64,000 bases of DNA from Clostridia bacterium. GTDB lineage: Bacteria > Bacillota > Clostridia > RGIG6154. The stretch spans positions 1 through 64,000 of the forward strand of contig JAGAJK010000087.1 in the NCBI GenBank assembly GCA_017626145.1. Direction: 5' to 3'. The notes beneath the pieces are model-generated. The model did not search any database. It was not told the origin of the DNA and saw only the letters and a list, made by a program, of their open reading frames with translations. The position numbers were made by a program, and so were the translations under genes. Shown one piece after another: positions 1 to 64,000 of the stretch (its first letter is position 1; each line of letters starts with the position of its first letter).

Positions 1-468
1 CAAAAAGGCTTAAATAATAGTATCTACAATGTGATAAGTTTGTCAAAATTGACAAAATAAATACACACTTAAGGAAAAATATCGTTTTTGTACGATATTT
101 TTTCTATTAGGTAAGCCTTTTTGCTCGAACGAACTTCGCCTTCGTCGGAACAAACTTAAGCTTTTACGGAAATACTTTAAAAAGCATTTCCTTTTAGCAC
201 CGTTGTTCCGCCTCTTTCCATAAAGTCATATGACTTTATGGAGTCCCGAAAAGTAATTTACTTTTCGGGAAAAGGAGAAGCAAAGCTAAGAGTGAAGTTT
301 TGCGAAACAAGCAAAACGGAACAAATCAGCTTTTGCTTTGACGCCGTACAGCTTCGGGTACCTGTAAATGCCTTTGAACAGGCATTTACAGCTCAGTTCG
401 TCCGTTCTGCAACATTTTTTCCTATTCCCTAACAAGGACTGTAAAAAATCGATGATTTTTTACAGTCC
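1..468. repeat. Hairpin-rich mosaic repeat, copy A
   Basis: Bases 1-140 and 345-468 are the reverse complement of 12079-12218 and 11939-12062; the first block has one mismatch in 140 and the second none that I found. Between them copy A carries 204 nt that copy B lacks, where B has 16 nt. The element is almost entirely palindromes: 75-102, 218-241, 244-270, 362-391 and 436-468 are strong stems, and 1-12 is a perfect inverted repeat of 112-123. The left edge may continue outside the window. The 468 end starts 9 nt past the stop codon of the mrp gene, the same placement as copy B relative to its own upstream gene. An ATG-initiated frame at 238-432 lies inside the palindromes and does not look coding. 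The family is not one I recognise. Confidence 0.9.
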
Positions 469-477
469 CCTTTAATT

Positions 478-1299
478 TTAAAGATTTTCAATTTTATCTG
501 CTGCATTTTTAACAATATCACTTTGCAGGCTTTCAATTTTTCCTTCATCGCACTTAGCTGCATATTCAGGACTTATCGGCAATTTGTCAAGAACATCTAT
601 GCCGTATTCCTTTGCAATTTCGTCAATCTTGCTTTCACCGAAAACATTGATTTTCTTACCGCAATCAGGACATTCCAGATAGCTGTAGTTTTCAACGATA
701 CCTACAATCGGAATATTCATCATCTTAGCCATATTAATTGCTTTTCCAACAACCATTGAAACTAAATCCTGCGGTGAAGTAACAATAACAATTCCGTCAA
801 CAGGAAGACTCTGGAAAACAGTCAGCGGAACATCACCTGTTCCGGGAGGCATATCAACAAACATATAGTCAATATCGTCCCAGATAACATCTGTCCAGAA
901 CTGTTTAACTGTTCCTGCAATAACAGGACCTCTCCAGATAACAGGATCTGTATCATTTTCAAGAAGCAGATTTATTGACATAACTTCAATACCACCCCTT
1001 GTTTCAGCAGGGAGAATACCGTTTTCTGTACCTGTTACCTTTTTGTTAAGTCCAAATTCCTTTGGAATTGAAGGACCTGTAATATCAGCATCTAAAATTG
1101 CAGTATGATGTCCTCTTCTGCTCATTTCAACAGCAAGCATAGAAGTAACGAAGGATTTACCAACACCGCCTTTACCGCTGACAATACCTATAACCTTTTT
1201 AACACTGCTGTAGTCGTTAAGCTTTTCTGTGGGGATAACATTTTCCTCTGTAGAACCGCAATTTGAACTGCAGCTTTCACAATCATGAGTGCAACCCAT
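478..1299 (-). CDS. Mrp/NBP35 family P-loop ATPase (Fe-S cluster carrier)
   Basis: This 273-residue protein belongs to the Mrp/ApbC/Nbp35 family, cytosolic ATPases that carry and deliver iron-sulfur clusters. The deviant Walker A GKGGVGKS sits at residues 42-49, and a CxxC at 210-213 matches the family's cluster-binding pair at the dimer interface. The N-terminus has four cysteines (3, 7, 10, 14), resembling the extra N-terminal cluster site of Nbp35-type members. The ATG follows a GAAAGGATG ribosome site. It is the last gene of a three-gene operon, 27 nt after the lipoprotein gene; the operon link to a lipoprotein has no obvious functional reason. Repeat A begins just past the stop. Family assignment is firm; the client proteins are unknown. 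Confidence 0.93.
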   Translation of the reverse strand: MGCTHDCESCSSNCGSTEENVIPTEKLNDYSSVKKVIGIVSGKGGVGKSFVTSMLAVEMSRRGHHTAILDADITGPSIPKEFGLNKKVTGTENGILPAETRGGIEVMSINLLLENDTDPVIWRGPVIAGTVKQFWTDVIWDDIDYMFVDMPPGTGDVPLTVFQSLPVDGIVIVTSPQDLVSMVVGKAINMAKMMNIPIVGIVENYSYLECPDCGKKINVFGESKIDEIAKEYGIDVLDKLPISPEYAAKCDEGKIESLQSDIVKNAADKIENL

Positions 1300-1326
1300 T
1301 ATAAAAACATCCTTTCATATAATTTG

Positions 1327-2244
1327 TTATTCTATATCTTCCGATGGGAAAGTATATATCGTAATATCTTCTTTTACAACATCATCCTCAAAGTCCCAGC
1401 CATTTTCAAAATCATCGTCTTTATAAGCCTGTGATTTAATAAGAGCTTCTTCTCCCCAGATTCTCATATTTTCAGGAATATAAAATGTTTCTGAAATTTC
1501 AGATGGAAGCTTGTAATTTTCCTTTACAGTTAATGCAACCCTTTGTGAGTTATCGCATTCATAAATAAAATCAGGGAATTTGAATGGAATATTGAAGGTT
1601 GTAGTTGAAGTCATAATCTTAGTAAATACCGGAGTTCCGTAAGGATCGTCTACAATATAGTATGTGTAATCAATTATTTCGAAATTCTCATTCAGATTGT
1701 AATCAACCTTGATGGTGTCACCTACGTGGATATCCCAGTAAGTAAATTCGTCAAGAACGTCGCTGGTTACAGTAAACCAGTATGAAGCAGCATAGCCATT
1801 GTCGGTTTTGTAACCTTCGTGCTGTCTGTAATATACGTAGTTAAGTGTGTTTTCACGCTTAAGAGCTTTTTGCACCTCAGTGTAAAAATCAGATTTAAAT
1901 GGGATTATTATACGTTGGTCATCACCAAATTCCGCATAGATTGTTTCATTGTAAAAATATTGCTTCTGATCTCCGTATATAAATTGTACACAAGCACCTG
2001 TTTCATCATTGGAGTTGTATTCAATGCTCCAATTAGGAATATTCTCATCTGTTTCAAGATTAAAATATTCGGTATGCTCCTGAATATATGTGTACTTATC
2101 CATAAGTACAACACGATTGTTACGTCTTGAAATTTTATCGTAATTAATGTCTATAATATTATCGTCAACTTCCGTTGGAATATCCGATGAACAAGAGCAT
2201 AAGAATAAAACAGATAAAAGTAAAACAGAAAATAATTTTTTCAT
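1327..2244 (-). CDS. Predicted lipoprotein of unknown function
   Basis: The product has 305 residues. It starts with MKK, a hydrophobic run and a lipobox-like LCSC ending near residue 18, so it is probably exported and lipid-anchored on the outer face of the membrane. The rest is acidic and rich in Tyr, Asp and Glu, consistent with a beta-rich extracytoplasmic domain; residues 150-215 contain several W/Y-DxxxGD-type strands. I do not recognise a family. It is the middle gene of an operon, 23 nt after the single-pass membrane protein gene and 27 nt before mrp. The start is supported by the MKK signal peptide and an upstream AAGGAG. Confidence 0.75.
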   Translation of the reverse strand: MKKLFSVLLLSVLFLCSCSSDIPTEVDDNIIDINYDKISRRNNRVVLMDKYTYIQEHTEYFNLETDENIPNWSIEYNSNDETGACVQFIYGDQKQYFYNETIYAEFGDDQRIIIPFKSDFYTEVQKALKRENTLNYVYYRQHEGYKTDNGYAASYWFTVTSDVLDEFTYWDIHVGDTIKVDYNLNENFEIIDYTYYIVDDPYGTPVFTKIMTSTTTFNIPFKFPDFIYECDNSQRVALTVKENYKLPSEISETFYIPENMRIWGEEALIKSQAYKDDDFENGWDFEDDVVKEDITIYTFPSEDIE

Positions 2245-2267
2245 TTTAAAACTCCTTAAAATGGCAG

Positions 2268-2933
2268 TTATTTAATCAGGCTTATGAAGAATTTTACCTG
2301 ACGTTCGTATTTGTCCGCACCGATTCCTGATTTATCAGAGCTTCTTGTGGGAGCTCTGAAGGTTAAGTATAATTGATTTTCAAGAAGATCAAGTCCGCTT
2401 GTGTCGGAAAGCTTTGTCTCTTCAATTGGGATTTTTACATAACCCTCTGTATTTTGTTTGTTTTCATAGCCATATTCTTCAAGAATATCGTAATTCGCAA
2501 CTAAGTTTTCTTCCACCAGATAATTAAAAGCCACATCATCTACAATTTCTATTATATAAGTTCCGACTGAAAGAATGGAAGCAAATTTTGTAGCAGTAGC
2601 TGTTTGCTGTTCTGGGTCCACAACGTCAATAGATGCGGTAGCTACAATCGAATCAAAATTAAGTTTTATGGTTCCGTCTTCGTTGATATCATATAAATTG
2701 TCTTTTATATTTTGTTCAAGACTGGCTGTAAAAGAGGTGGTTACCGGCTTGTCCACTACAGCGATGAATATATTCGAATCAGGCAGTGGCTTGAAAAATA
2801 TATGATATATAAGTGATGCCGAGATTCCAATAATAATTAAAACCACCAATGCAGGAATTTTATAATAATCCCACAGATATGAAAGTCTTTTTCCTTTTTC
2901 CACATCGGTAACCTTGGTAAATTTATCTGCCAT
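2268..2933 (-). CDS. Single-pass membrane protein of unknown function
   Basis: The protein has 221 residues, with a basic cytoplasmic N-terminus containing a SYLWDYYK motif, one transmembrane helix at about residues 28-50, and a roughly 170-residue extracytoplasmic domain. Similar proteins with a KRLxYxWDYYK lead-in are common in Clostridia, but I know of no function. The ATG is preceded by GAGGAGG. A TTGACT-17-TATAAT promoter lies just upstream, so this is the first gene of the operon with the lipoprotein and mrp. The N-in topology plus a downstream lipoprotein suggests an envelope pair, which is inference only. Confidence 0.75.
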   Translation of the reverse strand: MADKFTKVTDVEKGKRLSYLWDYYKIPALVVLIIIGISASLIYHIFFKPLPDSNIFIAVVDKPVTTSFTASLEQNIKDNLYDINEDGTIKLNFDSIVATASIDVVDPEQQTATATKFASILSVGTYIIEIVDDVAFNYLVEENLVANYDILEEYGYENKQNTEGYVKIPIEETKLSDTSGLDLLENQLYLTFRAPTRSSDKSGIGADKYERQVKFFISLIK

Positions 2934-2969
2934 AGAACTGCCTCCTCTCTTTAATACATACCATATTAT

Positions 2970-2998
2970 ATTATACAGTTTTTCATCTTAAAAGTCAA
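2970..2998 (-). promoter_or_regulatory. Promoter of membrane protein-lipoprotein-mrp operon
   Basis: On the minus strand TTGACT (2998-2993) and TATAAT (2975-2970) are separated by 17 nt, close to the housekeeping consensus. It lies 37 nt upstream of the first start codon. Confidence 0.75.
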
Positions 2999-3042
2999 GG
3001 CGAATAAATGAACATAATGGGATGAAATTGTGAAAACAAAAG

Positions 3043-3070
3043 AAAACTCTCCTCTTTTGAGGAGAGTTTT
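3043..3070 (-). terminator. Terminator after rplL
   Basis: A perfect 12-bp stem (3043-3054 with 3059-3070) with a TTTT loop lies 17 nt past the rplL stop. The minus strand continues into a T-rich run (CTTTTGTTTTC). It separates the ribosomal operon from the downstream operon, so rpoB is not co-transcribed here. Confidence 0.85.
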
Positions 3071-3086
3071 AAAAGTTAAAATCAAA

Positions 3087-3464
3087 TTACTTTAATTCAA
3101 CCTTAGCGCCAACTTCTTCAAGTTTTGTCTTGATTTCTTCAGCTTCTTCCTTAGATGCGCTTTCCTTAAGTGTCTTAGGAGCACCGTCAACTAAGTCTTT
3201 AGCTTCTTTAAGACCAAGGCCTGTGATTTCTCTAACAACTTTGATAACCTTAATCTTTTCAGCACCTGCATCAGCAAGAACAACTTCAAAGTCGCTCTTT
3301 TCTTCAGCTGCTGCACCAGCGCCTGCGCCTGCACCTGCTGCTACTGCAACTGTAGCTGCTGCAGATACACCAAATTCTTCTTCGATACCTTTTACGAGTT
3401 CTGATAATTCAAGAACTGTAAGAGTTTTAATTTCTTCAATAATAGCAATTGTCTTTTCGCTCAT
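3087..3464 (-). CDS. rplL: Ribosomal protein L7/L12
   Basis: The 125-residue protein has the classic layout: an N-terminal dimerisation helix ([19 protein letters not shown]), an Ala/Gly/Val hinge at about residues 36-55, and the C-terminal factor-binding domain with [20 protein letters not shown]. It forms the ribosomal stalk with L10 and recruits translational GTPases. It starts 46 nt after rplJ and ends the operon at a strong terminator. In most Firmicutes rpoB follows; it is absent here. Confidence 0.98.
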
Positions 3465-3510
3465 TGTTTTTTCCTCCTAAAAATAAATAAATAATAATTT
3501 TTTTAATTAA

Positions 3511-4029
3511 TTATGCTGTAGGTTCAGCTTCCTTCTGTTCCTTAACAGCATTGATAGCTCTTGCAAATCCTGCGATAGTAGCATTCAAGCTGCAAGCAAC
3601 CATAGCGTAGAGTGTATCCTTTGAAGGGATTTTGCTGATAGCATTGATTTCTTCGAGAGTTGAAATCTTGCCGTCCATGAAACCGCCTTTAATTTCGATA
3701 CCTGCTTCTTCTTTGTTATCTTCGATAAACTTAGCAAGAACCTTTGCAGGAGCAACAACATCAGTAGGATGGGTTGCAAGAGCAGTTGTTCCGTTTAAAA
3801 TATCGGAGAATTCAGAATAACCAACTTCGTTAACTGCGAATCTTGTTAATGTATTTTTAACAACAGTGTATTCAACACCTGCTTCACGAAGCTTTGCACG
3901 AAGCTCAGTATCTTTTTCAACAGTAAGACCTGAATATGTTACAAAAACACCTGCAGCAGAGCTGTTAAGTCTTTCAACAAGAGCATTAACGATTTCTTTC
4001 TTCTGTTCTAAAACTTTTGCGTTTGGCAC
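3511..4029 (-). CDS. rplJ: Ribosomal protein L10
   Basis: This 172-residue protein is the stalk base that binds 23S rRNA and the L7/L12 dimers. The N-terminal RNA-binding domain (KKEIVNALVERLNSSAAGVF, then YTVVKNTLTRFA) and the C-terminal L12-binding helix are present. The start is GTG, placed 7 nt after GAGGTG and giving the usual MPNAK-type N-terminus. An L10 leader and attenuator lie immediately upstream, so the protein probably controls its own and rplL synthesis. Confidence 0.97.
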   Translation of the reverse strand: MPNAKVLEQKKEIVNALVERLNSSAAGVFVTYSGLTVEKDTELRAKLREAGVEYTVVKNTLTRFAVNEVGYSEFSDILNGTTALATHPTDVVAPAKVLAKFIEDNKEEAGIEIKGGFMDGKISTLEEINAISKIPSKDTLYAMVACSLNATIAGFARAINAVKEQKEAEPTA

Positions 4030-4100
4030 TAAAATTCACCTCGTTTCCAATGTCGTCTGAATTTGATTACTAAAATGGCGCAAAGCCATAAAAGTCAAAT

Positions 4101-4215
4101 TAAAAAGTCAAGATTTTCCGCACAGAAAAACCTTGACTTCAAAAATCAAATATAGGCTTCTCCTCGGCAGGACTTACGCTTTCGCACCTGCTGTCTGCGG
4201 AAAATGTGTTGTTAC
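4101..4215 (-). ncRNA. Ribosomal protein L10 leader with intrinsic attenuator
   Basis: On the minus strand, 4200-4162 carries the signature halves of the L10 leader: a GCAGACAGCAGGTGC arm, a GTAAGTCCTGCCGAGG arm and the purine bulges between them. Downstream, 4138-4101 forms a long stem (AGTCAAG..CTTGACT with a paired inner T/A tract) followed by TTTTT, a typical intrinsic terminator. L10 or the L10-L12 complex binding this RNA is known to control expression in Firmicutes; attenuation rather than translational block is inferred from the terminator. Confidence 0.88.
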
Positions 4216-4226
4216 ACAACTTTTGT

Positions 4227-4255
4227 AGTATAACACAATTTTTTTAATGTGTCAA
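4227..4255 (-). promoter_or_regulatory. Promoter of rplJ-rplL
   Basis: On the minus strand TTGACA (4255-4250) and TATACT (4232-4227) are 17 nt apart. The start site should fall near 4220, directly at the L10 leader and 17 nt past the rplA stop. Confidence 0.88.
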
Positions 4256-4271
4256 TACTTTTTAATAAAAA

Positions 4272-4967
4272 TTATTCACCAAGCTTAGCTGTAGCAATCT
4301 TAACAGCAGGACCCATTGTTGATACAACAGTTACGCTCTTAAGATACTGACCCTTAGCAGCAGCAGGCTTTGCTTTAACAATAGCACTCATAAGTGCATT
4401 GAAGTTTTCTGAAAGCTTTTCTGTGCCGAAAGAAACTTTGCCGATAGGGCAGTGGATAATGTTTGTCTTGTCAAGCTTGTATTCAATCTTACCTGACTTG
4501 ATATCAGCAACAGCTTTTGCGATATCCATTGTAACAGTACCGGCTTTTGGTGATGGCATAAGACCCTTAGGACCTAAAACCTTACCGAGTCTACCAACAA
4601 CGCCCATCATATCAGGTGTTGCAACGATTACGTCGAAATCAAACCAGTTTTCTGACTGAATCTTTGTAACCATTTCTTCTGAACCGAAGAAGTCTGCACC
4701 TGCAGCTTCTGCTTCGTTAACCTTTTCACCCTTAGCGAGTACTAAAACTCTTACAGTTTTACCTGTACCGTTAGGTAATACAACGGCACCTCTTACCTGC
4801 TGATCAGCATGTCTTGAGTCAACGCCGAGTCTAACGTGACATTCAACTGTTTCATCAAACTTAGCTTTTGATGCTTTACAAACAAGGTTGAAACCTTCAG
4901 TAGCATCATAAAATTTTGTTCTGTCGATAAGCTTTGCGCTTTCGATATAATTCTTGCCTCTTTTCAC
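4272..4967 (-). CDS. rplA: Ribosomal protein L1
   Basis: L1 forms the mobile stalk by the ribosomal E site and often represses its own operon. I place the start at the GTG at 4967 (231 residues, starting [15 protein letters not shown]): it follows AAGGAGG at the right distance and matches the usual L1 length. The frame stays open upstream to 5033, but that extension covers the ribosome-binding site. Family hallmarks [20 protein letters not shown] and the C-terminal [12 protein letters not shown] are intact. It follows rplK. Confidence 0.97.
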
Positions 4968-5033
4968 GATTAAATCCTCCTTAAGTGGTTTGAGCGGAGC
5001 AAAATTCTCCTCCCACTTGACCAATACGGTCAA

Positions 5034-5459
5034 TTATTCTTCTACTGTGATACCCATACTTCTTGCTGTACCTGCAATCATGCTCATTGCTGCTTCAACT
5101 GAAGCTGCGTTAAGGTCAGGCATCTTTGTTGTTGCGATTTCCTTCAAAGCATCCTTTGAAATTGTAGCAACCTTTGTCTTGTTAGGAACACCTGAACCGC
5201 TTTCAATCTTGCAAGCCTTTTTAAGAAGGACTGCAGCAGGCGGAGTCTTTGTAACAAAAGTAAATGAACGGTCAGCATATACTGTAATAACTACAGGGAT
5301 AATGAGACCCATGTCTTTTGCTGTTTTTTCATTGAATTCCTTTGTGAACTGTACGATGTTAACACCGTGCTGTCCGAGAGCAGGACCAACCGGAGGAGCT
5401 GGTGTAGCTTTACCGGCAGGAATCTGCAACTTAATGTAACCTGTAACTTTCTGTGCCAC
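5034..5459 (-). CDS. rplK: Ribosomal protein L11
   Basis: L11 binds the GTPase-associated centre of 23S rRNA. The best start is GTG at 5459, 10 nt after AGGAGGTG, giving 141 residues, the standard length, and the N-terminus (V)[17 protein letters not shown]. The frame is open upstream to 5525 but that stretch is not family-like. The [14 protein letters not shown] block and the C-terminal SMGI are present. It lies between nusG and rplA. Confidence 0.97.
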
Positions 5460-5606
5460 TTTAAGTGCACCTCCTAAATATAAATGTGGTAGTGACTGTC
5501 TTTCAACAGCCTTAGCGGATGACATAATTCCGATGCATTACGCATCTTGATAATCCTCCCACTAATCTATATATACGCCATAAGGCACATATAACTAATT
5601 TTGTGC

Positions 5607-6131
5607 TCAGTCCTCGTCTTTTTCGATTTCGTCAAAGCCGAGCTCGAGCTCAGTATCTCTTCCGAACATAGAAACAGAAACCTTAACTTTCTTTGTTTCC
5701 ATATTAATTTCCTCAACAAAGCCGATGAAATCTCTGAAGGACGGATTCAAAATCTTAACACAGTCGCCAACTTCGTAGTCAACTGAGTAAACCTTCTGTT
5801 CAAATCCGAGCTTTTCAACCTCACTGTCAGTAAGCGGAACCGGTTTTGATCCGGGACCTACAAAGCCTGTACAGCCTCTTGTATTACGGACAATGTACCA
5901 GCTGAAATCAGTCATAACCATTTTAATCATAACATAGCCGGGAAGAACCTTCTTCATAGAGCTTTTTTCTTCTCCGTCTTTAATTTCAACAACTTCTTCC
6001 ATAGGAATTCTTATATCATGGAAAAGATGCTGGAGATTGTTGTTTTCAATTGTTTTTTCAAGGTTAACCTTGACTTTGTTTTCATAACCTGAATAGGTAT
6101 GAACAACGTACCATTTTGCTTCCTGAGCCAT
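5607..6131 (-). CDS. nusG: Transcription antitermination factor NusG
   Basis: The 174-residue protein has an N-terminal NGN domain (WYVVHTYSGYENKVKVNLE; PGYVMIKM) that binds RNA polymerase, and a C-terminal KOW domain from about residue 118 (VGDCVKILNPSFRDFIGFVEEI) that contacts NusE or Rho. The ATG follows GGAGG. It is 46 nt after secE, the normal order. Confidence 0.98.
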   Translation of the reverse strand: MAQEAKWYVVHTYSGYENKVKVNLEKTIENNNLQHLFHDIRIPMEEVVEIKDGEEKSSMKKVLPGYVMIKMVMTDFSWYIVRNTRGCTGFVGPGSKPVPLTDSEVEKLGFEQKVYSVDYEVGDCVKILNPSFRDFIGFVEEINMETKKVKVSVSMFGRDTELELGFDEIEKDED

Positions 6132-6177
6132 AATAACCTCCTAATAATAATTCTCCGGACAAGTGTGTCAAAAGGAA

Positions 6178-6393
6178 TTATTTAAGAAGATCAACCACCC
6201 AGCTGAATAAACTGCTGAATGCAAAATCAAGAATAAAAACCAAAATAGCAATAACAATCACAAATCCGATAACAACACCGGTATTTCTGATAACTTCTTT
6301 TTTTCCGGGCCATACAATTTTCTTTAATTCGCCCTTAACAGATTTAAAAAATCCGCCAACTTTAGAAGCTTTCTTTTCTGTATTTTCGCTCAT
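6178..6393 (-). CDS. secE: Preprotein translocase subunit SecE
   Basis: The short 71-residue form typical of Firmicutes: a basic amphipathic N-terminus (FFKSVKGELKKIVWPGKKEV) followed by one transmembrane helix at about residues 40-62. It stabilises SecY in the Sec channel. The ATG at 6393 is chosen over an in-frame TTG at 6399 because GGGAGG lies 7 nt before the ATG. It precedes nusG by 46 nt. Confidence 0.95.
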   Translation of the reverse strand: MSENTEKKASKVGGFFKSVKGELKKIVWPGKKEVIRNTGVVIGFVIVIAILVFILDFAFSSLFSWVVDLLK

Positions 6394-6429
6394 AACCAAA
6401 CCTCCCTGTAAAAATCGGTTTTAAAACAA

Positions 6430-6579
6430 TTATTTTGTTTCCTTGTGAGCAGTATGCTTTTTGCAAAATCTGCAATACTTGTTAACTTCAAGTCTGTCAG
6501 GTGTGTTCTTTTTGTTCTTCATTGTGTCGTAGTTTCTCTGCTTACATTCTGTGCAAGCAAGTGTAATCTTTGTACGCAT
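6430..6579 (-). CDS. rpmG: Ribosomal protein L33
   Basis: A 49-residue protein of the zinc-binding L33 type. It starts [17 protein letters not shown] and has the two CxxC pairs (CTEC and CRFC) that bind zinc, plus the conserved [13 protein letters not shown] block. An AGGAGG site precedes the ATG. It is the first gene of the rpmG-secE-nusG-rplK-rplA operon, a common Firmicute arrangement. Confidence 0.97.
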
Positions 6580-6729
6580 AGTATTAAACCTCCTGTTAAA
6601 TTAGGGCATTACCGGGGAAATTTCAAGCGAATTTACCAACAGAATTTGCCAGATTTTTAGCTTTATATTTACAAAATAAAGACAACAATATTAAACCTGT
6701 TACGTTGAAAAATAACACGGTTACACTAA

Positions 6730-6758
6730 AATATACCATAGTAACGGGGTTTTGTCAA
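6730..6758 (-). promoter_or_regulatory. Promoter of rpmG-secE-nusG-rplKA operon
   Basis: On the minus strand TTGACA (6758-6753) and TATATT (6735-6730) are exactly 17 nt apart. The transcript would begin near 6723, about 145 nt before rpmG. I see no clear structure in that leader. Confidence 0.85.
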
Positions 6759-6790
6759 GTGTTTTCAAAAAAAATCTTTGAAAACATGTC

Positions 6791-6820
6791 ATTGAATGTC
6801 ATATGGCTTTTATGATATAA
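6791..6820 (+). promoter_or_regulatory. Likely promoter of the baseplate-like gene
   Basis: A TATGAT/GATATAA -10 region lies at 6811-6820. The candidate -35, TTGAAT at 6792-6797, is at sub-optimal spacing, so the exact box assignment is uncertain. Transcription would start near 6824, immediately before the first stem of the RNA leader. Confidence 0.5.
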
Positions 6821-6825
6821 CTGTA

Positions 6826-6937
6826 ATGCGAAGAAAAAATAAAAAAACCGGACAGGGAACAATGAAGATTTACCGTAGCCTGAGCGGAAGGCAGGGAAGG
6901 TATTACTTCATTTCCGGAGCTTACGTAGTCTTCGCAT
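6826..6937 (+). ncRNA. Unassigned structured 5' leader (candidate riboswitch or protein-binding RNA)
   Basis: The 112-nt region between promoter and ribosome site folds into nested helices by eye. P1 is 6826-6834 with 6929-6937 (9 bp). P2 is 6848-6852 with 6913-6917. P3 is 6861-6867 with 6906-6912. P4 is 6871-6874 with 6899-6902. P5 is 6878-6881 with 6889-6892, loop GAGCGGA. The bulge CAGGGAAC (6853-6860) and the purine-rich GGAAGGCAGGGAAGG are candidate conserved residues. The closing strand of P1 ends about 10 nt before the AAAGGA site, so folding could affect translation. I compared it from memory with c-di-GMP, TPP, SAM, THF, ZTP, cobalamin and NiCo consensus patterns and found no match. 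Confidence 0.55.
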
Positions 6938-6960
6938 AATATAATGAAAGGAAATAATTT

Positions 6961-8685
6961 ATGAAAAGAGAAATTATAGTAGGCAGAGATTTTTGTACTT
7001 ATGTAAAAACACCGTTGGTTGCCGATGATGTGCATGCCTATAATATTGTCTGGGAAACGGGTAAGGAACTTGAAAATGCCGGACTTATAATAACAGCAAA
7101 GCGCAGCGATGGCGTGACTGTTACTGATTTTTCGGTTATGGACAACGACGGAAGAGGAGAATACGTTCTGGCAAATAATATGTATTCTGTTACAGGCACT
7201 CTGGAGGTAAGACTGAGTATTGTTCATAAAACAACAACAATTACAGAGAAGCTGTTGATTTTTGAGGTGATAGAAGGTAACGGCAATGAAGCAATAGAAT
7301 CGGATGACAATGTACCAATTCTTAATAAGGTACTGTCGAAAGCATTGGAAGCATCGGCAAAAGCAGATAGCATACCGACAAAGCTGTCCGGTATGGAAAA
7401 TGACTGCGGTTATATTTCGGAAATTACAGGTAGTATGATTCCAAATGAGAGTATTACTCCTGAAAAAACTACTTTTTACGGTGAACTTGAAAAATTAAGA
7501 AACCGAATGCTCGGCAAAACTGTATTGTGGGAAAAGGAAATTGTTATAAATGATAAGCTTAAAGGTTCAGCTGTGACAGAGGTTGAGATAGGCGGAAACA
7601 GCTTTCAGAATAACAGCATAATAACCTACAGCAATAAGACTGTAGCATCAGGAAATCTTAATATTACCTGCAGCCTTGACGGAACTATGGTGTTAAACGG
7701 AACTCTTTCGCCGAATGAAGAAGTAACGGTTCAGATACCGCAGATAACCTTTTATGCAGGTGCGGTTTATAAGTCGGATTTAACTGTTTCCGATGAAACA
7801 AAAAAAGACAGCTTTCTTGTTTATGCCGAAAACTTTAACGCCGGCGAGCAGTCCGTTGATTCAGTATGTGAAGCAATAAAGATAGTTCAGGGTGAGGAAG
7901 AAGGTGTTTATGAAGATTTTCAGCTTTGTTACAGAATATACGAAGAAGAAAGAAGCGGGAAAAATGCTTATCCGGTTTACTGCGTAAAGAATCCTCAAAT
8001 TACGATAAAAGGGAAAAATCTTATTTCTTATGATGATGTTGTAAGTACGAATTACTGTACAGTTGAGAAAAAAGAAACAGGAGTTTCTGTTTCGGGAAGA
8101 TATTATGCTTCCTTGTCTCCGAAAGTTATTCCGAGATTTGAAGCGGGAAAAACGTACACTTTTTCATGTAAAAGAAATTACACTTCAGGTAAGTCAGCGT
8201 CAAATATTCCGCGTATTGTTGCCATTTACGAAGACGGAACATCTACTCAGTGGACTTATACTCAAAAAACCGCTACCGTTGAAGATAAAAAGATTTCAGA
8301 GGTGGTTTTATTTGTCTCGGGACAGAGCCAGGTTAAATGCGAAATATCGGAAATGATGTTAGAGGAAGGCTCTGTTATAACCGAATATGAAGAGTATGTT
8401 GAAGCAACATTGTATAATATACCATGTGAAGGTCTGTATAAAATAGGAAAAAATTACGATAAAATAAGAATTGGTAAAAGTGTAGTTTCAGAAAAATATA
8501 TAGACAGTGAAAATCTTGATGAAAGTGCGGATATTAACACGCAAACGAATCTTGTAACGCTGTTTCCGGAAACTACAGAGTTACTGAGTACAGAATTGTT
8601 TGAACAATATAAAGGAAAAAAAGTAAAAATAAGTGTTGCGGCTGATGTGACTCCAAGTAATAAGGTGACTTATTTTCCTGAATAA
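6961..8685 (+). CDS. Phage baseplate/tail-fibre-like protein (BppU-type N-terminus)
   Basis: The 574-residue product has no signal peptide. Residues 1-115 (DVHAYNIVWETGKELENAGLII.., ending LLIFEVIEG) resemble the N-terminal domain of phage baseplate upper proteins such as BppU. A short linker with repeated Ala/Lys follows, then beta-rich segments that look like carbohydrate-binding or tail-fibre modules; about 385-470 resembles a jelly-roll (TYTFSCKRNYTSGKSASN, KISEVVLFVSGQSQVKCEISEMMLEEG). Tail genes are normally in phage clusters, but the neighbours are rpmG and an EF-G-like gene. It is preceded by the structured leader and AAAGGA. It may be a domesticated fibre, a remnant, or a surface adhesin using the same fold. 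Function is unknown. Confidence 0.7.
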   Translation: MKREIIVGRDFCTYVKTPLVADDVHAYNIVWETGKELENAGLIITAKRSDGVTVTDFSVMDNDGRGEYVLANNMYSVTGTLEVRLSIVHKTTTITEKLLIFEVIEGNGNEAIESDDNVPILNKVLSKALEASAKADSIPTKLSGMENDCGYISEITGSMIPNESITPEKTTFYGELEKLRNRMLGKTVLWEKEIVINDKLKGSAVTEVEIGGNSFQNNSIITYSNKTVASGNLNITCSLDGTMVLNGTLSPNEEVTVQIPQITFYAGAVYKSDLTVSDETKKDSFLVYAENFNAGEQSVDSVCEAIKIVQGEEEGVYEDFQLCYRIYEEERSGKNAYPVYCVKNPQITIKGKNLISYDDVVSTNYCTVEKKETGVSVSGRYYASLSPKVIPRFEAGKTYTFSCKRNYTSGKSASNIPRIVAIYEDGTSTQWTYTQKTATVEDKKISEVVLFVSGQSQVKCEISEMMLEEGSVITEYEEYVEATLYNIPCEGLYKIGKNYDKIRIGKSVVSEKYIDSENLDESADINTQTNLVTLFPETTELLSTELFEQYKGKKVKISVAADVTPSNKVTYFPE

Positions 8686-8691
8686 ATATTA

Positions 8692-8760
8692 ATGAAAAAT
8701 TCTTCACTTGTGGTAGAACGACTTTTTAATAGGCTGACAGACGAGGAAAAAGGAAGTTAA
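8692..8760 (+). CDS. Possible 22-residue peptide after the baseplate-like gene
   Basis: An ATG-to-TAA frame begins 6 nt after the upstream stop codon. It encodes MKNSSLVVERLFNRLTDEEK plus two residues, a charged amphipathic helix. No Shine-Dalgarno is visible, so expression would rely on reinitiation. Small genes after tail fibres are common in Firmicute phages, but this does not match one I know. Its middle 26 nt are repeated at 8932-8957 without a matching start. Confidence 0.3.
   Translation: MKNSSLVVERLFNRLTDEEKGS
8712..8737 (+). repeat. 26-bp direct repeat, copy 1
   Basis: Identical to 8932-8957. The flanks just upstream are also similar (TTCNNCTTG..), so the homology is about 37 nt long. 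In the frame of the small ORF it reads VERLFNRL. Confidence 0.9.
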
Positions 8761-8761
8761 A

Positions 8762-8820
8762 TTTTTCGAACGCGAAATCGTCGACGTATGTAGATACGGT
8801 AGAGTTTGCGTTCGGAAAAA
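8762..8820 (+). other. Long imperfect hairpin
   Basis: 8762-8773 pairs with 8808-8820 (12 bp with one bulged base), enclosing a 34-nt internal region with a CGTCGACG palindrome. No T-run follows, so it is not a simple terminator. Confidence 0.55.
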
Positions 8821-8826
8821 GCAAGC

Positions 8827-8862
8827 AAAATGCCTATAAACTTGATGTTTATAGGCATTTTT
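8827..8862 (+). terminator. Terminator after baseplate-like gene
   Basis: A perfect stem (AAAATGCCTATAAAC with its complement, 8827-8841 and 8847-8861) has a TTGAT loop and ends in TTTTT. The A/T symmetry makes it potentially active on both strands. Confidence 0.8.
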
Positions 8863-8931
8863 AAGTAGTATTACTAAGTTTGAATAATAAAAACTACAAA
8901 TTAGTATAATTCAAAAAACAATTCTGCTTGC

Positions 8932-8957
8932 GGTAGAACGACTTTTTAATAGGCTGA
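8932..8957 (+). repeat. 26-bp direct repeat, copy 2
   Basis: Second copy of the 8712-8737 repeat. It ends against a GGCACAGC hairpin (8959-8980) followed by an AT-rich tail, just past the end of the EF-G-like gene on the other strand. No start codon precedes the VERLFNRL frame here, so it looks like a fragment left by a duplication. Confidence 0.9.
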
Positions 8958-8988
8958 ACGGCACAGCTTTCGCTGTGCCGTCATATTT

Positions 8989-11055
8989 TTATTCGTCTTT
9001 CTTTGAATCTGCTACAACCTTTTCAACAATGTTTGCCGGAGCTTCCTCGTAACGTATAAATTCGTGAACGTATCTTCCTCTTGACTGAGTCATAGACTTT
9101 AAGTCTGTTGCATATTTTGCAAGCTCAGCTGCAGGGATTTCAGCAGAAATAACCTGATTTCCTTTGCCGTCGGGATTCATACCCATAACACGACCACGAC
9201 GCTTGTTAACATCACTGATAATGTCTCCTGTGTACCTGTCGGGAGCGGTGATCTCAACTGTGTCGATGGGTTCAAGTAAAACAGGAATTGCCTGAGGCAT
9301 ACCTGCTTTGAACGCAAGGTTTGCAGCTACTTTAAATGCCATTTCAGATGAATCAACGGGATGGTAAGAACCGTCAAGCAATGTTGCTTTAAGACCTACA
9401 ACAGGATATCCTGCAAGAACGCCTGTAAGACAGGATTCCTTAAGACCCTTTTCAACAGCAGGGAAGTAGTTCTTAGGAACGCTTCCGCCTACAACCTGTT
9501 CAGCAAAAACAAGCTCTTCTGTTTCCCAGGGTTCAAAAGCAATTTTAACGTGACCGTACTGACCGTGACCGCCTGACTGTTTCTTATGTTTTCCTTCAAC
9601 CTCAACTCTTCTTCTTACTGTTTCACGGTAAGCAATTCTCGGAGCTGAAAGAACGGCATCAACCTTGTATTTTTCTTTAAGCTTTGAAAGAACAACTTCA
9701 AGCTGCAAATCACCAAGACCACTTAAAAGTGTCTGGTGTGTTTCTTTGTTGATTTCAACAGCAAGAGTCTTGTCTTCTTCACGGATTTTTGCAAGACCTG
9801 AGCTGATTTTTTCTTCGTCACCTTTTTCCTTAGGAGCAATTGCAAGAGTCATACAAGGCTTCGGGAAATCGATAGGTGCAAATGTAAACGGATTTGACTG
9901 AGAGCACAGTGTGTCTCCTGTTTCTGTCTTTGTAAGCTTAGGAATAACGCCTAAATCACCGTATGTAATTTCGGGTGTATCAATTAATTTTTTACCTCTC
10001 ATAAATGAGATTTTACCGATTTTTTCTGTTATCTGCTTGTTTGCGTTGTATAGAGTTGAATCAGCCTTCAAAACACCTGAATATACCTTAACAAATGATA
10101 ATTTACCAACAAACGGGTCGGAAATTGTTTTGAAAACGTAAGCTGAGAACGGGTCGGTTTCTGTACATTCAACAGCAATTTCGCTTCCATCGGGTTTTAC
10201 ACCTATCTGAGGACCGATTTCATTAGGTGAGGGCATATATTCAATAATAGCATCCAGAAGCTTTCTGATACTTGCAGATGTAAATGCCGAACCGCAAATA
10301 ACAGGTGTAATAGAAAGGTCTGCAACACCCTGTTTTACTGCCTTTGTGATTTCTTCTTCTGTAAATTCTTCACCGTCAAAGAACTTGTTCATCAAGTCTT
10401 CGCTTGTTTCTGCAACGGCTTCCATAATCATCTGCCTTGCAGGCTGAATTTCTTCAATCATACTGTCGGGAACAGGAACGTCCTGAATTTTTCCGTCAAC
10501 GAAAATTCTGCCCTGCATTTTAACAACGTTAACGTAGCCTTTGAATTTATCATCTTCTATAATAGGAACATAGAACGGAGCTATGGAGTTTCCGAAGGTA
10601 TCCTTGAGCTGTGCGAGAACCTTATTGTAGTCAGCGGTATCCGCATCCATCTTGCTTATAAATATAATCTTTGGAATTTTTCTTTCGTTTGTGTAATTCC
10701 ATGCAAATTCTGTGCCTGCATTAACGCCCGATTTGGCTGAAACGACAATTAAAGTGCTGGCAGCAATACGAAGAGCCTGATGAGCTTCGCCCTCAAAATC
10801 AAAAAATCCGGGAGCGTCTAAAATGTTTATTTTTCTATTCTTCCATTCAAGAGGATTTACTGTTAAATTAATTGAAATTTTTCTCTTGACTTCTTCGGCG
10901 TCATAGTCAGAAACTGTATTTCCGTCTGCAACTTTACCAAGTCTGTCTGTTCCTTCACCTAAATACAGCATAGCTTCAGTCAAAGAAGTCTTACCCGCAC
11001 CTCCATGACCTAATACGCATACATTTTTAATATCATTGCAATTGTATGCTTTCAT
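8989..11055 (-). CDS. EF-G-like translational GTPase (divergent paralogue)
   Basis: The protein has 688 residues with EF-G architecture: G domain, domain II, and domains III-V ending in the EF-G_C fold. The G1 loop GHGGAGKTS, G3 DAPGFFDF and G4 SKMD are intact, but differ from canonical EF-G ([21 protein letters not shown]). This points to the EF-G-like/EF-G2 clade rather than the main elongation factor. The start is the ATG at 11055, 8 nt from GGAG, rather than the upstream GTG at 11064. It is monocistronic. The precise role of this clade (recycling, stress or special mRNAs) is not settled, and tetracycline-protection proteins are a less likely alternative because the sequence lacks their G-domain pattern. 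Confidence 0.9.
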   Translation of the reverse strand: MKAYNCNDIKNVCVLGHGGAGKTSLTEAMLYLGEGTDRLGKVADGNTVSDYDAEEVKRKISINLTVNPLEWKNRKINILDAPGFFDFEGEAHQALRIAASTLIVVSAKSGVNAGTEFAWNYTNERKIPKIIFISKMDADTADYNKVLAQLKDTFGNSIAPFYVPIIEDDKFKGYVNVVKMQGRIFVDGKIQDVPVPDSMIEEIQPARQMIMEAVAETSEDLMNKFFDGEEFTEEEITKAVKQGVADLSITPVICGSAFTSASIRKLLDAIIEYMPSPNEIGPQIGVKPDGSEIAVECTETDPFSAYVFKTISDPFVGKLSFVKVYSGVLKADSTLYNANKQITEKIGKISFMRGKKLIDTPEITYGDLGVIPKLTKTETGDTLCSQSNPFTFAPIDFPKPCMTLAIAPKEKGDEEKISSGLAKIREEDKTLAVEINKETHQTLLSGLGDLQLEVVLSKLKEKYKVDAVLSAPRIAYRETVRRRVEVEGKHKKQSGGHGQYGHVKIAFEPWETEELVFAEQVVGGSVPKNYFPAVEKGLKESCLTGVLAGYPVVGLKATLLDGSYHPVDSSEMAFKVAANLAFKAGMPQAIPVLLEPIDTVEITAPDRYTGDIISDVNKRRGRVMGMNPDGKGNQVISAEIPAAELAKYATDLKSMTQSRGRYVHEFIRYEEAPANIVEKVVADSKKDE

Positions 11056-11156
11056 TTTTACCACTCCTTTATATAAAATAATTTTACACGATTGTGTATA
11101 TACTTCGAGAATTCTATATTCCTTTTCAAATTCCTTTTTAATTTTTAAAAGTTTTT

Positions 11157-11173
11157 TTGTGCAATGTGCACAA
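11157..11173. promoter_or_regulatory. Palindrome in the leader of the EF-G-like gene
   Basis: TTGTGCA-ATG-TGCACAA is a perfect 7-bp inverted repeat with a 3-nt centre. It lies about 100 nt upstream of the start, just downstream of a possible TTGTAC-17-TATAAT promoter on the minus strand (about 11186-11214). It could be an operator; no regulator is assigned. Confidence 0.35.
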
Positions 11174-11238
11174 AAATAAAGTTAATAATTATAAAAATAC
11201 AATAATAATGGTACAATTGTAAAAAAAGTGTACCTATG

Positions 11239-11268
11239 TTGACAAAAACAGAGCTTTAGTGATATAAT
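11239..11268 (+). promoter_or_regulatory. Promoter of DUF975 gene
   Basis: TTGACA (11239-11244) and TATAAT (11263-11268) are 18 nt apart, leaving a leader of about 25 nt. Confidence 0.8.
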
Positions 11269-11299
11269 GTAGCAGAAATTTTAATGAAAGGTGATGATT

Positions 11300-11932
11300 A
11301 TGGACAGAGGATATTTAAAAACAATGGCAAAGAACCAGATAAGAGGAAATATCGGAATACTTTTTGCGATAACACTTATAATAGAGCTGATAAGCTTTGC
11401 TGCAATCTTTGTGCTTGGCTGGGTTGGTCCTTTGGGTTCGGCTGTTAATAGCTTTATAACACCTGCCTTTTCTCTTAGTATGGCAATTATTTACTTAAAT
11501 CTTGCAAAAGGCGTAAAGCCAAGAATTGAAGATGCTTTTTCAGGTTTTAACGATTTCTGGAGTGCTTTTAAAATATATTTTTTCATAGGATTATTTACTC
11601 TTCTGTGGGGATTGTTGTTTATAATTCCCGGGATAATAAAAATGTACTCTTATTCGATGGCGCCTTATATACTGGCGGAGAATAAGCAGATGCCGGCTCT
11701 GGAAGCAATCAGACGTTCAAAGGAAATGATGAACGGTCATAAAATGGATTTGTTTGAGCTTTTACTTTCTTTTATCGGATGGGATTTATTGGGTGTTGTA
11801 ACGTTTGGTATTGCATATATATGGATAACGCCTTATCAGAATGCAACTATGGTTAATTTTTATAACACAATAAAACCCTGTGAAATGTTTGATGAACCTG
11901 AGAAATTCAATAATCCTGAAATTGAAATATAA
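11300..11932 (+). CDS. DUF975 family membrane protein
   Basis: The 210-residue integral membrane protein has about five hydrophobic segments. The conserved block NGHKMDLFELLLSFIGWD followed by a WITPY motif near the C-terminus is characteristic of DUF975 proteins of Firmicutes, whose function is unknown. The ATG at 11300 is preferred because GAAAGG lies 8 nt upstream; GTG and ATG codons at 11291 and 11294 overlap that site. It appears monocistronic, and repeat B starts 6 nt past its stop. Confidence 0.85.
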   Translation: MDRGYLKTMAKNQIRGNIGILFAITLIIELISFAAIFVLGWVGPLGSAVNSFITPAFSLSMAIIYLNLAKGVKPRIEDAFSGFNDFWSAFKIYFFIGLFTLLWGLLFIIPGIIKMYSYSMAPYILAENKQMPALEAIRRSKEMMNGHKMDLFELLLSFIGWDLLGVVTFGIAYIWITPYQNATMVNFYNTIKPCEMFDEPEKFNNPEIEI

Positions 11933-11938
11933 AAACAA

Positions 11939-12218
11939 GGACTGTAAAAAATCATCGATTTTTTACAGTCCTTGTTAGGGAATAGGAAAAAATGTTGCAG
12001 AACGGACGAACTGAGCTGTAAATGCCTGTTCAAAGGCATTTACAGGTACCCGAAGCTGTACGATGGTACAGCGAGTTAGGCGAAGTTCGTTCGAGCAAAA
12101 AGGCTTACCTAATAGAAAAAATATCGTACAAAAACGATATTTTTCCTTAAGTGTGTATTTATTTTTTCAATTTTGACAAACTTATCACATTGTAGATACT
12201 ATTATTTAAGCCTTTTTG
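11939..12218. repeat. Hairpin-rich mosaic repeat, copy B
   Basis: Inverted, shorter copy of the 1-468 element. It keeps both outer blocks but has only 16 nt (12063-12078) where copy A has 204 nt. With its flanks, that short segment makes a GCTGTAC-GATG-GTACAGC hairpin at 12053-12070. Terminal palindromes are 11939-11971 and 12016-12045; the 12-bp inverted pair flanking the distal module is at 12096-12107 and 12207-12218. It separates a rightward gene from the leftward histidine kinase gene. Confidence 0.9.
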
Positions 12219-12253
12219 CGATTATGAACTTTTTTTACATTCCCTTATAAATT

Positions 12254-13693
12254 TCAGCTTCCGAATTTCACATAGAAGGTTGTTCCGTCTTCTTCGCTGC
12301 TTGAAACACCGAAACGGAAGTTGTGGGCAACTAATATTTCCTTTACGATAGAAAGACCGATTCCTGTTCCTGTTACACGGCGGTTTCCTACCTTGTCAAT
12401 TCTGTAGTACCGTTCCCATATGTGGGGAAGATTTTCTTTTTCTATGACGTCACCGAAATTGGTGATTTCAAGAAACGGAGTATCTTTTTTACTTAACGTC
12501 ACAAAAATCTGTTTATTTTCCACACTATGGTTAATTGCGTTGTCGAGAAGATTGCAAATAACCTGCATAAGGCGGTCTTTATCGCCTGTTACTGTAAGAT
12601 CGGGCGTTATGTTTACGTTAAAAGTATAACCCTGGTCTTTGAAAATATCGTATCTCTTAAGAAGGTCTGTAACCGTTCGGGATAAGTTAAACTCAGTTTT
12701 TTCAAATCTGGGTTGTCCTGCCTGAAGGGAAGAAAGGTCAAGTATATTGGTAATCAGATTTGAAAGTCTGTCCGACTCATTTATAATGATTTCCAGCTGC
12801 TTTTCTCTTTTTTCAGGTCTGTCTCCCGTAAGGTCACGTATCGTTTCAGCATAACCCTTAATCATAGTAAGAGGTGTACGGAGCTCGTGACTTACATTTG
12901 CCACAAGGTCCTTACGCATACTGTCAACCTTTGAAAGCTGAGTTGTCATATTGTTGAAATCGTCAATAAGAAGTCCTATTTCATCGTTAAATTTATTGTC
13001 AATACGTACCGAATAATCTCCTGCCGTAACAGCTTTTGCTGCACTTGAAAGCTTTCTTAACGGTCTTGTGTATGAAATTGCGAGTATCATAGAAATAATA
13101 ACCGATATTATAAGCACAGTAATAAGAATTATGACGAATATTTTTTTCAGAATTTCCGAGGTTGCCGCAACAGGTGCAAGAGCAGAGCTTGTTACAAGAT
13201 AGAAGGAGTTTCCGTCATTGGTGAATTTGTCTACAAGTACGATTGTGCTTGTTATGTCACTTTTGTTTTTAACACGTATTACCAGTGAATTTTTCCCTGT
13301 TTCCTCCAGCTTGTCAATAAAGTCTGACATTCTCACTCTCGAAATAAGATTGTTAAAAGGATACCGCTGTTGAAAATTCCATGTTCTTTCCTCCATATAC
13401 ATAAACGGAGACATAACAATTTCCTTTTCGGAATCGTATATTTCAACAAAAATGTCGCTGTGTCTGGAGAGGGTCATAATACTGTCAATTGATGAACGAA
13501 GATCACCGCTTTCCAATTCTGAAACCATTTCCTTCTGCGCACTTTTTACTTCATTCTGTTTGGTAAACTCGTAAATTCGCTGCAGACCGATAATCTGCAT
13601 AGTATACATAAGTACAAGTATTACGGCAACAACTGACATTATATATAAAAATGTTTTTGTTTTAATTGATTTCGGACCGTGTATATGTTTCAT
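12254..13693 (-). CDS. Two-component sensor histidine kinase
   Basis: The 479-residue kinase has a transmembrane helix at about 14-36, an extracytoplasmic sensor region at 37-184, a second helix at 185-207, HAMP at 208-260, the HisKA helix with phospho-acceptor His269 in VSHELRTPL, and a HATPase_c domain (N box NLLDNAINHS; G box GTGIGLSIVKEI). It is translationally coupled to the response regulator, with a 4-nt overlap. The layout resembles PhoR/ResE/WalK-like envelope sensors, but the signal cannot be told from sequence. Confidence 0.95.
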   Translation of the reverse strand: MKHIHGPKSIKTKTFLYIMSVVAVILVLMYTMQIIGLQRIYEFTKQNEVKSAQKEMVSELESGDLRSSIDSIMTLSRHSDIFVEIYDSEKEIVMSPFMYMEERTWNFQQRYPFNNLISRVRMSDFIDKLEETGKNSLVIRVKNKSDITSTIVLVDKFTNDGNSFYLVTSSALAPVAATSEILKKIFVIILITVLIISVIISMILAISYTRPLRKLSSAAKAVTAGDYSVRIDNKFNDEIGLLIDDFNNMTTQLSKVDSMRKDLVANVSHELRTPLTMIKGYAETIRDLTGDRPEKREKQLEIIINESDRLSNLITNILDLSSLQAGQPRFEKTEFNLSRTVTDLLKRYDIFKDQGYTFNVNITPDLTVTGDKDRLMQVICNLLDNAINHSVENKQIFVTLSKKDTPFLEITNFGDVIEKENLPHIWERYYRIDKVGNRRVTGTGIGLSIVKEILVAHNFRFGVSSSEEDGTTFYVKFGS

Positions 13694-14379
13694 ACTTCAC
13701 TCTTTGCTTCGGGAACTTCAAATTTATATCCGATACCCCAAACTGTCTGAATAAAATCACGGTACGGACCTATGCTGTTACGAAGCATTTTTATATGTGT
13801 GTCAACAGTTCTGTCGTCACCGAAAAATTCATATCCCCATAATTTTTCAAGAATTTTTTCTCTGGAGAGAACTACGTTTTTGTTTTTTATCATAAATACA
13901 AGTATATCAAATTCCTTCGGTGTAAGTGATGCGGTTTTTCCGTCAATTAAAACCTTTCTTCCGTTTTCGTCTATTTCAATTCCTCCCGCAATTAAAATTC
14001 CGTCTGTGGAAGGAGCGGGATTTGCTCTTTTTATTATGGATTTGATTCGTGCAATCAGCTCTTTGGGACTGAAGGGCTTTGTAACATAGTCGTCAACACC
14101 TAATTCAAAGCCGAATAATTTATCGTATTCCTCACCACGTGCCGACAGCATAATAACAGGCACCTGTGAAAACTTTCTTATTTCACGAAGTGCGGTAAAA
14201 CCGTCAACCTTAGGCATCATAATATCTAAAATAACTGCATCAAAATCAGAATTTCTTATCTTTTCGATAGCCTCAAGACCGTCTCCGGCTTCGTCGAAGC
14301 TAAAATTTTCAAATTCAAGGTACTCCTTTATAATATCGCGGATGCCTGCCTCGTCGTCAACAATAAGTATATTATACAT
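13690..14379 (-). CDS. OmpR-family response regulator
   Basis: This 229-residue regulator has a receiver domain with acidic residues D8/D9, phospho-acceptor D52 in LDIMMP and the switch lysine in TKPFSP, followed by a winged-helix DNA-binding domain (LTPKEFDILVFM; DDRTVDTHIKMLRNSIG; IQTVWGIGYKFE). The ATG at 14379 follows GGAG; an upstream in-frame extension to 14412 overlaps that site. It is encoded before and overlapping the kinase. Targets are unknown. Confidence 0.96.
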   Translation of the reverse strand: MYNILIVDDEAGIRDIIKEYLEFENFSFDEAGDGLEAIEKIRNSDFDAVILDIMMPKVDGFTALREIRKFSQVPVIMLSARGEEYDKLFGFELGVDDYVTKPFSPKELIARIKSIIKRANPAPSTDGILIAGGIEIDENGRKVLIDGKTASLTPKEFDILVFMIKNKNVVLSREKILEKLWGYEFFGDDRTVDTHIKMLRNSIGPYRDFIQTVWGIGYKFEVPEAKSEV

Positions 14380-14511
14380 AACAAGACTCCTTTCATAGTT
14401 ATATTGTAACACAAAATGTAAAAAAAGCTATGGAAATTATGTAAAAATTTAATTCACCGATTGTTCACATTAATTATACAACATATGAATTAGTAAATCA
14501 AGCTGTTTATA

Positions 14512-14540
14512 TTGACACAAAATATATTTTAGGTTATAAT
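14512..14540 (+). promoter_or_regulatory. Promoter of metallophosphoesterase pair
   Basis: TTGACA (14512-14517) and TATAAT (14535-14540) are 17 nt apart. The predicted start near 14547 coincides with the GGTGA ribosome site, giving a leader of only about 10 nt. Confidence 0.85.
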
Positions 14541-14556
14541 TTTCACGGTGATTAAA

Positions 14557-15522
14557 ATGATAAAAGAATGGTATAAAGACGAAATTCAAAGAGTTTGCCA
14601 AAAGGTAAATTCCCTTGAATATGATATGGTTTTCGGTATGGCTACCGATTCCCATCTTGATAATTCTATGGAAGACTTTGCAGAGAATATAAAAGCAGTA
14701 AGCCAAAAAGTTAACTTTAAATGCTTTGCTCATATGGGCGACTTTTTAAACGGTAATCTTCCACGAAGTGTAACCAAGAAAATTTTAAAGGAACAAATGG
14801 CACTTTATCTGGATGCAGTAGCACCAAAGCCTTTTTACCCTGCACAGGGTAATCACGACGGTTTTTGGGGTGATATGGCAATAGATTCCGAATGGTTTGA
14901 AGCAACGAATTTTACAAATGAATATAAAAACGTAACCCGTCCCGAAGGAAAGCAGTATTTTTATGCTGATTTTGAAGAAGAAAAGGTAAGATTTATAATA
15001 GTGGGCACCTTTTTCTACGAAGGCTTTGATGACGGCACACCCTTTAAAAAACGTGACGGAATTGATGACGTTCAGGCATTATGGCTTGAAAATGAAGCCT
15101 TTAACGTAAAGGAAGGCTGGACTGTATTTTTATTCTCCCACGAGGTTCCTTTATACGGATTTGAGGAAAAAAGCAAATACGAAGAAACACCTATACATAA
15201 CGGAGCAAGAATTTTCCAAAGTCTTGTGAAAAAATCAAAGGAAAACAAATTTGATGTTGCAGTATGGTTTATAGGTCACCACCACGGCGATAACCACGTG
15301 TGCATAGACGGAATAAATTTTGTAACCGTAGCATCTCAGACTGCCTACGTTCCACAGCTGTGGCCTATGAAATTCGGCTATTACCCCGAAAGAGAATTAA
15401 ACACCAAAACCGAGGATTTGTGGGAAATTGCAGTATGGAATAAAAAAGAAAAAACAGTTAATTTAATCCGTTTCGGTGCAGGATTGGACAGAGTGGTAAA
15501 CTACGGAGGTGAAGAAGCATGA
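14557..15522 (+). CDS. Calcineurin-like metallophosphoesterase
   Basis: The 321-residue protein has the full metal-ligand set of the family: D31-x-H33, GD62, GNH100D, a later SHE histidine and GHHHGD near residue 248. It should use a dinuclear metal centre to hydrolyse a phosphoester. There is no signal peptide, so it is probably cytosolic. The substrate is unknown; the fold overlaps with cAMP-type phosphodiesterases and many others. The ATG at 14557 has GGTGA 6 nt upstream. Its stop overlaps the start of the next gene by 4 nt (ATGA), and the two are paralogues. Confidence 0.9.
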   Translation: MIKEWYKDEIQRVCQKVNSLEYDMVFGMATDSHLDNSMEDFAENIKAVSQKVNFKCFAHMGDFLNGNLPRSVTKKILKEQMALYLDAVAPKPFYPAQGNHDGFWGDMAIDSEWFEATNFTNEYKNVTRPEGKQYFYADFEEEKVRFIIVGTFFYEGFDDGTPFKKRDGIDDVQALWLENEAFNVKEGWTVFLFSHEVPLYGFEEKSKYEETPIHNGARIFQSLVKKSKENKFDVAVWFIGHHHGDNHVCIDGINFVTVASQTAYVPQLWPMKFGYYPERELNTKTEDLWEIAVWNKKEKTVNLIRFGAGLDRVVNYGGEEA

Positions 15523-16478
15523 AATCCTATTTTAGCGAAGAAATAACAAAAACAGTTAACACATTAAAGGAAGATAAATACGATTTGTGCTTTGCACTTT
15601 TGTCCGATTCAAAGCTTTCCGATGAAGGTGCTGTTACAAGAGAAAACATAGCCGAAATTGATAAGGAAGCAAATTTCGATTTTTCGGTTCATTGCGGTAA
15701 TTTTATTTTAGGTAATAACCCCGAAAAAATTTCACGACGTCTTATGAGAGAAGAAATGCAAAGTTACAAGGATTCAACAAAAAGCAGAAAGCTTTTTGTT
15801 TGTCAGGGTTATAATGATGGTTGGCGTGATGAAAGATTCAAAGGTCAGCTTGCCTGCAATATAGTGTGTGACGAATCCTGGAGCGAAGATACTGTGTTTT
15901 TAAATGAGTATGTTGTAAGAAACGGGAATGCCCCTTATTATTACGCTGATATGGAAGACAAAAAGACAAGAATTATATGTCTTTGCTCGTATGTTTCTGA
16001 CCTTGACAGAGAGAATGAAATGTACGAAAAATACATATCGTTAGGCGTAAAACAAACAGTATGGCTTGATAAGGAAGCTTTAAATCTTCCAATGGGCTGG
16101 AATGTTATTATTTTTTCACACAGAATACCCCACTCACGTTTTGAAAACGGAGAGGACCCGTTTATTTATCAGGGCTTTTCGATAGAAAAAACTCTTGCCG
16201 TACTTCAGCAGGCAAAGGACAGAGGTATAAATATCGTTGCCTGGATTGCAGGCGGCTACGGAGCAGACGGATATGCCGTTGTAGGTGGCATTAATTATGT
16301 TACAATACCATCTCAAAGCATAAGCTCGGCTATCAATAAGTGTAACCTTACAGAAGTTAAAAGAGAAAAGAATACTCTTTCTCAGGAATGCTGGAATATA
16401 TGTGCATTAAATACCGAAAGCAGAGAATTAAGGTTGATACGTTTCGGTGCGGGCGAGGACAGAATAATTAAATATTAA
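15519..16478 (+). CDS. Degenerate metallophosphoesterase paralogue (probable pseudoenzyme)
   Basis: This 319-residue protein aligns end to end with its upstream neighbour, including shared tails of the form IRFGAG.DR. The catalytic positions are changed: D-x-H becomes D30-S-K32, the bridging Asp becomes Asn61 (HCGNFILGN), GNHD becomes GYND, and GHHHGD becomes GGYGADGY. Only the SH motif histidine remains. It has an intact frame of normal length, so it is a maintained gene, not a pseudogene. Translational coupling suggests a heteromer or regulatory subunit with the active paralogue; that is inference. Confidence 0.88.
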   Translation: MKSYFSEEITKTVNTLKEDKYDLCFALLSDSKLSDEGAVTRENIAEIDKEANFDFSVHCGNFILGNNPEKISRRLMREEMQSYKDSTKSRKLFVCQGYNDGWRDERFKGQLACNIVCDESWSEDTVFLNEYVVRNGNAPYYYADMEDKKTRIICLCSYVSDLDRENEMYEKYISLGVKQTVWLDKEALNLPMGWNVIIFSHRIPHSRFENGEDPFIYQGFSIEKTLAVLQQAKDRGINIVAWIAGGYGADGYAVVGGINYVTIPSQSISSAINKCNLTEVKREKNTLSQECWNICALNTESRELRLIRFGAGEDRIIKY

Positions 16479-16483
16479 AAAAG

Positions 16484-16530
16484 AATGTGTTTCAATAAGT
16501 GGGTTTTCACAAATTGAAACACATTTTTAA
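16484..16530 (+). terminator. Terminator after metallophosphoesterase pair
   Basis: A 13-bp stem (16484-16496 with 16513-16525) is followed by TTTTTAA. It lies between converging genes and its A-rich left flank may let it work in both directions. Confidence 0.85.
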
Positions 16531-17886
16531 TTATAAATTTTTAATTTTTACGTTCATAAATGAAAGAGTTGGTATATGATTTGCATAGTCGCAAGGAACA
16601 ACTCCCATTCTGTTTGCTTTCCAACTGCAATTTATAACAGCTCCCTTTTCAAGCTTTCTGGGAAAAACAAGTCTTAATTTATCGGGGAAAATTTCCTCAA
16701 AGTCACTTATGTGAACTTCGCCACAACTGTCGACGGCATCTATTTCAAGCATTTCGGGAGCACATTCAAAGGTGTATATTTTATCAACAATATTTTCAAA
16801 AGTTAAAATAACACTTCCGTCTTTTTGCATTTCTGCTGATTTTATATCAGGAGCGTTGCATAAGAACTGCTTGTTGTACAACTTGTTTAAAACTGTTTTT
16901 GCAAGTCTTTCACCGAATTTTAAATTTGAAAATGCGTCGTTATGTATTCCGTCAGAAAGTGTACCGTCACTTGTAGGGATAACGTAAATATTCTTTTCGT
17001 TTTTTAGCTGACGGATATTTTCGTTAACAACACCCCAGTAAATGCTGTTGCCGGTTCTTGCAATATGTCTGTTAAGCTGAAACATAAAAACAGGTAAATC
17101 GGGATTATTTATATCCATGCAAAGCTTTTCTTTCATTTTAAGGAAACGTTCTTTATAAGCTTTGGCATTTGTTTCATTTCCTGTTTCGCTGCAACCCTGA
17201 TGCCACAAAAAAGCTTTTATGCTTCCGCCTGCAACGTTTATTGAATCAAGCATATTAGAGTATAAAAATTCGTTCCAGTTATTAAGGGTTGAGCCGCCCA
17301 AAGCAGACTGAATAAGCCCGATAGGATAGTTTAAGTATCTTTTTAAATACTTTGCGAAAGTAAGGTACATGGAAATACCGCAGTTTGAACCATCTGTATT
17401 GGGGCTGTCACAAAAGCTTGAATCCTGCAAAGGATGAACGGCTAAGTGCCATTCTTTGTCGTTACCTAACAAATGAACGCCGCTTTCTGCAGGGTCATAT
17501 GCAAAATCCTTTGAATATCCTGCTGAATTGCTCTGTCCTGCGATGACGAATAAATCTCCAACACCTACGTGGAAAATGCTGTCACCTCTTCGCGACCATT
17601 CCATAAACTCGGGATGGTTAAAATTGGCACAGGTTTTTATTGTGTAAGGTCCTCCGGTAGGAACTGTCAGAGTAACAGACCACTTTTTACCGTTTAACTT
17701 ACATTCTTTCCACCAGAAAAGCATTTCCTGGGTATCCTCGTAAGCAACGGTTGCAAAAACCTTATATTCGCCTTCTTTTGTGCCTTCGGTAATCACACTA
17801 CCGTTTAAGGTTATTTCCGCAAAACCGTCTTTTTGCTGAAAAATCTGATAATTTTTTGCTCCGGTTTCAATTACAACTCTGTTCAT
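16531..17886 (-). CDS. SGNH/sialate O-acetylesterase-like protein
   Basis: The 451-residue protein has an N-terminal beta-sandwich, then an SGNH hydrolase core of the SASA type: nucleophile Ser119 in VIAGQSNSAG, a block WHQGCSETGN, and a C-terminal DGIHND with the catalytic Asp/His. Such enzymes remove O-acetyl groups from sialic acid or plant polysaccharides. No signal peptide is seen, so it may act on imported oligosaccharides. It lies 18 nt after the AMP-ligase gene and is probably co-transcribed. Substrate is unassigned. Confidence 0.88.
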   Translation of the reverse strand: MNRVVIETGAKNYQIFQQKDGFAEITLNGSVITEGTKEGEYKVFATVAYEDTQEMLFWWKECKLNGKKWSVTLTVPTGGPYTIKTCANFNHPEFMEWSRRGDSIFHVGVGDLFVIAGQSNSAGYSKDFAYDPAESGVHLLGNDKEWHLAVHPLQDSSFCDSPNTDGSNCGISMYLTFAKYLKRYLNYPIGLIQSALGGSTLNNWNEFLYSNMLDSINVAGGSIKAFLWHQGCSETGNETNAKAYKERFLKMKEKLCMDINNPDLPVFMFQLNRHIARTGNSIYWGVVNENIRQLKNEKNIYVIPTSDGTLSDGIHNDAFSNLKFGERLAKTVLNKLYNKQFLCNAPDIKSAEMQKDGSVILTFENIVDKIYTFECAPEMLEIDAVDSCGEVHISDFEEIFPDKLRLVFPRKLEKGAVINCSWKANRMGVVPCDYANHIPTLSFMNVKIKNL

Positions 17887-17904
17887 ATCAATATAGCCTC
17901 ATTG

Positions 17905-19614
17905 TTATTCTTCTGTTTTCCCAAGCTCTTCCTGTTCTAAAACTCTGTACGCAACCTTACCAACCAAGGTTTTAGGAAGAGTATCACGGAATTCAATGTC
18001 GTAGGGAATTGCATATTTTGCCATATTCTTTTTGCAGTACTCTAAAATTAATGCCTTTGTTTCATCAGTTGCAAGAGTTTTATCCTTAAGCATAATAAAC
18101 GCTTTTACCTTCTGCATTTTGTATGGGTCTGCAACACCTATAACACAGCTCATCTGAATTAATTCGTGAGCATCTAAAATATTTTCAAGCTGTGACGGAT
18201 ATACGTTATATCCGCTTGTTACAATCATTCTTTTAATTCTTTGCTTAAAGTATATGAAGCCATCCTCATCCATCATACCAAGGTCACCGGTATGAAGCCA
18301 TTGCTTGCCGTCAGAATGAAGCTTTAACGTATTATTTGTTTCTTCCTCCTGGTCCATATATCCTTTCATAACGGTAGGTCCGCAAATGCAGATTTCACCC
18401 TCCTGACCGTATGGAACCTCGTCGGTTGTGTTAACCGCAACAATTTTAAAGAATGTATCAGGGAAAGGAAACCCTATGCTTCCGTCACGTGACATATGTG
18501 TAGGTGTAAGACAGCAGGCTGTAACACATTCGGTTGTGCCGTAGCCTTCACGTATTATAACCTTTCCGTTATGGTCTTTTAAGAATTTATCAATCTTCTT
18601 TTTCAGCTCAACCGATAAAGAATCACCGCCTGAGAAAACTCCCTTGAAACAGGAAAGGTCTATGTTGTCAAATTTGGGGCTTCGTAAAAATGCCTCGTAA
18701 AGAGTAGGAACGCCTGCGATAAAGTTAGGTCTGTGTTTTTTGATTAAATCTGCACAGCTGTCGGGAGTGAATCTTGGAATAAGAACACATCTTCCTCCGC
18801 TTGCAAGCATCGAATGGATTCCTACACCCAGGCCAAAACCGTGGAATATCGGCATAATGGCAAGCATTTTGTCTCCGGGAGCAAACATTTTGTTTGTGGC
18901 AATAACCTGCTTGGCAAGAGCATTGAAATTGTAGCTTGTAAGCATAATTCCTTTTGTTTTACCCGTTGTTCCTCCGCTGTAGAGGATAACCGCTGTATCA
19001 TTACAATCCATAACCGCTTTAGAGACTTGTGTTTCATCCTTGGCAAGCTTTAAAAAGTCATTCCACATAATAACACAACCATTTTCGGGGAGGTCGATGT
19101 TAACCTTTTTCTGCGTTAAGGTGTACGCAATTTTCATAAAAGGAGAGAGTGCGTCCTTAACACTTGTAACTATAAGCTTTTTTAAAGCTCCGCTTTTAAG
19201 AATGTTTTCAAACTTGGAAAAAGCGATATCTATGGTAAGACAGAATTTACTTTTTGATTCTTCAATGTAAAATTCAATTTCCTTTTCTGCAGAAAGAGGA
19301 TGAATCATATTCGCAATACCGCCGATGTAGTTTATCGCATAGAAAATGATAACACCCTGGGGTGAATTAGGCATACAAACCGTAACCTTATCACCTTTAC
19401 GCACCCCTATTTTGTGAAGCGAGGTTGCAGCTTCCTTTATTCTTTTTATGAAATCGCTGTATTTTGTTGCCGAACCCATAAAATCAAAAGCAATGTAATC
19501 GGGATAAGCTTTTGCACTCTCTTCGATTGCGTCAAATATTGTTCCGTCGCTGTAGGTAAGCGAGGCAGGAACATCACCTAAATTTTCAAGCCATGGTGCG
19601 TTTAACTGCGTCAT
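17905..19614 (-). CDS. AMP-forming acyl-CoA synthetase/ligase
   Basis: The 569-residue adenylate-forming enzyme has the P-loop-like SGGTTGKTKGIMLT motif, the GYGTTECV core motif, the LHTGDLGMMDEDGF hinge region, and a C-terminal domain with a GKVAYR lysine. It activates a carboxylate as acyl-AMP and probably transfers it to CoA. The start at 19614 has AAGGAGG 9 nt upstream; it overlaps the preceding acyltransferase-like gene by 29 nt, which implies coupled translation. The acyl substrate is unknown; medium or long fatty acids are typical of nearest relatives. Confidence 0.9.
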   Translation of the reverse strand: MTQLNAPWLENLGDVPASLTYSDGTIFDAIEESAKAYPDYIAFDFMGSATKYSDFIKRIKEAATSLHKIGVRKGDKVTVCMPNSPQGVIIFYAINYIGGIANMIHPLSAEKEIEFYIEESKSKFCLTIDIAFSKFENILKSGALKKLIVTSVKDALSPFMKIAYTLTQKKVNIDLPENGCVIMWNDFLKLAKDETQVSKAVMDCNDTAVILYSGGTTGKTKGIMLTSYNFNALAKQVIATNKMFAPGDKMLAIMPIFHGFGLGVGIHSMLASGGRCVLIPRFTPDSCADLIKKHRPNFIAGVPTLYEAFLRSPKFDNIDLSCFKGVFSGGDSLSVELKKKIDKFLKDHNGKVIIREGYGTTECVTACCLTPTHMSRDGSIGFPFPDTFFKIVAVNTTDEVPYGQEGEICICGPTVMKGYMDQEEETNNTLKLHSDGKQWLHTGDLGMMDEDGFIYFKQRIKRMIVTSGYNVYPSQLENILDAHELIQMSCVIGVADPYKMQKVKAFIMLKDKTLATDETKALILEYCKKNMAKYAIPYDIEFRDTLPKTLVGKVAYRVLEQEELGKTEE

Positions 19615-20482
19615 AATCAATTTCCTCCTTAGCAGGTCTGTCAAGCAAATCCGGGTTTTCAAGAATATATTTTAAAATTCGTATCGTTTTGGAGTAATAA
19701 AAACCATCTGCTATACGTTCATCTATTGTAAGCCCTAAATCTACCGTTTTTCTCATTTCATAGCTTCCGTCAGGAGAAAATACAGGCTTGTCGTAAATTT
19801 TGCCCACTACTACAAAAATTGAATTTGTTCCCCAGTTTGTCAGGTGATGGTACCCTGCAGGAAGTCCTATTGAGCCAAAGTTTGATAAAAATACCGTAGC
19901 CTGATTAGGGTCGGTTTTAACCAGTGATTCAGGCACAAGACCGTAATTGTCAAGCTTTTTGTAGCACCACATAAGGAAAGAAAGAATCGGGAAGGGGAGC
20001 TTCTTCATCATATCCATTGCATCCGTCGTGTTATCCTTTTGCGTATCACTTTTACATACTGCAATTTCCTTAACAAGCTTTTCGTGAATAGAATCGATAG
20101 TGTCATCTTCTGAAAAATTCATAAAAGCAAGTGATTCAAGAGCCTTATCGTTAAACTGTTTTTTTACTGTAAAGGCTGCTGAAAAAGTCCTTCTCTGATA
20201 TACTCTGTTTCTTTTTACGAAACGGTTCATTTTCGGACGAAGCTGAAGAATTTTACCGAAAGAAGCAATAAACGCCTGAAAAAGTGTGTAGGGTGCACCG
20301 CTGCAGCTTTTATTTTTTTCTTCAATGAAAGCAAGAAGATTCGTAACATCGATGCTCTCACTTATAAAAGCTTCATTATCACAACGGTTCGGGTATATAA
20401 AAGGCATTATAACGTGCATTGAATCAATATCCTTAATCCATACACCGTCTCTTCTGTCGCCTATTTTTTTCTTTTTATTCAT
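19586..20482 (-). CDS. CAT/E2-type acyltransferase-like protein
   Basis: The 298-residue protein resembles the catalytic domain of 2-oxoacid dehydrogenase E2 and chloramphenicol acetyltransferases, but lacks a lipoyl domain. The C-terminal motif LGLTIDERIADGFYYSK corresponds to the catalytic H-x-x-x-D-G motif with Glu in place of the usual His. This variant could be inactive or use another base. ATG at 20482 is preferred (GAGGT 6 nt upstream) over ATG at 20488. Overlap with the downstream acyl ligase suggests the two act together, for example activation then transfer of an acyl group; inference. Confidence 0.75.
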   Translation of the reverse strand: MNKKKKIGDRRDGVWIKDIDSMHVIMPFIYPNRCDNEAFISESIDVTNLLAFIEEKNKSCSGAPYTLFQAFIASFGKILQLRPKMNRFVKRNRVYQRRTFSAAFTVKKQFNDKALESLAFMNFSEDDTIDSIHEKLVKEIAVCKSDTQKDNTTDAMDMMKKLPFPILSFLMWCYKKLDNYGLVPESLVKTDPNQATVFLSNFGSIGLPAGYHHLTNWGTNSIFVVVGKIYDKPVFSPDGSYEMRKTVDLGLTIDERIADGFYYSKTIRILKYILENPDLLDRPAKEEIDYDAVKRTMA

Positions 20483-20549
20483 ATTCATACCTCACAAAAG
20501 CATACTTATATGCAAATTATACTATAACTTGTCGAATAAGTCAAATTTA

Positions 20550-20592
20550 AAAGGTTGCAGGTACTATTTATAGTGTAACTGCAACCTTTATT
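20550..20592 (-). terminator. Terminator of the mannoside operon
   Basis: An 11-bp stem (AAAGGTTGCAG with CTGCAACCTTT) encloses a second small hairpin. It lies 2 nt past the GH38 stop and before the acyltransferase start, so it separates the two leftward units. Confidence 0.75.
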
Positions 20593-20593
20593 A

Positions 20594-23500
20594 CTAAATT
20601 TCTTTTGTTATACCGCAGAAGGTATCACTCATTTTACCGCAGAAACCGTCTTTATCTACAGCACAAACTTTATAGTAATACGCGGTATGTGTTTTTAAGT
20701 TTTTGTCTTCATAACGTGCTACCTTGTATTCTTCGGGGTAAACGTTACATAAAAAGGTATTATCATTTGCTTCGAAATTTTCATTCTCGCTGCGATACAG
20801 CTTGTAGTGGGAGAATTTTTCTTCTGTGTTTTGTCCCCATAAAAGATACAATTGTCCGTCGTTTTCCCCACAGGCTGCCATTGGTTTTGAAATAAGACCT
20901 GTATAAACCGCCCCTACAGACAAAGCGTCAGAACACATGGTGTCTTTTGTTAAAGGAATACGTACGGAATCCTTTAAAAGTCTGAAGGTATGAAAATTAC
21001 TGTCATTTCCACTATACATCTGCTCATCGACGGTGTTTTTCACAGTATCAATATTTCCTAAAACAGAGCTTGTTATTTCTGTGTCACAGTCGTTACCGTA
21101 CAGACGGAGTATAAGTCCTTTGGTATCATCAGCAGGCTTTAAGCATAAAAATCTTAAATCCTTGTCAATTTCAATAAAGCTTTGCTCTGTCTTGTCGAAA
21201 GTCCCTTTTTGCGTAGAAATTTCCGTCATATAAAGCGGTGTTTCAAGTCTTTCTGCCATAGAATCAATTTTTGCAGACTTGTAATTCATGAGGTATGAGG
21301 TTATGGAGTAACGGAACCGCAAGTCAAGATGACTTCCGCCGATGCAGTGCATCTGAAGCCAGTCGTTCGCAACGTACATAAACATTTTTGAGCTGTCTCC
21401 TGCATTTGCAAAATCCGTTTTATCGGGGTGAATGTGATCAAATTCAACCAAGGTTGAATCGGGTGAAAAGCAGGCAACACCAAAATCATTGTTTTCGGCG
21501 GCGCACCAGGAACGCATTGCCATATAAACGTCAGTTCCGTGTCCTGTTACATCTTTAGCGTATTCGCAGACACAGCCGTTTAAATGGCAGTACCTTTTTG
21601 CTTTCTCAACCAAAAACGGAAACGAAATATAAAGATAACGCAGATAGCGGTTTTTGTTAATCATATCCTTAACGTGGAACAGTTTATTATCAAAATCTAT
21701 ACGTTTTTCGTAGTTGATAAGAGTAACCTTCTGAACAATTTCCGTACCAAGACCCTCGATTTCATTTTTTACAATTACAGTTGTCTTTTCAGGCTCCGTA
21801 ATGATTTCAAAATCAGCATTTAATGCCGTTTTAAACGTTTGATGATTATCATTTGTATAAATAATTTCATTTGCTCCGTAAGGTGAATTCAAATCAAGTA
21901 GTTCTTTATTTAATAATTTATCGAAAACAGAATATAAAGCACCGCTTTCTTTAAAAGTAACCTTATAAAATTTATTTTCAATTACAGGCGGAGCGGAAGA
22001 AATTTCTTTTACTTTATCGTAAGGCAAAAAATCCTTTTTAGGAACGGTTATGTATCCAAAAGGCGGAACATTAACTGTTTTATAACCAAAATCGGTTTCA
22101 ATAAGCTCTTTTCTTTCCTGAAGAGTTGAGTTAAAAACAACCACACTTTCTTCTTTGGCAGAAATCTTTGACGTAATCAAAGCTAATGTTTTTTTTGTTT
22201 CTTCGGTTGCGGTGTTACGCGCCTTGTTTATCCAGTCACGGTGTTGCATCCAGGTTTCGTATACACGTCTGCCCTGATATCCGCTAGTACCGTAAGAGTG
22301 CTCATCGTTATATAACAAATAATCCCACGCCCGTCTGAAATCTTCTTTGGGATATTTGTAATTATTATCGAGTAAACAGGCAATCGTTGACCATTTTTCT
22401 GCATCGGGAAGTATTCTGTCGACTTCAAATTTATCTGCAAGAAGCTCCGGTGTCGAAACTGGATGCTGATACCATCCACCGGTAATATCACCTTTTAAAA
22501 TGGGAATTTTATCATCGAATTTTTCTCTTAAAATGTTAAAAGGAGTATCAGGATTTCCCAAAGCTCTTATTTGAGGGAATTTCCATTTTTCGTTCCAGTC
22601 CCTGATAGAGTCACAAAGAGCAAGATTAGGCTCCTGGTCGTCGCTGTAGCAGGCAAAAAGCCAGGTGTCGTAAGGATATTTTTCTTCTATTTTCGGAAGC
22701 TGTCTGCTCATATGGTATTCAACACTTTTAAGACTGTTGTAGGTAAATCCGTTCTGCGGATGAAACCCGAATTCATTTCCTCCGTGACCGTACTGGGTCG
22801 AACACCATACTAAAATTCTGTTCTTCTTGTCATCTTCCCAGTAAAACACCATAGGCAGATTTGAATCGTACCTTACATCTATTCTTGAGCCTCCGCCACT
22901 TGTGTTGGTATCCCATATACAGCTGTCGTTGGTTCTGTTCATTTCCCATAAGGTAGAGTATATCGGATTCCAGTGGTTAGGTGCAAAAATCAGATTTTTG
23001 TATCCTGCTTCGCTGTATGCCTGAATAAGTGACGGACTTAACCCGTTGTTGTCAATCATACTCAAAGTTTCGGTTTTAACGCCCCAATTTTTAAGCAAAC
23101 GCTTCTTTTCATATGCACTTCTGCACATTTCTTCAAGACCGTAAACCTGCGTGTGATTTCCTGCAACTCCTCCGCAAACACCTATTTTCCCTGTTTTTAT
23201 ATAATTGTCAATAAGTCTTTTACACTTTTCACCATCGCGGTCCTGCATATAATTGTTGAAAAACCAAGTGCCTTCCATAGTGTAACGGTACCTGTCGTTT
23301 TCGTCACGATTTTCTGTTTCGTCGCAAAGATTTTGTGCCATATCGGTAAAGCGGCAGCTTTCAAAACGTTGGATATACTGGGAATTATGAAGTCCTATAT
23401 CGGTGTGGGAGGAAATCATTGCGAAAAGTGTCCATTCTCTTGGCTTTTTCCATAAAACAGAAACGGAGTATAAAATATTTTCATTTTTATCGCAGAAAAC

Positions 23501-23722
23501 AAAATCTGCTTCCACATCCGTATCTTGAATGGGAAGCATAGCAAAGGTTGTGCCTTTACCATTGTTAAAAGCAACATCAATTTTGTCAACTATTTTGTTA
23601 TTTCCACTTAATACCGAAAGAAAGAGATGAGAAGCATATTTTGTTTCAAATTCAATATTAATTCTTTGTTTGTTATCCCGTGTTACCATAGAAACCGGGG
23701 TAATGTTCAGACTTTTAATCAT
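20594..23722 (-). CDS. GH38-like alpha-mannosidase family protein
   Basis: The 1042-residue protein has an N-terminal beta domain (1-100), then a GH38-like catalytic domain starting WTLFAMISSHTDIG, with metal ligands H106 and D108. A candidate nucleophile is D225 in LSMIDNNGLSP, and the GTWFFNNY segment is also typical. The mannosidase middle and beta-sandwich domains follow, and the last about 90 residues look like a fibronectin-III module (YLLWGQNTEEKFSHYKLYRS; TAYYYKVCAVDKDG). There is no signal peptide, so it probably acts on imported glycans. ATG at 23722 has GGAG 7 nt upstream; it starts 2 nt after the lactonase stop. The long form and lack of canonical HxHxD wording leave the exact substrate open. 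Confidence 0.82.
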   Translation of the reverse strand: MIKSLNITPVSMVTRDNKQRINIEFETKYASHLFLSVLSGNNKIVDKIDVAFNNGKGTTFAMLPIQDTDVEADFVFCDKNENILYSVSVLWKKPREWTLFAMISSHTDIGLHNSQYIQRFESCRFTDMAQNLCDETENRDENDRYRYTMEGTWFFNNYMQDRDGEKCKRLIDNYIKTGKIGVCGGVAGNHTQVYGLEEMCRSAYEKKRLLKNWGVKTETLSMIDNNGLSPSLIQAYSEAGYKNLIFAPNHWNPIYSTLWEMNRTNDSCIWDTNTSGGGSRIDVRYDSNLPMVFYWEDDKKNRILVWCSTQYGHGGNEFGFHPQNGFTYNSLKSVEYHMSRQLPKIEEKYPYDTWLFACYSDDQEPNLALCDSIRDWNEKWKFPQIRALGNPDTPFNILREKFDDKIPILKGDITGGWYQHPVSTPELLADKFEVDRILPDAEKWSTIACLLDNNYKYPKEDFRRAWDYLLYNDEHSYGTSGYQGRRVYETWMQHRDWINKARNTATEETKKTLALITSKISAKEESVVVFNSTLQERKELIETDFGYKTVNVPPFGYITVPKKDFLPYDKVKEISSAPPVIENKFYKVTFKESGALYSVFDKLLNKELLDLNSPYGANEIIYTNDNHQTFKTALNADFEIITEPEKTTVIVKNEIEGLGTEIVQKVTLINYEKRIDFDNKLFHVKDMINKNRYLRYLYISFPFLVEKAKRYCHLNGCVCEYAKDVTGHGTDVYMAMRSWCAAENNDFGVACFSPDSTLVEFDHIHPDKTDFANAGDSSKMFMYVANDWLQMHCIGGSHLDLRFRYSITSYLMNYKSAKIDSMAERLETPLYMTEISTQKGTFDKTEQSFIEIDKDLRFLCLKPADDTKGLILRLYGNDCDTEITSSVLGNIDTVKNTVDEQMYSGNDSNFHTFRLLKDSVRIPLTKDTMCSDALSVGAVYTGLISKPMAACGENDGQLYLLWGQNTEEKFSHYKLYRSENENFEANDNTFLCNVYPEEYKVARYEDKNLKTHTAYYYKVCAVDKDGFCGKMSDTFCGITKEI

Positions 23723-23724
23723 AG

Positions 23725-24669
23725 TTATTCTCCTGTAACGCAAATAGCTTCTTTTATATCTGAAACCTTATCCGTAAGGTTGAAATCTTTATCCAGTACC
23801 GTTATGTCATTGCTGAACTGATTTGTGCAAACTATATACTCGCCGAAAAAGTCAAAATCCCTTGGAAAGTTGCCGTGACAGGAATAAGCGGATATAAGTT
23901 CTAATTTTCTTCCGTCAAAATTAAGCTCGGCAATAGAATTATGTCCTCTGTTGGAAACATAAATTTTATCATTTTTTAAACGTATTGCAGAAGCAAAGCT
24001 TTCACCCGTAAAATCTGCAGGAAGACAGCTTTTTGTATCAAGCAAAGTACATTTTGCATCGTTGTACGAAAAAACCGAAACTGTAGATTTAAGCTCATTT
24101 ACCACGAACATATATTTTCCGTCGTCGGAAAAAACAAGATGTCTTGCTCCGTGACCGTCGGGAACCTTAACAGAATTTACAACATTTAAATTTTTGTCGT
24201 AAAAGAACACCGTATCAAGTCCTAAATCGCAGACTGCAATATATTTTTTATCCGGGGTAACTCCCGTAAAATGGGTGTGGGCTTTATCCTGACGAGGTAG
24301 ATTTGGACCATATCCTTCGTGAACCTTAAGTAAATCAGGCGTTCTGAAAACACTTCCCGAAATGTAGTTTGCACAGAAAATTTCACCATTGTATTCTGTT
24401 AAATGGCAAGCAACTTCCCCTTTGGTTGAAATGGGTGAAGTCGGTTTTGTTAATACTCCATCTTCTGCAATCTCTGCGGTTACAATACCGCTGTCGTTGG
24501 AATTTTCAAAAGGTGCACGAAGAAGAATATGCATTTTTTTATCCGATTTAATTGTGTACATCGGTCTGTCAAGAGGCGTAATATCCAAAAATTCAAGCTT
24601 ACCGTTTTTATTAAGATTATACCTGTAAATTCCGCCGTCTTCAGCACATGATGAAACATAAATATTCAT
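23725..24669 (-). CDS. Beta-propeller lactonase family protein
   Basis: The 314-residue protein belongs to the lactonase family of seven-bladed beta-propellers (YbhE/Pgl-like). Repeated blades read like YIAVCDLGLDTVFFY and YMFVVNELKSTVSVF, and the family block HTHFTGVTPDKKY is present. Family members open sugar lactones such as 6-phosphogluconolactone. Here it lies between RraA-like and GH38-like genes, so a sugar-acid lactone such as mannono-lactone is plausible; inference. The ATG follows AAAGGATTGG. Confidence 0.85.
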   Translation of the reverse strand: MNIYVSSCAEDGGIYRYNLNKNGKLEFLDITPLDRPMYTIKSDKKMHILLRAPFENSNDSGIVTAEIAEDGVLTKPTSPISTKGEVACHLTEYNGEIFCANYISGSVFRTPDLLKVHEGYGPNLPRQDKAHTHFTGVTPDKKYIAVCDLGLDTVFFYDKNLNVVNSVKVPDGHGARHLVFSDDGKYMFVVNELKSTVSVFSYNDAKCTLLDTKSCLPADFTGESFASAIRLKNDKIYVSNRGHNSIAELNFDGRKLELISAYSCHGNFPRDFDFFGEYIVCTNQFSNDITVLDKDFNLTDKVSDIKEAICVTGE

Positions 24670-24684
24670 AAAACCAATCCTTTT

Positions 24685-25587
24685 TTAAAGTGCTGACTGA
24701 GTATCAGTCGGATCACCGTTAATTGCAAGGTCATATTCGTGTGACCAGTCCATACCTCTGTATTCAGCAGCTCTGTCGTCATTTTCGATAAAGTCCATAA
24801 GAAGGTCAAGCATTTCTTTTGTCCATGTGTTTTTATCAATCTGTGCAGTAGTGAATTTATTCTGTGTAATCATTTCAAAACCGAACATATCCTTGACCTG
24901 GGTTTTTGACGCACCGTCAACAACCTCCGGGACAAGATGGGATGGAATAAATAATACACCGCCACCTGCGCCAAATACAATATCACCGGGCAGACAAATA
25001 GCATTGCCTATTCTTGTTGCCGTGTTAAAACCTGTCATAATAAAGTCTCTTATAGGTGTGGGGTCAATACCTCTGAAATAAACCTGAACATCGTCGATTT
25101 TTTTCATCTGTTCAACATCACGAACACCGCCCCAGATAACACCGCCACCTGTTTTGGTTTTATTTTTTATAGCTGTTGTAAGATTTCCGCCTAAAAATGT
25201 ACCCTTATAAATCTTATCGTACATATCAACGACTACAACGTCACCTTCAACTAAGCTGTCGATAACCCATTGATTGTATGTACCTGTTCTGTTTTCTGCT
25301 CTTCCCTGATTTTTAACAACCTCGTCAAGGTCGGGGCGGAAAGGACAGTAAGTAGCAGTTACTGCTCTTCCTATTAACTTTCTTCCGTCATCGTGAAGTG
25401 TCTTGAGTCTGCCCTCAAACTGGCTTTCGTAGCCTTTTACAAATATAGGCTTCCATACTTCCTCTAAAGTAAGATTTCTTAAAGCTTTTAAATACTTGTC
25501 CGGCACATAAGGTCTGCCGTCATCAAGTCTGTCACCTTTCCATTGTGGTGTCAATGCAATAATATCTTCTCTGCAATTAAATTTCAT
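24685..25587 (-). CDS. RraA-like aldolase family protein
   Basis: The 300-residue protein has the RraA fold with its binding motif: a glycine-rich GNLTTAI, then GGVIWGGVRDVEQM, where the Arg-Asp pair matches the pyruvate- and metal-binding residues of HMG/CHA aldolases. It has an N-terminal extension relative to typical 160-230-residue forms, as in other sugar-operon members. Such enzymes cleave 4-hydroxy-2-oxo acids to pyruvate plus an aldehyde or acid. It overlaps the SDR gene by 4 nt. RNase E regulation, the namesake role, is unlikely here. Confidence 0.85.
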   Translation of the reverse strand: MKFNCREDIIALTPQWKGDRLDDGRPYVPDKYLKALRNLTLEEVWKPIFVKGYESQFEGRLKTLHDDGRKLIGRAVTATYCPFRPDLDEVVKNQGRAENRTGTYNQWVIDSLVEGDVVVVDMYDKIYKGTFLGGNLTTAIKNKTKTGGGVIWGGVRDVEQMKKIDDVQVYFRGIDPTPIRDFIMTGFNTATRIGNAICLPGDIVFGAGGGVLFIPSHLVPEVVDGASKTQVKDMFGFEMITQNKFTTAQIDKNTWTKEMLDLLMDFIENDDRAAEYRGMDWSHEYDLAINGDPTDTQSAL

Positions 25588-26309
25588 AAACTCATTCCTC
25601 CGTCTATTATAATATCCGTTCCTGTTATATATCTTCCTGCATCACCGCATAAAAGAAGTGCCGCACCTGAAATATCTTCGGCTTTTCCGGCATAACCCAT
25701 AGGTATTCCTGCTATAACAAGCCTGCTGTAATTTATGTCGCTTAATGCCTTTTCGTTTCTTGGCGTTGCAATAACTCCGGGGGAAATGTTATTTACCGTA
25801 ATGCCAAAGGGAGCTACCTGTTTTGCAATATTTTTAACAAGGCTCATTTGAGAACACTTGCTTGCAGCATATATCGCCATATCCTTGTGGGGCTTGTATT
25901 GCTGAACACTTCCGATTGTTATAATTCTTCCGAATTTGTTTTCTTTCATTTTGGGGAAATATTTCTGCATCAGCTTAAGTGAACTTTTCAAATTCACCTG
26001 AATCTGTTTGTCGAATTCTTCATCACCGATTTCGTTCCATGGTGTGCGAAACTGTACAGATGCATTTAAAATAAGAATATCAACATCACCTGTAAGTCTG
26101 TAAATCTCTTCTGCCGCAGTATTGTTTCCCAAATCCGAAACCACAGCAACAGAGTTGTTTATTTCCTTTGCCGCGTTTTCACATTTTTCCTTATTTGAAC
26201 CGTGCACAAAAACCTTTGCACCGTATTCAGTGAGGGTTTTTGCAAGAGCAAAGCCAATTCCTTGCGATGAGCCAGTCACAAGAGCTGTTTTTCCTGATAA
26301 TTTAAACAT
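25584..26309 (-). CDS. SDR family NAD(P)-dependent oxidoreductase
   Basis: The 241-residue classical short-chain dehydrogenase has TGSSQGIG near the N-terminus, LILNAS in place of NNAG, catalytic Ser in ITIGSVQQ, YAASK, and the C-terminal IIDGGMS. It probably oxidises or reduces a sugar or sugar acid. In this operon two roles are possible: a sugar 1-dehydrogenase feeding the lactonase, or a fructuronate reductase-like step next to UxuA. It is preceded by AAGGAG and followed by the overlapping RraA gene. Confidence 0.92.
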   Translation of the reverse strand: MFKLSGKTALVTGSSQGIGFALAKTLTEYGAKVFVHGSNKEKCENAAKEINNSVAVVSDLGNNTAAEEIYRLTGDVDILILNASVQFRTPWNEIGDEEFDKQIQVNLKSSLKLMQKYFPKMKENKFGRIITIGSVQQYKPHKDMAIYAASKCSQMSLVKNIAKQVAPFGITVNNISPGVIATPRNEKALSDINYSRLVIAGIPMGYAGKAEDISGAALLLCGDAGRYITGTDIIIDGGMSL

Positions 26310-26318
26310 AAAAACTCC

Positions 26319-26663
26319 TTAAAATAATATAAATTCGCTATTGGATTCACATACATCATTGTTTTCCACCACAGCGACCTTGCTGTTTTCTTCCAAAGCT
26401 ATACAATGCCACATACCTTTTTTCACATTATATAACTTCCCTTTTTCCATTTTCTGCTTTTTCTTATCTTTTCCTGTAAACAACACAGCTTTTCCTTCAA
26501 GCAATATAAAAACCTCATCACTGTCAAGATGTCTTTCAATTTTTTTAAGATTCTTTTCTTTTAATCTTTCACAGGAATTAATAATTGCCACTCTCCAATT
26601 ATTATAAGAAATCAAAACGGAAAATCCTTCACCGTTAAATTCTTTAATCTCTAATTCTGCCAT
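26319..26663 (-). CDS. Small cupin protein
   Basis: The 114-residue single-domain cupin has a core including HLDSDEVFILLEGKAVLFTG and KGKLYNVKKGMWHCIALEE, with metal-ligand-like His/Glu/His spacing. It overlaps the uxuA-like gene by 20 nt and is 9 nt before the SDR gene. Possible roles are sugar isomerisation, mutarotation or ligand sensing; nothing in the sequence decides. Confidence 0.8.
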   Translation of the reverse strand: MAELEIKEFNGEGFSVLISYNNWRVAIINSCERLKEKNLKKIERHLDSDEVFILLEGKAVLFTGKDKKKQKMEKGKLYNVKKGMWHCIALEENSKVAVVENNDVCESNSEFILF

Positions 26664-27600
26664 AAATACTCTCCATAATTCCTTTTAAGTAACCGATAGC
26701 ATACAATCTGCCAAGCGCAGTATAGCCTGCAGTTTCCTGCATTTCACCTGCCATTAAAGGCACATGGTCCACACGGATAGGAACATTAATGCCGAGTTTT
26801 TTATAAAGACGCATAATGTCAGCCATGTCAATTTCTCCGTTGTCGTGAAATGTTTCGTGGAATTTAAATTTATTTCCGGTTACGTTCCTGAAATGTATAA
26901 AGAAAATTTTATCCTTTAATTTTGGAATTACATCGTATAAATCTTCACCCATCATAAGGTAGCAAGCCTGACACATAGTGACTCCTAAATTAGGGCTGTC
27001 TACTATATTTATAGCTCTTTTGATATTATCAAAGCTAATCATAATACGTTCCACATCTCCGAGCTTTTCAAGCGGAGGGTCATCGGGGTGAAGCGCAAGC
27101 TTTATATTATATTTTTCTGCATAAGGTATAACTTTTTTGATGAAATATTCGTAGTTTTCCCATAATTCGTTTTGTGTTATCTTTTTGCCGTTGGGAGTAA
27201 AATCTTTCAAATCAAAACCGGTAACTTCTGCGTTGCCTCTTTCCTTTATATCTGAGGATGTTCTCAGCCAACCGATATGTGCCATAAAATTAAAGCAAAG
27301 AGTACGAATGTCCAGCTTATCCATATATTCAAGCATCAGAATTACCTTTTGGATGCATTCATCCCTTTTTTCATCTCCTGCCTTTATATGGTCGTGCAGT
27401 TCATTAGGCAGGGGTTCTATAATTACAGGCTTTATTCCAAAGTCGGTAAAATTTTTGTAAACCTTTTCCCAATGCGAAAAATTGGTAATGTCAAAATCAC
27501 TTGTTTCGGGTAGTCTTATAACTGCATTTTCAACGCCGCACTGTTTTGCAAAGTCCCACGTTAAATCGTGTTCACTTTTTAAATAGTCAGTTAAAATCAT
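26644..27600 (-). CDS. UxuA-like mannonate dehydratase family protein
   Basis: The 318-residue TIM-barrel protein has hallmarks of mannonate dehydratase: LALHPDDPP, a MCQACYLM cysteine-containing strand, FIHFRNVTG, FHDNGEIDM and VPIRVDHVP. UxuA converts D-mannonate to 2-keto-3-deoxygluconate with a divalent metal. The protein is shorter than E. coli UxuA (about 390 residues), so it belongs to a compact subgroup and the exact sugar acid could differ. It is the first gene of a six-gene operon and follows AGGTG. Confidence 0.87.
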   Translation of the reverse strand: MILTDYLKSEHDLTWDFAKQCGVENAVIRLPETSDFDITNFSHWEKVYKNFTDFGIKPVIIEPLPNELHDHIKAGDEKRDECIQKVILMLEYMDKLDIRTLCFNFMAHIGWLRTSSDIKERGNAEVTGFDLKDFTPNGKKITQNELWENYEYFIKKVIPYAEKYNIKLALHPDDPPLEKLGDVERIMISFDNIKRAINIVDSPNLGVTMCQACYLMMGEDLYDVIPKLKDKIFFIHFRNVTGNKFKFHETFHDNGEIDMADIMRLYKKLGINVPIRVDHVPLMAGEMQETAGYTALGRLYAIGYLKGIMESIYGRIRD

Positions 27601-27618
27601 TTTTTATCACCTATGTTT

Positions 27619-27647
27619 AGTATAATACACAAATCTGCCCTTTTCAA
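27619..27647 (-). promoter_or_regulatory. Promoter of the six-gene mannoside operon
   Basis: On the minus strand TTGAAA (27647-27642) and TATACT (27624-27619) are 17 nt apart, giving a leader of about 12 nt. The AraC gene starts 131 nt away on the other strand, so this intergenic region should hold the AraC operators. Confidence 0.75.
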
Positions 27648-27730
27648 CCTATAATTCGGCACAAAAAGTTTGTTTTTTTACACTTGACAAACCTGTTATA
27701 ATATGTAAAAATAATTACGGGGTGAAAAGA

Positions 27731-28486
27731 ATGGATAATTCGGTTTGTAATTTCAGCATTATAGACATAATTCATATAAACAGAAACAAGTGCAGTATAA
27801 AGACAGTCGATAAGGCATATTGCGTTTTAAGCTGCAGAATAAACGGAAAAAGCAAATTCTTTTATGAAGAAAAGGAATTGCTGATAGATACAGGTAACGT
27901 GATATTTGCCCCATCGGGCTCAAGCTACAGCCAGGAAACAGATGGGGAAGAGGTGATTTGCTTTCATCTTGAAACAGACAAAAAATTTATGGATAAGGTC
28001 AGAATTTTTAAATTTGAAAATTCTGAGGAAATAAAGAATTTGTTTATTCACGCATATTCGGTATGGAAAAAGAAAGAAAACAATTGTACGTACAAAAGTC
28101 TGTCGGATTTGTACAATATATTATCAAGACTTGAAATAAGGAAAACTACAGTCTGTCCTGAGATTATAAAGAAAGCGGTGGAACATATAAACACTCATAT
28201 GTTTGAAACGCAGTTCAGTATAAACACGGCTTTTGTGAAATCAAATATAAGCAGGACGTATTTTAACAGAGTTTTTAAGGAATTTTACGGCTGTACACCG
28301 GTTAACTACATTAATAAGAAAAGAATAAACAAAGCAAAAATGCTTCTTAACACAGGTAATTATACCAAGGAAGAGATTGCGTTTCTCTGCGGATTTGATA
28401 ATGTAAAGTATTTTTATACTTTGTTTAAAAAGCTTACTGGTGTGACTACAGGCGGATATATAAAAAACAAAAACGCATCCATATGA
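27731..28486 (+). CDS. AraC family transcriptional regulator
   Basis: The 251-residue regulator has an N-terminal cupin-type sensor domain (about 1-125; LIDTGNVIFAPSGSSYSQE) and a C-terminal pair of helix-turn-helix motifs (about 150-245; FSINTAFVKSNISRTYFNRVFKEF, then YTKEEIAFLCGFDNVKYFYTLFKKLTG). ATG at 27731 with GGGGTG upstream is preferred to GTG at 27722. A TATAAT -10 lies at 27697-27702. Its divergent position suggests control of the uxuA-GH38 operon by a sugar or sugar acid. Confidence 0.92.
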   Translation: MDNSVCNFSIIDIIHINRNKCSIKTVDKAYCVLSCRINGKSKFFYEEKELLIDTGNVIFAPSGSSYSQETDGEEVICFHLETDKKFMDKVRIFKFENSEEIKNLFIHAYSVWKKKENNCTYKSLSDLYNILSRLEIRKTTVCPEIIKKAVEHINTHMFETQFSINTAFVKSNISRTYFNRVFKEFYGCTPVNYINKKRINKAKMLLNTGNYTKEEIAFLCGFDNVKYFYTLFKKLTGVTTGGYIKNKNASI

Positions 28487-28496
28487 CGGATGCGTT
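28472..28496. terminator. Bidirectional terminator between AraC and MgtC genes
   Basis: A 9-bp perfect stem (AACGCATCC with GGATGCGTT) overlaps the AraC stop codon and abuts the convergent MgtC stop. T-rich tails are short, so strength is uncertain. Confidence 0.6.
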
Positions 28497-29177
28497 CTAT
28501 TCGCCGCTTTTAACACTGCACTTGTATGTGAAAAGCTCAGAAATTTCTTCTTCTGAAATTTGAGAATGAATTTCAACATAGAAAATATAGTCTGCAGTAT
28601 TTGAATCGGATCTTCTCTTGATGCTGACATTGTTTACGTGAATGTCGTGACTGAGCAACATCTGAGTGGCAGATTTCTGGAAACCTTTTTCGTTTACGTC
28701 GTTGATGCTGATAACTCTGATTTTGGGCATACGGAAAAGCTTTATGTTAGAATGCAGGGTGTATTGCATTACAAGTATTATCATTGTAGCGACAATTCCT
28801 ACTGAATACATACCTGCTCCCAAAGCAAGACCGATACCTGATGTTGCCCATATTCCTGCAGCGGTAGTAAGACCTTTTACAGTCTGACGCTGAACAAAAA
28901 TAATTCCTGCGCCGAGAAAACCTACGCCACTTACAACCTGTGAAGCAATCCTTGATGCATCTGTAACCTTCATTCCTGTTTCGCCAATATCAAAAAACCC
29001 GTATTTTGAAACAATCATCATAAGTGCAGAAGCGCATGCAACTATACAGTGAGTACGTATACCTGCTTCTTTGGCGCGGTTTTTTCTTTCAATGCCGATT
29101 GCAATACCACAAAGGCAGGCAACTATCATTCTCAGAAAAAACTCACCATTGTTTGAAATGAAAAATTCCTGTGTCAA
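28497..29177 (-). CDS. MgtC/SapB family membrane protein
   Basis: The 226-residue protein has four to five transmembrane helices with the family signature RMIVACLCGIAIGIERK and GVGFLGAGIIF, and a C-terminal ACT-like domain (about 150-226). MgtC proteins are linked to magnesium limitation and ATP homeostasis; the biochemical role is unsettled. The start is TTG, supported by AAAGGATG 6-7 nt upstream. It follows the radical SAM gene by 30 nt. Confidence 0.92.
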   Translation of the reverse strand: MTQEFFISNNGEFFLRMIVACLCGIAIGIERKNRAKEAGIRTHCIVACASALMMIVSKYGFFDIGETGMKVTDASRIASQVVSGVGFLGAGIIFVQRQTVKGLTTAAGIWATSGIGLALGAGMYSVGIVATMIILVMQYTLHSNIKLFRMPKIRVISINDVNEKGFQKSATQMLLSHDIHVNNVSIKRRSDSNTADYIFYVEIHSQISEEEISELFTYKCSVKSGE

Positions 29178-29207
29178 CTATACCATCCTTTCCTTATTAT
29201 TTATATG

Positions 29208-30083
29208 TTATATACCGCGACAGTCAAAATCGGGTATAAAACTTTCTGATGCTGTTTCCCCTTCCTGAATATAAGCGTTCTCAATTCCGTAGCTTAAGGC
29301 GTATGCAACGATAAGGTCGTATTCTTCCTTCGTAAGCTTTCTGTTAATTTCGGGGTAGTCTTCAAGATTTGCCGGGGTAAACTGATTCATTATACTGATA
29401 ATTATACGGTTGCCGTAACTTTCATGCAGATATTTTAGAATATTTTTTGAGTTTTCAACATATCCGGGTAAACAAAGGTGGCGGACAAGCACACCCTGCT
29501 TCATCATGCCGTCATCGTCAAAAACCAGCTCCTTCTGCTTTACCATTTCGTCGATAGCTTGTTTTGCAACCTGAGGATAATCAGGTGCTTTTGAATATTT
29601 ATCGGAAAGAGAAGCATCCCAGTACTTAAAATCAGGAAGATAAATATCAACAAAGGGTTCGAGCATTTTTAAGGTTTCATGCGACTCATAGCCGCTGCAG
29701 TTATAAACAACAGGAACGGATAATCCGTTATTTCTGGCAATGCCAATGGCACAAGCTATCTTGTCTGCAAAATGAGTGCCGGTTACAAGATTTATGTTGT
29801 GAGCACCCTTTTTCTGCAATTCCAGGAAAATCTCAGCAAGTCTTTCAACCGAAATTTCCTTACCGGTGTTATTTAATGAAATATTCCTGTTCTGACAGTA
29901 TACACATTTTAAGTTACACCCGCTGAAAAACACCGTGCCTGAACCTTTGTCACCTGAAATACAAGGCTCTTCCCACATATGCAGGGAAGCATTCGCGGCA
30001 AGAATTTTATCGTATGTATTGCATAATCCTTTTTTATGCTGTCTGTCAATGTTACATTTTCTCGGACACAAATTACAAGTCAT
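29208..30083 (-). CDS. Radical SAM protein, PflA-like
   Basis: The 291-residue protein has the radical SAM motif CNLKCVYCQN, preceded by an N-terminal cysteine cluster CNLCPRKC that may hold another iron-sulfur cluster. The arrangement matches the PflA-like/YgiQ-unrelated group often annotated as pyruvate formate-lyase activating-like. No glycyl radical enzyme is nearby, so the substrate is unknown. It starts after AAGGTG and is 26 nt after the small membrane protein gene. Confidence 0.88.
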   Translation of the reverse strand: MTCNLCPRKCNIDRQHKKGLCNTYDKILAANASLHMWEEPCISGDKGSGTVFFSGCNLKCVYCQNRNISLNNTGKEISVERLAEIFLELQKKGAHNINLVTGTHFADKIACAIGIARNNGLSVPVVYNCSGYESHETLKMLEPFVDIYLPDFKYWDASLSDKYSKAPDYPQVAKQAIDEMVKQKELVFDDDGMMKQGVLVRHLCLPGYVENSKNILKYLHESYGNRIIISIMNQFTPANLEDYPEINRKLTKEEYDLIVAYALSYGIENAYIQEGETASESFIPDFDCRGI

Positions 30084-30109
30084 TTTTCACCTTATATAAT
30101 AATGAATTT

Positions 30110-30328
30110 TTATTTTTCTGAAATAACGTCGTAAAGCTCTGTCATAAGAAGGAACAGGCACACAGCACAATTAATGAAATTAAAATGGCTGTCAAGCAGA
30201 AAATAGACCATAAAAAGTGACGCAAGCCTGATGAGAAACTTTATAACAGTTCCTGCCTCGGATACCCTTGTGGTATTTCTGTCAACACTTCCTTCTGAGT
30301 TTTTTACCGTTTTTGTAAATTCACACAT
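30110..30328 (-). CDS. Small membrane protein of unknown function
   Basis: The 72-residue protein has a polar N-terminus of about 28 residues and two hydrophobic segments (30-48 and 50-66). AGGAGG lies 8 nt before the ATG, which argues that it is a real gene. It is probably co-transcribed with the radical SAM gene. No family is recognised. Confidence 0.6.
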   Translation of the reverse strand: MCEFTKTVKNSEGSVDRNTTRVSEAGTVIKFLIRLASLFMVYFLLDSHFNFINCAVCLFLLMTELYDVISEK

Positions 30329-30501
30329 AACTTTTGCCTCCTGTTTGTGTTGGATTTCAACTTACAGGTTAAGTGTAACAAAAGTTGTGGGTAATAAAAC
30401 GGACAGAAACATTTTGTTGGTATAATAAACAAGATTATACAACCAAAAGCTTTTAAAGTCAAGAAAAATAAAAATATTTTCACTTATAATAAAAAAACTA
30501 C

Positions 30502-30530
30502 TTGACATTACAAGATAAGTAGTATATAAT
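30502..30530 (+). promoter_or_regulatory. Upstream promoter of dockerin gene (P1)
   Basis: TTGACA and TATAAT are perfect consensus boxes with a 17-nt spacer. A second near-consensus promoter lies 95 nt downstream. Apart from these two, the gene-free stretch 30329-30667 shows only AT-rich sequence. Confidence 0.85.
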
Positions 30531-30596
30531 TTAATATGTGATATGGTTTGATTATAGTTTCTTTTTGAAAAAAAATAAAAATTTTCAAGAAATGTA

Positions 30597-30625
30597 TTGA
30601 CAAAAGTTTATATTTGTATTAAAAT
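30597..30625 (+). promoter_or_regulatory. Downstream promoter of dockerin gene (P2)
   Basis: TTGACA (30597-30602) and TAAAAT (30620-30625) have a 17-nt spacer and would give a leader of about 35 nt. Confidence 0.8.
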
Positions 30626-30667
30626 CACCATATAGAACAATAATAATTTTAGATAGGGAGAATGGTT

Positions 30668-31276
30668 ATGAAAAAAATTATTAGTATGCTTTTAGTAGTA
30701 ATGGTTGCAGTTTTAAGCTTTGCAACAGTAGGTAGCGCAGCTACAATAACAGCAGGTCAGATTGATGCTGCTGAGCAGATGTATCTTGCTTCTTCAGAAG
30801 ATTCTGCTGATATCACAGTATCAGCTGAAATCGTTGACGGCGATATCGTTGCTACATATTCGTCAGATGTTTTAGCAGCAGCTACAGATGCACAGGTAAC
30901 AATTATTATTTTCGATGCTACAACAGTTGCTACTCCATCAGCGGGTAATATGATTCAGATCGACCAGTTTGCTTATGATTCAGAAGTTAACACATATACA
31001 TATGAATATGCGGCAGAAGCAGGTCAGAAGATTGTTGTTATGATGGGCGGTACAGATATTGATAATCCTGGCAGAACAGAAATCGTAGTTGAAGCTGACG
31101 GTACTGTTGGTGACGTAAATGGTGACGAAAAAGTTACAATGACAGATGCTATCGCAGTTGCTTACTACACAGTTAATGGAGGTTTCACATCTAATCAGTT
31201 AAAGTTAGCTGACTTCAATAACGATGGTGAAGTAACACTTGCTGACGCAATGGCAATCGCACAGGCTACAGTTTAA
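30668..31276 (+). CDS. Secreted stand-alone dockerin protein
   Basis: The 202-residue protein has a signal peptide (about 1-23, ending VGSAA), a beta-rich domain of about 115 residues with no recognised family, and a C-terminal type I dockerin at about 145-202. The dockerin has two calcium loops, DVNGDEKVTMTDA and DFNNDGEVTLADA. Dockerins plug into cohesins of cellulosome scaffolds, yet no enzyme module is attached and no cohesin gene is in the window. Codon use is plain and the promoters strong, suggesting high expression. ATG at 30668 is preferred over 30662, since GGGAG is 7 nt upstream. Confidence 0.88.
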   Translation: MKKIISMLLVVMVAVLSFATVGSAATITAGQIDAAEQMYLASSEDSADITVSAEIVDGDIVATYSSDVLAAATDAQVTIIIFDATTVATPSAGNMIQIDQFAYDSEVNTYTYEYAAEAGQKIVVMMGGTDIDNPGRTEIVVEADGTVGDVNGDEKVTMTDAIAVAYYTVNGGFTSNQLKLADFNNDGEVTLADAMAIAQATV

Positions 31277-31293
31277 TATAATAACAGAAAACC

Positions 31294-31323
31294 AAAACCA
31301 CGGCTTGCCGTGGTTTTTTTTGT
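31294..31323 (+). terminator. Terminator after dockerin gene
   Basis: AACCACGG-CTTG-CCGTGGTT is followed by a run of eight T, a textbook intrinsic terminator. Confidence 0.92.
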
Positions 31324-31324
31324 T

Positions 31325-31361
31325 AATTAATAAGACTGCGTTTAACGCAGTCTTATTAATT
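31325..31361. terminator. Bidirectional palindrome, terminator of the aldo/keto reductase gene
   Basis: A 16-bp perfect stem (31325-31340 with 31346-31361) with AT-rich ends. It lies 30 nt past the reductase stop on the minus strand. Confidence 0.75.
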
Positions 31362-31390
31362 ATTTAGTTTATAATTGAGTGTAATTGGTA

Positions 31391-32302
31391 TTATGGAATA
31401 ATATTGCCGGCGGCTTTATAAAGGTCGCTCCATTCTTTCCTGGTTAATCTTATTTCACTTCCGTCACAACATTTTTTTACTCTTTCGGGGTTTGTAGTTC
31501 CTAAAACTACCTGCATATCTGCCGGGTGTCTTGTAATCCACGAAACGGCTATTGCTTCTTTTGAAACATTATACTGCTTCGCTAAGTCCGCAAGAAGGGT
31601 GTTCAATTTACTATATTCTTTATCATCAATAAATACACCACCAAAGAAACCCTTCTGGAAAGGAGACCACGCCTGAATTGTTATATCGTTAAGTCGGCAA
31701 AAGTCTAAAACTCCGCTGTCACGGTTTACAGACTGTTCGTTATTCATATTAAGGCATATTGATGAATCAATAAGCTTTGAATGTACGATGCTTAACTGCA
31801 ATTGATTTACTATTAATTTTTCATCTGTGTACTTTTCAAGAAGCTGTATCTGATAAGGTGTATGATTTGAAACACCAAAATGTTTTACATAACCCTTTTC
31901 TTTAAGATAACGAAATGCTTCAGCTACTTCCTGGGGTTCAACCAATGGATCGGGACGGTGAAGAAGCAAAATATCAATGTAATCTGTTTTTAGTCTTTTT
32001 AAGCTTCCTGTTGCGGCTTCAATAATATGTTCTTTTGAAAAGTCAAAATATCCCTTGCTTATTCCGCATTTTGTCTGAATAATCATTTTTTCACGTTCGG
32101 CACTTTTAAGATTTATCGCATTACCAAAATTCTCTTCACAAATTCCGCCCGAATAAATATCTGCGTGGTCAAAAAAGTTAATGCCACAGGAAATTGCGGT
32201 TTCAACAAGCTCCTGTATTTCTTTTGAAGTCTTGTCTCTTATTCTCATACAACCGAGAATGATATCAGAGGCATTGTAGTCTGCTAATTTAATATATTTC
32301 AT
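31391..32302 (-). CDS. Aldo/keto reductase
   Basis: The 303-residue protein has the AKR catalytic tetrad: Asp and Tyr in FFDHADIYSGG, Lys in IIQTKCGI and His in LLHRPDP. The C-terminal GTTNPERVKKC block binds NADP(H). It resembles the YdhF-like subgroup of general aldehyde and ketone reductases. It is monocistronic and convergent to the dockerin gene. Substrate is unknown. Confidence 0.92.
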   Translation of the reverse strand: MKYIKLADYNASDIILGCMRIRDKTSKEIQELVETAISCGINFFDHADIYSGGICEENFGNAINLKSAEREKMIIQTKCGISKGYFDFSKEHIIEAATGSLKRLKTDYIDILLLHRPDPLVEPQEVAEAFRYLKEKGYVKHFGVSNHTPYQIQLLEKYTDEKLIVNQLQLSIVHSKLIDSSICLNMNNEQSVNRDSGVLDFCRLNDITIQAWSPFQKGFFGGVFIDDKEYSKLNTLLADLAKQYNVSKEAIAVSWITRHPADMQVVLGTTNPERVKKCCDGSEIRLTRKEWSDLYKAAGNIIP

Positions 32303-32404
32303 ATTTCACAACCTTTCTTTATTGTTGTACATTCAGTATAACGTATATTATATAAAAAAGCAATATTCATATTACATAAATAAGAATAAAAATGACCAAT
32401 TCTA

Positions 32405-32433
32405 TTGACAAAATCGCCTTAAAATGATAAAAT
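32405..32433 (+). promoter_or_regulatory. Promoter of the ZTP-riboswitch purine/folate operon
   Basis: TTGACA (32405-32410) and TAAAAT (32428-32433) with a 17-nt spacer put the start near 32440, just before the riboswitch. Confidence 0.85.
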
Positions 32434-32451
32434 TAATCTAATAAACAGAAT

Positions 32452-32552
32452 GTTTCTCTGTTACTGACGGGTTTGCAGAAATAACTGCATGGGAGCAGAG
32501 AGTTAAAACGCCGACCGTCTGGGCAGATTTCTATATTGAAGTCTGTCTTTTT
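32452..32552 (+). ncRNA. ZTP (pfl) riboswitch with terminator expression platform
   Basis: The RNA has the two parts of the pfl aptamer. The first is a helix 32455-32460 with 32496-32501 enclosing TTACTGACGGG and the hairpin 32474-32478/32485-32489. The second is the conserved 3' block CGCCGACCGTCTGGGCA at 32509-32525. The last bases of that block start an 8-bp terminator stem (32524-32531 with 32538-32545) followed by TCTTTTT, so ZTP binding should prevent termination. ZTP accumulates when 10-formyl-THF is short. The genes downstream (IMP cyclohydrolase, glyA, fhs) are typical targets, which supports the call. Confidence 0.9.
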
Positions 32553-32591
32553 CTGTATATACGGCGTAAATTTATTGAAAGGTAGTGAAAT

Positions 32592-33314
32592 ATGGATACT
32601 TACAAAATTATGAAAATTGAAGACATCATCAAAGCGACACCGTATCTTGGACGAGGAATTGTTACGGGCACATCTGCTGACGGCAAATATGCGGTTATAG
32701 GATATTTTATTTCGGGCAGAAGTGAAAATAGCCGTAACAGAATTTTTGTTGAAAACGGTAGCGAAGTTATAATTCATCCATTTGATGCATCAAAGGTTGA
32801 GGACCCATCGCTGATAATTTATTCACCCATAAGAGTATACGAAAATAATCTTATAGTAACAAACGGTGACCAGACAGATACAGTTTATGAGGGGCTTGAA
32901 AAAGGATTAAGCTTCAAAGAAAGCTTGGAATCAAGATGTTTTGAACCGGACGAGCCTAATTTCACACCTCGTATCAGTTCAATGCTTACTTTTAATGACG
33001 GTAGCTTCAAATATGAAGTAAGTATTCTTAAAAGCATAGATGAAAAGGGTAGTGATTGTGCACGTTATACCTTCTCATATCCGTCTGTAAACGGACTTGG
33101 TCATTTTATTCACACATATGCTTGTGACGGAAACCCGCTTCCAACCTTTACAGGTGAGCCTGAAAGAGTTGAAATCGGCAATGATATAGATGAATTTACA
33201 AACAACATATGGAACAGTCTTGATCAGCAGAATAAAATTTCTCTTTATACAAGATTTATTGATAAAGAAACAGGAAAAGAAACAAACAGAATGATAAATA
33301 AACATTTAAAATAG
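32592..33314 (+). CDS. PurO-like IMP cyclohydrolase
   Basis: The 240-residue protein matches the IMP cyclohydrolase family first known from archaea (PurO): YLGRGIVTGTSADGKYAVIGYFI, GRSENSRNR and NFTPRISSML are its conserved blocks. It would close FAICAR to IMP, replacing the C-terminal step of PurH. The ATG follows GAAAGGTAG. First gene of the ZTP-controlled operon, 12 nt before glyA. Confidence 0.88.
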   Translation: MDTYKIMKIEDIIKATPYLGRGIVTGTSADGKYAVIGYFISGRSENSRNRIFVENGSEVIIHPFDASKVEDPSLIIYSPIRVYENNLIVTNGDQTDTVYEGLEKGLSFKESLESRCFEPDEPNFTPRISSMLTFNDGSFKYEVSILKSIDEKGSDCARYTFSYPSVNGLGHFIHTYACDGNPLPTFTGEPERVEIGNDIDEFTNNIWNSLDQQNKISLYTRFIDKETGKETNRMINKHLK

Positions 33315-33326
33315 GAGAATAGAATA

Positions 33327-34568
33327 ATGGCAAACTTTTTTGAAGAATTAAACAGTTACGATAGCGAAGTTTACGCTGCGTGTAACAAAGAGCTTGAAAG
33401 ACAGAGACACAATATTGAATTAATCGCATCTGAAAATGTTGTATCAAAAGCGGTATTGCTTGCAGCAGGTTCAGTACTTACAAACAAATATGCAGAAGGT
33501 TATCCGGGACACCGTTATTACGGCGGTTGTGTTCACGTTGACGTTGTTGAAGATATCGCACGTGAAAGAGCTAAAAAGCTTTTTGGTGCAGAGCACGCAA
33601 ACGTTCAGCCTCATTCGGGTGCTCAGGCGAATTTGGCAGTATTTTTCGCGCTCGTTCAGCCCGGCGACACAGTAATGGGTATGAATTTAGCTCACGGCGG
33701 TCACCTTTCACACGGTTCACCTGTTAATATTTCGGGTAAATATTTTAATATCGTTCCTTACGGTGTAAGCGATGATACACAGACAATTGATTACGATGAA
33801 ATGGAAAGAATAGCACTTGAATGCAAGCCTAAATTAATCGTTGCAGGTGCAAGTGCATATGCCAGAGTAATCGACTTTAAGAGATGCAGAGAAATTGCAG
33901 ATAAGGTAGGAGCTTACTTAATGGTTGATATGGCTCATATTGCAGGTCTTGTTGCTGCAGGTCTTCACCCAAGTCCGGTACCTTATGCTCACGTTGTTAC
34001 AACAACAACTCATAAAACATTAAGAGGTCCCCGTGGCGGTCTTATCCTTTGCAGCGAAGAGCTTGCAAAAACAATTGATAAGGCTATATTCCCCGGCATT
34101 CAGGGCGGTCCATTAATGCATATTATTGCAGCAAAGGCAGTAGCTTTCGGCGAAGCTTTAAAGCCTGAATTCAAAGAATATCAGACACAGATTGTTAAAA
34201 ATGCAAAGGTTCTTGCAGACAGCTTCTTAGAAGAAGGCTTTAAGGTAGTATCAGGCGGAACAGATAACCACCTTATGCTTATCGATTTAACTCCGTTTAA
34301 TATTACAGGTAAAGAGCTTGAAGCAAGACTTGATGAGGTTAATATCACAGTAAATAAAAATGCAATTCCTAACGACCAGCAGAGCCCATTTGTTACAAGC
34401 GGTATCAGAGTAGGTACTCCGGCAGTAACATCAAGAGGCTTCAAGGAAGAAGAAATGAAGAAGATTGCACATTGGGTTAAGCTTGTTGCAACAGATTTTG
34501 AAGCAAACAAGGATGCAATTAAGAAAGAAGTTATTGAACTTTGCGAAAAGTACCCATTATATGAATAA
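33327..34568 (+). CDS. glyA: Serine hydroxymethyltransferase
   Basis: The 413-residue PLP enzyme interconverts serine plus THF with glycine plus methylene-THF. It has [11 protein letters not shown] near the N-terminus, [14 protein letters not shown], and the PLP lysine in [14 protein letters not shown]. Length is standard. It supplies one-carbon units for the purine pathway encoded beside it and is under the ZTP riboswitch. Confidence 0.98.
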
Positions 34569-34590
34569 TTAATACAGGAGGAATAGAAAT

Positions 34591-36075
34591 ATGGCATATT
34601 ATTTTAAAGAACAGTCAAGAACATTCAGCGAATACTTACTTATTCCGGGTTATACATCAGAAGATTGTATCCCTGCAAATGTAAATCTTTCAACACCGCT
34701 TACAAAGTTTAAAAAAGGTGAAAAGCCTGCGATTACTTTAAATATTCCTCTCGTAAGTGCAATTATGCAGTCTGTATCAAATGATACACTTGCTATTGCT
34801 CTTGCAAAAGAGGGCGGTCTTTCATTCATCTATGGTTCACAGTCAGTTGAAGATGAAGCTGCAATGGTTGCACGTGTTAAGAATTATAAAAAGGGATTTG
34901 TTGAAAGTGATTCAAACCTTACTCCTGAGAATACTTTAGAAGATGTTATTGCTCTTGTTAATGAAAAAGGACATTCAACAATTGCCATTACTGACAGTGG
35001 TGAAGCAAACGGAAAATTACTCGGTATTGTAACAGGCAGAGATTACAGAGTGAGCCGTATGTCAACAGATGTAAAAATCAAAGAATTTATGACACCTATT
35101 GAAAAATTAATCACAGCTCCCGATACAACAACTCTTAAGGAAGCTAACGATATTATCTGGGAGCATAAATTAAATTCTTTACCGTTAATTGATGCTGAGG
35201 GTAAATTAAAATACTTTGTATTCAGAAAAGATTATTCACAGCACAAAGAAAACCCACAGGAAATTTTAGATGCCAACAAGAGTTATATGGTTGGTGCAGG
35301 TATTAATACTCTCGACTATGAAAAACGAGTTCCTGCTTTAGTTGAAGCAGGTGCAGACGTGCTTTGTATCGACTCGTCAGAAGGATATAGCTGCTGGCAG
35401 AAGAAAACAATAGATTTCATCCGTGAAAAATACGGCGACAGTGTAAAGGTTGGTGCAGGTAACGTAGTAGACAGAGACGGCTTTATGTTTCTTGCTGAAG
35501 CAGGTGCAGACTTTATCAAAGTAGGTATCGGCGGCGGTTCAATATGTATTACAAGAGAAACAAAGGGCATCGGAAGAGGTCAGGCAACAGCATTAATTGA
35601 AGTTGCTGCTGCAAGAGATGAATACTATGAAAAGACTGGTATCTACGTTCCTATCTGTTCAGACGGCGGTATCGTTCACGACTATCATATGACTTTAGCT
35701 CTTGCTATGGGCGCAGACTTTATTATGCTCGGCAGATACTTTGCACGTTTCGACGAAAGCCCCACAACAAAATTGTTTGTAAATGGTCAGTACGTTAAGG
35801 AATATTGGGGTGAAGGTTCAAACAGAGCGAGAAACTGGCAGCGTTATGACCTTGGCGGAAAATCAAAGCTTTCATTTGAAGAAGGTGTTGATTCTTACGT
35901 TGTATATGCAGGTCCACTTCACGATAATGTTGAAAAGAGCCTTTATAAGGTTAAATCAACAATGTGCAACTGCGGTGTAACAAATATTCCTGATTTACAG
36001 AAAAATGCAAAGCTTACGGCAGTTTCCGCAACAAGTATTGTTGAAGGCGGATATCACGACGTTATGTTAAGATAA
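34591..36075 (+). CDS. guaB: IMP dehydrogenase
   Basis: The 494-residue protein has the (beta/alpha)8 catalytic barrel interrupted by two CBS domains (about 95-210), the catalytic cysteine loop [11 protein letters not shown], and [12 protein letters not shown] for phosphate binding. It oxidises IMP to XMP for GMP synthesis. The loop and flap differ somewhat from classical GuaB, so it may be a divergent clade. AGGAGG precedes the ATG; it is 22 nt after glyA. Placement in the ZTP operon links guanine synthesis to folate state. Confidence 0.93.
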
Positions 36076-36095
36076 TTTGAAAGGCGATGTAAGTA

Positions 36096-37766
36096 ATGAA
36101 AACCGATATTGAAATAGCTCAGAGTGTTGAAAAGAAAAATATTACCGAAATTGCACAAAATGCAGGTATAGACCTTAAATATCTTGAGCAGTACGGTAAT
36201 TATAAAGCAAAAATTGATTATATTTCTTTAATGAAGGAAACAAAAGAAAAAGAGGGAAAGCTTGTTTTAGTAACAGCTATCACTCCAACTCCTGCAGGTG
36301 AGGGAAAAACAACTACCACAATCGGTCTTGCGGACGGAATGAAGAAGATAGGCAAGAATGTTATGGTTGCTCTTCGTGAACCTTCTCTTGGCCCTGTTTT
36401 CGGTGTTAAAGGCGGTGCTGCAGGTGGCGGTTATGCTCAGGTTGTACCTATGGAAGATATAAATCTTCACTTTACAGGCGATTTTCACGCAATCGGAGCG
36501 GCAAACAATCTTCTTGCTGCTATGCTTGATAATCACATTCATCAGGGAAATTCATTAAATATTGACCCGAGAAGAATTACATGGAAAAGATGCGTTGATA
36601 TGAATGACCGTCAGTTACGCTACGTTATAGACGGACTTGGCGGAAAAGTAAACGGCGTTCCCCGTGAAGACGGATACGATATAACCGTTGCTTCTGAAAT
36701 TATGGCTGTGTTGTGTCTCTCATCTTCAATTTCCGATTTAAAGGAAAGACTTTCAAAATTAATAGTTGGATATACTTATGAAGATAAACCTGTTACAGCA
36801 GGGGATTTAAAGGCTCAGGGAGCAATGACAGCGCTTCTTAAGGATGCAATCAAGCCAAATCTTGTTCAGACTTTAGAAGGTACACCTGCTCTTGTTCACG
36901 GTGGTCCCTTTGCAAATATCGCTCACGGCTGTAATTCTGTTATCGCAACAAAGCTTGCACTTCGCCTTGGCGACTATGCTATTACAGAAGCAGGCTTCGG
37001 TGCGGATTTAGGTGCAGAAAAGTTTTTGGATATCAAGTGCCGTTTTGCAAATCTTAAGCCATCGGCAGTTGTTATGGTTGCAACAATCCGTGCTCTTAAA
37101 ATGCACGGCGGTGTGGCAAAAACCGAGCTTAATACAGAAAATTGCGAAGCGCTTGTTAAAGGTATGCCTAATCTTTTAAGACACGTTAAGAATATCACGG
37201 AAGTATACAAGCTTCCATGTGTTGTGGCGGTAAATAAATTCCCGACAGACACAGAAAAAGAAGTTAATCTTATTATTGAGGAATGTAAAAAGCTTGGTGT
37301 TAACGTTGTTCTTTCCGATGTGTGGGCAAAAGGCGGCGACGGCGGTGTAGATTTAGCGAAAGAAGTTGTTGCACTTTGTGAAAAGGAAAATGACTTTACC
37401 TTCAGCTACGATGCTAACGATACAATCGAAAATAAAATCGATGCAATAGTAAAAAAGGTTTACGGTGGCGACGGAGTAGTATTTACTGCAGACGCTGAAA
37501 AGCAGATTAAACAGCTTACCGACCTTGGTTTCGGTAATTTGCCAATCTGTATGGCTAAAACGCAGTACAGCTTTTCGGATGATATGACAAAAACAGGAGC
37601 ACCGGAGAACTTTAAAATTACGGTAAGAAACTTAAAGGTTTCTGCAGGTGCAGGCTTTATAGTAGCCTTAACCGGTGATATAATGACAATGCCCGGACTT
37701 CCAAAAGTTCCTGCGGCAGAGAAAATTGACGTAGACGAAAACGGAAAAATAACCGGATTGTTTTAA
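36096..37766 (+). CDS. fhs: Formate-tetrahydrofolate ligase
   Basis: The 556-residue enzyme makes 10-formyl-THF from formate, THF and ATP. The nucleotide loop [15 protein letters not shown], the [19 protein letters not shown] block and the C-terminal [11 protein letters not shown] are intact. It is the last gene of the ZTP-controlled operon and is followed by a strong terminator; folD is encoded convergently next to it. Confidence 0.98.
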
Positions 37767-37774
37767 AATTAAAG

Positions 37775-37811
37775 CCCACGAAAACGAATTGTTTTCGTGG
37801 GTTTATTATTT
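37775..37811. terminator. Terminator between fhs and folD
   Basis: An 11-bp stem (CCCACGAAAAC with GTTTTCGTGGG) is followed on the plus strand by TTTATTATTTTT; the left flank is A-rich, so it may also end folD. Confidence 0.88.
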
Positions 37812-37823
37812 TTGAATTGTATA

Positions 37824-38669
37824 TTATTTATCAAGTGTTGCAGCCTTTAATGTGTTCTGCATAAGCATTGCAATTGTCATAGGACCAACACCGCCGGGAA
37901 CGGGAGTGATAGCTCCTGCAATTTTGCTTACGTTGTCAAAGTCAACATCACCGCACAATTTGCCGTTTTCGTCACGGTTCATTCCAACATCAATTACAAC
38001 TGCACCTTCCTTTACCATATCGGCAGTTACAAATTTTGCTTTGCCTACTGCGGCAACTAAAATATCTGCTCTCTTTGTAACTTCCTTAAGGTCTTTTGTT
38101 CTTGAATGGCAGATTGTAACTGTTGCATTTTTATGGAGAAGAAGCATAGCCTGAGGCTTGCCTACAATGTTACTTCTTCCGATTACAACACATTCCTTGC
38201 CTTCAGGGTCAATTCCGGATTCTTTGATTAACTCCATAACACCTGCAGGTGTGCAAGGTAAAAAGTCATAATCACCAATCATAATTTTACCTACATTTAC
38301 AGGATGGAAAGCATCAACGTCTTTTTTAGGATTGATTGCGTTGATAACCTCTTTTTCATCAAGATGCTTTGGGAGGGGAAGCTGAACAAGAATTCCGGAT
38401 ATTTCGTCACGGTTATTCAAAACCTCAACCAAATCAAGTAGTTCCTTCATTGAAACGTTTTCGTCAAGTAAATACTTTTCAGAATAAAAACCGCATTCCT
38501 CGCAAGCCTTTTCCTTGTTGTTAACGTAAACCTGAGAGGCAGGGTCATTACCTACCAGAACAACAGCAAGTCCAACCTTAACGCCGTTTTTTGCCAGCTC
38601 CTCTGTTTTTGTTCTTATCTCCTGCTTTATTCTTGCCGACACCTTTTTGCCGTCTATTATCTGTGCCAT
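37824..38669 (-). CDS. folD: Methylene-THF dehydrogenase/cyclohydrolase
   Basis: The 281-residue bifunctional enzyme interconverts methylene-, methenyl- and 10-formyl-THF. [14 protein letters not shown] holds the catalytic lysine; [13 protein letters not shown] and the C-terminal [15 protein letters not shown] bind NADP and substrate. AAAGGAGG precedes the ATG. Its first 92 nt also encode the basic tail of the upstream YgiQ-like protein in another frame. Confidence 0.98.
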
Positions 38670-40500
38670 AATTTTTGTTTCCTCCTTTGAAATTCGGGTT
38701 GTTTTCAGGTTTTAACGGACGAACGAGACATTCTTTACCGTAACCTATTAAATCCTCTCTGCCTGCCTTTTTTAAGGCTTTTATAACTAAAGCTCTGTTT
38801 TCAGGACGTTTGTACTGAAGAAGTGCCCTTTGCATTTGTTTTTCTTCGTAGCTTTTGGGAACATAAATCTCTTCCATAGTTCTCGGGTCAATACCCGTGT
38901 AAAACATACAGGTGGAAAGTGTTCCCGGAGTCGGATAAAAATCCTGAACCTGTTCCGGTGAATAATTAGTATCTCTTAAAAATTCCGCTAAAATTATTGC
39001 GTCCTCCAAGGTGCTTCCCGGATGGCTCGACATAAGGTAGGGGACAATATACTGTTCCTTACCCAGTTTTTTATTAATAGATTTATAGCGTTTGCAGAAT
39101 TCCTCATAAACCTCTTTTGAAGGCTTACCCATATAATATAAAACATTATCCGAAACGTGTTCGGGAGCAACTTTAAGCTGACCGCTTACGTGATGCTCGC
39201 AAAGCTGTTTGAAAAATGCGTCATTTTTATCGTAGGTAAGGTAATCGTAACGGATTCCTGAACGCACAAAAACTTTTTTAACTTTCGGTATTTCGGAAAG
39301 CTTTTTAAGAAGCTCTGCATATTCCGTGTGGTCAACCTCTAAATTCTCACAAGGTCCGGGGAAAAGACATTGACGTTTCGGGCAGCTTCCCTTTTCACCT
39401 TGCTTTTTACATGACGGTTTTCTGAAATTGGCGGTAGGGCCACCGACATCGTGAATGTAGCCTTTAAATTCAGGGTCCCAGGTCATTTTTTCAGCTTCTC
39501 TTATCAGGGAAATCTGACTTCTCGATGTAACGATTCTTCCCTGATGGAATGTAAGAGCACAAAATGAACAGTTACCGTAGCATCCTCTTGAAGAAGTAAG
39601 GCTGAACTTAACCTCTCTTATTGCAGGAATACCGCCTTTTTTTTCGTAGGACGGATGATATGTTCCCATAAAGGGAAGTGAATAAACTCTGTCCATTTCC
39701 TTTCTTGTTAAGGGCCGCATAGGCTTATTCTGAATAACATACATATCGTGGTGCTTTTGTATAACCATCTTACCCGAATATGGATCCTGATTGTTATACT
39801 GAATCATAAAGCTTTCTGCGTATTTAACCTTGTCTTTTTTGCAATCCTCGTAAGAATGGCAGGCAAAGCATTCCGTCATAGGAATTTTTTTAGAAAGGTA
39901 AACTGTTCCGTCAACGTCGGTAATATCGCTGATTTTTTCACCTTGCGCAAGACGTTTTGCAATCTCAATTGTCTGCAATTCCCCCATACCGTAAACAATC
40001 ATATCCGCACCCGAATCGATTAGTATGGAATGACGTACCTTATCATCCCAGTAATCGTAGTGAGCAAAACGACGAAGCGATGCTTCAAGTCCTCCTATAA
40101 TTACGGGAACCCCCGGGAATGCCTCTTTAACACGGTTAGTGTAAACAATACCCGGTCTGTCGGGTCTGTGACCGCTTTCACCACCGGGTGAATAATTGTC
40201 ATCATTACGCTTCTTTTTTGAGGCGGTATAATGACAAACCATAGAATCAATATTTCCGGTACTTATCATAACAGCATACTTTGGTGTGCCAAGCTTCATG
40301 AATTCATATTTTGTGTGCCAGTCGGGCTGTGCCACAATACCCACGGTGAATCCTTCAGCCTCTAAAAGCCTTGCGATAATTGCGTGACCAAAGGATGAGT
40401 GATCCACATAAGCATCGGCAGATACTATTAAAAAGTCAAGCTGCTCTATACCTCTGTCAATTAAGTCCTGTTTACAAACAGGTAAAAATGTATTTTTCAT
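38578..40500 (-). CDS. YgiQ family radical SAM protein
   Basis: The 640-residue protein has an N-terminal domain ([25 protein letters not shown]), a radical SAM core with [19 protein letters not shown], and a C-terminal Lys/Arg/Asn/Gly-rich tail. Function of the family is unknown. Its last 92 nt overlap the folD start region in a different frame. The start is taken as ATG at 40500, matching family N-termini. No ribosome site is visible and a TATAAT box ends only 7 nt upstream, so the mRNA may be leaderless. Upstream open sequence overlaps the divergent lepA start and is not family-like. Confidence 0.9.
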
Positions 40501-40507
40501 AGATACT

Positions 40508-40536
40508 ATTATATACTTTTTTTCACAAAAATGCAA
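40508..40536 (-). promoter_or_regulatory. Promoter of ygiQ-like gene, probably leaderless
   Basis: On the minus strand TTGCAT (40536-40531) and TATAAT (40513-40508) are 17 nt apart. The expected start site, 40500-40502, coincides with the ATG. Confidence 0.7.
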
Positions 40537-40596
40537 GGACTGAACGAAAATAGTATATTCTTTTATCTTGCGTAATATAAAAAATCTATATTTATG

Positions 40597-40625
40597 TTGA
40601 TTTTTTTTGAAAAAATTGGTATAAT
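40597..40625 (+). promoter_or_regulatory. Promoter of lepA
   Basis: TTGATT (40597-40602) and TATAAT (40620-40625) are 17 nt apart, divergent from the ygiQ-like promoter. Confidence 0.78.
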
Positions 40626-40659
40626 CATATAATGAATAACTATGGAAAGGATTGCATTT

Positions 40660-42468
40660 ATGCACGATAGACAGGAAAATATCAGAAACTTCTGTATAAT
40701 AGCACATATAGACCACGGTAAGTCAACTCTTGCGGACAGACTTTTAGAGAAAACGGGAATACTTACCGAAAGAGAAATGGACGATCAGATTCTTGATAAT
40801 ATGGATCTTGAAAAAGAGAGAGGTATTACCATTAAGGCTCGTGCCGTAAGACTTGTTTATAACGCAAAGGATGGCAAAGAGTATATTTTAAATCTTATCG
40901 ACACTCCGGGTCACGTTGACTTTAACTATGAGGTGTCAAGAAGCCTTGCAGCCTGTGAGGGTGCAATTTTAGTTGTCGATGCCGCACAGGGTATTGAAGC
41001 ACAGACTCTTGCAAATACTTATCTTGCTCTGGAGCACGATTTGGAATTAGTTCCCGTTATAAATAAAATTGATCTTCCAAGCGCACGCCCCGATGAGGTT
41101 AAGCAGGAAATTGAGGACGTTATAGGTATTGAGGCACAGAATGCACCTCTTATTTCAGCAAAGCGCGGAATTAATATTGAAGAGGTTTTAGAAAGAGTTG
41201 TTGAGGAAATTCCGGCACCTGTGGGCGATGAAAACAAGCCTCTTCAGGCACTTATATTTGACTCATATTACGACCAGTATAAAGGCGTTATCGTTTACGT
41301 AAGAGTTAAGGAAGGTAAGCTTAGAACGGGTGATATTATAAGATTTATGGCAACAGGAAAAGAGTTTGATGTTGTTGAAACAGGTCATCTGCATCCTAAC
41401 GGCTTTGCACCTGCAAAAGAATTACTTCCCGGTGAGGTAGGATATATCGCTGCATCAATTAAAAATGTTCAGGATACCCGTGTGGGTGATACAGTAACTC
41501 TTGCTTCCAATCCTGCAACAGAACCACTTCCGGGCTACCGTAAGGTTAACCCTATGGTTTATTGCGGTATTTATCCTGCAGACGGTTCAAAATACGGTGA
41601 TTTGCGTGATGCTCTTGATAAGTTGCAGCTTAACGATGCGTCACTTAGCTTTGAGGCTGAAACATCAATTGCTCTCGGCTTTGGTTTCCGATGCGGATTT
41701 TTAGGTCTCCTTCATATGGAAATCATTCAGGAGCGAATTGAAAGAGAATTTAATCTTGATATCGTAACAACAGCACCGTCTGTTATTTACAGAATAACAA
41801 AAACAAACGGCGATGTTATATTCCTTGATAATCCTACCAATATGCCAAATCCCACCGAAGTGGAAATGATGGAAGAACCTATTGTTAAAGCAACCATTAT
41901 GCTTCCTACGGAATATGTGGGTAATATTATGGATTTATGTCAGGAAAGACGTGGCAGATACATTAATACCGAGTACCTTGATTCATCAAGAGTTTCTCTT
42001 ATTTATGAACTGCCTCTTAACGAAATAATTTATGACTTTTTCGATGCATTAAAATCAAGAACAAAGGGTTATGCATCATTTGACTACGAATTTAAAGGCT
42101 ATGAAAAATCAAGTCTTGTTAAGCTTGATATTATGTTAAATGGCGATATTGTCGATGCACTTTCATTTATTGTTCATAACGAAAAGGCATATGCAAGAGC
42201 AAGAAAAATTGCTGAAAAGTTAAAAGAAGTAATTCCACGTCAGATGTTTGAAATTCCTATTCAGGCATGTATCGGAAATAAAATTATTGCCCGTGAAACA
42301 GTTAAAGCAATGCGTAAAGACGTACTTGCAAAGTGCTACGGCGGTGATATAACAAGAAAGAAAAAGCTTCTTGAAAAGCAAAAAGAAGGTAAAAAGAGAA
42401 TGCGTCAGGTGGGAACTGTTGAACTTCCTCAGGAAGCATTTATGTCAGTACTTAAGCTGGACGAATAA
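40660..42468 (+). CDS. lepA: Elongation factor 4 (LepA)
   Basis: The 602-residue translational GTPase has G1 [17 protein letters not shown] and NKIDLPSA, and the LepA-specific C-terminal domain ([18 protein letters not shown]). It acts on stalled or back-translocating ribosomes and in subunit biogenesis. ATG at 40660 with GAAAGG upstream is preferred to ATG at 40642, which lies in the ribosome-site region. Followed by hemW, a common pairing. Confidence 0.97.
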
Positions 42469-42480
42469 ATTTTCAGATCT

Positions 42481-42512
42481 CCGTTTTTGCGGAGATTTGA
42501 TTTTAAAAAGGA
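42481..42512 (+). terminator. Weak hairpin between lepA and hemW
   Basis: ATCTCCG-TTTTT-GCGGAGAT followed by TTGATTTTAAAA. The T-run is interrupted, so partial termination with read-through into hemW is likely. Confidence 0.55.
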
Positions 42513-42519
42513 GTAGGGT

Positions 42520-43650
42520 ATGCTAAAACCTCTGGGACTTTATATTCATATACCGTTTTGTGTCAGAAAGTGTTTTTACTGTGACTTTAATTCTTTTCCC
42601 TGTGACGGTGATATGCAGGAGCGGTATATTGCGTCTTTGCTTCGGGAAATTGATACAATTAAGGATTACGCAAAGGAATATTATCTTGATACAATTTTCA
42701 TAGGCGGCGGAACACCCAGTCTTTTAAGTGAGGAGCAGATTCAGAAGCTTTGCAATAAAATCAAAGTATCATTTTATATTGACGACGATGTTGAATGGAC
42801 AATTGAATGCAATCCGGGTACTGTGACGCTGAATAAATTCAGAAAGTATAAAGAGCTGGGTATAAATCGTGTAAGTATGGGCGTTCAGAGCCTTGATGAA
42901 GCAGAATTAAAAGCTATCGGCAGAATACACGGCCTTAAAGAATTTATGGAAAGCTATGCCGCGGCAAAGCTGGCAGGCTTTGAAAATATAAACTTTGACC
43001 TGATATTTTCGTTACCGTCTCAGTCGGTTGAGAGCTTTGGCGATACTGCAGAAAAAATTATGCTGTATAAACCAACTCATATAAGTGCATATTCACTTCA
43101 ACTTGAAGAGGGAACAACGCTTTATGAAATGCAGGATTCCCTTGAATTTCCAACCGAAGAAGAAAACAGAGAAATGTACGAAAAAGCAAAGTCTGTATTT
43201 GAAGAAAACGGATACATTCAGTATGAAATCTCAAATTTTGCAAAACCCGGCTTTGAATCAAAGCATAATTTAAAATACTGGTCACAGGATGAGTATTTGG
43301 GACTGGGACTTGGTGCAAGCTCATATTTTGAAAATTGTCGTTACGATAACCCCGATACCTTTGATGAGTACATAAGCTTTACCGAAAACAAAAAAGTTCT
43401 TCACCTTGAAAGTACCAGGCTTACAAGGGAAGAACAGATGTCCGAGTTTATGTTTATGGGTTTAAGAAAAATAAAGGGTGTTTCTGATATGGTTTTCAAA
43501 GAACGCTTCAACACAAGCTTTTTTGAGGTTTTCGGTGATGTAATAAATAAGCATATAAACAACGGACTTCTTGTTCGTGAAGATGAAATAATCTGTCTTT
43601 CACAGAAAGGACTTGACCTTGCCAATACGGTTATGTGCGATTTCGTTTAA
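42520..43650 (+). CDS. hemW: HemW, heme chaperone (radical SAM)
   Basis: The 376-residue protein starts LYIHIPFCVRKCFYCDF, with CxxxCxxC. A fourth cysteine does not follow as CxxxCxxCxC; the HemN coproporphyrinogen oxidase form has CxxxCxxCxC. Together with the HemW C-terminal domain and the lepA neighbour this points to HemW rather than HemN. HemW binds heme and delivers it to membrane acceptors. Preceded by GGAGTAGGG. Confidence 0.92.
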   Translation: MLKPLGLYIHIPFCVRKCFYCDFNSFPCDGDMQERYIASLLREIDTIKDYAKEYYLDTIFIGGGTPSLLSEEQIQKLCNKIKVSFYIDDDVEWTIECNPGTVTLNKFRKYKELGINRVSMGVQSLDEAELKAIGRIHGLKEFMESYAAAKLAGFENINFDLIFSLPSQSVESFGDTAEKIMLYKPTHISAYSLQLEEGTTLYEMQDSLEFPTEEENREMYEKAKSVFEENGYIQYEISNFAKPGFESKHNLKYWSQDEYLGLGLGASSYFENCRYDNPDTFDEYISFTENKKVLHLESTRLTREEQMSEFMFMGLRKIKGVSDMVFKERFNTSFFEVFGDVINKHINNGLLVREDEIICLSQKGLDLANTVMCDFV

Positions 43651-43653
43651 AAA

Positions 43654-43683
43654 ACAGTGTGTCTGCTGACACACTGTTTTTTA
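43654..43683. terminator. Bidirectional terminator after hemW
   Basis: A 10-bp stem (ACAGTGTGTC with GACACACTGT) with a TGCT loop, flanked by A and T runs on both sides. It lies between converging genes. Confidence 0.9.
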
Positions 43684-44526
43684 TTAATCTTCTGAATAAT
43701 ATTCCTTTTTAGCAGGCTCGACAATATGCTTTTTGACGGTAGGATATGTGGCAATTGCCTGCATAAGTCCGTAAACTGCAAATCCTAAAAGTATCATAAA
43801 CAGTATTCCGTAAAGTGGAGCGCTTACAAACAAGTAATAAAGTAAAAGTCCGTAAAAAGCAGACATTACAATGTATGTAAAGGTAACTCTTAAAACACCT
43901 AAAACCATAAATAAGGCATTTTTATAAATGTCCTTTAGCTTCAGGTCAACCGTAACAAGCTGAATCCATTTATAAGGAACCATAACAGCGTAAATTACAA
44001 GAGCAATTACAAATATTGTAATTAAAGCAACAATGTATGCCTGAGTTGCCATAAGAATCCAGTAAAGCCTTAATGAGAAAACACAAATCCAGATAAGGAC
44101 TATATCAATTATATAAATTATAAGGGACTTTTTCCAGTTTTCTTTGAACTTACCGAAAAAGTCGCCAATTACCCATGCGTGCTCCTCGTCGGTATAACGT
44201 CTTAAAATGTAGTAGTAACCTGACGACAGTGGGGAAAGTGAAAAAATAACAGAAAGAAACAGCGAAATAACCGCCGCAAAGCCTGCCATTGCTGAAAAGT
44301 GTTCAGAAGTTGATGCTCCCGAAAGGTCAATAAGACTTCCGTAAATGGGAATCCAGACCAGAATCATACCCGGCAGAGCGCTTATAAAATATATTACATT
44401 AAGTAAAAGGTAAGACCAGAATTTTCTTGTAAATAATTCCTGAAAAAGAGCTATACCTTTCTTCTGTTTTTCGTTTTTATTTACTCCTTTTCCTGGCTTG
44501 GAGTAATTGTGAAATAAACTTGCCAT
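43684..44526 (-). CDS. Membrane protein, DUF624/YesL-like
   Basis: The 280-residue protein has about six transmembrane helices with a DUF624-like arrangement, including SPLSSGYYYILRRYTDEEHAWVIGDFFGKFKENWKKS between helices 2 and 3. YesL-type proteins are often near carbohydrate ABC transporters, but here the neighbour genes are hemW and ddl. GGAGG lies 7 nt before the ATG. Function is unknown. Confidence 0.75.
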   Translation of the reverse strand: MASLFHNYSKPGKGVNKNEKQKKGIALFQELFTRKFWSYLLLNVIYFISALPGMILVWIPIYGSLIDLSGASTSEHFSAMAGFAAVISLFLSVIFSLSPLSSGYYYILRRYTDEEHAWVIGDFFGKFKENWKKSLIIYIIDIVLIWICVFSLRLYWILMATQAYIVALITIFVIALVIYAVMVPYKWIQLVTVDLKLKDIYKNALFMVLGVLRVTFTYIVMSAFYGLLLYYLFVSAPLYGILFMILLGFAVYGLMQAIATYPTVKKHIVEPAKKEYYSED

Positions 44527-44589
44527 TGAAAAACCTCCGTTTCGTACCTCCTATTGTATCATAAATATACGCAACTTTCAACAAAAAGG

Positions 44590-44618
44590 TTGAAATTTTT
44601 TTGCATATGGTATACAAT
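44590..44618 (+). promoter_or_regulatory. Promoter of ddl cluster
   Basis: TTGAAA (44590-44595) and TACAAT (44613-44618) are 17 nt apart, about 50 nt before ddl. Confidence 0.7.
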
Positions 44619-44670
44619 ATAAGAATAGGTTAGAATAGATATTTATTCATTCGAAAGGAAGTTAAAATAA

Positions 44671-45747
44671 ATGAATAAGCTTAATATAGCTGTTTTGTTC
44701 GGCGGACAGTCAACTGAGCACGAGGTATCGCTTTCGTCTGCAACAAATGTTCTGAAAAAGATGAACAGAGAAAAATATAATGTTATAAAAGTAGGTATCA
44801 CCAAAACGGGGCAATGGCTTCTTTTTGAAGGTGATGAAGCGGAAATTAAAAGCGGGGCGTGGGAGAACGGTAAAGTAACTCCTGCATTTTTAAGCCCGGA
44901 TACATCAATGGGGCTGGTAGTTTTAAGGGACGGCAAGGCAGAGCTTATGGAAATAGATGTTGTCTATCCTGTACTTCACGGAATTTGCGGAGAGGACGGA
45001 ACAATTCAGGGCTTGTGTGCTTTGGCGAAGTTGCCCTGTGTAGGCCCTAAAATGCTGGAATCGGCAATATGTATGGATAAGGACGTTGCTAAAATTATTT
45101 TCAAGCACCTTAATATTCCTCAGGCTGATTGGGTAACCGTATACAAAGAAGAGGTTGAGAACAGCATAGAAACAGCTGTTTCTAAGGTAGAAGATAAATT
45201 CCAATACCCTGTTTTCGTTAAGCCGGCAAATGCAGGCTCTTCCGTAGGTGTAGGAAAATCTCACAACAGTGCTGAATTAAAACAGCACCTTTATGATGCC
45301 GTTAAGGTTGACAGAAAGGTTATAGTTGAAGAATTTATAAACGGCAGAGAGCTTGAATGTGCTGTTATAGGAAATATTAATCCTTTAGGCTCTATGCCGG
45401 GAGAAATTATTTCATCAGCGGAATTTTACAGCTACGATGCTAAATATGTTGATGATTCACAGGTAATTATACCTGCAATAATAGAGGAAACAAAAGCTCT
45501 TAAAATAAAGGAAATTGCAGAAAAAGCATTTAAGGAAATCGGTCTTCGCGGTATGAGCAGAATTGACTTTTTTGTACATAAGGAAACTCAGGAAATATAT
45601 CTTAATGAAATTAATACCATCCCGGGCTTTACTGACATAAGTATGTATCCGATGCTTATGGAAGCAACAGGCTTTGAAGGAGAGAAGTTGATTGACAAAT
45701 TGATTGAACTTGCAATTGCGGAGGCATCAGGAGTATATAATGAATAA
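44671..45747 (+). CDS. ddl: D-alanine-D-alanine ligase
   Basis: The 358-residue ATP-grasp enzyme makes the D-Ala-D-Ala dipeptide of peptidoglycan. Its motifs are FGGQSTEHEVSLSSA at the N-terminus, FVKPANAGSSVGVGK, and NEINTIPGFTDISMYP at the metal site. Preceded by GAAAGGAAG; overlaps murI by 8 nt, so the two wall precursors are coupled. Confidence 0.97.
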   Translation: MNKLNIAVLFGGQSTEHEVSLSSATNVLKKMNREKYNVIKVGITKTGQWLLFEGDEAEIKSGAWENGKVTPAFLSPDTSMGLVVLRDGKAELMEIDVVYPVLHGICGEDGTIQGLCALAKLPCVGPKMLESAICMDKDVAKIIFKHLNIPQADWVTVYKEEVENSIETAVSKVEDKFQYPVFVKPANAGSSVGVGKSHNSAELKQHLYDAVKVDRKVIVEEFINGRELECAVIGNINPLGSMPGEIISSAEFYSYDAKYVDDSQVIIPAIIEETKALKIKEIAEKAFKEIGLRGMSRIDFFVHKETQEIYLNEINTIPGFTDISMYPMLMEATGFEGEKLIDKLIELAIAEASGVYNE

Positions 45748-46546
45748 TAAAGCAATAGGTGTTTTTGACTCAGGACTTGGCGGTCTTACCGCCGTAAAAG
45801 AAATTATGGAAATAATGCCCAACGAATCCGTTGTTTATTTCGGGGATACGGGAAGAGTTCCATACGGCTCACGTTCAGAGGAAACAATAATAAAATATAC
45901 AAAGCAGGATATAGCCTTTTTAAAGCAACACGATATAAAGCTTGTGCTTGCCGCCTGCGGAACAGCCAGCTCCGTTGCACTTCCTTACATAAAAGAGTGT
46001 GGAATAAAAACAATAGGAGTGGTTGAGCCCACGGTTAAAAAGGCACTCAGCGTTACCAAAAACGGCAGAGTAGGTATAATCGGAACAGCAGGAACAATTA
46101 AAAGTAAGTCTTATGAAAATATGCTCCTTGAAGCATCAAAGGATGTTACTGTTACTGCCAAAGCGTGCCCTTTATTTGTTCCGCTGGTTGAAAACGGATA
46201 CCTTAACTGCGAGGTAACAAGACTTGTTGCATCGGAGTATCTTGAAGAGATAATTAAATCAGAGTGTGATACATTGATACTCGGTTGTACACATTATCCT
46301 CTTTTAAAGGATGCAATAAACGAAATAACACAAGGTAAAATAAAACTTATTGATGCAGGAAAAGCAGCTGCCGATTATGTTAAGGAATACTTAAAGGAGA
46401 ATTCTGCGGAAAGTAATTCTCAGGCAGAATATTCTTATTATGTTTCGGATGAGGGAGCGGACTTTGTTAAAATTGCAGAGATGTTTTTGTCAAGAAAAAT
46501 AGACAAAATTAACAGCATAGATATAGAAAGTGTAAAGGTAGATTAA
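45740..46546 (+). CDS. murI: Glutamate racemase
   Basis: The 268-residue cofactor-independent racemase supplies D-Glu for peptidoglycan. The two catalytic cysteines are in LAACGTASS and LILGCTHYPLL; FDSGLGGLTA and YFGDTGRVPYG are also conserved. ATG at 45740 is preceded by AGGAG and overlaps the ddl end. Confidence 0.97.
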   Translation: MNNKAIGVFDSGLGGLTAVKEIMEIMPNESVVYFGDTGRVPYGSRSEETIIKYTKQDIAFLKQHDIKLVLAACGTASSVALPYIKECGIKTIGVVEPTVKKALSVTKNGRVGIIGTAGTIKSKSYENMLLEASKDVTVTAKACPLFVPLVENGYLNCEVTRLVASEYLEEIIKSECDTLILGCTHYPLLKDAINEITQGKIKLIDAGKAAADYVKEYLKENSAESNSQAEYSYYVSDEGADFVKIAEMFLSRKIDKINSIDIESVKVD

Positions 46547-46547
46547 G

Positions 46548-46976
46548 GTGAAAACGGAAAACAATGCTATCGTAAGCGTAAAAGGAATTCAGTATATTGA
46601 CGGCGAAAAATTAGAAACAGAGCTTGTTGCGGAGGGATATTATAAATATTCTCCCGAAAAGATTTCGGTTATATATAACGAATATGACCGTGATACAGGG
46701 ATAAAGACAATAAGTGAGCTTACAGTCACCGGAGGGCATATAGTTTTATGTCGTGACGGCGGACAAAATACACGTATGGAATTTGAAAAGGGGGTAAAAT
46801 GTGTCGGTTACTACGAATTACCCTTTGGTTCATTTAATATAAGCACAACCGTCAGCAGTATAGAAAATAATTTAACTGTTATGGGAGGCAGCCTTTATAT
46901 AAGCTACAATTTATCTTTGGACAGGCTGACAACAACACAGAATGATATAACAGTAAGCGTAAGATTAAAAGGATAG
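46548..46976 (+). CDS. DUF1934 beta-barrel protein
   Basis: The 142-residue protein has the DUF1934 (YwiB-like) pattern, a small lipocalin-like beta barrel: YDRDTGIKTISELTVTGG and a C-terminal SLYISYNLSLD block. It starts with GTG 1 nt after the murI stop. Function is unknown; conserved next to wall genes in Firmicutes. Confidence 0.88.
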   Translation: MKTENNAIVSVKGIQYIDGEKLETELVAEGYYKYSPEKISVIYNEYDRDTGIKTISELTVTGGHIVLCRDGGQNTRMEFEKGVKCVGYYELPFGSFNISTTVSSIENNLTVMGGSLYISYNLSLDRLTTTQNDITVSVRLKG

Positions 46977-46988
46977 AGGTACATACAA

Positions 46989-48323
46989 TTGAAAAAAAGA
47001 TTATTGGCATTAATACTGGTATTTGTTATAGCGGTTAGTTTTACTTGTAAAGCCGAAGACGTAATATATACCGCAGACAGCAATATTTATAATACATTAA
47101 GAGAGATAAGCTTTACGGATGTTGCATATAAACCGGTTGACCACTGGTCCTCCACGGCAATTTACGTTATGGCTTCCATAGGAGCTATAAAAGGCTATAA
47201 CGGAAATTTTGATATGACAAGTCCCGTTAAGAATCACGAAGCTATGGCGGTTTTATTCAGATGTGCCGGACTTGAGACCACAGCTGAAAAAATGAAAGCC
47301 TCGGTTGCTGATTTCAAAGCACAGAATCCGGGCGTGTATAACGATATTGATTCATGGGCGGACGGATATTTAAGACTTGCAGTTGATAAAAAGCTTATTA
47401 CCGCAATGGATTTTCTTTCTACTATGGAAATTGAATATCTTTCGAACCCGAATCCGCTTTTCAGAAAAGAAGCAAATGCCACAAGATGTGATCTTGCTCG
47501 CTGGATGGTAACGGTTTTTGGTGTGGAAATTGCCGCACAGGAGAATCTTATAATTGATTTTAAGGATTATGAATCCATCAAAGAAGAAGACAGACTTTAT
47601 CTTGAAACAGCGGTAAACTGTGGAATTTTAAAAGGAGCGGACGGTTTCCTTAATCCCTATTCAGGGCTTACCCGTGAGGAAATGGCACAGATGTTTTACA
47701 ACGTATATCCTTTGTGGGCAAAAGCAGGAGGATATGAGGTAATAAGCGATACAGTGTCAGACATAACGGTAGATACTGTCAAAAACGCAGACGGTACAAA
47801 GCTTGAAAACACAAAAACAATAACAGTAGGCTCCAAAAAGCTTAAGACCCGTATTACATACAATTTGCAGGGTGAAGTGGTTGACCATACAATTTATTCT
47901 TATAATGAGTACGTTGATTTTCCCGTTGTAAGGGATAAAAATCTTCCTGCAGACAGCTCGGTTCTTAATATTGGAGATACAATAACATTAATGTTAAAGG
48001 CAAATAAGGTTGTCTGCGGTTTTCAGGCAAATGTAACGGTTACAGGAGACGGAGTGCTTGACACATCGGGTTATGAAAGCTCACAGGTTTATGAAGGTAA
48101 GCTTTATTGCTATGACAAGGACGATAAAACAGTTGTAATTGAAGATAAAAATGGTGATTACATCGAAATTCCGCTGTTTCCTCAGGCTGAGTTTTTCGCC
48201 AGAGAAAAGGAAGTTACTAAAGAAGATATAAACTCAATGTATGCAGATACTCAGATTTTTGTGTTTACAGTAAGAAAAAGCGGAACAGAGACGGACAGAG
48301 GCTACAGAGTTCAGATTTTATAA
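46989..48323 (+). CDS. Secreted S-layer-homology domain protein
   Basis: The 444-residue protein has a signal peptide (about 1-22), SLH repeats from about 37 (ISFTDVAYKPVDHWSSTAIY) to about 245 (GGYEVISD), two recognisable and one weak, and a C-terminal beta-rich part of about 190 residues without known family. SLH modules bind pyruvylated wall polymer. The start is TTG, supported by AGAGG and the signal peptide. It lies 12 nt after the DUF1934 gene. Confidence 0.85.
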   Translation: MKKRLLALILVFVIAVSFTCKAEDVIYTADSNIYNTLREISFTDVAYKPVDHWSSTAIYVMASIGAIKGYNGNFDMTSPVKNHEAMAVLFRCAGLETTAEKMKASVADFKAQNPGVYNDIDSWADGYLRLAVDKKLITAMDFLSTMEIEYLSNPNPLFRKEANATRCDLARWMVTVFGVEIAAQENLIIDFKDYESIKEEDRLYLETAVNCGILKGADGFLNPYSGLTREEMAQMFYNVYPLWAKAGGYEVISDTVSDITVDTVKNADGTKLENTKTITVGSKKLKTRITYNLQGEVVDHTIYSYNEYVDFPVVRDKNLPADSSVLNIGDTITLMLKANKVVCGFQANVTVTGDGVLDTSGYESSQVYEGKLYCYDKDDKTVVIEDKNGDYIEIPLFPQAEFFAREKEVTKEDINSMYADTQIFVFTVRKSGTETDRGYRVQIL

Positions 48324-48352
48324 TTCAAATTAAACGGAAAGGATTGATTTAA

Positions 48353-49762
48353 ATGAAAAGAATGATATGTCTTTTGATGGCTATATTGATGCTTTTAACA
48401 CCTTTTTCGGCATTTGCTGAAGAGGAAGCTACAAGTGTTGAAGCAAGTGTTGTCAATGTAGTTATGCAATATATTCAGCAGAAATACCGTTTTGATGTAG
48501 ACAGTCAGGCAATGCTTGATAAGGTAATAGTAAATATTTTAAATGAAAATCCTGAGCTTTACGATGAAATTTTAGATGCAATGCTCGCAAGCCTTGATGA
48601 GCACAGCGAATATTACACACCCGAGGAGTACAGTGAATTTTTCAGTTACATCGAGGTGGAAATAGTAGGAATTGGTGCGTATCTTGAAAATGACGGAGAT
48701 TATGTAAAGGTTGGGTCTGTTATAGAAGGTTCACCTGCTGAAAAAGCCGGAATTATGGCAAATGACCGTATACTTTCTGCCAACGGAACAAGCCTTAAAA
48801 ATATGGGAAGTGAGTATGCCGCATCTACAATCAGAGGTGAAGCCGGCTCTGTTGTTGAGCTTGAGATTGAAAGAAGCGGTAAAGTAATGAATTTTTCTGT
48901 TGTACGTGCTAAGGTGCAGACTAAAACTACAGCAGGTACAATGCTTGATGACAATATAGGCTATGTTCAGATAGCAAGCTTTTCCTCGTCAACTGCATCA
49001 CATTTTGCCGAAGACCTTGACGCACTTATTGAACAGGGAGCGGAAAAGTTTATTATTGACCTCAGAAATAACACAGGCGGCGTAACCGATCAGGCTCTTG
49101 AATGTGCAGGCTTCTTTTTACCGGAAGGTACGCCTCTGCTTACGTTGAAAACAAAGAATGAAAGCCAGGTAATTACAAATGTTTCCAAGGGTGAAAGCTA
49201 TCCTCTTATTGTTTTGGTTAATGAGTATTCAGCATCTGCTGCCGAAATTTTAGCTTCAGCACTTAAATATAACGGAGCAGCAACTGTAATAGGTAAAACA
49301 AGCTATGGTAAAGGCACAATGCAGAACACCGCGTCATTAGGCATATACGGCGGTATTAAAATTACAGTAGCGGAATTCTGTGGCCCTAACGGAGAAACAA
49401 TTAACGGACGGGGTATAATTCCCGATATTCATATCGATAATGTAAGAAAGCCTGTTGAAGAAGGTTATTTCGAAACTCTTAAGTACGAGAATAAGTTTTC
49501 TGTAGGTGACAGCGATTCTCAGATTTCGGTTCTTAAAAAGATGCTTGCAGTACTTGGTTATCTTTCTGCAGGAAATACAGACGAGCATTTTGATATGTCA
49601 CTATATAACGCAGTAAAGGAATTTCAGAAGGAGAACGGACTTTTCTCTTACGGTGTTCTTGATTTTTCAACGCAGATTGCTATAAACAATATGGCAAACG
49701 ATGCAACTTATCTTGAAGATACACAGCTTTCTGAAGCAATCAAGGTAATAAAAAACAAATAA
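48353..49762 (+). CDS. S41 family C-terminal processing protease
   Basis: The 469-residue exported protease has a signal peptide (1-22), a PDZ domain (about 100-185), the S41 core with nucleophile serine in EYSASAAE (293-295) and Lys320 in TSYGKGTM, and a peptidoglycan-binding domain at about 395-460. CtpA-like proteases trim envelope proteins; the wall-binding domain fits action at the cell wall. Spaced 29 nt after the SLH gene. Confidence 0.93.
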   Translation: MKRMICLLMAILMLLTPFSAFAEEEATSVEASVVNVVMQYIQQKYRFDVDSQAMLDKVIVNILNENPELYDEILDAMLASLDEHSEYYTPEEYSEFFSYIEVEIVGIGAYLENDGDYVKVGSVIEGSPAEKAGIMANDRILSANGTSLKNMGSEYAASTIRGEAGSVVELEIERSGKVMNFSVVRAKVQTKTTAGTMLDDNIGYVQIASFSSSTASHFAEDLDALIEQGAEKFIIDLRNNTGGVTDQALECAGFFLPEGTPLLTLKTKNESQVITNVSKGESYPLIVLVNEYSASAAEILASALKYNGAATVIGKTSYGKGTMQNTASLGIYGGIKITVAEFCGPNGETINGRGIIPDIHIDNVRKPVEEGYFETLKYENKFSVGDSDSQISVLKKMLAVLGYLSAGNTDEHFDMSLYNAVKEFQKENGLFSYGVLDFSTQIAINNMANDATYLEDTQLSEAIKVIKNK

Positions 49763-49778
49763 CAAAGGTGGTGTAGAT

Positions 49779-50702
49779 ATGCTTTACCCTATGCTTATGA
49801 AACCGGGCTTCAAGGAAGTAACCTGGGGCGGAGCAAAGCTCAGAACATTATATAATAAGGAAATAATAAGTGACAAAACGGGTGAAAGCTGGGAAATTTC
49901 CTGCAGAACGGATTTACCGTCAATTATCGTAAACGGCGAATTTGCAGGTCAAAGCTTTTATGATGTATATATGAAATATTCAAAGGAAATTTCAGGGAGA
50001 GAAAATTTTGAATTTCCATGGCTCGTGAAATTTCTTGATGCAAAGGAATATTTGTCGGTACAGGTTCACCCCGATGACTGCTATGCAATTTCAAATGGCG
50101 ACGGTATGGGTAAAACCGAAATGTGGTATGTGGTTCAGTGTGAAGAAGATTCGCGTCTTATAGCAGGTTTTAACCGTGATATGGATAAGGAACTTATGGT
50201 AAAGACCGCCTGTGACGGAACGATTGCCGATTACCTTAATTCTGAAAAAGTGAAGGCAGGCGATGTATTCTTTATCCCTCCCGGAACAGTTCATGCAATA
50301 GGCGCAGGAATTTTTATTCTTGAGATTCAGCAGAATTCAGATGCAACCTACCGGCTTTTTGACTGGAACAGAGTGGATGCAAACGGAAACTCGCGAGAGC
50401 TTCACGTAAAGAAAGCTTCAGATGTTTCGCTGCTTGAAAAATCGCAGGGACTTACAAAACCGCTGTTGCTTGAAAACGGGGATTTACTTTTATCTGAATG
50501 CAGTTATTTTAAAACTGTTAAAAGAACTGTTAAAGAAAAGAGCGTTATAGAAAAGGGAATGACAGCACTTATTGTTATTTCGGGAGAGGGAATTCTCGGA
50601 GATTTAACTCTTAAACCGGGAGACAGCGTTCTTATTCCTTATTCAGCAGGCAATATTGAGCTTGCAGGAAGCCTTGAGTGTGTTCTTGTGACGTTACCCT
50701 AA
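49779..50702 (+). CDS. manA: Mannose-6-phosphate isomerase class I
   Basis: The 307-residue cupin-type metalloenzyme interconverts mannose 6-phosphate and fructose 6-phosphate. Zinc-ligand block LSVQVHPDD, GKTEMWYVV, and IPPGTVHAIGAGIFILEIQ are present. Follows the S41 gene by 16 nt with AAGGTGG. It may feed both mannose catabolism and GDP-mannose supply. Confidence 0.94.
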   Translation: MLYPMLMKPGFKEVTWGGAKLRTLYNKEIISDKTGESWEISCRTDLPSIIVNGEFAGQSFYDVYMKYSKEISGRENFEFPWLVKFLDAKEYLSVQVHPDDCYAISNGDGMGKTEMWYVVQCEEDSRLIAGFNRDMDKELMVKTACDGTIADYLNSEKVKAGDVFFIPPGTVHAIGAGIFILEIQQNSDATYRLFDWNRVDANGNSRELHVKKASDVSLLEKSQGLTKPLLLENGDLLLSECSYFKTVKRTVKEKSVIEKGMTALIVISGEGILGDLTLKPGDSVLIPYSAGNIELAGSLECVLVTLP

Positions 50703-50885
50703 TATATAATAGGAAGAAACTCCCTTGGATTTATCGTGTCAATACATATAAACGATGTTGTCGTTTGTGCAAAAATTATGTATATTTGATGTTCTGTAAT
50801 AAAAATGCACAACAAAAAAACGGAGAAATTTGTAAAAAAAAATAAAAAAGTCACTTTTGCGTAAATAAATGTCACAAAAATGATA

Positions 50886-50914
50886 TTTACAAATGTGAAA
50901 AAATTAAGTATAAT
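50886..50914 (+). promoter_or_regulatory. Promoter of ABC transporter operon
   Basis: TTTACA (50886-50891) and TATAAT (50909-50914) are 17 nt apart. The preceding gene-free sequence (50703-50885) is AT-rich with no clear structure. Confidence 0.8.
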
Positions 50915-50946
50915 GTAAGTAACAAAAAAATATGGAGGCGATTTTC

Positions 50947-51897
50947 TTGGCAAAATCTAACGATGTTGCAGTTAAGCCACGCAAGAAGGGTAAGGGCATT
51001 AACGGTACAAATACGATTCAGTTGTACTCACTTGCCGCAATTCCGGCCTTTCTGGTATTTGTATTTTCATACATACCGATGTTTGGTATCATAATTGCAT
51101 TCAAAAACTACAGATTCGATACAGGTATTTTCAACAGCCCATGGGTAGGTCTTGATAACCTCAAGGTATTCCTTGCGTCTGACGACTTCGCACGTATTGC
51201 TTATAACACTATCTCTATGAACCTGTTGTTCATGCTGGTAGGTACGACCTGTGCAGTTTTACTGGCTGTTGTTCTTTTTGAAATCACAGCAAGAAAAGCA
51301 GTAAAAACTTATCAGACAATCTTAATCACACCTAACTTCCTTTCATGGGTAGTTGTTGGTTATATGGGTTATGCAATTCTCCATCCTACAAGCGGTGTTG
51401 CAAACAGCATTATCCAGATGTTTGGCGGTAAGCCTATTAACTGGTACGCAGAGCCCGGCTATTGGCCATGGATACTTACAATTGCTTCCGAATGGAAGGG
51501 CGTAGGTATGAGCTCGGTTGTTTACTACGCATCTCTTATGGGTATCGATGCATCACTCTTTGAAGCAGCTAAGATTGACGGTGCTAACAGACTTCAGGTT
51601 GCATGGCACATCACAATTCCTCAGCTTGTTCCTGTTATCGTAGTTCTCTCAATTCTGAGAGTTGGTAACATCTTCAGAGGTGACTTCGGTCTGTTCTATC
51701 AGATGTCAAGAAACGTAGCAGACCTTTACGAAACAACAGACGTTATGGATACATACATTTTCCGTGTAATGCGTATCTTTGGTGACTTCTCACTTTCATC
51801 TGCTGCAGGTCTTATGCAGTCAGTAGTAGGTTTCATCACAGTTGTTGTTACAAACTTTATAGTTAAGTTTATTGACCCGGAAAAATCATTATTCTAA
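50947..51897 (+). CDS. ABC sugar permease, LplB/YteP type
   Basis: The 316-residue protein has six transmembrane helices and the EAA loop FEAAKIDGANRLQVAWHITIP that docks the ATPase. It belongs to the carbohydrate-uptake class 1 permeases (LplB/YteP). The start is TTG at 50947, 7 nt after GGAGG; ATG at 50932 precedes the ribosome site. 18 nt before the second permease. No ATPase is in the window, so a shared MsmX-type ATPase is likely. Confidence 0.93.
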   Translation: MAKSNDVAVKPRKKGKGINGTNTIQLYSLAAIPAFLVFVFSYIPMFGIIIAFKNYRFDTGIFNSPWVGLDNLKVFLASDDFARIAYNTISMNLLFMLVGTTCAVLLAVVLFEITARKAVKTYQTILITPNFLSWVVVGYMGYAILHPTSGVANSIIQMFGGKPINWYAEPGYWPWILTIASEWKGVGMSSVVYYASLMGIDASLFEAAKIDGANRLQVAWHITIPQLVPVIVVLSILRVGNIFRGDFGLFYQMSRNVADLYETTDVMDTYIFRVMRIFGDFSLSSAAGLMQSVVGFITVVVTNFIVKFIDPEKSLF

Positions 51898-51915
51898 GAA
51901 GGAGGTAATAATTAA

Positions 51916-52812
51916 ATGATTAAGTCAAGAAGCAGTATTGTATCACAGATTATACTTAACACAATTATTATCATCCTTTGTTGTATAATCATCTATCCGT
52001 TCCTTCTGGTAGTAGGTGCCAGCTTTACGGAAGAAAAAGCTTTGGTTGAATTCGGTTATAACATTATTCCTGCCAAAGCAAGCTTAAAGGCATATGAATA
52101 TGTATTCAAAAATCCTGCAGCAATTTTAAACGCATATAAGATTACATTTATTTTCTCAGTAATGAGAATGGTACTTGCGGTTCTTCTGCAGGCAATGATT
52201 GCTTATCCGTTAACAAAGAAAATGCTTAAGGGCAGAGCAGGTCTTTCATTCTACTTATACTTCACAATGCTCTTTGGTGGTGGTATGGTTCCATCATACA
52301 TTTTGATTACACAGTATCTCCACCTTGACGATACAATCTGGGTATATGTTATCCCTATGCTTGTATCACCATGGAACATATTTATGATGAGAACCTTCTT
52401 TGCAGGTATTCCTAATGCGATTATTGAATCGGCTTATATTGACGGTGCGAATGAATACAGAATCTTCTTTACAATGATTCTTCCACTTTCTAAGCCAATC
52501 TTAGCATACATAGCACTTACAACATTCCTGGGTGCATGGAACGACTGGAACACATCAATGCTTTATATTAACGATGACAGTCTTATAAGCTTACAGTATT
52601 TGCTCCAGAGAATTATGAAGAATCTGGAAGTTTTACAGAACGCACAGGCAATGGGCGTAGATATATCTACACTCCAGAACGCGTCTGAAATTCCGGGTGA
52701 AACAGTTAGAATGGCAATGGCTGTAGTAGTTGCAGGTCCTGCGCTCGTAGTATTCCCATTCTTCCAGAAATACTTCGTAAGAGGTATCACAGTAGGTTCT
52801 GTAAAGGGCTGA
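51916..52812 (+). CDS. ABC sugar permease, YtcP type
   Basis: The 298-residue partner permease has six helices and EAA loop IESAYIDGANEYRIFFTMILP. With the LplB-type protein it forms the membrane channel for the sugar delivered by the lipoproteins encoded downstream. Preceded by GAAGGAGG. Confidence 0.93.
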   Translation: MIKSRSSIVSQIILNTIIIILCCIIIYPFLLVVGASFTEEKALVEFGYNIIPAKASLKAYEYVFKNPAAILNAYKITFIFSVMRMVLAVLLQAMIAYPLTKKMLKGRAGLSFYLYFTMLFGGGMVPSYILITQYLHLDDTIWVYVIPMLVSPWNIFMMRTFFAGIPNAIIESAYIDGANEYRIFFTMILPLSKPILAYIALTTFLGAWNDWNTSMLYINDDSLISLQYLLQRIMKNLEVLQNAQAMGVDISTLQNASEIPGETVRMAMAVVVAGPALVVFPFFQKYFVRGITVGSVKG

Positions 52813-52858
52813 TATCATATCGGTTATTTAAGAACAGTGTTATTAAATTTAATACTCT

Positions 52859-52884
52859 GCCTTGCCACGATTTTTTGGCAAGGC
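52859..52884 (+). other. Intercistronic hairpin H1
   Basis: GCCTTGCCA (52859-52867) pairs with TGGCAAGGC (52876-52884); no T-run follows. First of four hairpins with the same GCCTTG/CAAGGC base and a different, compensated inner stem. ACTCTGC at 52854-52860 and GCAGAGT at 52898-52904 offer an alternative pairing. Confidence 0.8.
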
Positions 52885-52999
52885 TTGAGTTCTCTAAGCA
52901 GAGTGTAAAGAATTTTGCTCTGCGACATAAAAATATTTTATGTTACATATAACGCGAAAAGCGTTTTATGAATATAACAAAATGAAAGAGGAGAATAAC

Positions 53000-54532
53000 A
53001 TGAAAAAGTTTTTGGCAATTGTACTTGCAATGCTTATGGTACTTTCAGTATGTACAGCATGCAGTAAGTCAGGCGGCGACAACGGAGAAATAACACTTAC
53101 ATGGTATGTTCCGGGCGACAAGTATCCTGACACAGCTTTAGTAGTTGAAGAATTAAACAAGATTACAATGGAAAAAATCGGATGTAAAATCGACCTTCAG
53201 TTCATTGATACAGGTTCATTCCAGGAAAGAATGAATATGAATATGGCATCAAATTCTGATTATGACCTTACTTTTGTAGGCTACTTAAATCAGTTTGAAC
53301 CTGCAGCATCAAAGGGCGGACTTATGCAGCTTGATGAATTACTCAAGTTAGCACCGGGAATCACAGAAACAATTCCTGAATACATCAGAAATTCAGGCGT
53401 ATATATGGGCAAGACCTACGCTATTCCAAATATGCAGATTACAGCTTATGCACTCGCTGCAACAACACCAAAGGAATACGCTGATGCATTCAAGAAAGCA
53501 ACAGGTAAGGACGTTACAACTTTCACAAATTCATTACAGTATGAAGACTATATGGAATTTGTAAAGGCTAACTATCCGGGTGTTTACCCAATGAGAACAA
53601 GCTATGGTATGGGTTCATTCCGTAGCCAGGACGAAGGTTGGGATGCAAAAGATCCATTCTTCCGTACTCCTTTAAACGGTGGTTCTTTCTATCAGCTTTA
53701 TAAGGATTCAGAAAATAAGAAATTTAAAGTTATAAATGGTTTCAAAGAAGAAGAACTTACACACGCAAGAATGCGTGCAGATAAGCTTCACGAATATTTC
53801 AAAAAAGGCTGGATTCGTCAGGATATAGACTCAGTTCTTGATGAAGAAGCAGAACTGAAGCAGAAGAAATATGCTCTCTGGTATGGTACATATAAGCCCG
53901 GTATGGACGGTGAAGCATCGAACAGATACGGTTGGGAAACAGTTTCAACAAGAATTTCATCAGTATCAATCGGCTCAGCATCAGCTACAATGGTAGGTAT
54001 CGGTGCTAACTGTAAGCATCCTGAAGAAGCAATCAAGTTCATCGAATTAATGAACACAGATAAGGAAGCTTACAATTTAGTATGCTTCGGTATCGAAGGA
54101 AAGCATTATAACAAGGTTGGCGACGAAAGAATTGAATTAGTTGAAGGAAGCGGCTACAATCCAAATGCATCATGGAAATTCGGTAACCAGTTCAATGCAT
54201 ACCGTCTCCCGGGTCAGCCTGATGATGTTTGGGAACAGACAATTGAATTTAATAACTTAGGTTATGAAATGAGCAAGGTAAATCCCGATGTTACAACACT
54301 TGGATTTACCTTCAATCAGGAAGATATCAAGTCAACTGTAACAAAGGTTTCTGAAATTGATAACAAGTATATGGCTAAGAAGCACGGTTCAAAAGACCCT
54401 GCTACATATTGGGATCAGATGCTCGCAGAAGCAGATGCTGCAGGTAATCAGATTATTATCGATGAATACCAGAAGCAGCTCGATGCATTCTTTGAAGAAC
54501 ATCCTGAAAAGTTAGCCGAAATTGTTTGGTAA
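53000..54532 (+). CDS. Sugar-binding lipoprotein, DUF3502 type, paralogue 1
   Basis: The 510-residue extracytoplasmic solute-binding protein has a lipoprotein signal (LSVCTAC, Cys near 22), the mature domain from LTWYVPGDKYPDTA, and a C-terminal DUF3502-like segment (ITKVxE..YxxKxxGSKDPATYWD). It catches an oligosaccharide and passes it to the two permeases upstream. The ATG at 53000 follows GAGGAG. It is largely identical to paralogue 2, with clear divergence at about residues 150-260. Substrate unknown. Confidence 0.93.
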   Translation: MKKFLAIVLAMLMVLSVCTACSKSGGDNGEITLTWYVPGDKYPDTALVVEELNKITMEKIGCKIDLQFIDTGSFQERMNMNMASNSDYDLTFVGYLNQFEPAASKGGLMQLDELLKLAPGITETIPEYIRNSGVYMGKTYAIPNMQITAYALAATTPKEYADAFKKATGKDVTTFTNSLQYEDYMEFVKANYPGVYPMRTSYGMGSFRSQDEGWDAKDPFFRTPLNGGSFYQLYKDSENKKFKVINGFKEEELTHARMRADKLHEYFKKGWIRQDIDSVLDEEAELKQKKYALWYGTYKPGMDGEASNRYGWETVSTRISSVSIGSASATMVGIGANCKHPEEAIKFIELMNTDKEAYNLVCFGIEGKHYNKVGDERIELVEGSGYNPNASWKFGNQFNAYRLPGQPDDVWEQTIEFNNLGYEMSKVNPDVTTLGFTFNQEDIKSTVTKVSEIDNKYMAKKHGSKDPATYWDQMLAEADAAGNQIIIDEYQKQLDAFFEEHPEKLAEIVW

Positions 54533-54551
54533 TTTAAGTTAAAATAGCTCT

Positions 54552-54576
54552 GCCTTGTCGCTTAAAGCGACAAGGC
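54552..54576 (+). other. Intercistronic hairpin H2
   Basis: GCCTTGTCGC (54552-54561) pairs with GCGACAAGGC (54567-54576). Same base as H1 with inner TCGC/GCGA instead of CCA/TGG. No T-run. Confidence 0.85.
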
Positions 54577-54618
54577 AAGAGTTGCCTTTATAAAAACAAA
54601 TTATCAGGAGGATAAAAA

Positions 54619-56154
54619 ATGAAAAAGTTTTTGGCGATTGTACTTGCAATGCTTATGGTACTTTCAGTATGTACAGCATGTAACAAATCAGGCAATGACG
54701 ACGGAACTGTTACACTTACATGGTATGTTCCCGGTGACAAGTATCCTGACACAGCTTTAATAGTTGAAGAATTAAACAAAATTACAATGGAAAAGATCGG
54801 ATGTAAAATCGACCTCCAGTTTATTGATAGCGGTTCATTCCAGGAAAGAATGAATATGAATATGGCATCAAATTCTGATTACGACCTTACATTCGTTGGT
54901 TACTTAAACACTTTTGAAGGCGCAGCATCAAAGGGCGGACTTATGCAGCTTGATGAATTACTCAAGTTAGCTCCCGGAATCACAGAAACTATTCCTGAAT
55001 ACATCAGAAATTCAGGTGTATATATGGGTAAAACCTATGCAATTCCAAATATGCAGATTACTGCATATGCACTTGCAGCTCAGTCACCTAAGGAATATAC
55101 AGATGCATTTAAAGAAGCAACAGGACAGGATGTTGCAACATTTACAAATTCATTGCAGTATGAACCATACCTTGAATTTGTAAAAGCTAACTATCCTGAT
55201 GTATTCCCATTCCAGACTGCATACGGTACAGGTTCATTCCGTAGCCAGGATGAAGGTATGGATGCAAAGGATCCATTCTTCCGTACACCTATCTACGGCG
55301 GTGCAAGCAGCTATCAGCTCTATAAGGATTCTGAAAATAAGTGCTTCAAGATTATTAACGGTCTTAAGCATGAGGAACTTTCAAATACCAAAGCACGTGC
55401 TGAAAAGCTTCACGAATACTACAAAAAAGGCTGGATTCGTCAGGACGTAGATTCAGTACTTGATGATACAGCAGAAAAGAAACAGAAGAGATATGCTCTT
55501 TGGTTTGGTACATATAAGCCCGGTATGGATGGAGAAAACTTCGCTACATACGGCTGGGAAACAGTTTCAACAAGAGTTTCATCAGTATCAATCGGTTCAG
55601 CATCAGCTACAATGGTAGGTATCGGTGCTAACTGTAAGCATCCTGAAGAAGCAATCAAGTTCATCGAATTAATGAATACAGATAAAGAAGCGTATAACTT
55701 AGTATGCTTCGGTATTGAAGGTAAGCACTACAAAAAGGTTGGCGATGAAAGAATTGAATTATTCGAAAACAGCACATATAAGCCAAATGCTTCATGGAAG
55801 TTCGGTAATCAGTTCAACGCATACCGTCTCCCCGGTCAGCCTGACAATGTTTGGGAGGAAACAATCGAATTCAATAACTTAGGTTATGAAATGAGTAAGG
55901 TAAATCCTGATGTTACAACACTTGGCTTCACATTTAATAAGGAAGATATCAAGTCAACAGTAACAAAGGTTACAGAAGTTGGAAATAAATATAAGTGTAA
56001 ATCTACAGGCTCAAAAGACCCTGACACATATTGGGATAAGATGATTGCTGAAATGGATGCAGCAGGTAACCAGATTATTATCGACGAATACCAGAAACAG
56101 CTTGATGCATTCTTTGCAGAATATCCTGAAAAGCTTGAAGATATAGTATGGTAA
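54619..56154 (+). CDS. Sugar-binding lipoprotein, DUF3502 type, paralogue 2
   Basis: The 511-residue protein shares the signal peptide and most of the mature sequence with paralogue 1. Differences cluster in the middle (YEPYLEFVKANYPDVFPFQTAYG and the IYGGASSYQLYKDSENKCF segment), where the sugar site is expected, so ligand range may differ. AGGAGG is 7 nt before the ATG. Divergence by substitution with intact frame shows a maintained duplicate. Confidence 0.93.
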   Translation: MKKFLAIVLAMLMVLSVCTACNKSGNDDGTVTLTWYVPGDKYPDTALIVEELNKITMEKIGCKIDLQFIDSGSFQERMNMNMASNSDYDLTFVGYLNTFEGAASKGGLMQLDELLKLAPGITETIPEYIRNSGVYMGKTYAIPNMQITAYALAAQSPKEYTDAFKEATGQDVATFTNSLQYEPYLEFVKANYPDVFPFQTAYGTGSFRSQDEGMDAKDPFFRTPIYGGASSYQLYKDSENKCFKIINGLKHEELSNTKARAEKLHEYYKKGWIRQDVDSVLDDTAEKKQKRYALWFGTYKPGMDGENFATYGWETVSTRVSSVSIGSASATMVGIGANCKHPEEAIKFIELMNTDKEAYNLVCFGIEGKHYKKVGDERIELFENSTYKPNASWKFGNQFNAYRLPGQPDNVWEETIEFNNLGYEMSKVNPDVTTLGFTFNKEDIKSTVTKVTEVGNKYKCKSTGSKDPDTYWDKMIAEMDAAGNQIIIDEYQKQLDAFFAEYPEKLEDIVW

Positions 56155-56183
56155 AAACAGAACTATAAATTTTTAATACACAT

Positions 56184-56212
56184 TGCCTTGCCGCACTTAG
56201 TGCGGTAAGGCA
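56184..56212 (+). other. Intercistronic hairpin H3
   Basis: TGCCTTGCCGCA (56184-56195) pairs with TGCGGTAAGGCA (56201-56212) with one G-U pair. Inner stem CCGCA/TGCGG is again compensated relative to the other copies. Confidence 0.85.
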
Positions 56213-56352
56213 TAAGCGGTATATAAAATCCTTTTTAATGCCATTAAAAAATTGCTGTAAACACAGCAAAAGGCTTTAAATAAACAACATTAAAATTTAA
56301 AAAGGGGAATTTTTGCATTAAAGATGCAAAGAAAGAAATCGGAGGGAAAAAC

Positions 56353-57873
56353 ATGAAAAAATTTTTATCAATCGTTTTAGCCACATTGATGATACTTTCG
56401 GTATGTACAGCTTGTGGCGGAAATGCTGGCAAGGGTGACGGATCTGTAACACTTACATGGTACGTTCCCGGTGACAAGTATCCTGACACAGCACTTGTTT
56501 CAGAAGAACTCAGCAAAATTACAATGGAAAAAATCGGATGCAAAATTGATATTCAGTTTATCGATGAAGGTTCATTCCAGGAAAGAATGAATATGAATAT
56601 GGCATCAAGTGCTGATTACGACTTAGCATTCGTTGGATATTTAAATACATTCCAGCAGGCAGCATCAAAGGGCGGCCTTATGGAACTTGATGAGCTTTTA
56701 AAGTCAACTCCTGCACTTGTTGAAGCAATTCCTGAATATATTATGAATTCAGGTATTTATCAGGGAAAAATGTATGCAATCCCTAATATGCAGATTACAG
56801 CTTCAGCAACAGCTGCAGTAGTACCTAAGGATTATGCAGATGAATTTGGTCTTGATTTTTCTAAAATCAACGACACATTTGACTATGAACCATATTTAGA
56901 ATGGATTAAAGCAAACAAACCTGATGTATTCCCATTCAGAACTAACTGGGGTGTATCATCATTCAGAAGCACAGACGAACAGACTCCTGCAGGTGGCGAT
57001 TTCTTTAACTTCACGAACAATGGTGAACAGCTTTATTCAGCAGTTAAAGATAGTGAAAATAAGAAGTTTACTGCCGTATTCGGTTATGAAGAAGGCGTAG
57101 GTAATACAAGAGTTAAGGCTGATAAGCTTCACGAATATTATAAAAAAGGTTGGATTCGTCAGGATGTAGACTCAGTTCTTGATGATACAGCAGAACATAA
57201 GCAGAAGAGATTCGGTATCTGGTTCAGCACATATAAGCCGGGTATGGACGGTGAATCACGTAACAGCTTAGGCTATGAAACAGTTTCAACAAGAATTTCA
57301 CCTGTTTCACTTGGTTCAGCAGCAGCAACAATGATTGGTATCGGTAAGGATTGTAAGCATCCACAGGAAGCTATCAAGTTTATCGAATTAATAAATACAG
57401 ATAAAGAAGCTTACAACTTAGTATGCTTCGGTATCGAAGGTAAGCATTATAAGAAGGTTGGCGAAAACAGAATTGAATTGATTCCTAACAGCGGATACAA
57501 TCCAAACGCATCATGGAAATTCGGTAATCAGTTCAACGCATATTTTATGCCGGGTCAGTCTGACACTGTTTGGGAAGAAACAAAAGAGCTTAATGACCTT
57601 GGTTATCAGCAGAGCTTAGAAAACCCAAACCTTTCAACATTCGGCTTTACCTTTGTTCAGGATGATATCAAGACATCAATCACAAAGGTTACAGAAGTTA
57701 AGAACAAGTATAACTGCTTGAGAACAGGTTCAAAGGATCCCGCAACATATTGGGATAAGATGGTTAAGGAAATGTACGATTCAGGTCTCCAGGTTATCAT
57801 CGATGAATACCAGAAACAGATGGACGAATTCCTTGCCGCAAATCCTGACGTAATCGACCAGATTAAATGGTAA
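56353..57873 (+). CDS. Sugar-binding lipoprotein, DUF3502 type, paralogue 3
   Basis: The 506-residue protein is the most divergent of the three, sharing the framework but differing in 90-270 (YQGKMYAIPNMQITAS.. and the FFNFTNNGEQL region). Signal LSVCTACGG carries the lipid cysteine. Preceded by GGAGGG. It is the third tandem solute-binding gene after a single permease pair. Confidence 0.93.
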   Translation: MKKFLSIVLATLMILSVCTACGGNAGKGDGSVTLTWYVPGDKYPDTALVSEELSKITMEKIGCKIDIQFIDEGSFQERMNMNMASSADYDLAFVGYLNTFQQAASKGGLMELDELLKSTPALVEAIPEYIMNSGIYQGKMYAIPNMQITASATAAVVPKDYADEFGLDFSKINDTFDYEPYLEWIKANKPDVFPFRTNWGVSSFRSTDEQTPAGGDFFNFTNNGEQLYSAVKDSENKKFTAVFGYEEGVGNTRVKADKLHEYYKKGWIRQDVDSVLDDTAEHKQKRFGIWFSTYKPGMDGESRNSLGYETVSTRISPVSLGSAAATMIGIGKDCKHPQEAIKFIELINTDKEAYNLVCFGIEGKHYKKVGENRIELIPNSGYNPNASWKFGNQFNAYFMPGQSDTVWEETKELNDLGYQQSLENPNLSTFGFTFVQDDIKTSITKVTEVKNKYNCLRTGSKDPATYWDKMVKEMYDSGLQVIIDEYQKQMDEFLAANPDVIDQIKW

Positions 57874-57910
57874 ATTTAACGTAATCTGATTTTAAATCAG
57901 CAAATAACCT

Positions 57911-57938
57911 TGCCTTGTCACCTTTTGGTGACAAGGCA
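57911..57938 (+). other. Intercistronic hairpin H4
   Basis: TGCCTTGTCACC (57911-57922) pairs perfectly with GGTGACAAGGCA (57927-57938) around TTTT. No T-run follows, so it is not an ordinary terminator. Confidence 0.88.
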
Positions 57939-58084
57939 CGAGTGGTTTCTAAAAGGGATCAAAAAACTTATAAAATATTGCAACATAGGCCGCAAAAGGC
58001 TTTATATAAAGGATTTTAAGAGATGTAAAAATATCGTTTTCCGGGGGAAAAACGATGAAATCTTTCAAAACGGAGGTAAAAAAT

Positions 58085-60112
58085 ATGAAAAACAAAATTT
58101 TTGCTGTCATTTTAACAGTTTGTATGTTATTTTCAACAATAAGTATGACAGCACTGGCAAACGATGCAGAAGAAGTTGAAATTCTTGCGGAAGAAGCAGT
58201 TGTTGAAGAAATCGAACTTGCTTCAGACGAAGAAATCGACCTTCAGGCATCAACAGTTACAGCACAGCTTTCGGGTTCAGATATTGATGGAGCAACAAAT
58301 GTAGCACTTTCAATTAAACTTGTTGTTACATTCCCGACAGCATTACCCGCAAATACAGATGTAAGCGGAATTACTTTAACAGGCGGAACACAGGATGTTG
58401 AACTTCAAATCGAAGGAACATCAAAAACAGCAGCATTTTCAAATGTAAAAATAACAACACCTGTTCTTGAAACAGCAACAACCTACACTTTAAACGTTCC
58501 TGCACTGGGTTCAAATGCAGAAGCAAGCTTCTCATTCACAACAGTTCCATATGGTTATATTGCATATGAAGATTATAATGACAGATTTAACGCATATGCT
58601 ACGTCAAAGCAGAACGGAACACAAGATGCTTCAACAGGACACCTTGTTGATACAAATTCAGATGGTAAAAAAGATTCTTTAAAGATTGGCGGCGGTAACT
58701 TTAATACTTTGTATTTCCCAACACTTATTCCTCTTGCAACTACTGATGAAACTATTATTGAAGTAAGAGCTATGTATTCTAAAGGTGGCGGTGGTGGTTC
58801 ATTTTATCAGCAGGACGGAACATTTAATGGTACAGGTGACTCAAATAACTACGGACTTATTGGTATCGGTGGAAACAATCTTGGTAATAATCAGGGTCAT
58901 GTAGGTGTGCTCCGAGATGGTAGCGGCAATTTGTCTTATGGTAAAGGCGAACCTAACCTTACCTTTGATACAGGCTACAAAATTTATGCAAACACATGGT
59001 ACACATTCAGAATTATGCTTGACCCACAAGGCGGTAGCTTCAGACTCTATGTTTTTGACGATGCAGGAAATGCATACGTAGGTCCTTCACAGGATACAAG
59101 ATGGGGCAACGCTTGGTCTGTTAACAATTTCAGAGCGATATATGGTGGTTATAACTGGTATGTTCAGCAAACAACAGATTATATCCATATGTGGAGAAAC
59201 GGCGCATTTAAGGACATCACAGCAACCTACGGTAAGAACTTAAACCTTGCTGATGCAGTTGGCGTTCCGGGTTCGATTTTTGTAACAACACTTAAGTTTG
59301 AGAACGATGTTACACTTCAGGAGCTTTCAGCTTTAAGAATCAACAACGGTGCAACACTTTCACCTTCACTTGTTGATTCAAAGACAGTAGCGTTAACAAT
59401 TTCAAACCTTGCGTACAACAAGAACTACATTTTAGACATTCCACAGTTCGGAAACAACAAAGCTAAAACATTTGCATTCACAACAGAATCAGCTCCTGTT
59501 CCACTTGAATCCGGTGACTATGCGTTCACACTTGCAGACGGAACAGCAGTAACAGAGCTCAGTGCAGTAAGAGCAGATTCAACTATTGAATATGTAGTAG
59601 ATGCTGACCTTTTAACAGCAACACCCGATGCATATAAGAACGTAATATTTGAAGATGCTTTAGGTAACACAGTTGAAGCAGAATGTTCATTAGGTGCAAA
59701 CGGAAAATACGTTGCATATCCTAAAAAAGGTCTTGCTTACGGCACAACTTATACATTCAAGTGGCCTACAGCACAGAAGGACGAAAATGGTAAAACAAGA
59801 TATAAACTATTTACCTTCACAACTGAAGCTGCTCCTTTCTCAGCAACTGCTGACCCTATAGTGATTTCTGGTTCAAGTGTAACAGCATCAGCTTCAATTA
59901 CAGATAATACAGGACTTAACAACAAGATTAAAGCGATGCTCGTTGTATACGATGGAGAAGGAAAAATCGCTAAAGTAACTGCTCAGGATATGACACTTGC
60001 TGCAGGAGTAAACTCAATCAACCTTACAGCAACAGCACCGGCGGCAGCAAGAGCTAAGCTCTATATTTGGGGCGGATTTAACGGTATGAGCAATATTATT
60101 CTGGCTCAGTAA
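58085..60112 (+). CDS. Secreted Ig-like/lectin-like surface protein
   Basis: The 675-residue protein has a signal peptide (1-24), an acidic linker rich in Glu (25-55), a bacterial Ig-like (Big_5/SbsA-like) domain at about 56-150, a concanavalin/LamG-like domain at about 155-370, a second Ig-like domain at about 375-470 and more beta-rich modules to the end. No cell-wall anchor is seen. ATG at 58085 follows GGAGG. Its position after the solute-binding genes suggests glycan capture outside the cell. It is not an identified enzyme. Confidence 0.8.
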   Translation: MKNKIFAVILTVCMLFSTISMTALANDAEEVEILAEEAVVEEIELASDEEIDLQASTVTAQLSGSDIDGATNVALSIKLVVTFPTALPANTDVSGITLTGGTQDVELQIEGTSKTAAFSNVKITTPVLETATTYTLNVPALGSNAEASFSFTTVPYGYIAYEDYNDRFNAYATSKQNGTQDASTGHLVDTNSDGKKDSLKIGGGNFNTLYFPTLIPLATTDETIIEVRAMYSKGGGGGSFYQQDGTFNGTGDSNNYGLIGIGGNNLGNNQGHVGVLRDGSGNLSYGKGEPNLTFDTGYKIYANTWYTFRIMLDPQGGSFRLYVFDDAGNAYVGPSQDTRWGNAWSVNNFRAIYGGYNWYVQQTTDYIHMWRNGAFKDITATYGKNLNLADAVGVPGSIFVTTLKFENDVTLQELSALRINNGATLSPSLVDSKTVALTISNLAYNKNYILDIPQFGNNKAKTFAFTTESAPVPLESGDYAFTLADGTAVTELSAVRADSTIEYVVDADLLTATPDAYKNVIFEDALGNTVEAECSLGANGKYVAYPKKGLAYGTTYTFKWPTAQKDENGKTRYKLFTFTTEAAPFSATADPIVISGSSVTASASITDNTGLNNKIKAMLVVYDGEGKIAKVTAQDMTLAAGVNSINLTATAPAAARAKLYIWGGFNGMSNIILAQ

Positions 60113-60159
60113 TAAAAATAATTAGTTTAAATAATACAACTTTGGAAAGGGTGAAATAA

Positions 60160-63100
60160 ATGAAAAAAAGCGTATTACATAGGGTATTGGTTTTAGTGCT
60201 TACTCTTAGTATGGTTCTTGGTTCATTTAGTGCCTTTGCTCAGGAAGAGACTGAAGCTGTTACTGACGAAACTACAGAGGAAGTTACAAACCAGTCAGCT
60301 TCAGACCCATATGCATCAGTTCTTGATAAGAACGTAAAAGCTCTTATTCAGGATGCAGTTGTTGTATATGATGGCTTCTATGAAGCAATTGCAGACGGTC
60401 ACAGAGTTGATTTGGCAGAAGGCAATTACGATATAGTTGCAGAGCATAATGGTTCAAACGATATGTTTGTCCCCGTTGATTTTGCTAAAAAGTACATTGC
60501 ATCAAATGCTGATGAAGCTGAGACAACAATGAATAAATATGGTTTAACCTATGTTTCTGTTGCCCAGGCAGCAGAACTTGGCGGTTACACAGTGTATAAA
60601 GCAGACTGCATAATGCTCCTTTCAAAGGACGACAGTCTTGGTAATTTATTTGATAAAAACTATCAGAATGTTGAAAAGCTTTTTGGTATCTTCATTCAGC
60701 CGGGCGGAGAATCACTTAGCTTTGGTAACATTAAAAAGCCACTCGGCACATTTAAAGAAGCAAGAGCGGTAATAAAGAGAATTGCAAATGAAATCGGCTG
60801 TCTTGACGGCGAAATCATTGCATATTTCAGAGAAGGCAGATATCCTGTAACTGCAACAGAAGACTTCTTGGCTGCAGACAGCGGTAGAGAAGACTGTACA
60901 ATCGTTTTCAAAGGCTATCCCGGAGAAGATGCAATTTTTGACGGTGGTCTTACAGTTATGGGTTCAGAGTTTTCACCTGTAACAGAAAAGGCAATTTTAA
61001 ACAGAATTCCTGCTTCTGCAAGAAAAATGGTTAAGGTTGTTGACTTAACAGATCGTGGCTATGTGGCAACAGACGGTACAACCGACCCTGAAGCAAGTAA
61101 AATTTTCTACAACGGTGAATTAATGACACTTTCACGTTGGCCAAACTTCACATACGAAAAAACCGGGGAAATTCTCCGTAACGGTGCGGAAGCACAGCCC
61201 GGTATCAAGTTCAGAACAACTGCAACAAAAGAACAGATTGCAGCATGGTCAAAAGCAAAAGACCCATGGTTCTGGGGTATGTGGAAATGGGAATGGGCAC
61301 CATCAAAGCATCCTATCCATGAATTTGATTTGGAAGAACAGGCTATCGGTTCTAACGATGAATGGGGTACATACGTTCCTGTTATTACGAACAGAAACTA
61401 CTATGTATACAATATGATAGAAGAAATCGATGCCGAGAACGAATACTTTATTGACAGACATACAAAGCAGTTATATCTTATTCCTTATCAGGCACATGTA
61501 AAGGACGGACGTTGGGAAAACGAAGATAAGATTCAGATTCCTACACTTACAAGTGCAATGTTCCAGTTCTCAAATGTAAAACATATAAAGTTTGAAAACT
61601 TAAATATGGAAAACTCGCTTGGTACAATGGTAAACATCTTGGCAGGTTCTGAACATATTACAATTTTAGGCTGCGATATTTCAAATTCTTCAGGTACAGG
61701 TATTTCTTCAGCTTATAAAACCTACAATGTAACCATTCAGAGCTCTGATATTCACGGTACAAATCACGGTGTAGAATTAAACGGCGGCGATAAGCAGAAT
61801 CTTATTATGGCTAATCATTTAATTGATAACTGCCGTATTTTCTCAACAACATCAACAGCCTTTCAAGTATCCGGCTTAAGTTGCGGAATTACAGCAACAC
61901 ATAATGAATTCTTTGATGCATTCCATCAGGTAGTATCATTATGCGGTGCACATGTGACATTCCAGTATAATGAAGTTTACGATGCCTTAAAAGGACATCA
62001 GGCTGACGCCGGCTTTATCTATCAGGGTCGTGTTTCCCACGCTGTTGATAACGTAATTTCAGATAACTATTTCCATGCAGACGGCTTCCAGGGTATGTCA
62101 TTTATCTATCAGGACGACCATCTCCCGGGCTACACAATGGAAAGAAACATTTTCTACAAGTGCGGACGTGGTATGTTTGACCACGGTGGTGAAAGACAGA
62201 TATTTAACAACAATATCGGTATTTACTCCTTCGAACCTAACAAAGCACTTGGTTACTTCCAGCAGTCATCACTTTATAAGTGGGACCCTGAAACAAAGGT
62301 AGTTATCCAGTCATCTTCAGGTTGGCCGGATAGACTTAAAGAGCTTGATGTTTACACAGATAAGTGGGTTGAAACATACCCTGAGGTTGCACGTCTTTAC
62401 AGACGAGGCTACTGCGAATTCCCGATGTATTCAGAGGGTGTAAGAAACGTTCAGCTCTTTGACCCCACAAAGGTTGATGCAAACAAGCTTCCTGACGTTA
62501 TTGGCGTTTCATCAAGGGTTCCCGAAGGAACAGTACACGTTGAAAACAACTACGGTACTTTGAATCCTGAAGATATCGGTTTCGTTGACCTTGAAAACCG
62601 TAACTTCAACTTAAAGGAAGATGCTAAAATCTACGAGCTTGTTCCGGGCTTTGAACCTTTAAGATTCGATGAAATGGGTACATACATTGATGAATACAGA
62701 GAATCTCATACACAGATTGAAACCTTTGACCTTATCTATCCCGGTAACGGCGAAACAAATATTGAAGCAAGAGAAATCACATTCAGATGGGCAAGACCAC
62801 AGGAATCAAGAAAGTATCGTTTCCAGCTTGCAACAGATAGTGAATTCAAGTACATTATCCGTGAAGCTGAAGTTCTTGGTAACAGCTACACAGTAAAGAA
62901 TCTCCGTTACGGTAATCAGCAGTATTACTGGAGAGTTTACGCAATCGACCAGGATCAGAAGCATATTGCAGAAGGCACAGAAGTAAGATGTGCTCCCGAA
63001 TATTATTCATTCCAGACATTGGAAAATGAAACACTTAACTTTACAGTAGCAGAAGAAACTCTCGAAAAGGCAGAAGCAGAATTTGTGACAGTTGAAGAAG

Positions 63101-63864
63101 GAAGTGAGCCGGGTCAGTTCTTCGCAGGTGTTAAGGATACATTTGCAAAGGCAATTGAAGACTTAAAGAATGTTTTAGCGGATAAAAACATTTCACAGCG
63201 TAAGCTTGATATGGCTGTAGCTGACTTTGATCAGGTTCATACCAATATAAGCGGTAAGAGAAATCCTGAAACAATCTATCTTAACGATTGGTTGTTGAAC
63301 TATTCAGAATGGTCATTCCAGGAAAATATCGCATATGCAACGGCAGAAGGCGGTATCACATGGACCAGAACCGCAACATCACATAACCAGTGCGCAGGTT
63401 ACAAGGCAAAAATGATTCAGAACTATCAGATTGTTAAGTTCAACGCACGTCTTGACTGGGAAAACGAAGGCTCATGGGGTTACTTTGGTTTAAGATCACC
63501 TGATACTACTGCAGGTTATACCGGCGGTGTTTACGGCTTCTTCATTAAGAAGGATATCTTCGAATTACAGAAGTTCGGTGCAGGTAAGAGCTTGTACCTT
63601 ACATTCCCGAATGACGGTATCGTTGAATTCGGAAAAGAATATACATTTGAAATTGGTGCCCTTGACCAGGAAGACGGTTCAGTTCGTCTTATTATGAAGG
63701 TTAACGGTGAAACAATTATCGATTATATTGACGATGCAATCGGATATACACTTTCAGATCCCGGTTACTTTACAGTATATTCGGCAGGTCTTAACAATAC
63801 AATTACACTTCTTCCCGCTCCAAAGGACGATGTTCCTGCTGCAGAAGAAACAGTTACAGAATAA
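60160..63864 (+). CDS. Large secreted right-handed beta-helix protein
   Basis: The 1234-residue protein has a signal peptide (1-27, ending FSAFAQ). A right-handed parallel beta-helix covers about 190-720 (LGTFKEARAVIKRIANEI; HITILGCDISNSSGTGISS), then a fibronectin-III-like domain at about 850-960 (NGETNIEAREITFRWARPQES), a helical spacer near 970-1030, and a C-terminal LamG/3-keto-disaccharide-like domain. Beta-helix proteins of this length are usually polysaccharide lyases or hydrolases; no catalytic residues can be assigned by eye. GAAAGGGTG precedes the ATG. Confidence 0.85.
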   Translation: MKKSVLHRVLVLVLTLSMVLGSFSAFAQEETEAVTDETTEEVTNQSASDPYASVLDKNVKALIQDAVVVYDGFYEAIADGHRVDLAEGNYDIVAEHNGSNDMFVPVDFAKKYIASNADEAETTMNKYGLTYVSVAQAAELGGYTVYKADCIMLLSKDDSLGNLFDKNYQNVEKLFGIFIQPGGESLSFGNIKKPLGTFKEARAVIKRIANEIGCLDGEIIAYFREGRYPVTATEDFLAADSGREDCTIVFKGYPGEDAIFDGGLTVMGSEFSPVTEKAILNRIPASARKMVKVVDLTDRGYVATDGTTDPEASKIFYNGELMTLSRWPNFTYEKTGEILRNGAEAQPGIKFRTTATKEQIAAWSKAKDPWFWGMWKWEWAPSKHPIHEFDLEEQAIGSNDEWGTYVPVITNRNYYVYNMIEEIDAENEYFIDRHTKQLYLIPYQAHVKDGRWENEDKIQIPTLTSAMFQFSNVKHIKFENLNMENSLGTMVNILAGSEHITILGCDISNSSGTGISSAYKTYNVTIQSSDIHGTNHGVELNGGDKQNLIMANHLIDNCRIFSTTSTAFQVSGLSCGITATHNEFFDAFHQVVSLCGAHVTFQYNEVYDALKGHQADAGFIYQGRVSHAVDNVISDNYFHADGFQGMSFIYQDDHLPGYTMERNIFYKCGRGMFDHGGERQIFNNNIGIYSFEPNKALGYFQQSSLYKWDPETKVVIQSSSGWPDRLKELDVYTDKWVETYPEVARLYRRGYCEFPMYSEGVRNVQLFDPTKVDANKLPDVIGVSSRVPEGTVHVENNYGTLNPEDIGFVDLENRNFNLKEDAKIYELVPGFEPLRFDEMGTYIDEYRESHTQIETFDLIYPGNGETNIEAREITFRWARPQESRKYRFQLATDSEFKYIIREAEVLGNSYTVKNLRYGNQQYYWRVYAIDQDQKHIAEGTEVRCAPEYYSFQTLENETLNFTVAEETLEKAEAEFVTVEEGSEPGQFFAGVKDTFAKAIEDLKNVLADKNISQRKLDMAVADFDQVHTNISGKRNPETIYLNDWLLNYSEWSFQENIAYATAEGGITWTRTATSHNQCAGYKAKMIQNYQIVKFNARLDWENEGSWGYFGLRSPDTTAGYTGGVYGFFIKKDIFELQKFGAGKSLYLTFPNDGIVEFGKEYTFEIGALDQEDGSVRLIMKVNGETIIDYIDDAIGYTLSDPGYFTVYSAGLNNTITLLPAPKDDVPAAEETVTE

Positions 63865-63882
63865 TACAGGGGGTAAAAGAAT

Positions 63883-64000
63883 ATGAAATTAAACAAGAAA
63901 CTCATTTCTTTCGGTCTTTTAATTTCAATGCTTCTTATGTCTGTTACAGCCGGTGCTGCAATCACCGGCGTGACAGTTACCAATGGTGGCGTTGACAGAG
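63883..64000 (+). CDS. Secreted protein, N-terminal fragment
   Basis: An ATG after AGGGGGT starts MKLNKKLISFGLLISMLLM, a signal peptide ending near SVTAGAA, followed by ITGVTVTNGGVDR. The gene runs off the window. It lies 18 nt after the beta-helix gene and is probably another surface protein of the same locus. Confidence 0.8.
   Translation, partial: MKLNKKLISFGLLISMLLMSVTAGAAITGVTVTNGGVDR

Follow-up and report, generated by a model that had tools for sequence, protein, structure and literature searches.

The window analysed here is a stretch of 64,000 nucleotides (positions 1 to 64,000 of contig JAGAJK010000087.1, assembly GCA_017626145.1) from a Clostridia bacterium of the RGIG6154 lineage. 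It carries a gene cluster in which two ABC permease genes are followed by three tandem binding-protein (SBP) genes of the SBP_bac_1/DUF3502 type and then by genes for secreted Big_5-like and beta-helix proteins (Table 1). The best relatives of PermB are found in other Clostridia MAGs, at 62-65% identity. The likely start of SBP1 is preceded directly by a Shine-Dalgarno sequence, AAAGAGGAG. The promoter-like site before PermA is the only one on the + strand with at least 10 of 12 matching positions upstream of the permease-SBP part or within it, and none of that quality was found on the + strand in the four gaps described below. This single strong match, together with the gene order, suggests that the genes from PermA to the SBPs form one operon.

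Table 1. Genes, stem-loops and other features of the permease-SBP cluster, in window positions (bp, base pairs in the stem; energies are folding energies with their z values).
Feature	Position	Strand	Description
Promoter-like site TTTACA-17-TATAAT	50886..50914	+	11/12 match
ABC permease A (PermA; BPD_transp_1)	50932..51897	+	Pfam PF00528
ABC permease B (PermB)	51916..52812	+	Pfam PF00528
H1 stem-loop	52854..52890, core 52859-52884	+	9 bp, loop 8, lower stem ACTC/GAGT; -20.5 kcal/mol, z -6.2
Small-hairpin cluster between H1 and SBP1 ribosome site	52897..52978	+	MFE z -4.6 for 52893-52999; possible 5' protectors
SBP1 lipoprotein (SBP_bac_1 / DUF3502)	53000..54532	+	Pfam PF12010; start taken from sequence
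H2 stem-loop with lower stem	54545..54584, core 54551-54577	+	12 bp, lower stem AGCTC/GAGTT; -26.9 kcal/mol, z -7.8
SBP2	54619..56154	+	SBP type; 85% DNA identity with SBP1
H3 stem-loop	56184..56212	+	13 bp, one G-U; weaker outer pairing ATAC/GTAT; -23.6 kcal/mol, z -4.4
Small hairpin 5' of SBP3 start	56310..56332	+	weak, equalled by 32/500 shuffles; possible 5' protector
SBP3	56353..57873	+	74-76% DNA identity with SBP1/2
H4 stem-loop	57906..57947, core 57911-57938	+	12 bp, lower stem AACC/GGTT; -23.9 kcal/mol, z -6.5
Small hairpin in leader of Big_5-like gene	58032..58057	+	equalled by 12/500 shuffles
Secreted protein, Big_5-like domain (next cluster gene)	58085..60112	+	Pfam Big_5 1.9e-7

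One stem-loop (H1 to H4) occupies each of the four successive gaps PermB-SBP1, SBP1-SBP2, SBP2-SBP3 and SBP3-Big_5 gene. All four were found with the positions and stems given by the first-pass annotation, which had placed them after the permease and each binding-protein gene. That description fits H2, H3 and H4 as elements following an SBP gene, while H1 follows the permease and precedes SBP1. The best-stem score was 24, 31, 32 and 31 in the H1, H2, H3 and H4 gaps against a shuffled mean of 12-14, and it was reached by 1, 0, 0 and 0 per 1000 dinucleotide shuffles, respectively. The outer positions GCCTTG are invariant in stems of 9-13 bp, and G-C pairs are present at both stem ends: each stem begins with GCC/GGC, and two neighbouring G-C pairs lie at its top or close to it (CC in H1, GC in H2, CCGC in H3 and CC in H4). 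In addition, the lower flanks can pair below a small internal loop, least clearly in H3, a pairing absent from the earlier list. The stated lack of a terminator T-run was borne out, the longest T run past any stem being 3 (range 1-3). The 8 nt past the stem contain 4, 2, 2 and 2 U in H1 to H4, and the 12 nt past it contain 6 U in H1 and 5 in H4. At 18 nt, the PermA-PermB gap is too small to hold a stem-loop of this kind, and none is present in the 47 nt past the Big_5 gene.

A second, small hairpin before the next start has good support in gap 1 and weak support in gaps 3 and 4; none was found in gap 2 (SBP1-SBP2). Within window positions 52854-52923, the ACTCTGC at the foot of H1 can also pair with a GCAGAGT about 40 nt downstream, whose alternative partner is a CTCTGC still further downstream; the two folds, found in gap 1 only, may exclude each other. 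A scan of 50700-58200 against Rfam found no family at the gathering score. Elsewhere in the window, a ZMP/ZTP riboswitch (32450-32531, + strand) and a ribosomal protein L10 leader (4092-4218, - strand) scored above it.

When the cores are aligned, 42 of 44 cells pair (95.5%). Counting from the first G of GCCTTG as pair 1, pair 7 is C-G in H1 and H3 and T-A in H2 and H4, pair 9 is A-T in H1 and H4 and G-C in H2 and H3, and pair 11, with the stems aligned by position, is T-A in H2, A-T in H3 and C-G in H4. No tree of four leaves accommodates the splits at pairs 7 and 9 together, so that, barring exchange between copies, a minimum of three two-sided changes must be assumed. Two pairs have both sides changed, and the covariation score was reached by 15 of 500 shuffles with n = 4 sequences, a statistic that is modest, as four sequences permit, and suggestive. 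The first-pass annotation had taken the covariation as evidence for selection on RNA structure. The covariation itself is real, but it is no proof of such selection, since there are four paralogous copies with only two two-sided pairs and since DNA template switching at inverted repeats, proposed as a source of compensated changes with supporting mutation patterns, can yield them as well (PMC8794818). The G-U of H3, which pairs in the sense RNA only, mildly favours RNA.

A covariance model built from H1-H4 was searched over the organism's own genome of 2.78 Mb, where the four hairpins were the only convincing sites and the next match had E = 4. Exact-pattern searching of the same genome gave no convincing copies beyond H1-H4 either, so that the further copies anticipated earlier as a test did not appear. 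The hairpins are therefore locus-specific, and they were probably multiplied together with the SBP genes, since the spacers can be aligned over much of their length, beyond the hairpins, at 54% mean column identity and the SBP genes are duplicates (85, 74 and 76% pairwise DNA identity for SBP1-3); the stems are better preserved than their surroundings. The whole fourth spacer, used as a query, matched 41 bp on C90 and, less strongly, other sites; these matches do not amount to a repeat family.

The gaps were compared over some 460 kb of the organism's genome, made up of the window and further stretches, with thresholds chosen post hoc. All 4 of the 4 hairpin gaps have a strong stem without a T-run, compared with 8 of the 105 remaining co-directional gaps (Fisher 9e-5). 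Of these eight, two on C32 adjoin genes of sugar isomerase-like and kinase-like type and one on C75 lies between surface-protein genes, the genes being called by eye from translations. A fourth DUF3502 SBP paralogue (L008, on C75), 87% identical to SBP1, stands alone; the 1.5 kb read to either side of it contains no permease genes. Unlike SBP1-3, it ends in a canonical terminator, CCTTCGCCTTTTTCTT.

Other repeated structures were seen in the same genome. In the window, two pairs of long inverted repeats, 1-141 / 12078-12218 and 345-468 / 11939-12062 (99% and 100%), flank an 11.5-kb segment that is a candidate composite or invertible element, and a hairpin in this element, GGACTGTAAAAAATC..GATTTTTTACAGTCC, is also present in further gaps of the genome. 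On C2 (L098 2450-2770), an array of GGCTCCCTT(A/G) units with repeated GGGAGCTGTCAACGAAGTTGACTGAGGGAT elements lies 3' of an ABC binding-protein gene.

Among the permease relatives searched for an H1-type hairpin, no conserved counterpart was found after PermB, and a strong hairpin is missing from most of the PermB-SBP gaps examined in them. Two genomes of the same family have a hairpin with no T-run and a sequence unrelated to H1-H4, one at the PermB-SBP junction (L147) and one at the junction of an SBP and a secreted-protein gene (L152); these positional matches were found by looking (n = 2). In two MAGs (L015 and L017), a similar hairpin with no T-run lies between PermB and a secreted-protein gene, about 35-60 nt past the permease stop, with one compensated change (C-G to T-A) between the two. 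The model search of the family genomes returned one new site, on C144 of G005 (L149 4301-4327, E 8e-4), which was ruled out as an SBP hairpin, being of terminator type with a T-run by a uracil-permease-like frame. This hairpin reads TGCCTTGCCGCA-A-TGCGGTAAGGCA followed by T6. Its 24 stem letters match H3 throughout, the G-U included, and the surrounding genes are unrelated. Of 391 genomes from the class, just 2 contain the stem pattern derived from H2 and H3, and this pattern has a single further match.

Hairpins at such positions have precedents. The intercistronic REP hairpins between the malE binding-protein and malF permease genes of E. coli stabilise the upstream message; they belong to a dispersed genomic repeat family, whereas H1-H4 are confined to one locus. 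In ABC operons of cellulolytic Clostridia, stem-loops located 3' of the SBP genes shift the ratio of SBP to permease transcript via partial termination and stability (Wu et al. 2022, PMC9045158). H1-H4 resemble them in their place at the SBP genes of an ABC importer operon, in their long GC-rich stems with an internal unpaired region and low-U 3' tracts, and in comparable folding energy. H2, H3 and H4 lie directly 3' of an SBP gene, as the ABC-operon terminators do, and H1 after a permease gene. The published hairpins occur mostly after SBP genes at the cluster 5' end, and clusters with 3' SBPs have them in 23.5% of gaps (PMC9045158). Here, in contrast, the SBPs are at the cluster 3' end in three tandem copies, one hairpin stands before the first SBP, and the four share a sequence core.

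The second precedent is the cip-cel operon of R. cellulolyticum, whose stem-loops guide cleavage of the mRNA and shield its ends (Xu et al. 2015, PMC4423207; Wang et al. 2023, PMC10311766). The stem-loops that direct cleavage have GC pairs at the bottom and top of the stem (Type I), RNase Y is the hypothesised nuclease, and a small second hairpin shields the 5' end of the downstream fragment (PMC10311766). The locus described here likewise has several intercistronic stem-loops within one probable operon, the Type I arrangement of GC pairs in all of H1-H4, and second small hairpins in gaps 1, 3 and 4. Genes for RNase Y (769 bits) and for an RNase J-family enzyme (672 bits) are encoded in the genome. 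The locus differs from cip-cel in operon content and in gap 2, which is without a second hairpin, and cleavage and protection are here predicted. For the stabilisers of selective RNA processing and stabilisation (SRPS), a U content of at most 5 and a poly(U) of at most 3 have been given (PMC8219983); H2-H4 fall within these values, and H1 does so on its 8-nt tail, a borderline case with 6 U in 12 nt. The stable stem-loop in a gap inside one operon that characterises SRPS is present in all four cases, taking the genes as a single operon.

We consider it fairly probable that H1-H4 are intercistronic mRNA stem-loops of the SRPS kind. A single transcript from the promoter before PermA would cover both permeases, the three SBP genes and probably the downstream secreted proteins, and an endonuclease, probably RNase Y, would cut beside each hairpin. 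Each SBP message would then keep a strong 3' hairpin (H2, H3 or H4) slowing 3'-5' exonucleases, and the SBP1 and SBP3 messages would also carry smaller hairpins 5' of the start, slowing 5'-3' exonucleases. The permease segment would decay faster, and since it is encoded once against three SBP copies, SBP would exceed permease. In addition, a minority of the transcripts may end at the hairpins. SRPS with hairpin-bracketed SBP messages is favoured because the stem ends, the small hairpins, the RNases and the published Clostridia systems fit. It is supported by the gap contrast and the single strong promoter match, by the cip-cel-like layout of gaps 1, 3 and 4 with both RNase genes present, by the canonical terminator of the lone paralogue, and by the hairpins at matching junctions in the two family genomes. 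Against it, H1 is atypical, given the 23.5% figure of PMC9045158 and the hairpin-poor PermB-SBP gaps of relatives, and the small downstream hairpins are weak in gaps 3 and 4 and missing in gap 2. The interpretation given by the first-pass annotation is partly supported: the roles it proposed (protecting 3' ends, setting processing sites or staggering SBP over permease) correspond to the best-supported reading, whose mechanism has been shown in related Clostridia. Here, cleavage, protection and the effect on stoichiometry are deduced from anatomy and precedent.

The main rival is that the hairpins are weak internal intrinsic terminators of Type III/IV (Wu et al. 2022), giving partial read-through and a falling expression staircase, which we regard as a doubtful but serious explanation. 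The position class is the same, the fold is similar (a long GC-rich stem, a small internal loop, a paired lower stem and few U), 16 R. cellulolyticum stem-loops assayed terminated 20.7-96.1% of transcripts (PMC9045158), and H1 and H4 have some U past the stem. Against this, no T run exceeds 3, and a stem stripped of its U tract gave no termination in R. cellulolyticum (PMC9045158). Moreover, termination at H1 would lower SBP relative to permease, contrary to the usual need, and because H1 is placed after the permease it favours processing or 5' protection over termination. Canonical Rho-independent termination was rejected, as the T run right after the stem is missing in H1-H4.

Passive by-products of tandem duplication are a rather unlikely source: the hairpin would have been copied with the SBP genes and its arms matched by DNA template switching, without a selected function. 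The alignable spacers, the duplicated SBP genes, the lack of further copies in the genome and the ability of template switching to produce compensated stem changes (PMC8794818) agree with such an origin. The stems, though, remain almost fully paired within spacers that have diverged widely, the G-U of H3 pairs in the sense RNA only, and family genomes have hairpins of other sequence at equivalent junctions.

There is only a slim chance that the near-invariant GCCTTG/CAAGGC, with its drifting inner stems, is recognised by an RNA-binding factor specific to this locus or by a sequence-selective endonuclease. If so, the three SBP messages would be handled as a set by a private four-site processing code, not by generic barrier hairpins. 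Very improbable, and rejected, is an operator for a regulator binding double-stranded DNA at half-sites GCCTTG...CAAGGC: the outer half-sites are nearly identical and the dyads near-perfect, but the half-site spacing differs (14, 13, 15 and 14 nt in H1 to H4), the inner arms vary with compensation, the promoter before PermA has no such dyad, and H3 is imperfect as a DNA dyad. Least credible of all are mobile REP/BIME-like copies, which would share the repeated intergenic hairpins with a common core but should be dispersed in many copies, against four sites in the genome and the single further match in the class.

Taken as SRPS elements, H1-H4 are of a mechanistic kind already known, and what is modestly new is their arrangement in four copies around the SBP genes. 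ABC importers make their binding proteins in excess over the membrane parts despite a common transcript. With four related hairpins around three SBP paralogues, the locus offers a clean natural series, from a little-known Clostridia lineage, suited to testing the published processing model. It would extend this model to clusters whose SBPs lie at the 3' end, a setting in which these hairpins are reported to be uncommon.
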